NCBI RefSeq assembly: GCF_000855665.1
Contig: NZ_JXSS01000058.1
Coordinates: 1 to 50,484 of the forward strand
Direction: 5' to 3'
DNA: 50,484 nt
From: Lysobacter sp. A03
GTDB taxonomy: Bacteria; Pseudomonadota; Gammaproteobacteria; Xanthomonadales; Xanthomonadaceae
The position numbers and the translations under genes were made by a program. Positions 1-50,484 of this stretch are shown here, piece by piece; position 1 is the stretch's first letter; each line of letters begins with the position of its first letter. A model generated the notes under the pieces. The model ran no database searches and was not told where the DNA came from. It saw only the letters and a program-made list of their open reading frames with translations.

Positions 1-623
1 ATCCAGCCCTTGTAGTCGGCGGTGCCGGCGTTGCTACCCAGCACCAGCGCTGGCGAGTTGGGAAACAGCGCATCGCGTTCGGCGTCCGCGCGGCCGGCCG
101 GCCACGGCGCGTAGAAGTCGGTATCAATGCCGTTGTGCACGGTGGCCAGCCGGCAGCGTGAATAGGCGGTGTTGGCAAGCGCGCGGCGGGTGTAATCGCT
201 CACCGCGATCACCTGGTCGGTGCGGCGCGCACGCCACCAGTGGCCGATGCCCTGCATCGGCTTGGAATTGTGTTTGGTCAGCACCAGAAGTGGCGTCTTG
301 GGCAAGCCGCGCATGGCGGCCAGCACCAGCCGATGATCGGCCGAACCATTGACGTGGACGAGGTCATACGCCTGCTCGTGCAGATGCGCTGCCAGGAACT
401 TGCGGGCGCGGCGGATCGCACCCAGCTGGCGCAGTCCGTTGGGGAATGGCTGGGCCAGCGTCGCGACCCCGGTAAGCTCGCCGGCTTCACGCAGCAGGCG
501 GCTGCCGGGCGGGGCGGCGACGCAGACCCGGTGGCGCGTCGCGAGTCCCCGGGCCAGCGATGCCAGATAGGTCGTATGACCGCCGCCGTCGCCGTCGTGG
601 AAGTTGGTCAGCAGGATCTTCAT
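1..623 (-). CDS. Glycosyltransferase family 4 (GT-B), C-terminus cut by window edge
   Basis: The first 207 codons of a GT4-like glycosyltransferase are present; the gene continues beyond position 1. It begins MKILLTNFHDGDGGGHTTYL, the typical GT-B N-terminal strand and glycine-rich turn, and later has a 'DLVHVNGSADHRL' segment and a 'VIAVSDYTRRAL' segment. These match the N-terminal Rossmann domain of enzymes that transfer sugars from nucleotide donors onto cell-surface glycans at the cytoplasmic face. The ATG at 623 overlaps the TGA of the upstream GT2 gene (AATGA), so translation is probably coupled. It is the last visible gene of a leftward glycan operon. The sugar donor and acceptor cannot be told. 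The donor-binding C-terminal domain lies outside the window. Confidence 0.85.
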   Translation of the reverse strand, partial: MKILLTNFHDGDGGGHTTYLASLARGLATRHRVCVAAPPGSRLLREAGELTGVATLAQPFPNGLRQLGAIRRARKFLAAHLHEQAYDLVHVNGSADHRLVLAAMRGLPKTPLLVLTKHNSKPMQGIGHWWRARRTDQVIAVSDYTRRALANTAYSRCRLATVHNGIDTDFYAPWPAGRADAERDALFPNSPALVLGSNAGTADYKGW

Positions 624-1060
624 TGAGCCGCGCGTGTCGTCGGTTTCTCGGCTTTGCGTCCGCCCAGCCGGGAGCGGCTTTCCTGGTCGAACACCTGCAT
701 GTCGGAAATGATGAAGTCGGTCCCGCCAGGCGCGTAGGCCTGCGCCAGCTTGTGCAGGTAGTCCGGACTCCAATGGTCATCGGAATCGAGGAAACAGACG
801 ATGTCGCCGCGGGCATGGCGCAGGCCGGCAAGGAAGGCCGAGAGCTGGCCGCCATTTTCCTGGCAGACCAGGATCACCCGCGGGTCCTCGCCATAGCGCT
901 CACGCAGCATCTGCACGGATCCGTCGGTGGAACCATCGTCGACCACGATCACATCGCAGGGCGGATGGGATTGCGCCAGGACACCCTCCACGGCAGCGGC
1001 GACGTAGTCACGATAGTTGTAACTGGTGATGACGACCGAGAAGCGGGTCTGGGGCGGCAT
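620..1060 (-). CDS. Glycosyltransferase family 2, short (GT-A domain truncated)
   Basis: The protein has a clear GT2 N-terminus: 'FSVVITSYNYRDYV', then 'VIVVDDGSTDGS' and the DXD-like metal site 'CFLDSDDHW'. This is the nucleotide-sugar-binding half of a GT-A fold. I chose the ATG at 1060 (146 aa) because the homologous region starts directly after it; an in-frame start at 1150 would add 30 residues of no recognisable character. GT2 enzymes are usually 250-330 aa. Here the frame ends shortly after the donor-binding half, in a TGA that overlaps the start of the next gene. The acceptor-binding half is therefore missing, which suggests a deletion product. It may be non-functional or act only with a partner. 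It lies in the leftward operon after the broken asnB. Confidence 0.7.
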   Translation of the reverse strand: MPPQTRFSVVITSYNYRDYVAAAVEGVLAQSHPPCDVIVVDDGSTDGSVQMLRERYGEDPRVILVCQENGGQLSAFLAGLRHARGDIVCFLDSDDHWSPDYLHKLAQAYAPGGTDFIISDMQVFDQESRSRLGGRKAEKPTTRAAQ

Positions 1061-1189
1061 TGTGCGGAACCCGGCCAGGCCGGGCCCTTGGTTGGGGGAG
1101 GCCCTTTGTAGCAAGTCTGGCCGACGCATTTCTGCAAAAGTTCTCGCCAATACGGGAAAATCGGTGCGGGTTGTCGGGTGCCCGGCCGT

Positions 1190-3100
1190 TCAATCCTGCG
1201 ACTCGCGCCACGCCTGGAACATCAGCACGCCCCACAGATGGGTGTGCCATTTGCGCTGGCCGGCGAGGAATTCCCGCCAGATTGCGCGGATCGGAGCGGG
1301 GTGGAAATGGCCTTCCTCGCGCAGGCGGCGCTCGTCGAGCTGGGCCTCGGCCCAGTCGCGCAGCGGGCCGCGCAGCCAGTCACCAACCGGGGCGCCAAAG
1401 CCGGATTTGGGCCGATAGACCAGGTCGTGGGGGAGATAGCGCGTGAGCAGCCGTTTGGGCAGGTGCTTGAGCTCGCCGTCGTGCCACTTCATCGACAGCG
1501 GCAAGGACCAGGCGAACTCGGCGACGCGCCAGTCCAGCAGCGGAGCGCGGGTTTCAAGCGCCACCGCCATGCTCGCGCGGTCGACCTTGGTGAGGATGTC
1601 TTCGGCCAGGTAGCAGGCGAAATCCAGCTGCATCAGCGCGTCCGCACCGGTGCCGAGGCCGGGCATCGCGGCCGGATCGTCGTAGGCGGTCGGTCGTCGG
1701 CGAGCGCCGATGACCACGTCTTCGGGGCGGCGCCAACGGGTGACGCGCTGACGGGCGAGACCCTGTAAATCGCCGGCGGCGAGTTCGGCGCGCAAGGCTG
1801 CCAGTCCGCCCAGGCGTGCGCGTTCGCCGGGATCCCCCGCAAGCTTCGCCAGCAGGCGCCGCGGCAACCGGGACAGGCGCTGGTCGTTGCGCAGCGCTCG
1901 CGCATAACGGCCGTAGCCGAAAAAGAGCTCGTCGCCGCCATCGCCGGACAGCGCGACGGTGACGTGTTCACGGGCCAGCCGGCACAGCAGTGCGGTCGGC
2001 ACCTGGGATGAGTCCGCGAATGGCTCATCGAAGATCCGCGGCAGTTGCGGCACCAGCTCCAATGCGGCGGCGCCGTCCACGTGCAGCGGCGTGTGCTCGG
2101 TGCCGAGGTGACGGGCAACGGCGGCGGCGTAGTGGCTCTCGTCGTGGACGGCATTGTCGAAGCCGATCGAGAAGCTGCGCACCGGACGGCTGGATTGCGC
2201 CTGCATCAGCGCGGTGACCAGCGAGGAGTCGGTCCCGCCGGAGAGGAACGCGCCCAGCGGCACGTCGGCCTCCATCCGCAGCGCCGTGGCGTCGCGAAGC
2301 AGCGTGTCCAGCTCGGCCAGCGCCGCATTCTCGTCACCGGCAAACCCGTGCTGGATGGCGCTGCGCTGGCGGTCACGGCTGCTCCACCAGCTGATCGCGC
2401 CGTTGACGGGGTCGAAGCTGGCGTTGCCGGCGCGGACGGTGGCGGCATCGATCCGCAGCAGGCGGCCGGCGGCGAGTTTATGCGCCCCGCGCAGGATCGC
2501 GTGCGGCGCGGGGATGTAATCCAGCCGCAGCAGCAGGGCCAGCGCATCGGGATCGACATCGCCGGACATGGCCGGGTGGGCGCGCAGCGCCGCCAGCTCG
2601 CTGCCGAACACGAAGGTGCCGTCATCAGACCAGCCGTAGTAGAGCGGTTTCTTGCCGACGCGGTCACGCGCCAGCCACAGCACCTTGTCGTGACGGTCCC
2701 ATGCGGCCAGTGCGAGCATGCCGTTGCCGCGTTCCAGCGCTGCCTGCACGCCCTACTGAGAGACGGCGGCGAGCAGCACCTCGGTATCGGAATGGCCGCG
2801 GAACCGGTGGCCCAGCGCCGCCAGTTCGGCCCGCAGGTCGCGGTGGTTGTAGATTTCGCCATTGAAGGCGATCACCCAGCGGCTGTCGGCCGAGACCATT
2901 GGCTGATGACCTTCCGGACTCAGGTCGACGATGGCGAGGCGGCGGTGCGCCAGCACCAGTCCGGACGCCGGGTCGGTCCAGACGCCCGCGTCGTCCGGGC
3001 CGCGATGGGCGATGGCCGTGCCCATACGGGTGCCCAGCGCCGCCAATGCTTCAGCGCTGTCGCGCGGGGTGGGCGTCCAGGCGCCGGCGATGCCGCACAT
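1190..3100 (-). pseudogene. asnB: Glutamine-hydrolysing asparagine synthetase, interrupted by an in-frame amber codon
   Basis: Together the two halves encode a normal-length (~635 codon) asparagine synthetase (glutamine-hydrolysing) of the type found in surface-polysaccharide operons. The N-terminal Ntn glutaminase starts MCGIAGAW with nucleophile Cys2 and contains 'AHRRLAIVDLSPEGHQP' and 'FNGEIYNH'. The C-terminal synthetase has the PP-loop SGGTDSS near codon 287 and 'SGDGGDELFFGYGRY'. Codon 116 is TAG (2753-2755) within 'LLAAVSQ*GVQAALERGNG', where relatives usually carry Trp (TGG), so one base change explains it. The frame is unbroken on both sides. A GTG at 2749 could restart the synthetase half, but I see no ribosome binding site for it. 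A sequencing error is the main alternative. The gene starts 9 bp after the WaaE-like gene in a leftward operon. Confidence 0.85.
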
Positions 3101-3109
3101 GGCCGGTCC

Positions 3110-4015
3110 TCAGCCTTCCGCGCGCGGCGGGTGGCTTGCGGGGGCAGGCAGGTGGTCATCGACGGCGCGCGTCGCGGAGACGTCCGCGGCGGCCGCAGAG
3201 TTCGACGCGACGGAAAAAGCCGGGGTTCGTTCTTCGCCCTCTTCCACGGTATCCGCCACCGCCTGGCCGTTCTGCAGCAGCCACAACATGATCGTTTTCT
3301 GCCGCACGTAGTTGGCGCGCACGTAGGCGTAGACCAGCCCGTGCCAGCCGTCGAGGAACCCCGCACGCAGGAAGTAGCCGCGCCAGAACCGCCATGCCGG
3401 CGAAAGCACCAGCTTGGTCAGCGAGGCGCGCTTGCCGCGGGCGAAATCGTGCTCGGCCATCATCCGTGCGTAGCGCTGGGTCTTGGCCAACTGCTGCTCC
3501 AGCGAGCGGTAGGGGTAGTGGATCAGGTCGCCGGCCAGAGTCTTGACCGGGCCATCGACACTGGCGGCCTCGTGGATCTCGCGGCTGCCACGCCAACCGC
3601 CGCGGCGACGATCGAACAGGCGCAGGATCCTGTCGGGGTAGGCATTGCCGTGTCGAAGGAAACGGCCGAAATAGTTGTCCAGGCGGGCGAAGCGATAGCC
3701 AGCGGCGTCCACAAACCCGGCGTCCCGCGCTGCCAGGATCGCCTCGCGCAGGGCATCGCTGACGCGCTCGTCGGCGTCCACGCACAGCACCCAGTCATGC
3801 CGGGCCTGCTCGATGGCGAACTGCTTCTGGCTGCGAAAGCCGGTGAACGGTCGCTCCAGCACACGCGCGCCCATCGCATCGGCAATCTGCACCGTGGCAT
3901 CGGTCGACTGCGAGTCCACCACCACGATCTCGTCGCAGAACGCCAGCGAGGCGAGGCAGTCGCCAATGCGGGCGGCCTCGTTGAACGTGATAATGCAGGC
4001 CGATATCGCCGGCAC
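3110..4015 (-). CDS. WaaE/KdtX-type family 2 glycosyltransferase
   Basis: This 301-aa protein has a GT2 fold beginning 'ISACIITFNEAARIGDCL', with 'CDEIVVVDSQSTD' and the acidic metal site 'VLCVDADERVS'. The spacing, and later motifs such as 'GRFLRHGNAYPD' and 'SREIHEAASVDG', resemble the WaaE/KdtX group, which adds a glucose to the LPS inner core. The start is a GTG at 4015. The last ~45 residues are low-complexity and rich in Ala, Asp and Pro. It is the first gene of the leftward glycan operon and diverges from a CDP-glycerol transferase-like gene only 43 bp away, so both promoters must lie in or near that gap. Assignment to the LPS core is inferred from family resemblance. Confidence 0.8.
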   Translation of the reverse strand: MPAISACIITFNEAARIGDCLASLAFCDEIVVVDSQSTDATVQIADAMGARVLERPFTGFRSQKQFAIEQARHDWVLCVDADERVSDALREAILAARDAGFVDAAGYRFARLDNYFGRFLRHGNAYPDRILRLFDRRRGGWRGSREIHEAASVDGPVKTLAGDLIHYPYRSLEQQLAKTQRYARMMAEHDFARGKRASLTKLVLSPAWRFWRGYFLRAGFLDGWHGLVYAYVRANYVRQKTIMLWLLQNGQAVADTVEEGEERTPAFSVASNSAAAADVSATRAVDDHLPAPASHPPRAEG

Positions 4016-4058
4016 CGCGGGTGCTGGACGGGTTGGTGACGGAGCCGGGGAAGCGTTG

Positions 4059-5120
4059 ATGGCGGAATACCTGTTGTTCGCGACCGAGCGCTACGCGCTG
4101 CCCATCCTGCAGCCGCTGGCGCAGGCCCTGCAAGCGCAGGGTCACGGCGTGAGCGCGTGGCTGGTCGACGGCGCGGCGGGCGCCCAATTGCCGGCGCCGG
4201 TGCGCATGGTAGACGACGTCCGGGCCGCGGTCGCGCTGCGGCCGCGCGCGGTGTTCAGTGCGGCGAACTGGGTGCCGCCGTTCGTGGCCGGGGCCAAAGT
4301 GCAGCTGTTCCACGGCTTCAACGTGGAAAAACGCGCGGCCGCGCGCGGCCATTTCCGGGTGCGCGGGCTGTTCGACCTGTACTGCACGCAGGGACCGGCA
4401 ACGACGGCGCCGTTTCGCGAACTGGCGGCATCCGCGGGCCACTTCAAAGTGGTCGAGACCGGCTGGCCGAAGCTGGATCCGTTGTTCGGCCAGCCCGATC
4501 CTTTGGCGCGGCAACTGCGCGACGCGGCAGGCGGGCGGCCGGTGGTGATGTTCGCGTCCACCTTCACCGAGCGCCTGAGCGCGGCGCCGCACCTGCTGGC
4601 CGCCATCAGCGCCGAGATCGCGCGCGGCGAGCGTTACTGGATCCTGACCCTGCACCCCAAGTGCGCACCGGAACTGTTCGATCGCTACCGCGCGCTGGTC
4701 GGGTCGAATGCGTGTTTCGTGGAGACCGAGCAACTGGTCAGCGCCCAACGCGCGGCGGATGTGCTGCTCGCCGACACCACTTCGGTGGTGAGCGAGTTCG
4801 TGGTCCAGCGCAAACCGGTGGTGACCTTCCGCAACCGGGCGCCGAAGCCGCACATGATCAATTTCGACGATCCCGTCGCGCTGCCGGCGATGCTGGAGAG
4901 GGCATTCGTCCCCGACCCACCGCTGCAGGACGCCGTCGCCGTCTACGCCGATGCGATCCATCCGTACCGGGACGGGCAATCCTCGCAACGGGTCATCGCG
5001 GCCACCGACGCCTTGTTGGCCGGTGCGCTGGGACCACTGGCTCGCAAGCCCTTCGGCGCGTTCACCCGCGGCCTGCAGATCCGCCATCAATTGGGTTACT
5101 GGGGGCGCAGCGCACGTTGA
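4059..5120 (+). CDS. CDP-glycerol glycerophosphotransferase family protein
   Basis: This 353-aa protein resembles the TagB/TagF superfamily of GT-B-like enzymes that transfer glycerophosphate or related units. Visible landmarks are 'VQLFHGFNVEKRAAARG' early on, 'YCTQGPATTAPF', 'VVMFASTFTERLSAAP', 'LTLHPKCAPELFDRY' and 'LLADTTSVVSEFVVQ', which together form the donor-binding half. I chose the ATG at 4059 because the conserved sequence starts there (MAEYLLFATERYALP); the open frame extends upstream but overlaps the divergent WaaE-like gene. In Gram-negative glycan loci such proteins are thought to decorate surface sugars with phosphoglycerol-type groups, but the substrate here is unknown. It is transcribed alone and converges on the PH-domain gene pair. 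Confidence 0.78.
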   Translation: MAEYLLFATERYALPILQPLAQALQAQGHGVSAWLVDGAAGAQLPAPVRMVDDVRAAVALRPRAVFSAANWVPPFVAGAKVQLFHGFNVEKRAAARGHFRVRGLFDLYCTQGPATTAPFRELAASAGHFKVVETGWPKLDPLFGQPDPLARQLRDAAGGRPVVMFASTFTERLSAAPHLLAAISAEIARGERYWILTLHPKCAPELFDRYRALVGSNACFVETEQLVSAQRAADVLLADTTSVVSEFVVQRKPVVTFRNRAPKPHMINFDDPVALPAMLERAFVPDPPLQDAVAVYADAIHPYRDGQSSQRVIAATDALLAGALGPLARKPFGAFTRGLQIRHQLGYWGRSAR

Positions 5121-5181
5121 CCGGGTCGGCTGACGACCGCCACTGACGACCCGCCGCCAGCAAGGCGAGCGACCGTCGTGA

Positions 5182-6708
5182 TCACCAGCGCAGCGGCCGC
5201 CGTGCCAGCTCCGATGACAGCTGCCGGTACACCGCGTCGGCGGAGGCGTGCGGCAGGTAGCGGATGCACAGCTTCGGGGATCTTGCCCCCGCGCCCGCCG
5301 TGTCCAACCACAGCGTGGCGGTATCGAAGTGCCGGTCCAGCGGTGAGCGGGTCAGTCGCAAGGCCTGCAGTTTGTCGATCTCGGCGAAGCGCCAGTAGCG
5401 CTGTAACCACCCTTCGCGGACCGCTACCAGCTCGTCGCCGAGCGTCCAGCCGGCGCGGCGCGCCGCCGCATGTGCCTGCACCGCCGCCCACGGCAGCCAG
5501 GCCAGTGCCAGCAGGCCCCAGACGCCAAAGCGCACGGACAGCGCTGCGGTCACCAGCACGATCCACGGCAGCGTGGAAAGCATCCGTCGCCACCATCCGC
5601 GCATCGGCAGGGACTGCCAGTCCAGCGTCTGCCAGCGCGCCTGCGGCAGCAATTGCTCGATCAGCCGGTCGCAGTCCTCGCGCGGCGCGATCGGCGCCAG
5701 CTCATGCAGGGTGCGCGACTGACCCTCCTGCTGGCTGGCGGCGGTATCGACCTCCAGCGTGCGCTGCTTCAGCCACCGGTGGAGCAGGCCTTCGGTCAGC
5801 GTCCACGCCTGGATCCGTCGTCGCGACGCGCTGGTGCGCCACCGGGTCAGCAGGCCGCGCTCGACGGTCAGGCGGCGCCCGTCGCGACTCAGGACGAAAC
5901 CGTAATACTGGAGCACGGCCAGCAGCAGGGATAGCACGCGCAGCACGACCAGGATCGCTATCAACGCCGCCAGCCCGCCGACCAGCCACTGCCACAGCGG
6001 CCAGTGGTTGGCGCCGTTCCAGCTCTCCCAAGTGCCGCCGAGGCGTTCGAACAGGTTCGCCCAGAGCCGGCCGCCGGTCTGCGAGAACGCGGCCACGCCG
6101 GCGCCGACCAGGATCATGCCGCGGTTGGACACCACGCCCAGCCGCAGCAGATCCATGGTTCCCATGCGCAGCAGGGGCTCGGGTGCGATGGTCGGTGCGG
6201 CCCCGGTCGCCTCGCCCGCGGCAACGCCGCCCTCCGATACGGTCGACGCGGTTACCGCCAGCCCGCGTCGCCGCACCAGCGTTTCCAGCTCCAGCGCGTC
6301 GGCCAGCGTCAGCACGCGCATTGTCGCTTCGGGCTTACTGCCGCCGGCCGATTCCAGGCGCACCTCGGCGACACCGAACACGCGGTGCAGCACCGATTGC
6401 TCGACGGCCACGTTGTGGATGCGCGAGAACGGGATCACCCGCAGGCTGCGTTCCAGCAGTCCGCTGCGCACCACCAGCGCATCGTCCGCGACGGCATAGC
6501 GGTAGGTGAAGTACTGCCACAGCGAACCGATCGCGAGGACGCCCACGCCGATCAGGGGCCACAGTCCGCCCTCGTCACGACGGCCGAAAAGAAACAGCGC
6601 GATCAACGGGACGATGAACTGCTTCAGCTGCGCCATCAGCACGAACAGCCAAGACATCGGATGCAGCCGGTGTTCGGGCTCGGCCGGCGCGGCGGTGTCA
6701 GTCGTCAT
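5182..6708 (-). CDS. PH-domain membrane protein, YdbT-like
   Basis: A 508-aa membrane protein with bacterial PH-like (bPH2, former DUF304) domains. Hydrophobic segments near the N-terminus ('FIVPLIALFLFG', 'LIGVGVLAIGSLW') are followed by a bPH2 segment, 'YRYAVADDALVVRSGLLERSLRVIPF...HNVAVEQS'. The pattern recurs further on ('YYGFVLSRDGRRLTVERGLL', then 'WTLGDELVAVREGWLQRYW'), giving about three repeats separated by membrane segments, as in YdbT. YdbS/YdbT-type pairs are widespread membrane proteins with no settled biochemical role. The start overlaps the end of the upstream YdbS-like gene by 11 bp, so the pair is almost certainly co-translated. Confidence 0.82.
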   Translation of the reverse strand: MTTDTAAPAEPEHRLHPMSWLFVLMAQLKQFIVPLIALFLFGRRDEGGLWPLIGVGVLAIGSLWQYFTYRYAVADDALVVRSGLLERSLRVIPFSRIHNVAVEQSVLHRVFGVAEVRLESAGGSKPEATMRVLTLADALELETLVRRRGLAVTASTVSEGGVAAGEATGAAPTIAPEPLLRMGTMDLLRLGVVSNRGMILVGAGVAAFSQTGGRLWANLFERLGGTWESWNGANHWPLWQWLVGGLAALIAILVVLRVLSLLLAVLQYYGFVLSRDGRRLTVERGLLTRWRTSASRRRIQAWTLTEGLLHRWLKQRTLEVDTAASQQEGQSRTLHELAPIAPREDCDRLIEQLLPQARWQTLDWQSLPMRGWWRRMLSTLPWIVLVTAALSVRFGVWGLLALAWLPWAAVQAHAAARRAGWTLGDELVAVREGWLQRYWRFAEIDKLQALRLTRSPLDRHFDTATLWLDTAGAGARSPKLCIRYLPHASADAVYRQLSSELARRPLRW

Positions 6709-7255
6709 TGTCGAGATCGATCTGCCGACCGAGGCGGTCGCGCAGGAATTCGGCGTCGTCCGCGTCGATATTTGGCACGACCACCGAACTGTTGCGGGTG
6801 CCGGCCGTGTGCACGACCAGTGTTGCGAGGCTGCGGCGGCGCTGCAGCGGGCCGCGCTTCAGATCCAGATGCTGCACGCGGGTGATCGGCACCCGGGTCT
6901 CGCGCAGCCACATGCGACCGCGGCGCAGCGCCAGTCCCTCCGGGTCCAGCCGCCAATACGTGTGGCGGAACTGCTTGTGGCCGAGCATCCAGCCGAGCCC
7001 GCCACCGGTTAACAGGCCCAGCGCCATGCCAATCAGGACCGCGGTCAAGCCGGCCGATCCGCCCGCGTCCAACAGCAGTGCCCCGAGTTTGGCCAGCAAT
7101 GAGCCCCCCAAGGCGCCCGCGAACGCCAGCGGAGGCGCGTTGGCGAGCAGGAAGAGTAGTCGGGAACGCGCGGGCAGCGGTTGCCAGTCGAGAGGGTGGT
7201 CCGGGGCAGGCTCGGTCGCGGGGGCGCCAGGCGGATCAGGCGGTGACTGGGTCAT
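6698..7255 (-). CDS. PH-domain membrane protein, YdbS-like
   Basis: A 185-aa protein with a Pro-rich N-terminus, two hydrophobic segments around residues 35-60 and 65-90, and one bPH2 domain at about residues 95-175. The signature is 'YWRLDPEGLALRRGRMWLRETRVPI', 'RVQHLDLKRGPLQRRRSLATL' and 'NIDADDAEFLRDRL'. It is the small partner of the downstream YdbT-like gene, with an 11-bp overlap. This small-large bPH2 pairing is a known conserved arrangement. The function is not established beyond a membrane location. It lies 46 bp upstream (in coordinates) of the end of the acyltransferase gene, which has the same orientation. Confidence 0.82.
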   Translation of the reverse strand: MTQSPPDPPGAPATEPAPDHPLDWQPLPARSRLLFLLANAPPLAFAGALGGSLLAKLGALLLDAGGSAGLTAVLIGMALGLLTGGGLGWMLGHKQFRHTYWRLDPEGLALRRGRMWLRETRVPITRVQHLDLKRGPLQRRRSLATLVVHTAGTRNSSVVVPNIDADDAEFLRDRLGRQIDLDNDD

Positions 7256-7301
7256 GCAACTGGCTCACTGGAGGAATCCTTGCTTCGCGGTCGGGGTCTG
7301 C

Positions 7302-8243
7302 TCAGTAGCACTGCGGCCAATAGGGGTTGTCCTCGCCGCTGCCCGGAGGGCGCAGCGAGTACCGCTTGTAGGTCCACTGGTACTGCGAGGGATCGCGCCG
7401 GGCGATGCGCTCCACCGCCGCGTTGAGGGCGGTCACCGCGATGGTCGGGTCCGGATCGGCCACGCCGTTTGGCGCCGCCTCGATATGGACCGCAAACCCG
7501 GGCCCGGACGGGTGGCTGTCGATGCGCTCGCAGTAGGCCATCAGCACGGTGGCGCCGCTGCGCGCGGCGAGCCGGCCGAGCAGGCTCATGGTGAGGGCCT
7601 GGGTGCCGAAGAACTCACCGAACGCGCCGTCCCCCTGCTTGGGCTGCTGGTCGGGCAGGATGCCGAGCACGCCCCCGGTGGCCAGGCGCTTGAACAGCTG
7701 GCGCACCCCGGCGGCCTCGGCACGGACCTGGGTGACACGCGGTGGCTGGCCGGCATCGACCGGATCATCGGCGCGCACCCGCTTGAGGAATTCCTCGCCG
7801 ACTTTGGAGTCCGGCGGTGCGTAAAGGATCGCCAACGGCGTGCGCAGCGCCAGCCACTGGTTCAGCAGTTCCCAGTTGCCGTAGTGGGGGGCGGCGATGA
7901 TCACTCCGCGGCCGGTGGCGATGGCCGCGTCCAGCAGCTCGGTGCCGTGCTGCTCGCGGATCAGGGCCATGTTTTCCGCATGCGGACGGGTCCACAGCCG
8001 CAGCGTCTCCATCAGCTGGCGCGCGGTGGTACGCAGCACTTCCTGCCGCAGTTCCTCGCGCTGCGCCGGGTGCATGTGCGGATAGGCGATCGCCAGGTTG
8101 CAGGCGGTGACCCGGCTCTCGCGGCTGGACGGTCGCAGCACCACCTTCGCCAGCACGTCGGCCATCCCGTACAGGCCGCGCCATGGCAGGCGCGCCACGA
8201 GTGCGGCCAGGACATACAGGACGTGGGCGAGAAGGCGGCTCAT
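7302..8243 (-). CDS. LpxL/HtrB-family lysophospholipid/lipid A acyltransferase
   Basis: A 313-aa inner-membrane acyltransferase. It has an N-terminal hydrophobic stretch after MSRLLAHVLYVLAALVARLP, the catalytic HX4(D/E) motif as 'APHYGNWELL', and later 'GILPDQQPKQGDGAFGEFFG', 'TVLMAYCER' and a terminal 'PSQYQWTYKRYSLRP'. This is the LpxL/LpxM fold that adds secondary acyl chains to lipid A from acyl-ACP; related members acylate other lysolipids. I chose the ATG at 8243 because the hydrophobic start is conserved and the upstream frame lies in the divergent intergenic region. It diverges from dtd, and a 13-bp inverted repeat separates the two starts. Confidence 0.85.
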   Translation of the reverse strand: MSRLLAHVLYVLAALVARLPWRGLYGMADVLAKVVLRPSSRESRVTACNLAIAYPHMHPAQREELRQEVLRTTARQLMETLRLWTRPHAENMALIREQHGTELLDAAIATGRGVIIAAPHYGNWELLNQWLALRTPLAILYAPPDSKVGEEFLKRVRADDPVDAGQPPRVTQVRAEAAGVRQLFKRLATGGVLGILPDQQPKQGDGAFGEFFGTQALTMSLLGRLAARSGATVLMAYCERIDSHPSGPGFAVHIEAAPNGVADPDPTIAVTALNAAVERIARRDPSQYQWTYKRYSLRPPGSGEDNPYWPQCY

Positions 8244-8286
8244 CGTTGGCAGTGTAGCCGCCAGATCGCGCCGATTCCGCGCGAAG

Positions 8287-8330
8287 GCCGAGCATCGCGA
8301 CGCGACGTGGCGCCGCGCGCGATGCTCGGC
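8287..8330. repeat. 13-bp perfect inverted repeat between lpxL-like gene and dtd
   Basis: GCCGAGCATCGCG (8287-8299) is perfectly repeated in inverse at 8318-8330, with an 18-nt GC-rich spacer. It sits in the 99-bp gap between two divergent starts and ends 12 nt before the dtd ATG. It could form a hairpin in the dtd leader or serve as an operator. No T-tract follows, so it is not a standard terminator. Confidence 0.6.
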
Positions 8331-8342
8331 TACTGTGCGGCG

Positions 8343-8783
8343 ATGCTTGCCCTTATCCAACGTGTCAGCCACGCCAGTGTGCGCGTCGACGACGAGCTGC
8401 TGGGCGGCATCGGTCCGGGCCTGCTGGCGCTGGTGGGAATCGAACCGGCCGACGGCGAGGCGCAGGTCGAGCGCATGGCGCAACGCCTGCTCGGCTACCG
8501 GGTGTTCGCCGATGCGCAGGGACGGATGAACCTGGGGCTCGCCGACAGTGGCGGACAGCTGCTGCTGGTCAGCCAGTTCACCCTGGTGGCCGACACCGCC
8601 AGCGGCATGCGCCCGGGCTTCAGTACCGCCGCCGCACCTGAACAGGCTGAACCGTTATTCAACCGATTGCTCGAGTCCTGCAGGCGATTGTTGCCGGCAG
8701 GGGTGGAAACCGGGCGCTTTGGTGCCCATATGGTAGTGAGCCTGGCCAATGATGGTCCGGTCACCTTCCTTCTGCGGGCCTGA
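8343..8783 (+). CDS. dtd: D-aminoacyl-tRNA deacylase
   Basis: A 146-aa protein of normal Dtd length. It hydrolyses D-amino acids (such as D-Tyr) and mischarged glycine from tRNA, acting as a chiral proofreader. The start MLALIQRVSHASVRVDDE, the 'LLLVSQFTLVADT' segment (SQ-T active-site motif) and the C-terminal 'FGAHMVVSLANDGPVTF' (N-x-GPVT motif) are the two diagnostic family signatures. The ATG at 8343 begins the conserved protein. It stands alone, ahead of rpoD and divergent from the acyltransferase. Confidence 0.95.
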   Translation: MLALIQRVSHASVRVDDELLGGIGPGLLALVGIEPADGEAQVERMAQRLLGYRVFADAQGRMNLGLADSGGQLLLVSQFTLVADTASGMRPGFSTAAAPEQAEPLFNRLLESCRRLLPAGVETGRFGAHMVVSLANDGPVTFLLRA

Positions 8784-8832
8784 GGCCGCAGAGGCCGTAC
8801 CGCCGGATGCGCGCAGCAGAAGTGCGCAGCAG

Positions 8833-8841
8833 TGGTATAAT
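8833..8841 (+). promoter_or_regulatory. Extended -10 promoter for rpoD
   Basis: TGGTATAAT at 8833-8841 is a perfect extended -10 (TG-N-TATAAT) 41 bp upstream of the rpoD ATG. No good TTGACA lies at the expected -35 position, which fits an extended -10 promoter that does not need one. It would give a short leader of about 35 nt. Confidence 0.65.
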
Positions 8842-8882
8842 ACAAGGTTCCCCAGCCCCAAATAATATGGTAGCGCAGCCGC

Positions 8883-10760
<1,878 letters not shown>

Positions 10761-10808
10761 ACCGCACGCGGCGGCGTCGCAAGCACCAAAGCGCCACGGC
10801 GCAACCGG

Positions 10809-10829
10809 AGCCCCGCCACCCGCGGGGCT
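10809..10829 (+). terminator. Hairpin terminator after rpoD
   Basis: AGCCCCGC (10809-10816) pairs perfectly with GCGGGGCT (10822-10829) around a 5-nt loop, 49 bp after the rpoD stop. Only a short TT follows, so termination may be partial or Rho-assisted. Confidence 0.55.
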
Positions 10830-10846
10830 TCGCGTATCCGGCAGGC

Positions 10847-10852
10847 TATAAT
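10847..10852 (+). promoter_or_regulatory. -10 box for tRNA-Ile2
   Basis: A perfect TATAAT lies 15 bp before the first base of the tRNA and just after the rpoD terminator hairpin. No convincing -35 is visible at 16-18 bp upstream. Confidence 0.5.
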
Positions 10853-10867
10853 CGGCGGCCGCGACGC

Positions 10868-10943
10868 GGGCCCATAGCTCAATGGTTAGAGCAGAGGACT
10901 CATAATCCTTTGGTTCCAGGTTCGAGTCCTGGTGGGCCCACCA
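10868..10943 (+). tRNA. tRNA-Ile2 (CAT anticodon, read as lysidine-AU)
   Basis: A 76-nt tRNA with an encoded CCA end. The 7-bp acceptor stem pairs GGGCCCA (10868-10874) with TGGGCCC (10933-10939). The D arm is 'AGCTCAATGGTTAGAGC', the anticodon loop is CTCATAA and the T arm is 'CCAGGTTCGAGTCCTGG'. The CAT anticodon could mean Met. However, the D-arm sequence and the anticodon-stem context ('GACTCATAATCC') match the minor isoleucine tRNA (ileX/ileY type), whose C34 is modified to lysidine by TilS so that it reads AUA. Confidence 0.9.
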
Positions 10944-11075
10944 GCGAGGCCGGTGACCCCGTCTATCTAAGCCGATTGACTACGGCCGCGCGTGAGTTCC
11001 GGCTATGTCGCGAGTGTGATCCTTCTGACTCGGCTTCCGATAGAGTCAGCGCATCAGTCCAACCGACACGCGTTC

Positions 11076-11453
11076 ATGCCCTCAGACAAAGCCACCACCT
11101 CCAGCCAGATACTTGACCGGGTCGTCGCGCAGGCCCGCCGTGACGCCGAGCAGCGCGACAAGGGCTATCGGGAGCGCGCGCTGAAGATGTATCCGTGGAT
11201 CTGCGGGCGCTGTGCGCGCGAGTTCACCCGTACCAACCTGCGCGAACTCACGGTGCACCACCGCAATCACGACCACGACTTCAATCCGCCCGACGGCAGC
11301 AACTGGGAGTTGCTGTGCGTGTACTGCCACGACAATGAGCATTCGCGCTACGTGGACTACACCGGCGGCAGCGCGCTGGATGCCGAGGACCGGCCGGCTG
11401 CCGCGACGGGCAATCCATTCGCCAATTTGAAGTCGCTGCTGAAGAAAGATTGA
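11076..11453 (+). CDS. yajD: YajD-family HNH nuclease
   Basis: A 125-aa protein with a zinc-finger HNH fold. The two CxxC-type pairs are 'WICGRCAREF' and 'LLCVYCHDNEH'. The catalytic region between them is 'LTVHHRNHDHDFNPPDGSNW', with HH as the HNH start and Asn in the centre. The C-terminus is Lys-rich. YajD proteins are small, widely conserved putative endonucleases of unknown physiological role. I chose the ATG at 11076 (MPSDKATTSS), where the family similarity begins; the upstream frame has no conserved sequence. It is monocistronic, downstream of tRNA-Ile2. Confidence 0.85.
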   Translation: MPSDKATTSSQILDRVVAQARRDAEQRDKGYRERALKMYPWICGRCAREFTRTNLRELTVHHRNHDHDFNPPDGSNWELLCVYCHDNEHSRYVDYTGGSALDAEDRPAAATGNPFANLKSLLKKD

Positions 11454-11707
11454 GGGCGGTCGGATGCTCGACATTCGTCTTCCGCCTAGTCAGCGAATTT
11501 CCCATCGCATCTGAAGCCTTGGCGCGTCGCGCGAACCCGGCTTCGCGCACGAGGATTACGTGCGCCCGCGTGATGAGAGGCCTTCCGATAGCCGCCCGCA
11601 GCCGCGTTCACCCGCCTGTGATCCGCCGTTGCGCACCGTGCTGACTCCGACGCGCGTGCATCGCCAGCGACTGCACCGCGTCACGACGCTCGGGAAGGGA
11701 TTGGCTC
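11454..11707. other. 254-bp gap between yajD and the FAD oxidoreductase gene
   Basis: I see no coding frame with recognisable content and no strong -10/-35 pair or hairpin. The only clear signal is a purine-rich GGGAAGGG at 11693-11700, a plausible ribosome binding site for the next gene. Confidence 0.5.
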
Positions 11708-12922
11708 ATGGATCTGAAAAGCGGTTACCCGTTCTGGGCGATCAAGAACGGTTTGATGCACGCCTTCGAGCCGCTGGAAACCGACACCCGTTGCGATGTC
11801 GCCATCATTGGCGGTGGCATCAGTGGGGCATTGATCGCCGACACGCTTTCCGCCGCGGGCCACGAGGTGGTCCTGGTCGAGCAGCGCGACATCGGCTGGG
11901 GCAGCACGGCGGCCAGTACGGCGCTGCTGCAGTACGAGATCGACACTCACCTGACCGAGCTGGCCGGGACTCTGGGCGAGGACAACGCGGTGCTGGCCTA
12001 CCGCGCGTGCGTGGACGCAATCGGCCTGCTGGAGGAACTGGCGACCGGGCTTGGCGATGTCGGGTTCCAGACGCGCGACAGCCTCTACTACGCGAGCCGG
12101 CGACGCGACAGATCCCCGCTGCGGGAGGAGTTCGAGCTGCGCCAGAAGCGCGGGTTCGACGTGTCGTGGTTGGACTCGGCTGAGGTCCAGGAACGCTTCG
12201 GAATTTCTGCGCCGGCGGCGATCCTCAACCGCCCGGCCGCGAGCGTGGATCCGTACCGGCTGACCTACCGTCTGCTCGCCCGGCTGCAGGAGCGCGGCGT
12301 GGGGGTGCACGACCGGACCCGCGTCGCCAGCGTGGTCACGCGACCGCGCTCGGTGGATCTGGAGCTCGAGAACGGCGCGCGCCTGAGTGCCGGGCACGTG
12401 ATCGTGGCAGCCGGCTACGAGGGCGAGAACTTCCTGCCCAGGAATGTCGCCACCAACCGCAGCAGCTACGCGTTCGTCACCGATCCGATCAGCCGTGATG
12501 AGCTGGGAGTATTGGCGACCACGATGATGTGGGAGACCGCGCGGCCGTACCTGTATCTGCGCACCACCTCGGACAACCGCCTGCTGGTGGGCGGCGAGGA
12601 TGACCGTCGGGACATCCCCAAGCGCCGCGACGCGATGGTCGACCGCAAGGCGCGGTCTCTGGCGAAGAAGGCGCAGAAGCTGTTTCCGCACCTCAATATC
12701 ACTCCGACGTTCTCCTGGGCGGGGACGTTTGCCGAGACCAGCGACGGCCTTCCGTATTTCGGGCCCCACCCGGCGACCGGTCCGCGGATGCTTTTCGCCA
12801 TGGCCTACGGCGGCAACGGCATCACCTACTCGATGCTGGGCGCGGGCCTGCTGCGCGCGCTGGTGGAGGGCAGGCCGCATCGCCTGGCGCCGCTGTTCAC
12901 CTTCGACCGATTGAACGTCTAA
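11708..12922 (+). CDS. FAD-dependent oxidoreductase (DAO family)
   Basis: A 404-aa DAO-superfamily flavoprotein. The N-terminal FAD-binding dinucleotide fold is 'CDVAIIGGGISGALIADTL', followed by 'VVLVEQRDIGWGSTAASTAL', typical of DadA/ThiO/glycine-oxidase-like enzymes. A second FAD-binding segment is 'AGHVIVAAGYEGENFL', and the C-terminal flavin site is 'SWAGTFAETSDGLPYFG' with 'FAMAYGGNGITYSMLGAG'. The substrate (amine, amino acid or other) is not apparent. The short N-terminal motif 'LKSGYPFWAIKNGL' before the FAD domain is seen in some stand-alone members. It is monocistronic and converges with rep 39 bp downstream. Confidence 0.85.
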   Translation: MDLKSGYPFWAIKNGLMHAFEPLETDTRCDVAIIGGGISGALIADTLSAAGHEVVLVEQRDIGWGSTAASTALLQYEIDTHLTELAGTLGEDNAVLAYRACVDAIGLLEELATGLGDVGFQTRDSLYYASRRRDRSPLREEFELRQKRGFDVSWLDSAEVQERFGISAPAAILNRPAASVDPYRLTYRLLARLQERGVGVHDRTRVASVVTRPRSVDLELENGARLSAGHVIVAAGYEGENFLPRNVATNRSSYAFVTDPISRDELGVLATTMMWETARPYLYLRTTSDNRLLVGGEDDRRDIPKRRDAMVDRKARSLAKKAQKLFPHLNITPTFSWAGTFAETSDGLPYFGPHPATGPRMLFAMAYGGNGITYSMLGAGLLRALVEGRPHRLAPLFTFDRLNV

Positions 12923-12961
12923 CCGATCCGCGGAGTCCAAGGCGATGGTCGCGCCACCGGC

Positions 12962-14941
12962 TCAGCTGTCCAGCAACGCCCGGATCGCCGCCAGTCCTGC
13001 GGCCGCCCGTTCCTGCTTGTGCGCCGCGTCGGCCACCGGGTCGGCGCCGTCGCGCTGGACCTCGGCCACCGGCAACTCGTCGAGAAAGCGGCTGGGCTTG
13101 AGGCGGATGGTGTCGCCCCATTTCTGCGCCTTCTTCGAATACGACAGCCACAGCCGTTCCTTGGCCCGGGTGATGCCGACGTACAACAGGCGGCGTTCCT
13201 CCTCCAGGCTGCCTTCATCCAGGGCGGCATCGTGCGGCAGGGTCCCGTCCTCCACGCCGACGATGAACACGTAGCGGAACTCCAGGCCCTTGGCGCCGTG
13301 CAGGCTCATCAGGCGGACCTGGTTTCCGGCCTCGCCCTTGTCGGCGTGGGACAGCAATGCCAGCTGGGCGGCCAGTTCGCCGGGGCCCGCCCCTTTGCCC
13401 CCGTCGAACCAGTCGGCGAGCTCTTCCAGGTTGGCCTTGCGGCGCTGGAACGAGGCTTCGTCCTTGCACTGGGCGCGGATCGCCAGCAGCAGGCCGGACT
13501 TCTCCGCCAGCACCCGCACCAGCTCGGATGGCGGTAGTTTGCGCGCGTCCTCGCGCAGGCCGCGGACGATACCGACAAAGGTGTTGAGCGCGTTGCCAGC
13601 ACGGGGCGGCAGTTGCTGCAGGGCGCCGACCGACTCGGCGGCGCGGGACATCGGCATGCCGGCACGCTGGGCCAGTTCGGCCAGCCGCGCCAGCGTGGTG
13701 GCACCGACCTCGCGCTTGGGCGAGGTCACCGCGCGCAGGAACGCCGCATCGTCGTCGGGGTTGGCGATGAGGCGCAGCCAGGACATTGCGTCCTTGACCT
13801 CGCCACGCTCGAGGAAGGCGGTGCCGCCGGTCAGGTGGTAGGGCACGCCGACCTGCTGCAAGGCCTTCTCCAACGCGCGCGACTGGAAATTGCCGCGGAA
13901 CAGGATGCAGAAATCGCTCCACGGCGCCTGCCGGGCGGTGGCGGTGAACTGGATCTCGGCGGCGACCTTCTCCGCCTCATGGGCGTTGTCGCGGCATTCC
14001 CAGATGCGGATGCGCTCGCCGTCGGCCTGCTCGCTCCACAGGGTCTTGAGGTGGGTATGCGGGTTGTTGGCGATCAACGCGTTGGCCGCGCGCAGCACGC
14101 GGTTGGAGCAGCGGTAGTTCTGCTCCAGCTTGATGACCCGCAGGCTCGGGTAATCGCTCTCCAGCGACAACAGGTTGTCGGGATTGGCGCCGCGCCAGGC
14201 ATAGATGGACTGGTCATCGTCGCCCACCACGGTGAACAGTCCGGTCGGCCCGGCCAGCGCCTTGAGCAGCCGGTACTGGGCGTCGTTGGTGTCCTGACAC
14301 TCGTCCACCAGCAGGTAGCCGATGCGCTCGCGCCAGGCCAGCGCGCACTCCTCGTCGGACTCCAGCAGTTGCACCGGCAGGCGGATCAGGTCATCGAAGT
14401 CGACCGCGTTGAAGGTGGTCAGGCGGGCCTGATACAGCGCATAGACCGTGGCGGCCTCAACTTCGCGCGCACTCCGCGCCTCGGCCATCGCCTGTTCGGG
14501 CGACAGGCCGGCGTTCTTTGCGCGCGAGATCAGGTTGCGCATGCCGTCCAGCACGTCCGGCTTGGTGCCCACGCCCAGCAGGTCCTTGATCTGCGCGGCG
14601 CTGTCGTCGCTGTCGAAGATCGAGAAACCGCGGCGCAGGCCGAGTTTGGCGTGCTCGATCTGCAGGAAGCGCAGTCCGAGCGCATGGAAGGTCGAGATCG
14701 TCAGCCCTTCGGCGCCGTCGCCACGGATGCGCTTGGCGACGCGCTCGCGCATCTCCTTGGCCGACTTGTTGGTGAAGGTGATCGCGGCGATGCGCCGGGC
14801 GGGCATTCGCCCGGACGCGATCAGGTGGGCGATCTTCTCCACGATCACGCGGGTTTTGCCGCTGCCGGCGCCGGCGAGCACCAGCAGGGGGCCTTCGACG
14901 TGTTCGACGGCGGCGCGTTGTGGGGGATTGAGGCCGTGCAT
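12962..14941 (-). CDS. rep: ATP-dependent DNA helicase Rep
   Basis: A 659-aa UvrD/Rep superfamily 1 helicase, a 3'-to-5' translocase that helps replication forks past obstacles. Motif I is 'AGAGSGKTR' (Lys29) after the Q-motif 'LNPPQRAAV'. Motif Ia is 'ITFTNKSAKEM'. Motif II is 'LLVDECQDTN' (Asp213/Glu214). Motif III is 'VVGDDDQSIYAWRGA', motif IV 'LEQNYRCS', and motif V 'LMSLHGAKGLEF'. Motif VI is 'EERRLLYVGITRAKERLWL'. Its length and the 'VGDDDQSIYAWRGANPDN' variant favour Rep over UvrD or PcrA. The ATG at 14941 starts directly at the conserved N-terminus. It diverges from the Sel1-like gene. Confidence 0.93.
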   Translation of the reverse strand: MHGLNPPQRAAVEHVEGPLLVLAGAGSGKTRVIVEKIAHLIASGRMPARRIAAITFTNKSAKEMRERVAKRIRGDGAEGLTISTFHALGLRFLQIEHAKLGLRRGFSIFDSDDSAAQIKDLLGVGTKPDVLDGMRNLISRAKNAGLSPEQAMAEARSAREVEAATVYALYQARLTTFNAVDFDDLIRLPVQLLESDEECALAWRERIGYLLVDECQDTNDAQYRLLKALAGPTGLFTVVGDDDQSIYAWRGANPDNLLSLESDYPSLRVIKLEQNYRCSNRVLRAANALIANNPHTHLKTLWSEQADGERIRIWECRDNAHEAEKVAAEIQFTATARQAPWSDFCILFRGNFQSRALEKALQQVGVPYHLTGGTAFLERGEVKDAMSWLRLIANPDDDAAFLRAVTSPKREVGATTLARLAELAQRAGMPMSRAAESVGALQQLPPRAGNALNTFVGIVRGLREDARKLPPSELVRVLAEKSGLLLAIRAQCKDEASFQRRKANLEELADWFDGGKGAGPGELAAQLALLSHADKGEAGNQVRLMSLHGAKGLEFRYVFIVGVEDGTLPHDAALDEGSLEEERRLLYVGITRAKERLWLSYSKKAQKWGDTIRLKPSRFLDELPVAEVQRDGADPVADAAHKQERAAAGLAAIRALLDS

Positions 14942-15047
14942 GGAGGACTGCGGTCACGCGATGGAGCGGCCGGGCAGTTTACCCCGGCGCCGCTGGCCAC
15001 TACCTTGTCAGCTACCCCTGTTGGCTTTCATCGCTCAAGGATCACGG

Positions 15048-15770
15048 ATGTTCCCTCAGCTGCTGTTGCGCGCCCTGCTCGCGTCGTCTCTGTTTGCCCT
15101 TGCTTTCACCGCCATTGCGGCGCCCCCTGCGGAGGATCCGCTGGACGACCCGGTGATGCTGTCCGCAGGCTTCCTCGCCGGCCACCCCGACCTGAACTAC
15201 CGCATAGAGGGCCAGAAGGCGCTCGACGACGGCCGGTTGGAAGACGCGCTGGCGTACTTCCGGCGCGCCAGCCTGTACGCCGACAAGGCCTCCCAGGCGA
15301 TGGTCGGGGAGATGCTGTGGAAGGGCCGCGGCACCGCGGTGGACCGGGCGCTGGCCTACGCGTGGATGGACCTGGCGGCCGAGCGCGGCTATCGCGGCTT
15401 CCTGCGGTTCCGCGAACAGTATTGGGAACAGTTGGACGAGGCCGAGCGCGAGCGCGCGGTGGTTGAAGGACAGGCGATCTACGCGCGCTACGGTGATGCG
15501 GTGGCCCAGCCGCGGATCGCAGCGGTCCTGAGGCGAGCACGCAGCCGCGTTACCGGCAGCCGGACCGGGTTTGTGGGCTCGCTGAAGATCATCACCACCG
15601 GTCCGGCCGGGGAGTCGATCAGCATCGACGGGTCCAAATTCCACGACGAGCGCTACTGGGATCCGAAGCAGTACGCGGCATGGCAGGACAGCATCTGGAT
15701 GAACCCGCGCGTGGGCACGGTCAATGTGGGCGAGACCGAAGTGCTGCCCAGGCAGGACCCCGGTTCCTGA
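15048..15770 (+). CDS. Secreted Sel1-like/TPR repeat protein
   Basis: A 240-aa exported protein. A signal peptide (hydrophobic 'LLLRALLASSLFALAFTAIA', cleavage near AIA-AP) is followed by Sel1/TPR-like helices at about residues 55-115: 'GQKALDDGRLEDALAYFRRA' and 'MVGEMLWKGRGTAVDRALAYAWMDLAAERG'. The last third has no recognised domain. The ATG at 15048 gives a complete signal peptide. Periplasmic Sel1-like proteins act as protein-interaction scaffolds; this partner is unknown. Only 17 bp separate it from tdk, so the two are probably co-transcribed. Confidence 0.75.
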   Translation: MFPQLLLRALLASSLFALAFTAIAAPPAEDPLDDPVMLSAGFLAGHPDLNYRIEGQKALDDGRLEDALAYFRRASLYADKASQAMVGEMLWKGRGTAVDRALAYAWMDLAAERGYRGFLRFREQYWEQLDEAERERAVVEGQAIYARYGDAVAQPRIAAVLRRARSRVTGSRTGFVGSLKIITTGPAGESISIDGSKFHDERYWDPKQYAAWQDSIWMNPRVGTVNVGETEVLPRQDPGS

Positions 15771-15787
15771 TCGCCTAAAATGCCGGC

Positions 15788-16423
15788 ATGGCCAAGCTCT
15801 ATTTCTATTATTCGGCGATGAACGCCGGCAAGACCACCAACCTGCTGCAGTCGGCGCACAACTACCGCGAGCGCGGGATGCGGGTGCTGATCCTGGCGCC
15901 GCAGCTGGACAGTCGCGCCGGCAGCGGCACGGTGGCCTCGCGGATCGGCCTGAGCGCACCGGCCATGACCTTCACCCCCGAGCAGGACCTGCAATCGCTG
16001 GTCGCGGCCGACATAGCCGCCCACGGCGAGCTGCACTGCGTGCTGGTGGACGAGGCGCAGTTCCTGCACAAGCCGCAGGTCTGGCAGCTGAGCGAGGTGG
16101 TGGACGCCTTCGCTATCCCGGTGCTGTGCTACGGCCTGCGCACGGACTTCCGCGGAGAGCTTTTCGAGGGCAGCCAGTACCTGCTGGCCTGGGCGGACGA
16201 GATCAGCGAGATCAAGACGATCTGCCACAGTGGCAGCAAGGCGACCATGACGGTGCGCGTGGATGGGCAGGGCCGCGCGGTACGTGACGGGCCGCAGGTC
16301 GAGATCGGCGGCAACGACCGCTACCTGTCGGTATCGCGCGCCGAGTACAAGAAGGTGGTCCGCGGCGAGGGTGTGATCACCCCGCTGCAGCCTTCGCTGG
16401 CCTTGCCGCCGGGGAAGGGCTGA
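15788..16423 (+). CDS. tdk: Thymidine kinase, type II
   Basis: A 211-aa enzyme that phosphorylates thymidine for dNTP salvage. The P-loop is '[14 protein letters not shown]', the catalytic Glu region is '[10 protein letters not shown]', and the highly conserved '[20 protein letters not shown]' follows. Unlike the E. coli enzyme, the structural zinc site looks degraded. The first pair (E. coli ICFC) reads ICHS here, and the second pair (E. coli SVCRKHY) reads SVSRAEY, so three of four ligands are gone. The core catalytic residues are intact. The last 103 bp overlap, antisense, the 3' end of the kinase gene. Confidence 0.95.
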
Positions 16424-18267
16424 CACCGCGCGTCCTCCTGCGGACCGAGCAGGATCGTCGTCAGCCGTCCCAGACCGTCGTCCTGCGTAATCGAGGACGC
16501 ATCGTCGGCAACGTGGAGAGACGCCACGCGTTGAAAGATGGGCTCTGACCGCTGCGAGCGCGCAAGGGCGGTCTGGCAGCGCGACAGCTGGGCACGGAAA
16601 GCCGCCGTGGGCAGCGGCAACGCCAGCGGGTGCTGGGCGATGTGCGCACGAGCAGGTTGCATGACCTCGATGCAGCCGGCGGGATCGCCGAGCAACTCGG
16701 CCACCCTGCCGCGCTGGGTGAGCGAGTCCAGTTGCAGCTGCTCGGGGACCGGCTGCAGCGCGGCCAGCAGGACTGCCTGACGGTCCAGCAGTGCCTGCGC
16801 CTGCAGCGGCTCGTCCAGGCTGATGTGCAGCCCGGCGACTACGCCAAGCACCTCGGCGAGCGCTGCTGGCTGGTCCGCCAGTTCACGTTCGCCCCGCTCC
16901 ACCGCGGTCGCCAGCAGGGTGCGCATGTCCATTGGCTCACCCTCGCGGGTGCCGCCGGCACTTTCCAGCACGCCGATCATGAATGCCTGGATGGCCTGCG
17001 CCCGCGCCGCCTCGATCACCGCCTGGCGGGACTGCCACAGTCCCATCACCAGGGCGACGGTGAGGACGACGGTGGTCAGCGAGCCGGTGGCCAGCTGCCA
17101 GCGGTGGCGGCCGATGAACTTGCCCATCCGGTAGCGCCAGCTCTGCGCTCGCGCCCGTACGGGCCGGCCGCTGGCGTAGCGAAGCAGGTCCTGCGCCAGC
17201 GCCTCCACCGACGGATAGCGCCGCTCGGGCGGCTTTGACAGGGCTTTCAGGACGATGTTGTCCAGATCCCCCGCCAGCAGGCGCGAGCGCCGGCGAAGTG
17301 CCAGTGGATCCGGCGCATTCCCCATCGGGGTCGCTCCACTGGGGTGCAGCATCGCCTGCGACGGCCGCACGGGATCGTGCAGCAGGATCGATTCCTCCCA
17401 GGCGGCGTCGCTGCCGCGGGCGGGGCGGTAGGGCTTGGCGTCGACCAGCAGTTCGTACAGCACCACGCCGAGTGAATAGACGTCGGTCATCGTGGTGACC
17501 GGTTCGCCGCGGATCTGCTCGGGCGCGGCATAGTGCAGGGTGAACGCGCGAGTGCCGGTGCGGGTACGCTCTGGCCCACTGTCGCTCTCGCTGTCGAGAA
17601 GCTTGGCGATGCCGAAATCGAGCAGGCGCACATCACCGGCCGGGGTGACCAGGATGTTGGAGGGTTTCAGGTCGCGATGGACGATCAGGTTGGCGTGGGC
17701 ATGGCTGACCGCGGCGCAGACCTGCTCGAACATCTGCAGCCGCGTCACCAGGGGCGTGTCGTGCTCGCGGCAGTAGTCGGTGATGGGAATGCCGTCGATG
17801 TACTCCAGGGCGAGGTAGGGCAGGCCCTCGCTGCTGATGCCGGCGTCCAGCAGGCGGGCGATGTGCGGGTGGGCGAGCCGGGCGAGGATCTGGCGCTCGC
17901 GGGTGAAGCGCAGGCGCAGGTTGGTGTCCACCAGTCCCGGGCGCAGCAGCTTCAGGCCTACCCGGCGCTGGTAGAGGCCGTCCGCGCGCGAGGCCAGCCA
18001 GACCTGGCCCATCCCGCCCTCTCCCAGCAGGTGTTCCAGCCGGTAGGGGCCGACCTGGCGGCCGGGCATGACCAGCTGGCTGGGTTTCAGTGCCGGCTCG
18101 GAGAGGAAGTCCTCGTCCTCATCCAGCGCGATCAGCGCGGCCAACTCGTCGGCCAGCTCGGAGTCCTCGGCTCGCACAGCCCGCAGGCGCCGCTCGCGAT
18201 CGACCGCGTCCAGCCCGAACAGCTCGTCGAGCAGGGGGGAGATCCGTTGCCATCGTGCAGGGTCCAT
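16321..18267 (-). CDS. Membrane Ser/Thr protein kinase (PknB-type) with shortened C-terminus
   Basis: A 648-aa eukaryotic-like kinase. The kinase domain has '[14 protein letters not shown]' (Gly loop), the ATP Lys in 'VGLKLLRPG' (Lys106), the catalytic '[12 protein letters not shown]' (Asp199), '[10 protein letters not shown]' (DFG) and '[10 protein letters not shown]'. One transmembrane segment follows the 'RHRWQLATG' region, then a helical sensor-like region with TPR character. Relatives usually carry several hundred more residues of TPR repeats. Here the frame ends inside antisense tdk, so the C-terminus is probably cut. I chose the ATG at 18267, the start of the conserved '[15 protein letters not shown]'. 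It follows the sigma gene by 50 bp. Such kinases activate their ECF partner by phosphorylation in described systems. Confidence 0.85.
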
Positions 18268-18317
18268 GAGGCTTCCCCATTTGCGTCCGGGCGCGTTGCG
18301 GGATTGCCGCCCGGAAG

Positions 18318-18890
18318 TCAGTCTTGAGGTGCGTCGCGCAGCGAAGCCAGCAGGAACACGCGGGCTTTCTGCCAGTCGCGCCGGATGCTGCGTTCCGAGC
18401 GGTCCATCACCGCGGAGATTTCCGGTTCCGAGAGCCCGCCGAAGTAGCGCAGTTCCACCAGTTGCGCGAGCTTGGGATCGACCTGGGTGAGGCGGGTCAA
18501 GGCGATGTCCAGCGCCAGCATCTCGTCGTCCAGCCGGATTCCACCTTCCAGGTCCTCGGGCAGGTCGGTGACGCGGTGAAGGTCGCCTCCGCGTTTCTGC
18601 GCCAGGCGCTGGCGCGCGTAGTCCACCACCACCGATCGCATCGCGGTGGCGGCATAGGCGAAGAAGTGTGCGCGGTCGTCGAACTGCGCTTCGCGTTTGC
18701 CCCACAGCTTCAGATAGGCCTCGTGCACGAGCGCGGTCGCATCGAGGGTCTGGCCGCGCTGCTCGGCCAACTGGCGCCGGGCCATGCCGTGCAGCTCGTG
18801 ATAAAGGGCGGAGAGCACCTCATCGAGTGCGCCGCGGCCGCCGCCACGGGCTTCTTGCAGAAGCTGGGTAATGTCGCCGCTGTCGGCCAT
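18318..18890 (-). CDS. ECF sigma factor partnered with the adjacent kinase (ECF43-like)
   Basis: A 190-aa sigma-70 family ECF protein. Region 2 is 'TLDATALVHEAYLKLWG...HFFAYAATAMRSVVVDYAR', and region 4 is 'QLVELRYFGGLSEPEISAVMDRSERSIRRDWQKAR'. In the usual ECF region 2.2 the acidic stretch DAED contacts core RNA polymerase; here it reads DATA, with Thr at position 52. Described kinase-activated sigma factors of the ECF43 type (Vibrio EcfP, Xanthomonas EcfK) lack these acids and gain charge by Thr phosphorylation. I chose the ATG at 18890 because GGAAGGG lies just upstream. No anti-sigma gene is nearby; the kinase follows at 50 bp. Confidence 0.88.
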   Translation of the reverse strand: MADSGDITQLLQEARGGGRGALDEVLSALYHELHGMARRQLAEQRGQTLDATALVHEAYLKLWGKREAQFDDRAHFFAYAATAMRSVVVDYARQRLAQKRGGDLHRVTDLPEDLEGGIRLDDEMLALDIALTRLTQVDPKLAQLVELRYFGGLSEPEISAVMDRSERSIRRDWQKARVFLLASLRDAPQD

Positions 18891-18927
18891 GGCACGTCCC
18901 TTCCTTGTGACGTTCAATATAGCGCGT

Positions 18928-18943
18928 TGTGACGGATGTCACG
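18928..18943 (-). promoter_or_regulatory. CRP/Clp-like site upstream of the ECF sigma gene
   Basis: TGTGACGGATGTCACG matches the CRP/Clp consensus TGTGA-N6-TCACA at nine of ten positions. It lies 38 bp upstream of the sigma ATG. On the minus strand it is followed by TATATT (18915-18920), a possible -10. The octamer TTGTGACG also recurs at 18905-18912, 22 bp away, giving two direct repeats that flank the -10. Confidence 0.45.
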
Positions 18944-18978
18944 AAAGCGCGGGGGAAACCCCTACGATCAGCACCGGT

Positions 18979-19791
18979 TCAGCGCTGACAGTGGCTGCAC
19001 CAGACACTGGTGCGCTGGCCGATCAACGACTGCTTCAAGGGCCTTCCGCAGTTGCGGCAGGGCTCCCCACCCCGACCATAGACCGAAAGCTGCTGGATGA
19101 AATAGCCGGTATTGCCGTCGGGACTGATGAAGTCGCGCAACGTCGTACCGCCCTGCGTGATTGCCGATTCCAACACCCGGCGGATTTCCGTCGCCAGCAG
19201 GCGGTAGCGCTCCCGGGAAATCTGCCCTGCGGGCCGCCGCGGAGCTATCCCGGACGCGAACAGGGCCTCGGCGGCGTAGATGTTGCCGACCCCGACCACC
19301 ACCGCCTGGTCCATCAGGAAGGTCTTCACGGCTGCGCGGCGTCGGCGGCTCAGCGCATACAGATAGTCGCCGGTGAACGCGTCCGACAGGGGCTCCGGCC
19401 CGAGTGCCGCCAGCAGGGGGTGTACGGTGCCGGATGCTTGCCACAGGACGCTGCCGAAACGGCGCGGATCGTGCATGCGCAGAACGCGCTCGTTGTCCAG
19501 AATCAGGTCGACATGGTCGTGCGGGCGCGGCGGGATGTGCGCCGGGATCACCCGCAGGCTGCCGGACATGCCCAGATGCAGCAGCGCGCTGCCCACTGCC
19601 GTGTCCAGCAGCAGGTATTTCGCGCGACGGCGAACCTCCAGAATGCGTTGGCCGGGAAGCAGCGTGCTGATTTCCGCTGCGATGGGCCAGCGCAGGTCGG
19701 TGCGACGCAGGGTTGCGGCAGTGACCGTGCGCCCGGTCAGGTGCGGCGCGAGGGCGGCACGGGTGGTCTCGACTTCGGGCAGCTCGGGCAT
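18979..19791 (-). CDS. mutM: Formamidopyrimidine-DNA glycosylase MutM (Fpg)
   Basis: A 270-aa bifunctional glycosylase/AP lyase that removes 8-oxoguanine and ring-opened purines from DNA. The catalytic N-terminus is MPELPEVETT (Pro2 and Glu3); the start at 19791 is fixed by this, since Pro must be N-terminal, although an upstream in-frame start exists at 19797. 'RRRAKYLLL' carries the conserved Lys, and 'HDPRRFGSVLW' and 'VVGVGNIYAAEALF' are family motifs. A C-terminal zinc finger has four Cys ('CRNCGRPL...CSHCQR'). It diverges from the desaturase gene. Confidence 0.97.
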   Translation of the reverse strand: MPELPEVETTRAALAPHLTGRTVTAATLRRTDLRWPIAAEISTLLPGQRILEVRRRAKYLLLDTAVGSALLHLGMSGSLRVIPAHIPPRPHDHVDLILDNERVLRMHDPRRFGSVLWQASGTVHPLLAALGPEPLSDAFTGDYLYALSRRRRAAVKTFLMDQAVVVGVGNIYAAEALFASGIAPRRPAGQISRERYRLLATEIRRVLESAITQGGTTLRDFISPDGNTGYFIQQLSVYGRGGEPCRNCGRPLKQSLIGQRTSVWCSHCQR

Positions 19792-19908
19792 GCGCACAGT
19801 CTACGGCGCAGAGGCGTACGCGAAGCGCCAAACCGTCGCGGCGCTGAACGATTCACGCCGCCGGCTTGCCTGCGCGATCCGCGCCCGCATTCAGATGAAT
19901 GCTGTCAA

Positions 19909-19922
19909 TGCACAGTTGTGCA
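19909..19922. promoter_or_regulatory. TGCACAGTTGTGCA palindrome upstream of the desaturase
   Basis: A 6-2-6 perfect palindrome in the 220-bp mutM-desaturase gap, about 90 bp before the desaturase ATG. It is followed by a GTCATCATCATC tract and a tetraloop hairpin (CCGGGC 19974-19979 / GCCCGG 19984-19989). It is a plausible operator for a dimeric repressor; the regulator cannot be named from sequence. Confidence 0.4.
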
Positions 19923-20011
19923 CTGGCATGTCATCATCATCAATTCCGGTGGGGCAATGCCTCGCCGGATGATCCGGGCAAGCGCCCGGTGCCCTCTCCC
20001 GGAGTCATGAA

Positions 20012-21196
20012 ATGCCCGCTTCCCTGCTCGACTTTTTCGCCGGTGGCCTGCTGCAGCCCAGTTGGGGCGCGCTTGCCGTCTACCTGCTGGTCGCCACCCA
20101 GCTGACCATCTTTGCCGTCACCCTGTACCTGCACCGCTCGATGACCCATCGCGGCGTCGAATTCCACCCGGCGATCAACCACTTCTTCCGTTTCTGGACC
20201 TGGCTGACCACCTCGATGATCACCCGCGAGTGGGTGGCGATCCATCGCAAGCACCACGCCACCTGCGAGACGGAGGAAGACCCGCACAGCCCGCTGACCA
20301 AGGGCATCGGCAACGTGTTCTGGCGCGGCGTGGAGCTCTACCGCGAGGCCCGCAGCGACCGCGCGTCGATCGAGAAGTACGGCAAGGGCTGCCCGGACGA
20401 CTGGATCGAGCGCCACCTGTACACGCCGCATGCGACCCTCGGCCCGACCCTGCTCCTGTTCATCAGTTTTGCGCTGTTCGGTTTCGCCGGTGTGGCGGTC
20501 TGGGCGATCCAGATGCTGTGGATCCCGTTCTGGGCTGCCGGCGTGGTCAACGGCATCGGTCACTGGTGGGGCTACCGCAACTTCGAGACCACCGACAAGG
20601 CGACCAACATCACGCCGTGGGCGTTCTGGATCGGGGGTGAGGAGCTGCACAACAACCATCACGCCTTCCCGAGCTCGGCCAAGTTCGCGCTGCGCAAGTT
20701 TGAGTTCGACATCGGCTGGACCGTGATCCGGGCGCTGCAGAGCGTGGGACTGGCGAAAGTGCTGCGGGTGGCGCCGACCTTGGACGTGCGTCCCAACATC
20801 AGCATGCCCGACCGCGAGACGCTGAAGGCATTGCTGGCGATCCGCTTCCAGGCGATGACCGACTACTACCGCAAGGTCACCCTCCCGACCCTGCGTGCCA
20901 ATGACGAGAAGCTGCCGCGCAAGCTCCGCAAGGGGCTGGCCGATGGCGGCCGCTGGCTGGATGACGAGAAGCGCGCCCGCCTGCAGGCGTGGCTGGCGGA
21001 CCGCCCCCACATGGCGACGCTGGCCGAGTATCGCCAGCGCCTGCAGCAGGTCCTGGACGAGCGCTCGCACGATGCCCAGGTGACGTTGCAGAAGCTGCAC
21101 GACTGGTGCGTGGAGGCCGAGGCCACCGGCAACCACGCGCTGCAGCAGTTCTCCGCGCGTCTGAAGGGCTACACCCTGGTGCCGGCGCAGGCGTGA
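20012..21196 (+). CDS. Membrane fatty acid (acyl-CoA/acyl-lipid) desaturase
   Basis: A 394-aa di-iron membrane desaturase that introduces a double bond (delta-9 type by similarity) into saturated acyl chains. The three histidine boxes are present: HRSMTH (41-46), HRKHH (78-82) and HNNHH (213-217). Hydrophobic segments occur around residues 15-40, 60-75 and 150-185. The C-terminal ~150 residues are soluble and rich in charged helices, a longer tail than in the smallest family members. A GGAG 8 nt upstream supports the start. The stop overlaps the GTG start of the EF-hand gene (GTGA). Confidence 0.9.
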   Translation: MPASLLDFFAGGLLQPSWGALAVYLLVATQLTIFAVTLYLHRSMTHRGVEFHPAINHFFRFWTWLTTSMITREWVAIHRKHHATCETEEDPHSPLTKGIGNVFWRGVELYREARSDRASIEKYGKGCPDDWIERHLYTPHATLGPTLLLFISFALFGFAGVAVWAIQMLWIPFWAAGVVNGIGHWWGYRNFETTDKATNITPWAFWIGGEELHNNHHAFPSSAKFALRKFEFDIGWTVIRALQSVGLAKVLRVAPTLDVRPNISMPDRETLKALLAIRFQAMTDYYRKVTLPTLRANDEKLPRKLRKGLADGGRWLDDEKRARLQAWLADRPHMATLAEYRQRLQQVLDERSHDAQVTLQKLHDWCVEAEATGNHALQQFSARLKGYTLVPAQA

Positions 21197-21573
21197 CCGC
21201 CGCGGGCCGTCATCCGCTGCGCGTGCTGACGGCCTCGTTGCTGGTGACCGGGCTGGCAACGCTTGCGGGGTTCTCCACCCCGGCGTCCGCCCAGTCCCAG
21301 GTGGAGACGACCGGCGATTACCTGCAGCGCATGGACGCCGATGGCGATGGCCGGGTCTCGCTGGAGGAGTACCTGGCCTGGATGAGCTATGCCTTCGATG
21401 CGATGGATGCCGATGGCGATGGCGTCCTGGATCCGGCAGAGCAGCCCGGCGGCAAGGGCAAGCCGATCACCCGCAGCCAGCACAACGCCCGCCTGACCGC
21501 GCGCTTCCGGCGCCAGGACATCAACCGCGACGGGTTCCTCAGCGCCACCGAGCTTGCTGCGCCGCCGCAATAG
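21193..21573 (+). CDS. Exported EF-hand calcium-binding protein
   Basis: A 126-aa protein with a signal peptide (hydrophobic 'VLTASLLVTGLATLAG', cleavage near ASA-QS) and three EF-hand-like loops: 'DADGDGRVSLEEY', 'DADGDGVLDPAE' and 'DINRDGFLSATE'. Each has Asp at loop positions 1, 3 and 5, and Glu near 12. It is probably a periplasmic calcium-binding or sensor protein. The GTG at 21193 overlaps the desaturase stop as GTGA, which implies translational coupling. The link between the two functions is unknown. Confidence 0.78.
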   Translation: MTAAGRHPLRVLTASLLVTGLATLAGFSTPASAQSQVETTGDYLQRMDADGDGRVSLEEYLAWMSYAFDAMDADGDGVLDPAEQPGGKGKPITRSQHNARLTARFRRQDINRDGFLSATELAAPPQ

Positions 21574-21605
21574 TTCGCGGACCTGACCGCCGGGCGGCAC
21601 CTACT

Positions 21606-21614
21606 ACCAAAGTC
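21606..21614 (+). promoter_or_regulatory. Candidate CrbR half-site upstream of yjcH-actP
   Basis: ACCAAAGTC lies 119 bp before the yjcH ATG and differs by one base from the centre of the acs operator (ACCAAGGTC). A possible -10, TACATT, begins 35 bp downstream (21641-21646). A similarly spaced hexamer occurs downstream of the acs site. Confidence 0.4.
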
Positions 21615-21732
21615 GTCTGTCCGCCCCGGCGGGCACCTCCTACATTTTGATGGCAACCGTCCCGACCGGCCGTACGGCGCTCAAGCGCCCGCGTCGATCC
21701 GGGACGCGGCCATTCACTTGGGAGGACGTGCA

Positions 21733-22044
21733 ATGCAGGCGAACAACGTGGTCGAACGGGTGCTCGCTCACCCCAAGTTCCAGGAACTGACGCGCAGGCG
21801 CGGACGCACCAGCCTCTGGTTTTTCCTGCTCATGCTGGTGGTCTACGCGGGCTTCATCCTGACCCTCGCGTATTGGCCGGAAGTGTTCGCCCGGCCCATC
21901 GGACCGGGCTACACCATGAGCGTGGGGGTGCTGACGGCGATCATTGTTGCGGTCAGCGCGGTGGTGATGATTTCCGCCTTCGTGCACCTGTCCAACAAGC
22001 ATTACGACCCGTTGATCGCCGCCATCGTGAGGGACGTGAAATGA
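21733..22044 (+). CDS. yjcH: DUF485 membrane protein YjcH
   Basis: A 103-aa inner-membrane protein with two transmembrane helices ('[20 protein letters not shown]' and '[20 protein letters not shown]'). The DUF485 signature is an N-terminal '[13 protein letters not shown]' and a C-terminal 'LSNKHYDPL'. It is the standard partner of the acetate permease ActP, with ATGA overlap into actP. The GGGAGG ribosome binding site before the ATG at 21733 fixes the start. The role is probably in assembly or function of the permease. Confidence 0.92.
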
Positions 22045-23711
22045 GGGCCGCCACCGCGCTGCGCGCCGCAGCCGTCGCCGCCATCCTCCCGCTGCCGGCG
22101 TTCGCCGCGACCAAGGGGCAGGCCAACACCTCGGCCATCGTCATGTTCCTGGTCTTCATCGTCGGCACGATGTTCATTACCTGGTGGGCGGCCAAACGCA
22201 CCAAGACCACGTCGGACTTCTACACTGCCGGCGGCGGCATCACCGGCTTCCAGAACGGTCTGGCGATCGCCGGTGACTATCTGTCGGCGGCCTCGTTTCT
22301 GGGCATCGCCGGCATGGTCTACGTCAGCGGTTTTGACGGCATGATCTACGCGATCGGCTTCCTGTTTGGTTGGCCGGTGGTGATGTTTTTGATCGCCGAG
22401 CGGCTGCGCAACCTGGGTCGCTACAACTTCGCCGACGTGACCTCCTACCGCTTGTCGGAAACCCCGCTACGGGTGCTGGCAGCGAGCGCTTCGTTGCTGG
22501 TCATCGCGCTGTACCTGATCGCGCAGATGGTCGGGGCGGGCAAGCTGATCGTGCTGCTGTTTGGCATCCGCTACGAGTTGGCGGTGTCCATCGTCGGCGT
22601 GCTGATGATCATGTACGTGGCGTTCGGCGGCATGACCGCGACCACCTGGGTGCAGATCATCAAGGCCGTGCTGATGCTGATCGGCGCCACGCTGATGGCG
22701 TTCCTGGTGCTGAAGGCCTTCAGCTTCAATCCCGATGCGATGCTGGCTGAAGCGGTGCGCATCCACCCCAACGGTCTCGGGATCATGGCGCCCGGTTCCC
22801 AGGTCAGTGCCAACCCGCTCAACGCGCTTTCGCTGGGCCTGGCGCTGGCTTTCGGCACCGCCGGACTGCCGCACATCCTGATGCGTTTCTTCACCGTGCC
22901 CAACGCCAAGGAAGCGCGCCGCTCGGTGATCTACGCCAGCTCATTCATCGGCTACTTCTATCTGCTGACCTTCATCATCGGCTTCGGCGGCATCGCCCTG
23001 CTGTACCAGCACCCGGAGTACTTCAACGCCAATCCCGACGGCAGCATCGACATCATCAACGGGCTGGTCGGTGGCACCAACATGGTGGCGGTGCACCTCG
23101 CCAACGCGGTCGGTGGCAGCCTGCTGCTGGGCTTCCTGGCGGCGGTGACTTTCGCCACCATCGTGGCGGTGGTGGCGGGCCTGACCCTGGCCGGCGCGGC
23201 GGCGATCTCGCATGACCTTTATGCCAACGTGTTTGCCCGCGGCCGGGCGACGGAGAAGCAGCAGATGAAGATCTCGCGCATCTCCACCGTTACCCTGGGC
23301 GTGATCGCGATCCTGCTGGGCATCGTGTTCGAGAACCAGAACGTGGCCTTCATGGTCGGACTCGCCTTCGCCATCGCCGCCAGTGCCAACTTCCCGGTGC
23401 TGGTGTTGTCGATCGCCTGGCGCGGCTGCACGACGATGGGTGCGACGATCGGCGGGTTCATCGGCCTGGTGGTGGCGACGGCGTGGGTGACCCTGAGCAA
23501 GACGGTGTGGGTGGACGTGTTCAACTTCGCCGAGCCGATCGTGCCCTTCCCGAACCCGGGTATCCTGTCGATCCCGCTGGCCTTCATCGCGATCTGGCTG
23601 TTCTCGGTGCTGGACCGCAGCCCGCGCGCGGATCGCGAGCGCGCCGCTTTCGATGCGCTGCGCGTGCGCAGCGAGACCGGCATCGGCGCCTCGTCGGCGA
23701 GCGACCATTGA
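22041..23711 (+). CDS. actP: Cation/acetate symporter ActP
   Basis: A 556-aa sodium:solute symporter family (SSS) permease for acetate and similar short carboxylates. A cleavable-looking N-terminus ('[16 protein letters not shown]') precedes about 13 transmembrane helices. Landmarks are '[30 protein letters not shown]', '[15 protein letters not shown]', '[17 protein letters not shown]' and '[17 protein letters not shown]'; the first two are the SSS substrate/sodium signatures. ATGA overlap with yjcH. With acs, porin and crbSR it forms the acetate island. Confidence 0.95.
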
Positions 23712-23755
23712 CGTGGGGGGCTACCCTCGGTCTACAGACACAGGAGCGATGACGC

Positions 23756-24199
23756 ATGTACAAGCACATATTGATTGCGACCGACGGCTCGGAGCTGGCG
23801 GGAAAGGGACTGGAGCAAGGCCTTGAGCTGGCAGCAGCGGTGGGTGCGCAGGTGACGATCGTCACTGCCTCGGAGCGTTGGACACCGGCCGACGCCGGAG
23901 TGGTGTGGGGTGGCTCGGCGAGCATGCTGGAGGAATACCGGACCCACGTCACCGACCAGGCCAACGAGGTGTTGGCCGCCGCGGGGGCGCGAGCCGATCA
24001 GCTCGGGGTACGCCACGAGTCGGTGTATGTCGCCGAGCGCTACCCGGCCGATGCGATCCTGGAGACGGCCGCCGCGCGCGGGGTGGACCTGATCGTCATG
24101 GCGAGCCACGGCCGCCGCGGCCTGAACCGGCTGCTGATCGGCAGTCAGACCAACGCGGTGATTGCCCACAGCACTATTCCGGTGTTGGTGGTGCGCTGA
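23756..24199 (+). CDS. Universal stress protein, UspA family
   Basis: A 147-aa single Usp domain. It starts 'YKHILIATDGSELAGKGLEQ' and ends with the ATP-binding G-2x-G-9x-G(S/T) motif in 'ASHGRRGLNRLLIGSQTNAVIAHS', so it belongs to the nucleotide-binding subclass. It lies 44 bp after actP and is probably co-transcribed, ending at a hairpin terminator. Usp proteins bind ATP and help cells survive starvation or redox stress. Confidence 0.92.
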   Translation: MYKHILIATDGSELAGKGLEQGLELAAAVGAQVTIVTASERWTPADAGVVWGGSASMLEEYRTHVTDQANEVLAAAGARADQLGVRHESVYVAERYPADAILETAAARGVDLIVMASHGRRGLNRLLIGSQTNAVIAHSTIPVLVVR

Positions 24200-24218
24200 G
24201 GGTCGAGTTGGGTCAGAT

Positions 24219-24250
24219 GAGGGGGCGCGATAGCTCCCTCTTCCTTTTAT
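24219..24250 (+). terminator. Rho-independent terminator after usp
   Basis: GAGGGGGC (24219-24226) pairs with GCTCCCTC (24233-24240), with one G.U, around a 6-nt loop. A T-rich TTCCTTTTAT follows. It closes the yjcH-actP-usp unit before the nested palindromes. Confidence 0.65.
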
Positions 24251-24268
24251 GTCCGTCGGGCGTGAGGG

Positions 24269-24377
24269 GCCCCGCCGCGGCCGGGAGGTCTTCGCTGCTC
24301 ATGTCCCCCGGCATCCGCCCACAGGCGGATGCCTCCTCCTTTACTTCGCTGCGAAGACCTCCCGACCACGACGGGGC
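24269..24377 (+). repeat. Nested palindromic element A
   Basis: The outer arms are a 14-bp perfect inverted repeat (CGGGAGGTCTTCGC at 24282-24295 and its complement at 24351-24364), extended by GCCCCG/CGGGGC at 24269-24274 and 24372-24377. Inside lie two constant strands, ATGTCCCCCGGC (24301-24312) and GCCTCCTCCTTTA (24331-24343). They flank a 9-bp inner hairpin with loop CACA (GCATCCGCC/GGCGGATGC). The same two constant strands recur in inverse orientation in element B with unrelated stems. Confidence 0.8.
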
Positions 24378-24454
24378 TCGGCTGCCGACCGGGTTCCCGC
24401 AATCCGCTTGAGTTCGGGCATTCCCAAGGGCCACCGCGTACTCCCCCACGACGG

Positions 24455-24542
24455 GTGTCCCTGCCCTTGAGGGCGAAATAAAGGAGGAGGCGATGGCCGA
24501 AGGCCGTCGCCGGGGGACATTCGCCCTCAAGGGCAGGGACAC
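24455..24542 (-). repeat. Nested palindromic element B, inverted relative to A
   Basis: The outer arms are a 23-bp perfect inverted repeat (24455-24477 and 24520-24542). Read on the minus strand, the interior holds ATGTCCCCCGGC (24509-24520) and GCCTCCTCCTTTA (24479-24491), identical to element A. They flank a different 9-bp inner hairpin (24490-24498 / 24502-24510, loop GAA, one G.T). A and B share the 10-mer CCACGACGGG just outside their facing arms (24366-24375 and 24446-24455). Confidence 0.8.
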
Positions 24543-24590
24543 ACGGATCCCGCCGCGACAGCACGCCTCGCTCTCCCTCGCTGGATACAA

Positions 24591-24611
24591 GAGCCCAAAA
24601 AACCCGGGCTC
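24591..24611 (-). terminator. Weak hairpin after the porin gene
   Basis: GAGCCC (24591-24596) and GGGCTC (24606-24611) form a 6-bp stem, 52 bp beyond the porin stop on the minus strand. The T-run lies in the loop rather than after the stem, so terminator function is uncertain. Confidence 0.3.
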
Positions 24612-24662
24612 ACTCGTGTGGACCCGGCCGCTGGCGTACTCCAGCAGGCTCAACCGGCAGGT

Positions 24663-26069
24663 TCAGAAGGTGTAGCGCGCCAGAGTGTGCAGGCGGATCA
24701 GCTCGCCGTCGGCGCCCGACTCCAGGGTGCGCTCACCCCAGATCGCCTCGACGCCCAGATCCAGCTTCGGCACCGGCGACCAGATCAGGTTGGCGTGCGC
24801 CGAATGCACCCGCCGGGTAACACCCAGACCGGTCAGGTCGGTCTTGTTGTCCCACTGCGATCGCGCGTAGTACAGGTTGCCGCGAAGCTGCGGATTGAAC
24901 GCATGGCGAAGACCGGCATACGCGGCCCAGCCGCCCAGTGCGTCGAGGTTGCCGTTGGCGTCGACCATCGCGTCCTGCTGCACGGTCGCCAGGCCGACGT
25001 AACGCCCGAAGCCCTCGCCGCCGGTCGCCTGGTAACGGAAGTCGGTGCTGTCGCCGAGCTTGACCAGTCCGCTGACGGTAGCGGCGAATCCGGTGGTGGT
25101 CTCGGCGCTGCCGGCGACCGGCTCGTGCTTCAGCTGTCGCGCCATGCCGGCGACGCTGAAGTGGCCCCAGTCGCCCTTGCCGGTGTAGCGGGCGATCAGG
25201 TCGGGGACACTGTTGTCGCCGCTGATCACGCGCGGACCGCCGCCAAAGGGTTGCACCGTGGTTTCCGGGTTTTCCAGCGACACGCTGAAGGGTCCGCTGG
25301 TGTAGCGGATCTGCGGCTGGCGCACGAACACCACCGCATCGGTGGGACCGACGAAGTCCACCGAGTCGAGCAGTGCCGCCGTGTCCATGAAGTTCGACCA
25401 GGTCTGGCCGATCAGCAGCCGGTTCCAGGTCAGGTAGGCGTGGCGGATGGTGGCGCCATAGGTATTGGTCGCCGCGGTGTTGCCGAGCGAGCCGCCGAAG
25501 AAGTCCAGCTCGAAGCGCGCGCCCAGTTTGTCGCCCGAATCCAGCTCGGTGCTGGCGTCGAACCACAGGCGAGAGAATTTGACGTGGCTGTCGAGGTAGG
25601 CGTCGCCGCCATCGCCGCCAACCGGGATCGCCCCTGGCACGTAGAAATCGCGTCCGGCGGTGCTCTTGGCGATCTCGCCGTCGCTGGTGCTGGTCGACAT
25701 CGCATCAACGCGGATCATGCCGCCGACGGTAAACCGGGTGCCGGGATTGGCCTGCGGAGTGATCGTGGTGGTCTGGATGGGGTTGGTCGGGACAGGGGTT
25801 GCCGGGGGCGCGGCGGCAACCGGTTGGCTTGCCGGCACCGGTGACGTGCGCGGCCCGGTGGTGCCGGTATTGGCGAGTGGCTGCTGCCCCAGCATCTGCT
25901 CGACCAGCCGCTCCAGCTCGGCCACGCGGGCCTCGAGTGCCTGCTCGCGGTCGGTCTGCGCCAGCGCCACGCCGGGCGCGAGCAGGGCCAGCAGCATCGC
26001 CGCGGCCAGCGGCCGGCGACGCCATTGCGTCGATACGCCGGTCGTGCCGGCGCGGTTGGATCGGGGCAT
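24663..26069 (-). CDS. DcaP-like outer-membrane porin
   Basis: A 468-aa outer-membrane protein. The signal peptide '[21 protein letters not shown]' is followed by a short coiled-coil at about residues 40-60 ('[20 protein letters not shown]') and a Pro/Thr linker. The beta-barrel begins '[13 protein letters not shown]' and ends in the C-terminal Phe of barrel proteins ('LHTLARYTF'). The coiled-coil plus barrel layout matches DcaP-type trimeric porins for small carboxylic acids. A GGAGGG 6 nt upstream fixes the ATG at 26069. It diverges from acs across a 174-bp gap with a palindromic operator, so it is probably an acetate or dicarboxylate entry porin co-regulated with acs. Confidence 0.82.
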
Positions 26070-26167
26070 GTTTCCCTCCACGGCTTCCGCCAGGTGACGG
26101 GTTGCCGACGGGCTGCCGGCCACCTGTTTTGGAGGGTATGCGTAAAACGTGCGCATTCACGCTTGCC

Positions 26168-26181
26168 TAGACCAAGGTCTA
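26168..26181. promoter_or_regulatory. Perfect palindrome TAGACCAAGGTCTA between porin and acs (candidate CrbR operator)
   Basis: A 6-2-6 palindrome in the divergent porin-acs gap, 62 bp from the acs ATG and 98 bp from the porin ATG. Its core ACCAAGGTC is nearly repeated (ACCAAAGTC) upstream of yjcH-actP. A dimeric LuxR/NarL-type regulator such as CrbR would suit this symmetry and could drive both directions. Confidence 0.5.
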
Positions 26182-26243
26182 AACCGCGCCGCGATTGGAT
26201 GCGGCACACTCGACAGGGACAAACCGCTCAGGAGGCCACGCCC

Positions 26244-28199
<1,956 letters not shown>

Positions 28200-28232
28200 C
28201 GCCCGCCGGCCATCCGCCTGCCGTTCCAACCC

Positions 28233-28256
28233 CCTTTCCCGGTGCGCCGGGAAAGG
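28233..28256 (+). repeat. 10-bp perfect hairpin between acs and crbR
   Basis: CCTTTCCCGG (28233-28242), loop TGCG, CCGGGAAAGG (28247-28256). It lies 33 bp after the acs stop and 12 bp before the crbR ATG. The right arm abuts the purine-rich ribosome binding region (GCGGAG). There is no T-tract, so an mRNA-stability or translation-attenuating hairpin is more likely than a terminator. Confidence 0.55.
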
Positions 28257-28268
28257 CGGAGTCCCCCG

Positions 28269-28934
28269 ATGCCCACACTGCTGATCGCCGATGACCACCC
28301 GCTGTTCCGCGAAGCCCTGCGCGGGGTGGTTGCGCGGGTGATGCCGGGCGCGAGCCTGCACGAGGCGGACAGTGTCGAGGCGCTGTACACGTTGGTGGAT
28401 GCGGAGCCCGATGCCGACCTGCTGCTGCTGGACCTCAACATGCCCGGCGCGCAGGGGTTCAGTGCGCTGGTGCATCTGCGGGCGATCCATCCCCAGCTGC
28501 CGATCGTGGTGGTCTCCGCTCGCGAAGAGCCGGGAGTGATGCGCCGCGCGCTGGACCACGGGGCGGTCGGCTTCATCCCCAAGTCGGCCGACGCCGCGAC
28601 CCTGGCCGAGGCGATCACCGCCGTGCTCGACGGTGACCGCTGGGCGCCCGCGGCGGCATTCAATGCCCCGGCGGTCGACCCAGACGAGCGCGACGCCGCC
28701 CGACGCCTGCGCGACCTCACCCCGCAGCAGTTCCGCGTGCTGCAGATGATCGGGTCAGGACTGCTGAACAAGCAGGTGGGCTACGAGCTGGGTGTCTCGG
28801 AGGCGACCATCAAGGCGCACGTCACCGCGATCCTGCGCAAGCTGGGCGCCAACAACCGCACCCAGGCGGTGCTGATCGCCGGTCGGCTCGCGCTGGATCC
28901 GGGAAACATCGTGTTGCCGCCCGACGAGGAATAG
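28269..28934 (+). CDS. crbR: LuxR/NarL-type response regulator CrbR (ErdR-like)
   Basis: A 221-aa response regulator. The receiver domain begins 'PTLLIADDHPLFREAL', with phospho-acceptor Asp55 in 'LLLLDLNMPG' and Lys in 'GFIPKSADA'. The C-terminal LuxR HTH is 'LTPQQFRVLQMIGSGLLNKQ' and 'LGVSEATIKAHVTAIL'. Its place directly after acs and next to a symporter-fused kinase matches the CrbSR (MxtR/ErdR) acetate-switch system of Pseudomonas and Vibrio, which activates acs. I chose the ATG at 28269; the upstream in-frame start adds only a few residues. Confidence 0.85.
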   Translation: MPTLLIADDHPLFREALRGVVARVMPGASLHEADSVEALYTLVDAEPDADLLLLDLNMPGAQGFSALVHLRAIHPQLPIVVVSAREEPGVMRRALDHGAVGFIPKSADAATLAEAITAVLDGDRWAPAAAFNAPAVDPDERDAARRLRDLTPQQFRVLQMIGSGLLNKQVGYELGVSEATIKAHVTAILRKLGANNRTQAVLIAGRLALDPGNIVLPPDEE

Positions 28935-28943
28935 CGCTCCCGC

Positions 28944-31900
28944 TCAGGGGGTGGCCAGGATGCGCGGTTGCGCGGCCAGGAACGCGCGCAAGGAGGCCGG
29001 CTTGATCGGTTTGGTCAGCACCAGACAGCGGTGTGCCCTTGCGGCGTGCTTGAGCGCGTCGCTGCCGTCCCCGGTCAGCAGCGCAGCGGGCAACGGGTCG
29101 CCGAGACGCGCGCGCAGCAGGTCGATGATGCCCAGCCCGTCAAGGCGATCGTGCAGGTGGTAGTCGACCAGGGCCACGTCAGGGCTGTCCGACAGGGGCA
29201 GTGCGTCGAGCAGCGCGATCGCCCCGTCCGCCGAGGCGGCAGTCAGGGTGATGACGTTCCAGCGGGTCAGCAGCGCGCGCATGCCGTCGAGGATCTCGCG
29301 GTCGTTGTCGATGCACAGCACGCGCAGCCCGGCCAGTGAATCGGCGGTGTCCGCGATCCGCTCCGCGGGCACCTCGCTGTCGGGCATACGCGGCTGGCCC
29401 AGTGGCACGGTGATGGAGAACACGCTGCCGCCGCCGACCCGGGCGCGAACGCGCAGGGGGTGATCCAGGGTGCGCGCGATGCGCTGGCAGATCGACAGGC
29501 CCAGCCCGAGTCCGCGTTCACCGCGTCCGGGGTGATCGAAGCGGCGGAACTCGTCGAAGATCTGTTCCAGGTGGTGCGGCGAGATGCCCGGCCCGGTATC
29601 CCATACCTGCAACTCCACCGCGCCATCGCGCATCCGGGCGGCGATCAGCACGCCGCCGGTGCGGGTGTAGCGCAGTGCATTGGCGAGGAAATTCTGCAGT
29701 GCCCGGCGCAGCAGGCGGCGGTCGCTGTGGACCATCAGGGCCGCTGCGGGCGCGCGCACCCGCAACTGCAGTCCACGGCTGGCGGCAATGGCCGAGTGCT
29801 GGTGGGAGAGTTCGCGCAACAGCTCGTTGACATCGAAATCGGCGATCTCCGGGCGCAGTACGCCGGCGTCCAGGCGGGAGATGTCCAGCAAGCCGTCCAG
29901 CAGGTCCTCGGCCGCCCGCAAAGAGACATCCACCCGCTCGGCCAGACGCGCCTGCTCGGCCGGCTCCTCGCTTTCGCGCAAGGCCGAGGTGAAAAGCCGC
30001 GCGGCATTCAGCGGTTGCAGCAGGTCGTGGCTGACTGCGGCCAGGAACCGGGTCCGCGACTGCTGCGCGTCCTCGGCCTCGCGCGTGCGCAGTTCGACGC
30101 GCTGCTCCAGCGTCTCGTTGGATTCGCGCAGCGCCTGCTCCACGCGCTTGTACTCGGTGATGTCGCTGTAGCTGGTCACGTAGCCGCCGCCGTCCAGCGG
30201 CCGGCCGTGCAGCTCGATCACCTGGCCACTGGCGCGCACGCGTTCGAACACGTGCGGTGCGCCGACGTTGAGGTGTTCCAGCCGCCGTTGCACCTGCTCC
30301 TCCACATCGCCAGGGCCCATCTCGCCGCGCTCGGCATTCCAGCGCAGCAGGTCGGCGACCGGTCGGCCGACATAGAGCATGCCGTCGGGGTATTCGAACA
30401 GCTCCTGGTAGCGCCGGTTCCAGGCGACCAGACGCATCCGCGCGTCGACCACGCTGACGCCCTGGCTGATGTTCTCCAGCGTGGTAGCGAGTATCTGGCG
30501 GTTGAAGCGCAGCTCCTGGTTGGCCTCGTCCAGCAACGCCACCACCTCGCCCAGCTCCATGCCCGAGCCGCGCAGCGCGCTGGTCAGCGTCAACCGCGCC
30601 GATGCCGAGCCGATCGCCGCGGCCAGCAGGCGCTCGGTGAACTGCGCCAAGGCCCGGTCCGCGGGCCGCTCGGCCTTCCAGGGCTGGCCCTGCTGGCGCG
30701 CGTAGTCCTCGAACGCACGTCGGGCACGACGCTCGCCGACGATGCGTTCTGCCAGCGCCAGCAGGTCGCCGCCGCGCACGCTGCCCGCCCAGCCGCCGGG
30801 ACTGAGTGGGGGACGCTGCGCGTACGGGTCCAGGAACGGCGCGGCACGCAACTGCTCGTTCAGGCGCGGCCGGCTGCGCACGGAGACGTAGACGAACGCG
30901 CCGATGTTGAACAGCAGCGACCAGAACACGCCGTGGGTCAGCGGATCCCAGCCGACCAGCCCGAACAGCTGCTCGGGCTGCAGCCAGGCAATGCCGAATG
31001 GCCCCATATCCACCCAGTGCGCATTGATCCAGCCCCCATGCGCGAGGCTGGGCAACATCAGGGTGTAGATCCACAACGCCCCGCCGGCGCCGATACCCGC
31101 CAGCGCGCCCGCCCGGCTGGCCCCGCGCCAGTACAGTCCGCCGATCAGCGCCGGCGCGAACAGGGCGACCGCGGCAAACGCGAGCAGGCCGTGTTGGGCC
31201 AGGCCGCTGCCGCCGGACCCGCGCGCGTAGGCGTAGGCCATCAGCGCCAGGGCGAGGATCGTCGCCCGCCGCACCCACAGCACCCGCTGCTCGATGCCCG
31301 GACCGGTCCGGCGCAGCGCCCCGGTGCGCAGCAACGCCGGGACAATCAGGTCGTTGCTGACCATTGTCGCCAACGCCACGCTGGTGACGATCACCATGCC
31401 GGTGGCCGCCGAGAAGCCGCCGATGTAGACCATCAGTGCCAGCGCACTCTGGTCCAGCGCCAGCGGCAGGGCGAGCACATAGGTGTCCGGCGAGATGCCG
31501 CTGTCGCCCAGCACGGCCTGCCCGGCCAGGGTGATGGGCACCACCATCGCGCTGATGATCACCAGGTAGCCACCGAAGAACCAGCGCGCCATGCGCAGGT
31601 CACCGACGTTCTGGCACTCCACCACGGCGACGTGGAACTGCCGCGGCAGGCACACCAGCGCGGTGAACGCGAGCAGCGTCTGGGCGACGAATCCGACCGG
31701 CAGGCCCGGCCGGGTCACCTCATCGGCGGCCTGGACGATGCGCTCGCCGAAGCCGCCGATCCCGGGCAGGTGCATCAGCGCAAACACGCCAATGGCGACG
31801 AACGCCACCAGCTTGACCAGCGACTCCAGCGCGATCGCCAGCACCATGCCGCGGTGGTGCTCGGTGGCGTCGATCTGGCGCGTGCCGAACAGGATCGAGA

Positions 31901-32408
31901 ACACCGCCAGCAACAGGGCGGTGTACAGGGCCGGGTCGGCCAGCAGACTCGCGTTGGCCGGCACCCCGGCCAGTACCTGGATGCTGTCGGCGACCGCCTT
32001 GAACTGCAGCGCGACATACGGAATCGCCGCGATCAGCGCCAGCAACGAAACCATGGCCGCCAGTCCGGGCGCGCGGCCGTAGCGCGAGGACAGGAAATCG
32101 GCGATGGAGGTGATCCGCTGCTCGTCGGAGATCAACACCAGGCGTTCCAGCAGGCGCCAGCCAAACATCAACAGCAGCAACGGGCCCAGGTAGATCGGCA
32201 GGAATCCCAGGCCGGTGCGTGCCGCCGTTCCCACCGCGCCGTAGAACGTCCACGACGAGCAGTACACCGCGAGCGCGAGGGCGTACACCGCCGGACGCAG
32301 CCACGCGCGGGTCGGCGTGCGCTGCCGGCGGTCGCCGTAGTAGGCGACCAGGAACAGCATGCCGACATAGGACACCGACACCAGCAGCAGGATCCAGCCA
32401 GGAATCAC
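28944..32408 (-). CDS. crbS: Symporter-fused hybrid histidine kinase CrbS (MxtR-like)
   Basis: A 1154-aa sensor. The N-terminal ~480 residues form a sodium:solute symporter-like membrane module of about 13 helices ('VAYYGDRR...YCSSWTFYGAVG', 'RITSIADFLSSRYGR', 'CLPRQFHVAVVECQNV'). A linker and PAS domain follow ('ISQGVSVVDARMRLVAWNRRYQELF'), then a HisKA domain with His794 in 'VSHDLLQPLNAARLF', and an HATPase ('LQNFLANALRYT', 'WDTGPGI', 'GLGLGLSICQRIA'). A C-terminal receiver has Asp1082 in 'ALVDYHLHD'. The start is GTG. It converges with crbR, 9 bp between stops. CrbS proteins are thought to sense acetate or its flux and pass phosphate to CrbR. Confidence 0.88.
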   Translation of the reverse strand: MIPGWILLLVSVSYVGMLFLVAYYGDRRQRTPTRAWLRPAVYALALAVYCSSWTFYGAVGTAARTGLGFLPIYLGPLLLLMFGWRLLERLVLISDEQRITSIADFLSSRYGRAPGLAAMVSLLALIAAIPYVALQFKAVADSIQVLAGVPANASLLADPALYTALLLAVFSILFGTRQIDATEHHRGMVLAIALESLVKLVAFVAIGVFALMHLPGIGGFGERIVQAADEVTRPGLPVGFVAQTLLAFTALVCLPRQFHVAVVECQNVGDLRMARWFFGGYLVIISAMVVPITLAGQAVLGDSGISPDTYVLALPLALDQSALALMVYIGGFSAATGMVIVTSVALATMVSNDLIVPALLRTGALRRTGPGIEQRVLWVRRATILALALMAYAYARGSGGSGLAQHGLLAFAAVALFAPALIGGLYWRGASRAGALAGIGAGGALWIYTLMLPSLAHGGWINAHWVDMGPFGIAWLQPEQLFGLVGWDPLTHGVFWSLLFNIGAFVYVSVRSRPRLNEQLRAAPFLDPYAQRPPLSPGGWAGSVRGGDLLALAERIVGERRARRAFEDYARQQGQPWKAERPADRALAQFTERLLAAAIGSASARLTLTSALRGSGMELGEVVALLDEANQELRFNRQILATTLENISQGVSVVDARMRLVAWNRRYQELFEYPDGMLYVGRPVADLLRWNAERGEMGPGDVEEQVQRRLEHLNVGAPHVFERVRASGQVIELHGRPLDGGGYVTSYSDITEYKRVEQALRESNETLEQRVELRTREAEDAQQSRTRFLAAVSHDLLQPLNAARLFTSALRESEEPAEQARLAERVDVSLRAAEDLLDGLLDISRLDAGVLRPEIADFDVNELLRELSHQHSAIAASRGLQLRVRAPAAALMVHSDRRLLRRALQNFLANALRYTRTGGVLIAARMRDGAVELQVWDTGPGISPHHLEQIFDEFRRFDHPGRGERGLGLGLSICQRIARTLDHPLRVRARVGGGSVFSITVPLGQPRMPDSEVPAERIADTADSLAGLRVLCIDNDREILDGMRALLTRWNVITLTAASADGAIALLDALPLSDSPDVALVDYHLHDRLDGLGIIDLLRARLGDPLPAALLTGDGSDALKHAARAHRCLVLTKPIKPASLRAFLAAQPRILATP

Positions 32409-32496
32409 CCGCTCGCGCCTCCCAGGAATGTCGAACGCCGAGTGTAGGACGGTGGGCGGCCGTGCGGGTACGTCTCGGCCCGTGAGGTCGCGCCGG

Positions 32497-35400
32497 TCAG
32501 TGAGCCGGTTGCGGGACTGTCGCCGCCACGCGCTCGTCAGGCAGGGGGAGGCCGCGCATCATCCAGTCCAGGTTGGAGCCACGCATGCCGGTGCTGGCAA
32601 GGAGCGCGTCACGGGCAGGCGCATCGCAGCCGCCGACGGAACGGAGGTACGGAGCCACCGCGTCCATAACGCTGTGCAGCTCCAGTTGCGCCTTGACGTC
32701 GCCGACTTCGTGGGCGCGAGCATCGGCGGCTGCCATCCGGGCCTTTGCCTGCTCGCTTTCGCCGCTTGCGAACGCGACCAGGATCGCCACCTGGTCGAGC
32801 CGGTGGAACTGCTGCCACGCCTCGGCGGGCAGGCGCTGGCGTGCGCTATCGGTCAACCGGGTTGCATCGGTCCAACGTCCCCGGGCGGCGGCAATTTCGG
32901 CCAGACCGACCTCCGCATCGGCGATCAGCCACTCGTAGCCGGTGCCCTGCAGCGCCGCGAGGGGGTCGGTCAACAGCGTGGCCGCGGTGTCCAGGTCCTC
33001 GGCGCGTGCCAGCAGATAGGCCGTCCACAACGCTGCCGTCCATCGCTCCGGCGCGGGCGGCATCGACCGGATATCACTGACCCGTTCCTGCAGCGCGGGC
33101 ATCGCGTTGCCCGTGTCGCCCGCCATCAGGTCGATCATCGCGCCCACCGTAGCGGCATGGTTGGCCAGGTACGTCTGCCGGGTGTTGCCACACTGCTCGT
33201 GGCGCGACCGGGCGTCCTGCAGGCGTCCTTGCGACAACAGCAACTCGGCCCGCGCGCAGGCCAGGCGGGCCAGCGCGTCCGCCGGCAGTGGTGGCTGGCC
33301 CTCGCGGGCGAGCCGGTCCACGGTCTGGTCAAGCGCCTGGCTGGCAGCCGGATAGTCGCCGCGCGTTCCGAGCAGGAACCCCTCGAACTGGTCCAGCCAG
33401 GTCGCCGTGTCCCCGGAAACCGGGCCGGCGCGGATCTGGCGGAGACGCTCGGTGGCGCGCTCGAAATGCCCCAGCAGCAGGTCCTCGTTGAGCAGGTCCA
33501 CCTGCAGCTCCTGCTGCGCGTACACATCGTCAACGCTCTCGGCGATCGCCAACGCGTCCTTCAGCCGTCGGCGGTACTCGCTGAGGTTGCCCGCGCTGCG
33601 CTGCTGGAAGGCGACGCGACGCAGCAACTGGATCTCCAGGTTGCGGTAGCCGCCGGCGCGCGCGTGCGCCAGCAGGGTGTCCAGCTCTTTGGAGCGACCC
33701 GCGACTGGCAGCATCAACTCGCCGGATACACGCGCGTGCATCGCGTCGATTTCCGCGCCGACCGAGGCGAACAGCCGCGCGGCTTCGGCGAACCCCTGCT
33801 GGCCGGCCTCCGGACCGCGCTGGAACGCATGGACCCGCGCCTGCAGCAGGGTGGCCGCTGCGAGTTCGCGCTCCCAGCCCTTGCCCGCGTCGCGCGCCAG
33901 TTGGGCCGCCTGGGTCGCGTGTTCGAGCACCGCGTCGCTGTCCAGGCGTACCCCTTCGATCTCCGCCAGGGTGAGGCGCCATTGCAGCTGCACACCCAGC
34001 GGCTGTCGTTGCCACTGCGTTCCCTCCAGCGCCAGCAGCGCCGCCTCTGCGTCGCCGCCGCGCATTTCATGCCACGCCTGTTCCAGGCGGAACGAGATTC
34101 GCTGGGGGTAGCGGGCGGCCAGTTCGGCATAGGCGGCAGCCGTATCGGCGGCGCGTTGCGGGTCCACCGACAGGGCGGCGGCGGCCAGCACGCTGGCGAC
34201 GTCCTCGGAGACCGGCGTCAGCAGCCGTTCGGCATCAGCGATGTGCTCCATGGCGAACCGCGCCTGACCCAGACGGTACTGGGCCATCGCCCTCTGCAGA
34301 TGTGCCAGGCCAAACTGCGGCGCCTGCTGCAGCACCGCCGCCAGGCCCGCGGCGGCGCTGGCCATGTCCCGCTCGCTGTAGGCGCGGTATGCGTCGGCGT
34401 AGGTGCGCAGCGCCGGCTCATCAATTTCCAGCTTGGGCCAGGGATCATCACGCCGAGCCGGCACCACCGCGTCAAGCACCTGACGCGACAGCGCGTCTAT
34501 GAGCTGGGGCATCTGCGCGGCATCACCGCGCAACTCCAGTTGGCGACTCCCGCCTGGTGCGTCGAAGCGGGCCCGGATAAAGCGCTCGTCGGGATGGTCG
34601 GCCGATTTGCCTGCGCTCAGCAGCACCACCTGCGGCGGGTTTTCGGTCGCATCAGCCGCCAAATGGGCCTCCGTCATCAGCACGACCTCGGGAATCGCGT
34701 TCAGCTTCCACTCCAGCCAGGCGTGAAGCACCGTCGCCGGCCAGCGGGCATCGGCGTCTTCGCTGTTGCCCACTTCGATCAGCACCACGGACACCGGCTG
34801 CAACGGCGGCAGCGGCATCGACTGGCCGCTCATCCGGGCCAGCCCAAGCAGCCCGGCGAGGAGCATCAGTCCACCCGCGCTGGCCGCTACCCACCAGGTC
34901 CGGTGGATGCGGCGGCGAGGCCGCGCAGCAAGTGGTTCACCGGCAGCGTGCGTTGGCCGGCCCCCGGCAACGCCGGCGCCTTCGGCGGGCGGCGGATCCA
35001 TCAGGGGCGGCCGCTGCGTCAATGGCGCGATCGGCTGTGCATGGGTGGCGGCGCCGGCGGGAGCGGTCTCGGGTTCCGCTGGGCCGGGCAGAGTCTCCGT
35101 TCCGACGCTTTCGATCGGGATTGCCTGCACCGGACCGGGAGGGTCGAACACATAACCGCCCTTGGCGACGGTCCGTATCCAGTGTTTGCGTTCCGGGCCG
35201 AGCGCCTTGCGCAGCATCCAGATGCTCTGCGACAGGTTGGCGTCTTCCACGACTACACCCGTCCAGACCTGCTCCATGAGGGCGGTTCGCGCGTGCAGCA
35301 CGTGTGGTCGGGCCAGCAGGATCAGCAGCACATCGAAGACGCGCTGGGGCAACTCGGCGGTTTGCTCCGGCGTGATGGCCTGCCGGTAGCGCAGATCCAG

Positions 35401-35535
35401 CCGCAGATCGGCGACCTGCAGCATGCCTGTGTCACTCGGCCAAGGCAGGTTGTCCGGCGTGGTCATCGTTTCCACCGTTTCCCGGGCTTGCTCGCACCCG
35501 CTCGATGCCACGGAAGGCGTCTGCGGCTCTCGCAT
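32497..35535 (-). CDS. Winged-helix (CadC/ToxR-like) membrane regulator with TPR region
   Basis: A ~1012-aa one-component regulator. The N-terminal OmpR-type winged helix (about residues 35-120: 'LPQRVFDVLLILLARPHVLH', 'VEDANLSQSIWMLRKALG', 'IRTVAKGGYVF') is followed by a Pro/Ala linker and one membrane segment near residue 215 ('ASAGGLMLLAGLLGLA'). About 750 residues of TPR-like helices follow. The topology is CadC/ToxR-like: cytoplasmic DNA binding, periplasmic TPR sensor. Several starts are possible; I prefer the ATG at 35535 because GGGGAG lies just upstream, with alternatives at 35574, 35547 and 35466. It diverges from the secreted subtilase across a palindrome, so the protease is a plausible target. 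The signal is unknown. Confidence 0.75.
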   Translation of the reverse strand: MREPQTPSVASSGCEQARETVETMTTPDNLPWPSDTGMLQVADLRLDLRYRQAITPEQTAELPQRVFDVLLILLARPHVLHARTALMEQVWTGVVVEDANLSQSIWMLRKALGPERKHWIRTVAKGGYVFDPPGPVQAIPIESVGTETLPGPAEPETAPAGAATHAQPIAPLTQRPPLMDPPPAEGAGVAGGRPTHAAGEPLAARPRRRIHRTWWVAASAGGLMLLAGLLGLARMSGQSMPLPPLQPVSVVLIEVGNSEDADARWPATVLHAWLEWKLNAIPEVVLMTEAHLAADATENPPQVVLLSAGKSADHPDERFIRARFDAPGGSRQLELRGDAAQMPQLIDALSRQVLDAVVPARRDDPWPKLEIDEPALRTYADAYRAYSERDMASAAAGLAAVLQQAPQFGLAHLQRAMAQYRLGQARFAMEHIADAERLLTPVSEDVASVLAAAALSVDPQRAADTAAAYAELAARYPQRISFRLEQAWHEMRGGDAEAALLALEGTQWQRQPLGVQLQWRLTLAEIEGVRLDSDAVLEHATQAAQLARDAGKGWERELAAATLLQARVHAFQRGPEAGQQGFAEAARLFASVGAEIDAMHARVSGELMLPVAGRSKELDTLLAHARAGGYRNLEIQLLRRVAFQQRSAGNLSEYRRRLKDALAIAESVDDVYAQQELQVDLLNEDLLLGHFERATERLRQIRAGPVSGDTATWLDQFEGFLLGTRGDYPAASQALDQTVDRLAREGQPPLPADALARLACARAELLLSQGRLQDARSRHEQCGNTRQTYLANHAATVGAMIDLMAGDTGNAMPALQERVSDIRSMPPAPERWTAALWTAYLLARAEDLDTAATLLTDPLAALQGTGYEWLIADAEVGLAEIAAARGRWTDATRLTDSARQRLPAEAWQQFHRLDQVAILVAFASGESEQAKARMAAADARAHEVGDVKAQLELHSVMDAVAPYLRSVGGCDAPARDALLASTGMRGSNLDWMMRGLPLPDERVAATVPQPAH

Positions 35536-35582
35536 CCGTCTCCCCATCCAGATGGCTGGAGGCAAGTTATACACAGCAATTC

Positions 35583-35599
35583 ACGTCAGTTTCTGACGT
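35583..35599. promoter_or_regulatory. ACGTCAG-TTT-CTGACGT palindrome in regulator-protease gap
   Basis: A 7-3-7 perfect inverted repeat just upstream of the winged-helix regulator, in an AT-rich stretch (35560-35665) unlike its surroundings. It is a candidate operator for the regulator itself. A TTGACG at 35624-35629 faces the protease, but no good -10 is at the right distance. The remaining ~220 bp to the protease ATG show no further clear signal. Confidence 0.4.
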
Positions 35600-35889
35600 A
35601 AATTGTGACTTGTTGCGTATTTATTGACGCTGTTTAGAACAAATTGAGATTTACACGCATGTTCGGCCGGGTCAAATGGCCTACATCTGGGGTGTGCTTT
35701 GCCGCATGTGGCGTCGGGAGAGTGGGCGCAACACGCAGGTCGCGGCGAGCTACGCAGGGCATCGCAGACACCGGAACCCACTTCCGCTCGGCGACTGCCC
35801 GGTCCTGAAGACGTCGGACGAGACGGCCTGGACCAGATCCTTGGGAGTTCATCAACTGCTTGCGACACACCAACCGGGGTAACAAAACC

Positions 35890-38022
35890 ATGTCCAGAAC
35901 CACCGATAAGCGTCTGCGCCAGAGCCTTCTGGCCGCCGCCACCGCCGTTGCCATTTCTTCCGCCGCCTTCGCTGCACCGGCCGTTGCAGCCAATGCGGGC
36001 GCTGCCAACCTGGCCACCCTGCAGGACGGCCAGCCGACCGATCGCTTCATCGTCAAATACCGCGAGGGCAGCGCCCCGCAGGCGAACATCGCCAAGGTGC
36101 AAGCCTCGCTGGACCGCGTCGCCATGACCGCGCGTACCGGCAATGCGCTGCAAATGCACCAGGTGCGCCGCATTGCCACCGGCGCGGACGTGATCCGCAC
36201 CGACCGCAAGCTTGATGCTGTGGAAGCCGCGGCGCTGATGCGCCAGATCGCCTCTGATCCGAACGTGGAGTACGTCGAGGTCGATCAGCTGATGAAGCCG
36301 ACCATGACGCCGAACGACACCTATTACGCCAACAATCAGTGGCACTACTTTGAAAGTGCGGGCGGTATTCGCGCCGACAAGGCGTGGGACGTCACCGCGG
36401 GGCAGGGCGCGGTGGTCGCGGTACTGGACACCGGTATCACCAATCACAGCGATCTGAACGCGAATGTGCTGCCGGGTTACGACTTCATCAGCGACGCCGG
36501 GATGGCGCGCGATGGTGGTGGTCGTGACTCCAATCCGAATGATGAAGGCGATTGGACCTCGGCAAACGAGTGTGGCCCGGCCTCCAGTTCCAGCTGGCAC
36601 GGAACCCACGTCGCCGGAACGATCGCGGCGGTGACCAATAATGCCAAGGGTGTGGCCGGCGTAGCGCACGGTGCGAAAATCGTTCCGGCACGGGTGCTCG
36701 GAAAGTGCGGTGGTTATACCTCCGACATCGCCGACGCCATCATCTGGGCTTCTGGCGGCAGCGTCAGCGGCGTGCCCGCCAATGCCAATCCGGCCGAAGT
36801 CATCAACATGAGCCTGGGTGGCGGTGGCAGTTGCTCGGCCACGTATCAGAACGCGATCAATGGCGCCGTCAGCCGTGGCACCACCGTGGTGGTGGCGGCG
36901 GGCAACAGCAACGCCGATACCAGCGGCTTCGTTCCGGCCAATTGCAGCAATGTCATCGCCGTCGCGTCGACCACCCGCACCGGTGCACGCTCCGGTTTTT
37001 CCAACTACGGATCTCTGATTGACGTCGCCGCACCGGGCAGCGATATCGCTTCCACCGTCAACACCGGCAGCACCACGCCTTCGTCGGAAGGCTACTCGTT
37101 GATGTCGGGTACCTCGATGGCGGCTCCGCACGTGGCCGGCGTGGTTGCGCTGATGCAATCCGCCGCGGCCGCCAATGGCGGGGTCAAGACACCGGCGCAG
37201 ATCGAGTCGGCGTTGAAGTCCACCCTGCGTCCGTTCCCGGTCAGCATCGACAAGGCGATCGGCAACGGCATCGTGGACGCGAAAGCGGCGGTCGACGCGA
37301 TGGGCAGCGGCGGTGGCAACCCGCCCGATCCGGATCCGGTCGGTGGCACGTTGACCAAGGGCACTCCGGTAACGGGCCTGTCGGCCGCGAGCGGCGCGAC
37401 GGTGAACTACACCTTCCAGGTGCCGGCAGGCGCCACCAACCTGAGCTTCAAGATGTCCGGCGGCAGCGGTGACGCGGATCTGTACGTCAAGCGCGGCAGC
37501 GCCCCGACCGACAGCTCCTACGACTGCCGCCCGTGGTTGAGCGGCAACGTGGAGACCTGCACCTTCGCCAGCCCCACCGCCGGCACCTACTACGTCCGGC
37601 TCAAGGCCTACCAGGCGTTCAGCGGCGTCAGCCTGGTCGCCAATTACGACACCGGCGGCAGCGGCGGCAACGACAGCCCGCAGACCTACAGCAATACCAA
37701 CACGTACAACATCCCCAGCCCGGGCACGATCGACAGCCCGATCACGGTCAGCGGCCGCAGCGGCAACGGTCTGGCGGCGACCAAGGTGAGCATGGATATC
37801 CGCCACACCTATCGTGGTGACCTGCAGATCGACCTGGTGGCACCGGACAACTCCACCTACCGGATCAAGAACTCCAGCGGCAGCGACAGTGCCGACAACG
37901 TGATCGGCTACGCCAACGTCAATCTGACCAGCGAAGCCAAGAACGGCACCTGGAAGTTGCGTGTGCGCGACATGTGGTCCGGCGATACCGGTTACATCAA
38001 GTCGTGGAGCATCGATTTCTGA
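35890..38022 (+). CDS. Secreted subtilisin-family serine protease (S8) with PPC and P domains
   Basis: A 710-aa preproprotease. The signal peptide covers about residues 1-33 (hydrophobic 'LLAAATAVAISSAAFA'). An I9-type inhibitor propeptide (about 45-135, 'DRFIVKYREGSAP') is followed by the S8 catalytic domain, with Asp180 ('AVLDTGI'), His237 ('WHGTHVAGT') and Ser409 ('SGTSMAAPHVAG'). A pre-peptidase C-terminal domain comes next (about 495-590, 'DADLYVKRG', 'YYVRLKAY'), then a C-terminal P/proprotein-convertase domain (about 600-710, 'DIRHTYRGDLQIDLVAPD'). It is probably exported by the type II system and acts in nutrient scavenging or predation. The ATG at 35890 follows 'AAC-rich' leader sequence; a TTG at 35860 is an unlikely start. 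A bidirectional terminator follows. Confidence 0.93.
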   Translation: MSRTTDKRLRQSLLAAATAVAISSAAFAAPAVAANAGAANLATLQDGQPTDRFIVKYREGSAPQANIAKVQASLDRVAMTARTGNALQMHQVRRIATGADVIRTDRKLDAVEAAALMRQIASDPNVEYVEVDQLMKPTMTPNDTYYANNQWHYFESAGGIRADKAWDVTAGQGAVVAVLDTGITNHSDLNANVLPGYDFISDAGMARDGGGRDSNPNDEGDWTSANECGPASSSSWHGTHVAGTIAAVTNNAKGVAGVAHGAKIVPARVLGKCGGYTSDIADAIIWASGGSVSGVPANANPAEVINMSLGGGGSCSATYQNAINGAVSRGTTVVVAAGNSNADTSGFVPANCSNVIAVASTTRTGARSGFSNYGSLIDVAAPGSDIASTVNTGSTTPSSEGYSLMSGTSMAAPHVAGVVALMQSAAAANGGVKTPAQIESALKSTLRPFPVSIDKAIGNGIVDAKAAVDAMGSGGGNPPDPDPVGGTLTKGTPVTGLSAASGATVNYTFQVPAGATNLSFKMSGGSGDADLYVKRGSAPTDSSYDCRPWLSGNVETCTFASPTAGTYYVRLKAYQAFSGVSLVANYDTGGSGGNDSPQTYSNTNTYNIPSPGTIDSPITVSGRSGNGLAATKVSMDIRHTYRGDLQIDLVAPDNSTYRIKNSSGSDSADNVIGYANVNLTSEAKNGTWKLRVRDMWSGDTGYIKSWSIDF

Positions 38023-38050
38023 TCCGCGCGTATTGAACGCATGAAAAAGA

Positions 38051-38079
38051 GAAACCCGCCGGAAGGCGGGTTTCTTTTT
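38051..38079. terminator. Bidirectional terminator between protease and rpmG
   Basis: GAAACCCGCC (38051-38060), loop GGAA, GGCGGGTTTC (38065-38074), then TTTTT. On the other strand the A-rich left flank gives TTTCTCTTTTTC. It serves the convergent protease and rpmB-rpmG units. Confidence 0.85.
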
Positions 38080-38096
38080 GGAACAAGCCGGAAGGC

Positions 38097-38261
38097 TTAC
38101 TTGATCTTGCCTTCCTTGTAGATCACGTGCTTGCGAACGACGGGATCGTACTTCTTGATCTCCATCTTGTTCGGCGTGTTCTTCTTGTTCTTGTCGGTGG
38201 TGTAGAAGTGGCCGGTGTTGGCCGAAGAGATCAGGCGAATCTTGTCGCGCTTGGAAGCCAT
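38097..38261 (-). CDS. rpmG: 50S ribosomal protein L33
   Basis: A 54-aa basic ribosomal protein: [20 protein letters not shown] at the start, '[20 protein letters not shown]' in the middle and '[14 protein letters not shown]' at the end. It lacks the Cys pairs of zinc-binding L33, so it is the zinc-independent (C-) type. It lies 13 bp after rpmB in the usual rpmB-rpmG operon and is followed by a strong terminator. Confidence 0.97.
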
Positions 38262-38274
38262 GGGTCAGTCCTCC

Positions 38275-38511
38275 TCAGATCTTTTCGCCGCGTGCGCGGA
38301 GATCGGCCAGAACGGAGTCGATCCCGTTCTTGTCGATGGTGCGCATGGCGTTGGCGGAAACACGGAGCTTCACCCAGCGATTCTCACTGGCGACCCAGAA
38401 ACGGCGCTCGTGAAGGTTGGGCATGAAGCGGCGACGGGTCTTGTTCATGGCGTGCGAGACGTTGTTGCCAGTCGTCGTTCGCTTGCCGGTTACTTGGCAT
38501 ACACGGGACAT
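38275..38511 (-). CDS. rpmB: 50S ribosomal protein L28
   Basis: A 78-aa protein starting [20 protein letters not shown], with '[17 protein letters not shown]' and '[18 protein letters not shown]', the classic L28 core. Only one Cys is present, so it is the zinc-free form. I chose the ATG at 38511 from the conserved N-terminus; GAGGTG just upstream is the ribosome binding site. The upstream open frame is leader. A promoter is visible about 195 bp upstream. Confidence 0.97.
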
Positions 38512-38704
38512 ACGCACCTCGAAAGGATGTTGATGCTTCCCTTGGCCAGGGAGGCGGCGGCCCCGCCGGATCCACGGATGTGGGCGGCATGCGATACGGG
38601 AAGAAGGCCGCCCGGAGGCGGACGCTGGAACCGGCAGACCGGAATCGCGCTTCCGGATGCTGCCTTGCAAGCCGCATGGGCTGGCCGGACACAGCGAGCC
38701 GGGC

Positions 38705-38733
38705 ATTATGCGGGAAGGGATGCGGTCGGGCAA
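38705..38733 (-). promoter_or_regulatory. Promoter of rpmB-rpmG
   Basis: On the minus strand, TTGCCC (38728-38733), a 17-bp spacer and CATAAT (38705-38710). The transcript would carry a leader of about 190 nt (38512-38698) with GC-rich complementary stretches, long for a two-gene ribosomal operon. Confidence 0.6.
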
Positions 38734-38825
38734 GTCAACCGTCGAGCCGGTTCTACGGCGTTGAATGCTGCGACCAGTGGCGAGCTGCGGTTCGCTTTTC
38801 GCTTCGGCCACCGAGAACTCCCGTT

Positions 38826-38896
38826 GGCGCCTGCCGGGTGTCCCGCTCACCAAGCGAATATCGTGGAGCGACTGAGCGGGGCACCCGGCAGGCGCC
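38826..38896. repeat. 24-bp near-perfect inverted repeat after the DUF885 gene
   Basis: Arms 38826-38849 and 38873-38896 pair with a single T.G mismatch around a 23-nt centre. It begins 21 bp past the DUF885 stop and lies in the 406-bp rpmB-DUF885 gap. No T-tract follows on either strand. It could be a Rho-type end, an mRNA 3' stabiliser or a member of a repeat family. The rest of the gap holds the rpmB leader and promoter. Confidence 0.65.
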
Positions 38897-38917
38897 CCAC
38901 GCGTCAGCGCGTGGCTG

Positions 38918-40789
38918 TCAGTCCTTTGCGCCCTTCTTTTCCCCGGCCGCAGGCTTTTTGTCCACCTCAGTGATGAACGCCCGCACCTGCGTTTCCAGCA
39001 CCGGCAGCGGCACCGAACCCAGCGCCAGCACCATGTCGTGGAAGGCCTTGATGTCGAACCTGTCGCCCAGCTCCTTCTCGGCCTGAGCGCGCAGACGCAC
39101 GATCGCCAACTCGCCCAGCTTGTAGCTCAGCGCCTGGCCCGGCCAGGAAATGTAGCGGTCCACCTCGGTGGTGACCTCGTGCTCGCTCAACGCGGTGCGG
39201 TCGCGCAGGTAGGTCAGAGCCTGGTCGCGCGTCCAGCCCTGCGCATGCAGACCGGTATCGATCACCAGCCGCGCCGCCCGCCACATCTCGTAGGTCAGGC
39301 GACCGAAGTGCTCGTAGGGCGTCTCGTAGATGCCCATCTCTTTGCCAAGCTTCTCCACGTACAGGCCCCAGCCCTCGCCGAAGGCCGAGATGTAGGTCTT
39401 GCGGCGAAAATCCGGCAGCGCGTCCTGCTCGACCGCCAATGCCCCCTGCATCGCGTGTCCGGGCGCCGCCTCGTGCAGGGTCAGCGCCGGAAGGTTGTAC
39501 AGCGCGCGCGAGGGCAGGTCGTAGGTGTTGACCCAGTAGGTACCGTTGCCGCCACGGCCGCTGGTCCAGTACGGCGCGATGTCGTCGGGCACCGGCACGA
39601 TGGTGAACCGACCACGCGGCAGCGTGCCGATGAAGTTGCCCAGCTGCGCGTCGATGCGTTTTGCGATCCAGGCCGCCCGCCACAGCAACTCCTCGGGAGT
39701 CTTGGCATAGAACTGTTCGTCGGTGCGCAGGAACTGCAGGAACTCGGCGAAACTGCCCTTGAACCCCACCTGCTTGATGATCGCGTCCATCTCGCCCTGG
39801 ATGCGATCCACCTCCTCCAGGCCGATCTGGTGGATCTGCGCGGGACTCAGGTCAAGGGTCGTGTACTCGCGGATCTGCTGGCGATAGAACGCCTCGCCGT
39901 CGGGCATTTCCGATGCGCCCAGGGTGCTGCGCGCGCCGGGTACGTACTCGTCGTGGAAGAAGGTCAGCAGGGTCTTGTAGGCGGGAATCACCTGCTGGCT
40001 GATCGCTTCCCGGGCTGCCGTGCGGAGCGCTGCCTGTTCGCTGGCAGGGATGGAGGCAGGGAGTTTGCGCAGCGGGTCATAGAACGTCGATTTCTCCGGG
40101 TCGGTGAGATCGGCGACCGCGGCAATCGATACGTCGCGTCCGTCCAGTACCGCACGCGGCACGGTGAAGCCGCGCTCCAAGCCTGCGCGCATGTTGGTGA
40201 TCTGCTGGTCGAAATGGCGCGGCACATCAGCCAGCCGTTCGATGTAACGGCGATAGTCGTCGGCCGTGTGCATCGGCCGGCGGGTCATGAAGCCCAGGTT
40301 GGACCAGAACGAGGAGTCCGAGTTGAACGGCATCTCGTAGTTGCGGAAGCGGACCTGTGCGGCGAGGTTCTCCACCTGAGGCCGGTAGATCGCCAGGTTG
40401 ATCCGGTTCTCCGCCGACAACGCGGCCGGGTCGATGCTGTCCAGTTCTGCCAGCACATCCTCCCAGTAAGCCAAGCGAGTGGCTTGGCTGGCCGCGTCAA
40501 CGGACGGCAGGCGGCCCGGGGCGGACTGGCTGTCGCCGTCCTCGTCGGAGCCGCCGCCGGTCTGCTCCTGGCGCCAGGTCCACTCGCGCTCGTAGATGGC
40601 CTGGAAGCGCTTGTCGGCGGTCGACGTCGCCACGACCGGCGCTTGCGTGTCAACGGCGGTGTCGGCCGTGGCGGCTACGGCGGGCGCCACGGCCAGGGCA
40701 AGGTGCGCGGCGAACAGTGCCGGCAGCAGGAGCAGGGAGAGGGGCTTCACGGCATCCACGGGCAGAGGGATCGAACCCAATCTTCGCAC
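38918..40789 (-). CDS. DUF885 family putative metallopeptidase, exported
   Basis: A 623-aa protein. A hydrophobic export signal ('[23 protein letters not shown]') precedes a DUF885 domain over most of the length. The metal-binding motif is HEAAPGH (His439-His445), and the downstream '[14 protein letters not shown]' Glu completes the site. DUF885 proteins are predicted zinc peptidases, periplasmic or outer-membrane associated here. Several GTG starts are possible (40789, 40759, 40750); the shortest places the signal sequence directly at the N-terminus and may be the true one. It is followed by a long palindrome. Confidence 0.8.
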
Positions 40790-40863
40790 CGTGGACCCGG
40801 CGATCCTACCGGCCGAAAGTACCGGTGCCCGGTTGCCAGTGACGCAGCCAGCAGAGGCTGAGG

Positions 40864-41808
40864 TTACGACTGCGGTGAGCGCAGCTTCTCCAGCACGCCA
40901 TCCAGCGAGTCCAGGTCGCTGTAGTGGATCACCAGCTTGCCCTTGCCACCGCGCCCGTGGAGCACGTTGACGCGGGTATTGAGCGATTCCGACAGCTCGC
41001 GCTCCAGGCTGACGATGTCGGCCTGTGGACGCGGTTTCACCGGTCGCGCGCGTTTGCCGGCGGGAACCCGACCCAGCGCGAACTGTTGCGCACGGTGCTC
41101 GACCTCGCGCACCGACCAGCCGTGCTCGGCGGCATCGCTTGCCAGCTTGCTGGCCAGCTCCGGGGCCAGGGTCAGCAACGCACGGGCATGGCCCATCTCC
41201 AAGCGGCGCGCCTCGACCAGCGCGCGGATCGCCGGTGGCAGTTCGAGCAGACGCAGCAGGTTGGATACCGCCGCACGCGACCGCCCGACCGCGCCGGCCG
41301 CCTGGGCATGGGTGAGGTCGAACTCGTCGATCAGCCGTTGCAGAGCGGACGCCTCTTCCAGCGGATTGAGGTCTTCTCGCTGAATGTTCTCGATCAGCGC
41401 CATCGCGATGACGGTGCGGTCGTCGACGGATCGCACGACCACCGGAATCTCGGTCAGCCCCGCGCGCTGGGAGGCACGCCAGCGGCGCTCACCGGCGATG
41501 ATCTCCCAGGTCTTGCCACCGTGTTCGCGCGATTCGCGCACCACGATCGGCTGGATCACCCCCTGCGCGCGGATCGACTCGGCCAGCTCGTCGAGCTTCT
41601 CGTCATCCCAGTGCTTGCGCGGCTGGTATTTGCCCGGGGCCAGGGAATCCACCGGCAGGTGGCGCAGGGTGTCGCTGCTCGTTGCCTCCAGCTCGGGGAC
41701 ATCCGCCTTGGGACCCAGCAGCGCTTCCAGACCGCGGCCCAACCCGCGTTTCTTGGCGGCCGCCCTGGTGGCCGGCGGGCTGGCGGTGTCACCCTTTGCA
41801 GCACTCAT
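40864..41808 (-). CDS. parB: Chromosome partitioning protein ParB
   Basis: A 314-aa CTP-dependent DNA clamp that loads at parS and spreads to form the partition complex. The N-terminal 'KKRGLGRGLEALLG' (ParA-contacting) is followed by the CTPase/arginine-rich motif 'GERRWRASQRAGL', the 'ALIENIQREDLNPLEEA' segment, the HTH 'LTHAQAAGAVGRSRAAVSNLLRLL' and a C-terminal dimerisation domain. Its ATG overlaps the parA stop (ATGA). I found no parS-like palindrome (TGTTNCACGTGNAACA type) in the window. Confidence 0.95.
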   Translation of the reverse strand: MSAAKGDTASPPATRAAAKKRGLGRGLEALLGPKADVPELEATSSDTLRHLPVDSLAPGKYQPRKHWDDEKLDELAESIRAQGVIQPIVVRESREHGGKTWEIIAGERRWRASQRAGLTEIPVVVRSVDDRTVIAMALIENIQREDLNPLEEASALQRLIDEFDLTHAQAAGAVGRSRAAVSNLLRLLELPPAIRALVEARRLEMGHARALLTLAPELASKLASDAAEHGWSVREVEHRAQQFALGRVPAGKRARPVKPRPQADIVSLERELSESLNTRVNVLHGRGGKGKLVIHYSDLDSLDGVLEKLRSPQS

Positions 41809-42653
41809 GTGGTCGTCTCCGGATTGGGGCGCTTCGCGGCGGTCTGCGCGCGGCTGGCGGCCTGGTCACGTTCGCGCTGGCGGCGCAGGATTTCGCCTGC
41901 AAGTCCCAGGTAGGCGATCCCGCCGCGGCTGTTGCGGTCGTAGCCGACGATACTCTGGCCGTGGCTGGGCGCCTCGGCCAAGCGTACGTTGCGCGGGACG
42001 ATGGTGCGGAACACGCGGTCGCCGAAGTGCTCGATCAGTTCGGCCGATACCGCGTTGGCCAGGTTGTTGCGCACGTCGAACATGGTCCGCAGCACGCCTT
42101 CGATCTCCAGCCGCGGGTTGAGGTTGGCGCGGATCGCCTCGATCGTGTCCATCAGCGCGCTGATGCCTTCCAGGGCGTAGTACTCGCACTGCATCGGCAC
42201 GATCACCGAGTCGGCAGCGGTCAGCGCATTCAAGGTCAGCAGCGACAGCGCCGGCGGGCAGTCGATCAGGATGAAATCGTAGTTGGCCGCTATTGGCGCG
42301 AGCACCAGCTTGAGCTGCTGCTCGCGGGCCTCGGCCGACATCAGCCGCAGCTCCGCCGCGGTCAGGTCGATGTTGCCGGGAACCAGGTCGTAGTCCTCCT
42401 GGGTGCGCACGATCACGCTGGCGATGTCGTCCTCGCCCAGCAGGACCTCGCAGATCGAACTGTCCAGCTCGCGCTTGTTGATGCCGCTGCCGGTGGTTGC
42501 GTTGCCCTGCGGGTCCAGATCCACCAGCAGGATTTTCTTCGGCGTGCGGGCGAGTGCGGCGGCCAGATTGACGGCCGTGGTGGTCTTGCCAACCCCGCCT
42601 TTCTGGTTGGCGACGGCGATGATGCGGGCGATGCGGCTCGTCCCCTGGGTCAC
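41805..42653 (-). CDS. parA: Chromosome partitioning ATPase ParA
   Basis: A 282-aa Walker-type ATPase. The deviant Walker A motif 'NQKGGVGKTTTAVNL' is near residues 16-30, Walker A' is 'LLVDLDPQGNAT' and Walker B is 'FILIDCPPALSLLT'. It forms ATP-dependent gradients on the nucleoid that move ParB-parS complexes. The start is a GTG at 42653. It lies between rsmG and parB, the common gammaproteobacterial order. A CATAAT -10-like box lies about 90 bp upstream in the 210-bp rsmG-parA gap, which otherwise shows no gene. Confidence 0.95.
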   Translation of the reverse strand: MTQGTSRIARIIAVANQKGGVGKTTTAVNLAAALARTPKKILLVDLDPQGNATTGSGINKRELDSSICEVLLGEDDIASVIVRTQEDYDLVPGNIDLTAAELRLMSAEAREQQLKLVLAPIAANYDFILIDCPPALSLLTLNALTAADSVIVPMQCEYYALEGISALMDTIEAIRANLNPRLEIEGVLRTMFDVRNNLANAVSAELIEHFGDRVFRTIVPRNVRLAEAPSHGQSIVGYDRNSRGGIAYLGLAGEILRRQRERDQAASRAQTAAKRPNPETTT

Positions 42654-42863
42654 GGTTGCGGAATTCCCGGTTGCGATGGTTGCTGCGGAGGGTGCTGCGA
42701 TGCGTGTTGCAAAAAGACCGCGCGCTGCGCTGTCCGACAGAGGATTATGCCCGCCATGGCGTGAGCATGCCGAACCGCGCGGCTGTGACCGGCATCCCGC
42801 TTGTGGCGCTGGAAGCGGGCGTTGGCGGCGCCCTCTGGATGCAACCGCGCTGACACGCGAGCG

Positions 42864-43538
42864 TTACGGATCAGTGCTTTGCCCAGGAACCTGGCGCTGG
42901 ACGACCACCAGGTGCCGCTCCGCATCCAGGCCGGGCACCCGCAGGGTGTGGGCTTGCGCGAGCGTCCACTGGGGCGGCAAGTCCGCGATTTCGGCGTCCG
43001 GGTAGACGCCCTTCATCGCCAGCAGCTGGCCGCCGGGTTTCAGCAGGTGTCCGCCCAACTGGAGGATCAGCGGCAGCGTCGCCAGCGCCCGAGCGGTGAT
43101 GGCATCAAACGCGCCGGGACGGTCAAACGCCTCTATCCGCGACTCCACCACCTCCACGTCGGCCAGGGCCAGCTTGCGCACCACTTCGCGCAAGAACCGG
43201 ACCTTCTTGCCGTTGCTCTCCACCAGTGTCACCCGCAGGCCGGGCTTGGCGATGGCCAGTGGAATGCCCGGCAGTCCGGCGCCGGTTCCCAGGTCGGCGA
43301 GAGTACCGCCAGCGCGGGCGATCGCATCGACGTGTGGATGCATCGTCAGCGAATCGAGCAGGTGTTTTTCGACCATGTCCAGCGGCTCACGCACCGCGGT
43401 CAGGTTGTAGGCGCGGTTCCAGCGCAGCAGCAGCTGCAGATACGCGAGCAGCGGCGCGGCGATCGCGGGGGCGAGACCGAGGCTCGCCAGTCCGGCATCG
43501 AGTCGTTCGCGGGCGGCGGTGGGGATGGGGGTCGTCAT
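42864..43538 (-). CDS. rsmG: 16S rRNA (guanine-N7)-methyltransferase RsmG
   Basis: A 224-aa SAM-dependent enzyme that methylates G527 of 16S rRNA; its loss gives low-level streptomycin resistance. The SAM-binding motif is '[19 protein letters not shown]', after '[20 protein letters not shown]'; later '[14 protein letters not shown]' and '[14 protein letters not shown]' are family motifs. It is upstream of parA in the same orientation. The usual neighbour mnmG is absent; a phosphopantetheinyl transferase gene lies upstream instead. Confidence 0.95.
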
Positions 43539-43605
43539 GGACGGGGATTATGGCCGCTGCGATGCGGCCGGACATCCACGTGCGCGGATCGCAGCAGGCG
43601 CGGCA

Positions 43606-44181
43606 TCACTTCGGGCGCCAGGCCATCGTGCCGACATAGCCCGGCTGCGGCACCAGTTCGAGCACCGACCACTGCGCTCGGTCCCCAAGCGCGGCGTCGC
43701 AGTTCACCAGGTGAATCCCCGTGTCACTGATCTCGAACTCGAATTTGTCCAGGCCGAATGCCAGTCCGCGGCCGTGCGCTTTGAGCACAGATTCTTTCGC
43801 ACACCACAGGCGCAGGAAGCCCGATTCGCGCTGCGCGGTGGGCAGGCTCGCCAGCGCACCCGTTTCGGCCGCGGTAAAGAAGCGCCGCGCCAGCTCCATC
43901 GCCCGCGGCCGTGGCCGGACCCATTCCAGATCGATGCCGAGGCGGACGTCCAGGCCCAGCGCGATCAGCAGGCCTTCTCCGCTGTGACTCCAGTTGCAGT
44001 CCCAGCGCGAGAACCCGCCTTCCAGGTGCGGCCGGCCATAGTCGTCGCGTCGCAGTGACAGTTGCTCTGGTGGGCAGTCCAGCCGCTCGCCCAGCCAGCG
44101 TCGGGCGACGGGCTCGGCGGCCTCGCCGCGCGGCAATGGCAGCCAGCTCCAGCAGGGTGGATTGGACTCGTACTCGGGCAT
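43606..44181 (-). CDS. 4'-phosphopantetheinyl transferase
   Basis: A 191-aa Sfp/HetI-superfamily enzyme that transfers phosphopantetheine from CoA to a carrier protein. The metal and CoA motifs are 'LGIDLEWV' and 'LWCAKESVLKAHGRG', after 'DCNWSHSGEGLLIAL'. Its position back-to-back with an aryl/acyl AMP ligase (75-bp gap) suggests it primes an acyl carrier protein for xanthomonadin or aryl-polyene synthesis, as the HetI-type enzyme does in Xanthomonas. No carrier protein gene is visible in the window. Confidence 0.88.
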   Translation of the reverse strand: MPEYESNPPCWSWLPLPRGEAAEPVARRWLGERLDCPPEQLSLRRDDYGRPHLEGGFSRWDCNWSHSGEGLLIALGLDVRLGIDLEWVRPRPRAMELARRFFTAAETGALASLPTAQRESGFLRLWCAKESVLKAHGRGLAFGLDKFEFEISDTGIHLVNCDAALGDRAQWSVLELVPQPGYVGTMAWRPK

Positions 44182-44256
44182 CGCGAAATTGGTGGGAATG
44201 ACGTTGCTCAGCGTAAGCTAAGCATTGGGGAGCGGCAGTGCCGCAGTATTGAGCTT

Positions 44257-45627
44257 ATGTCAGCCGTCTTTGATAACACTGCCAGGAACGTCGCTGCTGG
44301 CGACCGGTCGCCGCTTGTGCTTGGCGCGCCGGGAAGGGCGATTGTCTTCGATGCGCACGGTGCCGTGCCGCTGTCGCGCTTCCTCGACGAGGTTCGTGGT
44401 GTCGCGGCCGGTTTGCCGACGGCCGCGCACGTGCTCAACCTGTGCGAAGACCGTTACCGATTCCTGGTCGCCTTCTGTGCCGCCGCCATGCGCGGCCAGA
44501 CAACGCTGCTGCCGGCCTCTCGGGCCGAGGCGACCGTGGCACTGGTGCGCGCCCAGTATCCCGACAGTTACTGCATCGTCGAGATGGACGCCACGAAGGA
44601 TCCCGGTGCCGACTACCACGTGCTGCCCGATGACCTTCCCCGACGCACCGGCGAGATCCCGCTGATTGATGCGGATGCACTGGTCGCGATCGGATTCACT
44701 TCCGGCAGTACCGGCCAGCCAACCGCCACGCCCAAGCGGTGGCGCGCGTTCCGTGCGGGGACCGGTCAGAACCTGGCCGCCCTGACCGGACTGCTGGGCA
44801 CCGGCGACGCCGGGTTCACCACGCCGGTGCTGGCAACCGTGCCCTCACAGCACATGTACGGGATGGAGATGTCCGTGCTGTTGCCGTTGCTGGGCCCGGT
44901 GGCGGTACACGGCAGTCGCCCGTTCTTTCCTGCCGATATTGCGCTCGCGGCACACGATGCCCCCACGCCGCCCCTCCTGGTGACCAGCCCTGTGCACCTG
45001 CGTGCGCTGCTGCAATCGGGCGTAGCGATGCCGCCGTTGGCCGGTATCGTCTGCTCCACCGCACCGCTGCCTCCCGAACTGGCCGCCGAGGCCGAGCAGT
45101 GCTACCACTGCCACGTCCGGGAGCTCTTCGGATCCACGGAAACCTGTGTTATCGCCCGGCGCCGCACCGCGGTGGAGTCGGCGTGGACGCCGTTGCCGGG
45201 CGTCTGCGTGACGCCGCAGCCCGACGGTACCCGGGTGTCCGCAGCCCATCTCGACCATCCGGTGGTGCTGGCCGATGTGGTCGAGCTGGAAGCCGACGGT
45301 CGCTTCCTGTTGCGTGGCCGACACGCCGACCTGCTGGAGATCGCCGGTAAACGCGCATCGCTGGGCGACCTGACCCGGGCCCTGCTGGGCGTGCCAGGCG
45401 TGGAGGATGGGGTGATCTTGCAGCTCGACGCGGAGAGAGGCGGCGTGCGCCGGATTGGCGCAGTCGTGGTGGCACCGGGCATGGATGAGGCGTCATTGAT
45501 GCAACTGCTACGCGGTCGCTGCGACCCGGTATTCCTGCCTCGTCGGGTCCGCTTTGTCGCCCGGTTGCCGCGCAACGCCACCGGCAAGATTCCCCGCCAG
45601 AGCCTGCTGGATATTTTTTCCGCGTAG
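44257..45627 (+). CDS. AMP-dependent acyl/aryl ligase (XanA2-like)
   Basis: A 456-aa ANL-superfamily adenylating enzyme, shorter than standard acyl-CoA synthetases (500-650 aa). The A3 motif is 'GFTSGSTGQPTATPKRW', A5 is 'RELFGSTET', A7-A8 is 'LRGRHADLLEIAGKRASLGD', and the A10 Lys is in 'PRNATGKIPRQSL'. Its length and divergence from the adjacent PPTase resemble the hydroxybenzoate:ACP ligase of the xanthomonadin pathway. The rest of such a cluster (ketosynthases, ACPs, dehydratases, exporter) is not in the window. The ATG at 44257 precedes the first family similarity; the open frame upstream overlaps the PPTase. Confidence 0.8.
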   Translation: MSAVFDNTARNVAAGDRSPLVLGAPGRAIVFDAHGAVPLSRFLDEVRGVAAGLPTAAHVLNLCEDRYRFLVAFCAAAMRGQTTLLPASRAEATVALVRAQYPDSYCIVEMDATKDPGADYHVLPDDLPRRTGEIPLIDADALVAIGFTSGSTGQPTATPKRWRAFRAGTGQNLAALTGLLGTGDAGFTTPVLATVPSQHMYGMEMSVLLPLLGPVAVHGSRPFFPADIALAAHDAPTPPLLVTSPVHLRALLQSGVAMPPLAGIVCSTAPLPPELAAEAEQCYHCHVRELFGSTETCVIARRRTAVESAWTPLPGVCVTPQPDGTRVSAAHLDHPVVLADVVELEADGRFLLRGRHADLLEIAGKRASLGDLTRALLGVPGVEDGVILQLDAERGGVRRIGAVVVAPGMDEASLMQLLRGRCDPVFLPRRVRFVARLPRNATGKIPRQSLLDIFSA

Positions 45628-45728
45628 GAATACCGCTACGTCGTCGTCACGCTCGCCTGTACAGACTGCAAGCGCCCCCACTCAGGGGAGCACTTACAAA
45701 CCTCTGATGGAACCAAGGAGAAATACAT

Positions 45729-46001
45729 ATGGGCATTATTATCTGGTTGATTATGGGCGGCATCATTGGCTGGATCGCCAGCATGATCATGAAGACCGAC
45801 GGCCAGCAGGGCATCATCCTGAACGTCGTGGTCGGCATTATCGGTGCGTTTCTCGGCGGCTGGCTTGCAGGCATGCTCGGCATTGCCGGCGGCAGCATCA
45901 ACGATGCCGGCATCAGTATCCCGAGCATCCTGGTTTCGCTGGTTGGCGCGATCGTGCTGCTGGCAATCGTCAATCTGTTCCGTCGCGGTCGTCCGCGCTG
46001 A
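45729..46001 (+). CDS. GlsB/YeaQ/YmgE family small membrane protein
   Basis: A 90-aa protein of three hydrophobic helices: 'IIWLIMGGIIGWIASMIM', 'LNVVVGIIGAFLGGWLAGML' and 'SILVSLVGAIVLLAIVNLF', ending in basic residues. This is the transglycosylase-associated (former DUF) family, typically stress-linked and of unknown mechanism. AAGGAG lies 8 nt before the ATG. A strong terminator follows. The 101 bp before it hold no other clear feature. Confidence 0.88.
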   Translation: MGIIIWLIMGGIIGWIASMIMKTDGQQGIILNVVVGIIGAFLGGWLAGMLGIAGGSINDAGISIPSILVSLVGAIVLLAIVNLFRRGRPR

Positions 46002-46045
46002 ACCCGGTTGAAGTGACATTGGCGCATTGATGCGCCTAGATCGAA

Positions 46046-46074
46046 ATGGCCCGGCATTGCCGGGCCATTTTTTT
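46046..46074 (+). terminator. Rho-independent terminator after the GlsB-family gene
   Basis: ATGGCCCGGC (46046-46055) and GCCGGGCCAT (46059-46068) pair perfectly around ATT, followed by TTTTTTT. A strong hairpin plus T-run, 45 bp after the stop. Confidence 0.9.
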
Positions 46075-46103
46075 GCCTGCGGGTTTGCCCACGCGCAGTT
46101 TGG

Positions 46104-46871
46104 TCAGCGCAACTGCACCCAGGCAGGCGTGTGGTCACTGGGGCGCTCCCACGTGCGCGGCTCGCGGTCGATCCCCGCATCCACGCACCGCGTCTTGAGC
46201 GCATCGGATATCAGGGTCAGATCGATGCGCAGGCCCATGTCACGCCGGAACCCCGCCTGGCGGTAGTCCCACCAGCTGAAGATCCCGCCTTCCTCGTGGT
46301 GCAGGCGGAACGCATCGTGCAGGCCCAGGTCGAGCAGGCCCTGCAACGCAGCGCGCTCCGCGGTGGAGGTCAATATGTGCTGGTCGTTCCACACTTCGGG
46401 GTCGTGGACGTCGCGATCATCGGGGGCGATATTGAAATCGCCCAGGACCACCAGCGCGGGATGCGCCTGAAGTTCCGATGCGATCCAGCCGTGCACCGCT
46501 TCCAGCCAGCGCAGTTTGTAGGCGTACTTGTCGGTACCGACGTCCTGGCCGTTGACCACGTAGAGATTGATGATGCGCACGCCGTCGACTGTCGCGGCGA
46601 TCACGCGTTGCTGCTCGTCGACGAATCCGGGAATGCCGATCTGGACGTCGGTGGCGGGTGATCTGGAAACGATCGCCACCCCGTTGTAGGTTTTCTGGCC
46701 GCTGAAGACGCTGCGATAACCCAACTCGGCGAGCGCCGTATCGGGAAACCGGTCGTCTTCGAGTTTGGTTTCCTGCAGGCCCACCACGGCCGGGGCGAAC
46801 GATCCCAGCCACTGCTGCAGGTGCGGGAGACGGACATTCAGGGAGTTGACATTCCAGCTGGCGATTTTCAT
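46104..46871 (-). CDS. xthA: Exodeoxyribonuclease III
   Basis: A 255-aa AP endonuclease/3'-exonuclease of base-excision repair. It starts MKIASWNVNSLNVRLPHL. The metal-binding 'GLQETKLEDD' (Glu), 'RIINLYVVNG', 'VVLGDFNIAPDDRDVHDP' (Asp/Asn pair) and the terminal 'ERPSDHTPAWVQL' (Asp-His) make a complete EEP-fold active site. It is monocistronic and converges with the GlsB-family gene. Confidence 0.95.
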   Translation of the reverse strand: MKIASWNVNSLNVRLPHLQQWLGSFAPAVVGLQETKLEDDRFPDTALAELGYRSVFSGQKTYNGVAIVSRSPATDVQIGIPGFVDEQQRVIAATVDGVRIINLYVVNGQDVGTDKYAYKLRWLEAVHGWIASELQAHPALVVLGDFNIAPDDRDVHDPEVWNDQHILTSTAERAALQGLLDLGLHDAFRLHHEEGGIFSWWDYRQAGFRRDMGLRIDLTLISDALKTRCVDAGIDREPRTWERPSDHTPAWVQLR

Positions 46872-46979
46872 CCGCCCAGTCTAGCCGGGAGCCGCTGCGG
46901 ACTCATCGATGCGCCTGGCGTTTCCGGTCAGCGCCCAGCGCCGGAAGTGTGGTCCGCGCGGCTGCGATGACGGACCCGC

Positions 46980-48026
46980 TCAGTCCGGATCCGAATCCAC
47001 CGGATCGGCGACGTCGAGCATCTCTTCCATCCGCGCCAGCGTGTCATCGTCCTTGATCACCCGCTTCAGCCACACATGCAGCGGCATCTCGCCCCAGCGC
47101 GCGGCCTTGTCGGCCAGGTAGGCGACCGGGCTGTGCGGCTCGGTGCGGCGGAAGAACTCGGCGACCCGACGCAACTGCGCGATCGCTTCTTTGCGCGAGG
47201 TGACGGCCTCGTTGCCGATCGCCGCCGCACGCGGCGCGGGAGTTCCGGGCGCCGGCATGGTCGTGTCGACTTCCTCCAGCTCCGGATCATCGCGCTCCAC
47301 CAGCACGCCCGCGTCGCGGGCAAAGCGCTGCGTGGTGGCTTGCAGGTGCTCGAGCTGGTCGCGCAGGGCGGTGAAGCTGGGGCCTTCATGGCCCAGGCAT
47401 TCATCGATCGCACGCTCCAGTTCGGCCAGCGCGGTCAGGCAGTCCGGGGAGAGCTCGGCGAGGCGGACGTAGAACTCGTGCGGCGTGTTGCGACGCGCCG
47501 ATTCCAGGGTCTCCGGAGACGGCCGGTCGTCGTCATCGCTGCGAGGCAGGCGCGCGGACTCGAAGTCCGCCAGGCTGAAGCGCCCTTGCGGCGCATGGGT
47601 GAGCGGCAGGTCACGCAGCCATTGGCCGGAGTGGGTGATCAGCCAGCCCAGATTGCCGATGCGCTGCTCCAGATCGTCATCCTCGATCTGCGGGTGGACG
47701 TCATCCCAGTAGCGGTCGCACAGCCCGGCCACCAGCCGGTAGCCGCGGGCCAGTCCGGCGAACCCGTGATTGCGGGTCTGAGCCTCCGACCACCACACCG
47801 CCAGGCGCAGGTCCTTGCTGCGCTCGCGCAACAGCTTTGCGCACATGCGCTCCACCGCCGCCCAGTCGGCCACCTTGAGGTCGGTGATCCACTCGCCCTG
47901 TTCCAGCGACGGGTCGTCGGCGCGGCGCGCTTCCTGGATGGCGTCGTATTCCAGCGAGAACGAGAGGTCCTCACCGACGGGATCCGCACCGGGGATCGGC
48001 GCGAGCAGTTCTTCCTGGTCGAACAT
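46980..48026 (-). CDS. tssA: Type VI secretion protein TssA (ImpA family), isolated
   Basis: A 348-aa protein with an N-terminal ImpA domain (about residues 5-110: 'LLAPIPGADPVGEDLSFSLEYDAIQEARR', 'VADWAAVERMCAKLLRERSKDLRLAVWW'). Its C-terminal region ends 'FFRRTEPHSPVAYLADKAARWG...MPLHVWL', the typical TssA C-terminal signature. TssA caps and guides assembly of the contractile sheath. I chose the ATG at 48026; a TTG two codons upstream is possible. No other T6SS gene is in the window: exonuclease III and an S9 peptidase flank it. The rest of the cluster must be elsewhere, or this copy is an orphan. Confidence 0.88.
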   Translation of the reverse strand: MFDQEELLAPIPGADPVGEDLSFSLEYDAIQEARRADDPSLEQGEWITDLKVADWAAVERMCAKLLRERSKDLRLAVWWSEAQTRNHGFAGLARGYRLVAGLCDRYWDDVHPQIEDDDLEQRIGNLGWLITHSGQWLRDLPLTHAPQGRFSLADFESARLPRSDDDDRPSPETLESARRNTPHEFYVRLAELSPDCLTALAELERAIDECLGHEGPSFTALRDQLEHLQATTQRFARDAGVLVERDDPELEEVDTTMPAPGTPAPRAAAIGNEAVTSRKEAIAQLRRVAEFFRRTEPHSPVAYLADKAARWGEMPLHVWLKRVIKDDDTLARMEEMLDVADPVDSDPD

Positions 48027-48051
48027 GTGCAATCCATTGCGAAGCGGTGAC

Positions 48052-48121
48052 GCGGTGATGGTACCCCGATCACCGCTGCGCGCGCCGCGCCGCGCCGCGC
48101 CGGGTCGGCGGCGGCGCGCGC
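48052..48121 (-). repeat. Two GC-rich hairpins between tssA and the S9 peptidase gene
   Basis: GCGGTGAT (48052-48059) pairs with ATCACCGC (48069-48076), and GCGCGCGCCGC (48078-48088) pairs with GCGGCGCGCGC (48111-48121). They directly follow the S9 peptidase stop on the minus strand and may end its transcript, although there is no T-tract. The CGCGC repeats between them are low complexity. Confidence 0.5.
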
Positions 48122-48126
48122 GTTGC

Positions 48127-50484
48127 TCAGCGTACGGAGGACGGGTCTTTCAGTGTGTCCTCGAACAGCTCCAGAATCCGCCGGTACTCGTCATACCAGC
48201 TGTCGGCATGGACAAAGCCGTGGCGCTCCAGCGGGTAGGACGCCAGTTCCCACTTGTCCTTGCGCAGCTCGATCAGGCGCTGGGCGAGCATCACCGAGTC
48301 CTTGTAGAACACGTTGTTGTCGATCATCCCGTGGGCGATCAGCAGGTGGTCCTGGAGGCCATCGGCAAACTCGATCGGAGACGACGCCAGATAGGCTTCC
48401 GGATCCACCTCGGGGGTGTTGAGGATGTTGGAGGTGTATTCGTGGTTGTACTGCGACCAGTCGGTGACCGGCCGCAGGGCGGCGCCGGCCTTGAACGCGC
48501 CGGGCTTCTTGAACAGCGCCATGAAGGTCATGAAGCCGCCGTAGCTGCCGCCGTAGATACCGGCGCGGTCAACGTCGGCCTGCTTGTTGGCGCCCAGCCA
48601 GGCCAGACCATCCAGATAGTCCTGCAGCTCCGGGGTGCCCATCCGGCGGTAGATGGCGGTGCGCCAGTCGCGGCCGTAGCCCTCCGAGCCGCGATAGTCC
48701 AGATCCAGCACGACGTAGCCGCGCTGGACCAGCAGGTTGTGGAACATCTGCTCGCGGAAATACACCGGGTAGCGGTCATGCACGTTCTGCAGGTAGCCGG
48801 CGCCGTGGACGAACATCACCACCGGATACTTCCGGCCGGGCTCCATCGTGGCCGGGCCGTAGACCTTGCCCCAGATCGGGCCGGCGCCGTCGCTGGACGG
48901 GATCTGCACCATCTCGGGCTGGATCCATTGACGCGCCTTGAATTCCGGCGTACGGGTGTCGGTCAGCGCGGTTGCCTGGCCGCCGCCGGCATCCACCACC
49001 GCAAGCTGGGGCGGCAGGTAACTGGCCGAATAGCGCACCAGCACCATCCCGCCATCCGGCGAGAGGGCGAAGTTCTCGACCCCGTCGAGCGCGGTGATCT
49101 CGCGCACGTTGCCGCTGCGGTCAACCGCGCAGACCTCGTAGTCGCCGGGGCTCTGGCGGTTGCAGGTGAAGTAGAACGTCGTGCCGTCCGCGCCCAATAC
49201 CGGCGCGGAAACTTCCCATTGGCCGGAGGTCAGCGCGCGCGGCGCCGCGTTGCCGTCGGCCAGATACAGGTGCGAATAGCCGCTCTGCTCGGACAAAAGC
49301 CATAGCGCCCCGTCCGGCGTCCAGCCAAAATCGTTGAAGCCCCAGTTGATCCAGGCATCGTCGTGCAGGTGGTGGCGCACGCTCAGCGCGGCCGACTCGA
49401 CCCGCCCGCGGGTCGGGGTGACCGTCGCGATCCAGCGGTCCTTGTTGTCCACCGCGCGCAGCAGCACCGCGGCGGTGCTGCCGTCATCACGCCAGTGGAT
49501 GGCGGCGCGCCGGCCGCCGTCCGATTCCACCCGCACGTCGCGGTTGCCGTCCAGCGGCTTCAGCTTGGCCTTCGCGCGCAGGTCCGCCAGTGGATCCTTG
49601 GCGATGCCGGGGAGGGCATTCATCGAGAGCTCCGATGAGGTCCCGCCAGCGACATCCACCAGCCACAGCCGCTGGCCCTGCGGCGCCTTGCGGCCGACCC
49701 GGGTGCGGACCTCCTCGAATTCCTCGTAACCCGACTCGGTCACGTACTTGGGCATCTTGCCGGCCTGGCCGTCCTCGCCTTTCTTGGGCTCGGTGACCGC
49801 GAGCAGCCAGCGCGCGTCGGGCGACAGCGCGGTATCGACGATGCGCAGGTCATCGCCCAGATAGGTCGCGATCGGGGCGCGAGTTGGATCGGCGGCCTGC
49901 CAGGCGAGGTTCTGCTCGCGTGCGGCCTCGCGCTTGGCGCGGTCGTCGGCCAGCGTCTCGATCAGGCGCAACTGGCGATCACGCAGGTCATCCGGGGTCG
50001 GTGCGGCGGCGGGGTCCTTCTCGGCCTTGAGTACCGCGGCCTGGCTGGTGCCCTGGCCGGCACGCCACTGGTACCAGTCATTGCCGGCGCGAAACACCAG
50101 GTTGCCATCGCGGCTCCACTGTGGGCGCGATTCAGCCTCCTCGGTGCGGGTGACCTGGGTCAGCGCGCCGCTGCGCAGGTCACGCACGAAGATATCGCCA
50201 TTGCGGACGAAGGCCGTGCGGGTGCGGCGTGGGTCAAATACCGGATCGGCTGCGTCTAACTCGGCGCGGTCGTTCTCGCCCACCCGACTCGGGCTGGCAC
50301 CGGTGACGGGCACCTGCCAGGTGTCACGGATCAGTTCACCGTCGCGCTTGAGGTTGTACTGCACATTGCGCCCATCCCAGGCCCACCACGCCTGCTCGAC
50401 CGGCGGCCCGATCCAGTCCGGGTCGGCCATCGCCTGGTCCAGGGTGATCGGTGTTCCGTCGCCGCCCAGCCCGCGGTCGGCAAC
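48127..50484 (-). CDS. S9 family prolyl-oligopeptidase/DPP-IV-type peptidase, N-terminus cut by window edge
   Basis: At least 785 codons of an S9 serine peptidase. The frame stays open to the last base, and 'TLDQAMADPDWIGPP' is a family N-terminal region, so the real start and any signal peptide lie beyond 50484; the Met at 50430 is internal. The N-terminal beta-propeller ('FDPRRTRTAFVRNGDIFVRD', 'PQWSRDGNLVFRAG') precedes an alpha/beta-hydrolase domain. The catalytic Ser is in 'YGGSYGGFMTF', the Asp in 'AHGMIDNNVF' and the His in 'LERHGFVHAD'. It is probably a periplasmic or outer-membrane-associated dipeptidyl peptidase. It is transcribed leftwards, toward tssA's start. Confidence 0.9.
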   Translation of the reverse strand, partial: VADRGLGGDGTPITLDQAMADPDWIGPPVEQAWWAWDGRNVQYNLKRDGELIRDTWQVPVTGASPSRVGENDRAELDAADPVFDPRRTRTAFVRNGDIFVRDLRSGALTQVTRTEEAESRPQWSRDGNLVFRAGNDWYQWRAGQGTSQAAVLKAEKDPAAAPTPDDLRDRQLRLIETLADDRAKREAAREQNLAWQAADPTRAPIATYLGDDLRIVDTALSPDARWLLAVTEPKKGEDGQAGKMPKYVTESGYEEFEEVRTRVGRKAPQGQRLWLVDVAGGTSSELSMNALPGIAKDPLADLRAKAKLKPLDGNRDVRVESDGGRRAAIHWRDDGSTAAVLLRAVDNKDRWIATVTPTRGRVESAALSVRHHLHDDAWINWGFNDFGWTPDGALWLLSEQSGYSHLYLADGNAAPRALTSGQWEVSAPVLGADGTTFYFTCNRQSPGDYEVCAVDRSGNVREITALDGVENFALSPDGGMVLVRYSASYLPPQLAVVDAGGGQATALTDTRTPEFKARQWIQPEMVQIPSSDGAGPIWGKVYGPATMEPGRKYPVVMFVHGAGYLQNVHDRYPVYFREQMFHNLLVQRGYVVLDLDYRGSEGYGRDWRTAIYRRMGTPELQDYLDGLAWLGANKQADVDRAGIYGGSYGGFMTFMALFKKPGAFKAGAALRPVTDWSQYNHEYTSNILNTPEVDPEAYLASSPIEFADGLQDHLLIAHGMIDNNVFYKDSVMLAQRLIELRKDKWELASYPLERHGFVHADSWYDEYRRILELFEDTLKDPSSVR

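Follow-up and report, generated by a model that had tools for sequence, protein, structure and literature searches.

A 50,484-nucleotide stretch of DNA from Lysobacter sp. A03, referred to throughout as the window, carries between two convergent open reading frames (ORFs) a palindromic repeat, possibly mobile, of a design that was not met in the open-licence literature searched. The family to which it belongs is present in Lysobacteraceae and Comamonadaceae. Its internal loop is nearly fixed while the stems around it change yet stay paired, and this pattern suggests a folded single strand that would be read by a putative enzyme. We put at about even the chance that the repeat is a non-autonomous mobile element, whose folded purine-loop strand would be recognised in trans by such an enzyme.

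Two inverted modules at the window locus

The element consists of two modules. In each, an outer stem leads to an internal loop (ATGTCCCCC / TCCTCCTTTATT), within which lies an inner hairpin. Module A lies at 24269-24377 (arms 24269-24298 and 24348-24377), with its pyrimidine-loop strand on the plus strand and its purine-loop strand on the minus strand, and module B lies at 24452-24545 (arms 24452-24477 and 24520-24545) in the opposite orientation, with the pyrimidine loop on minus and the purine loop on plus. The spacer between them (24378-24451) is poorly conserved in an alignment of orthologues. To the left is an ORF of 147 amino acids (23756-24199, plus strand) and to the right, convergent with it, an ORF of 497 amino acids (24663-26156, minus strand); the labels usp and porin were given to these ORFs in a preliminary description of the DNA, from sequence alone. 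That description placed A and B correctly between the convergent ORFs, and the outer stems that it assigned to the plus strand in A and the minus strand in B are present there, with 14 and 23 perfect pairs, respectively. It also recognised two constant strands that are indeed identical between A (plus) and B (minus): ATGTCCCCCGGC, at 24301-24312 in A, where the last three bases are paired, and at 24509-24520 in B; and GCCTCCTCCTTTA, at 24331-24343 in A, where the first three bases are paired, and at 24479-24491 in B. The purine strand of the second constant strand (for example at window positions 24331-24343) reads TAAAGGAGG, which we take to be a strong Shine-Dalgarno-like string.

Other details required revision. 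Because the constant strands end inwardly in GGC and GCC, which pair with each other, the unpaired loop of A and B is shorter than originally given, approximating ATGTCCCCC / TCCTCCTTTA(C/T)T. The inner stems are self-complementary as described, but the length of 9 bp assigned to each does not hold, since 10 pairs are counted on the purine-loop strand; the minus strand of B forms 5+4 pairs with one mismatch. On the plus strand the arm of A is 30 nt long with 87% complementarity, and because the mismatches of that strand become G.T on the other, the helix on the minus strand is an unbroken 27 pairs. Finally, CCACGACGGG had been noted as common to the flanks of A and B. Beside A it is simply the distal portion of that module's arm, and three orthologues read CAAGACGGG beside B; it is therefore no additional constant signal.

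When folded with DNA parameters, all four strands of A and B gave z scores of -8.3 to -11.5 against 200 dinucleotide shuffles, and the modules also fold strongly with RNA parameters. The loop of B is identical in four orthologues of the window locus, and that of A is near-identical across orthologues, with one change in GGC in G001 and an extra C in G004 and in one of the two A copies of G003. Two-sided changes of stem pairs are seen among these orthologues, such as C-G to G-C in the outer stem of B and A-T to C-G in the inner stem of A in G003, where that stem also carries one C.A; in G004 the inner stem of A is damaged. Tandem copies of A occur in G003 and G005; at the G005 locus A and the spacer recur about every 261 bp, with three model matches.

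Copies, distribution and polarity

Across the 2.86-Mb genome to which the window belongs (119 contigs), ATGTCCCCCGGC occurs 26 times versus 0 for a reversed-pattern control, GCCTCCTCCTTTA with at most one mismatch occurs 31 times versus 8, and a two-part pattern occurs 24 times versus 0. The preliminary description had proposed a covariance-model search for intergenic copies with covarying stems, and both many copies and covariation were found. A model (R1) built from 35 divergent modules matches A at 24284-24363 on the plus strand (82.5 bits) and B at 24459-24537 on the minus strand (86.9 bits). Of 20 selected genomes, 11 have modules by this model, with 31 in the genome of the window, 53 in G311, 64 in G386 and at least 148 in a Variovorax metagenome-assembled genome (MAG), 150 candidates having been scored per genome. 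Within the genus of the window, the model finds modules in G000, G001, G003, G004, G005 and G008, and none in G002, G006, G007 and G009; a search by exact pattern also counts 6 carriers among 10 genomes of that genus. In a sample of 395 genomes from the bacterial family, 43 have this pattern (7 of 54 genera), and a looser one matches 4 in a sample of 369 from the class, namely three Lysobacteraceae and one other. A scan of named genomes returned at least 113 stretches with the pattern, and the genera among the 80 matches listed are Lysobacter, Stenotrophomonas, Pseudoxanthomonas and Luteimonas, together with Variovorax, Hydrogenophaga, Rhodoferax, Pseudorhodoferax, Polaromonas and Rhizobacter. 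No copies were seen in viral contigs by pattern search, nor in plasmids and phages with the window copy as query.

The modules are arranged with a strict polarity. Among 148 distinct sites there are 84 (+,-) pairs, no (-,+) pair and 53 single modules, the rest being tandem or mixed, and adjacent modules called by the model at 89 loci, after three repeats were dropped, are (+,-) in 65 cases, (+,+) in 9, (-,-) in 3 and (-,+) in none. Neighbouring opposite modules thus always face the same way (84:0 by sites, 65:0 by model). We propose that A and B together make up a single copy of a repeat some 250-350 bp long, of which they are the two halves in inverted orientation. Because the polarity is fixed, only one of the two hairpins on each DNA strand would have the purine loop, namely the hairpin closer to the 3' end of that strand.

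The element prefers the 3' side of genes. Of 145 sites, placed by a GC3-based ORF heuristic, 65 are between convergent genes, 64 between tandem genes, 6 between divergent genes and 5 inside an ORF, with 5 unplaced, compared with 45 convergent, 247 tandem and 97 divergent among background gaps of at least 60 bp (Fisher test, p 2e-17 for the excess of convergent sites and 2e-8 for the lack of divergent ones).

Stem covariation and the folding strand

Covariation was scored on the 35 modules that had been picked for unlike 5' arms. Standard pairs make up 82.3% of 895 cells versus 57.5% after shuffling, both sides have changed at 22 of 27 stem pairs (shuffled mean 18.7), and 230 cells carry a change on both sides versus 74.5. 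The covariation score is 0.543, compared with 0.149 (sd 0.013) for shuffled and 0.106-0.147 for slid alignments, which supports the earlier proposal of a selected single-stranded structure with stems that vary while pairing is kept. Further pair types, of which there are 64, show no excess, that number being reached by 66 of 500 shuffles. Arms also pair far better with their own partners (mean -47.2, n=242) than with swapped ones (mean -21.6, n=1210): own-arm pairing lies beyond the 1% swap limit in 202 of 242 modules, and in 29 of the 35 unlike ones, and at least 8 contiguous pairs are formed in 89 of 242 modules as against 45 of 4840 swapped combinations. Meanwhile, over 137 distinct rows from the best 150 of 176 model matches, the loop columns are 93-100% conserved save for one C/T column at 81%, a constancy that is partly by construction because the loop letters belonged to the search patterns; two T that lie outside the search pattern are 100% conserved in the same rows.

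The mismatches that remain indicate which strand folds. On the ATGTCCCCC strand, isolated non-Watson-Crick pairs in the outer stems of 242 modules are A.C in 239 cases and G.T in 22 (a module needs at least 11 matches out of 16 to contribute to this count), and those in the inner stems are A.C in 37 and G.T in 2. On the complementary purine-loop strand these same mismatches are G.T rather than A.C. The bias persists on the pyrimidine-loop strand of the 25 modules with arms less than 60% alike (21 versus 2), and the model-based alignment agrees (76 versus 4 overall, 14 versus 1 in 27 unlike rows). With DNA parameters, the arms of the purine strand have the higher stability in 216 of the 242 modules, the same stability in 4 and a lower one in 22; with RNA parameters it is higher in 220. 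We also scored one-sided events against the consensus of subfamilies with at least five members, counting each combination of position and state once. Unique transitions are G>A in 42 cases versus C>T in 8, and T>C in 19 versus A>G in 4, whereas transversion pairs show no clear bias (10:6, 7:5 and 19:11). Deamination alone is insufficient as an explanation, because both of the transitions that leave G.T on the complementary strand are favoured and deamination would favour only G>A. A raw excess of C.T and C.C mismatches was considered as further support and set aside; it shrinks to 17:11 and 21:11 as unique events, so only the transition bias is used here.

Perfect arms need not imply selection on pairing. 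Template switching within palindromes could keep the arms matched while the loop is conserved as a duplex binding site, and in keeping with this, whole arms differ between lineages yet match, and palindrome-sized deletions together with a flipped inner part at one locus (L139, see below) show that hairpins are processed. However, strand-blind repair predicts equal numbers of A.C and G.T, contrary to the counts above, in which both transition types are biased as well. We regard this explanation as very improbable.

A second alternative is that RNA is the functional form and that the purine-loop hairpin does its work in transcripts, such as those that might be initiated within the spacer and read outward. 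RNA readily accommodates G.U wobble, the RNA folds are strong, the sites lie mainly downstream of genes, and any promoter in the spacer would put the purine form on both outward transcripts. However, at sites between tandem genes, with gene directions taken from the heuristic, the ratio of A.C to G.T is 46:5 where the purine form is sense and 60:2 where it is antisense; the bias is the same in both orientations and is therefore not tied to read-through mRNA from the neighbours. Furthermore, consensus scans of 24150-24700 gave no promoter-like site and a single intrinsic terminator match, at 24219-24240, upstream of A. The modules are not ordinary terminators with fixed stems, a possibility raised in the preliminary description, as the stems vary and neither module has a T-run terminator. 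Rfam found no structured-RNA family at gathering in the window other than tRNA (a tRNA gene at 10868-10940, RF00005, 76.1 bits), and the six matches at eight further loci were all below gathering, weak and at chance level. A role in RNA thus seems unlikely to us, if less so than template switching.

The mechanism that we favour is one of folded DNA, and may be outlined as follows. Each half of the element, when single-stranded, would form a nested hairpin with a free outer stem, a fixed purine loop (AATAAAGGAGGA / GGGGGACAT) and a free inner hairpin. A DNA-processing enzyme, provided in trans, would recognise the internal loop, and the stems, needed only to hold the loop, would be free to drift as long as they pair.

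Proposed mobility and relation to known repeats

Three sites (paaB-paaC, proX-fumarase and glpK) differ between species, some having the element and some not. At paaB-paaC, nine Variovorax gaps were compared: six, of 13-169 bp, are free of the element, and the three that hold it span 351-375 bp and differ in their stems; over all 30 loci a module is found in four, including the MAG itself and L332. At proX-fumarase the element is present in the Variovorax MAG and in 0 of 30 loci of relatives at one mismatch per strand, with loose matches at three mismatches in two of the 30. At glpK in Stenotrophomonas, G386 and L384 (G882) have the element, whereas in 27 of the remaining 28 loci the gap measures 32-213 bp and has no copy, and the last, L388, has a 462-bp gap in which no module was detected. 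Depending on the species, the gap beside glpK (L384-L412) holds the element, GTAG-type repeats or almost nothing. The Variovorax MAG contains many near-identical copies, and internal deletions, palindrome-sized, take out palindromes. At L139, near position 2568, the right module is flipped within its own outer stem relative to sister copies, which looks like an inversion of the hairpin. At the compared sites the flanks are too diverged, and neither a target duplication nor an exact junction could be resolved. Comparison of G003 with G004, both from the genus of the window, at four places gave no fresh insertion (one shared copy, one deletion scar and two larger replacements) and no clean empty site.

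The ends of the element differ between lineages and are defined only in Variovorax, where copies share inverted ends near TTCGGGGCG / CGCCCCGAA; Stenotrophomonas copies have a common unit of about 350 bp (query positions 394-744). Many Variovorax copies (L156, L160, L187, L213 and others) have about 35 bp more in common on the left (ATGAAACCTTGCTTTTCTGTTCGTCGCGTTG), so the unit may exceed its inverted ends. Such ends, and the common unit in Stenotrophomonas, are what would be expected of a classical miniature inverted-repeat transposable element (MITE), of which a DDE transposase recognises the duplex ends and the hairpins are by-products. Yet it is the internal loop that is conserved and not the ends, no duplication was resolved, and recognition of a duplex leaves the covariation and wobble bias unexplained. 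We consider a classical MITE improbable.

No mobilising gene was found. Matches to the Y1 transposase family (PF01797) were collected from 16 and then 20 genomes (36 in all), and the loci were checked for modules and long inverted repeats. None of the 44 loci, among which two places are counted twice, carries a module within about 1.5 kb, and at none do both constant strands occur together. Genomes with modules include some without a Y1 match (G000, G001, G004, G311 and G365) and some with one (G003, G005, G386, G203, G271, G326 and G018), and 18 of 20 further genomes also have a match. Since no Y1 locus carries a module, the recognising protein is one that we infer. In addition, 409 ORFs within 2.5 kb of modules at 113 loci were clustered, and the 25 largest clusters, judged by eye, contain no recognisable transposase. 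Two candidate autonomous copies were rejected. The 1.8-kb gap at L279 holds a putative transposase ORF (2522-3748), apparently of ISL3 type, that sits in a module, and this adjoining module (2259-2522) is interrupted within its constant strand; the 1.8-kb gap at L286 holds an ordinary-looking regulator.

The closest kinds of element in the sources consulted (PMC3733652, PMC2817692, PMC6006769) are REP/REPIN sequences, the terminal inverted repeats (TIRs) of TIRYT elements, and MITEs. Like REP, BIME and REPIN sequences with their RAYT (TnpA-REP) proteins, the element is intergenic, lies downstream of genes and often forms inverted pairs (84 of 148 sites), and in both the folded strand would matter; strand-specific recognition of a folded strand, as in REP/RAYT, would fit the wobble bias. 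Unlike REP, its nested hairpin is much longer and the internal loop is conserved in place of a stem or tag, none of the 44 Y1 loci has copies of it beside the gene, and by a crude helix-end rule a GT[AG]G foot is present at only 30 of 526 feet (on the pyrimidine strand in 26 of the 263 modules, on the purine strand in 4). The CGTC tag of CGTC repeats is found at 8 of 526 feet. Some TIRYT TIRs are described in PMC3733652 as self-complementary, a likeness to the element, but the GGGGWSAS motif of such TIRs is at 2 of 526 feet and the element is at none of the 44 Y1 loci. It is by motif and Y1 linkage that the two are set apart, and the element may yet overlap with the TIR of S. maltophilia 1152 (PMC3733652); the TIRs at our Y1 loci read GGGGTCAG and are unrelated to the element. 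MITEs such as NEMIS, ERIC and RUP, which are named in PMC3733652, are short, non-coding, intergenic, hairpin-folding and moved in trans like the element, which differs in its fixed internal loop and free stems, and for which a partner element and target duplication were not found. Searches of the open-licence literature listed no paper that was evidently on this repeat family.

A further parallel comes from integrons. Their attC sites are recognised by structure as a folded single strand with variable stems, as proposed here, and have different constant sequences.

Of the two possibilities raised in the preliminary description, a mobile palindromic family and a structured RNA, the first is favoured by presence and absence at sites, the near-identical Variovorax copies and a strand bias that is independent of gene direction. 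Which strand folds, the unity of A and B, and the fixed polarity are additions to that description. Altogether, the near-fixed loop, covarying stems, tolerance of G.T on the purine strand, (+,-) polarity and site presence or absence support a mobile element recognised through its folded strand; against it are the lack of a mobilising gene, of a resolved junction and of a fresh insertion in the genus of the window, and the fact that G.T tolerance also fits RNA. More tentatively, and at somewhat less than an even chance, the element may belong to an undescribed system of single-strand transposition or recombination outside Y1/REP, common to Lysobacteraceae and Comamonadaceae, in which the enzyme would read the fixed purine loop and the stems would carry no sequence information.

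Palindromic repeats are usually known by a conserved stem or tag; in this family it is the unpaired loop that is preserved, and the stems are left free. Together with the wobble bias, which shows which strand folds, this gives evidence at the sequence level that a chromosomal repeat leads a single-stranded, strand-specific life. The purine-loop hairpin is a ready bait for a protein that reads it, and the high-copy Variovorax genome, together with the polymorphic sites, makes mobility testable.
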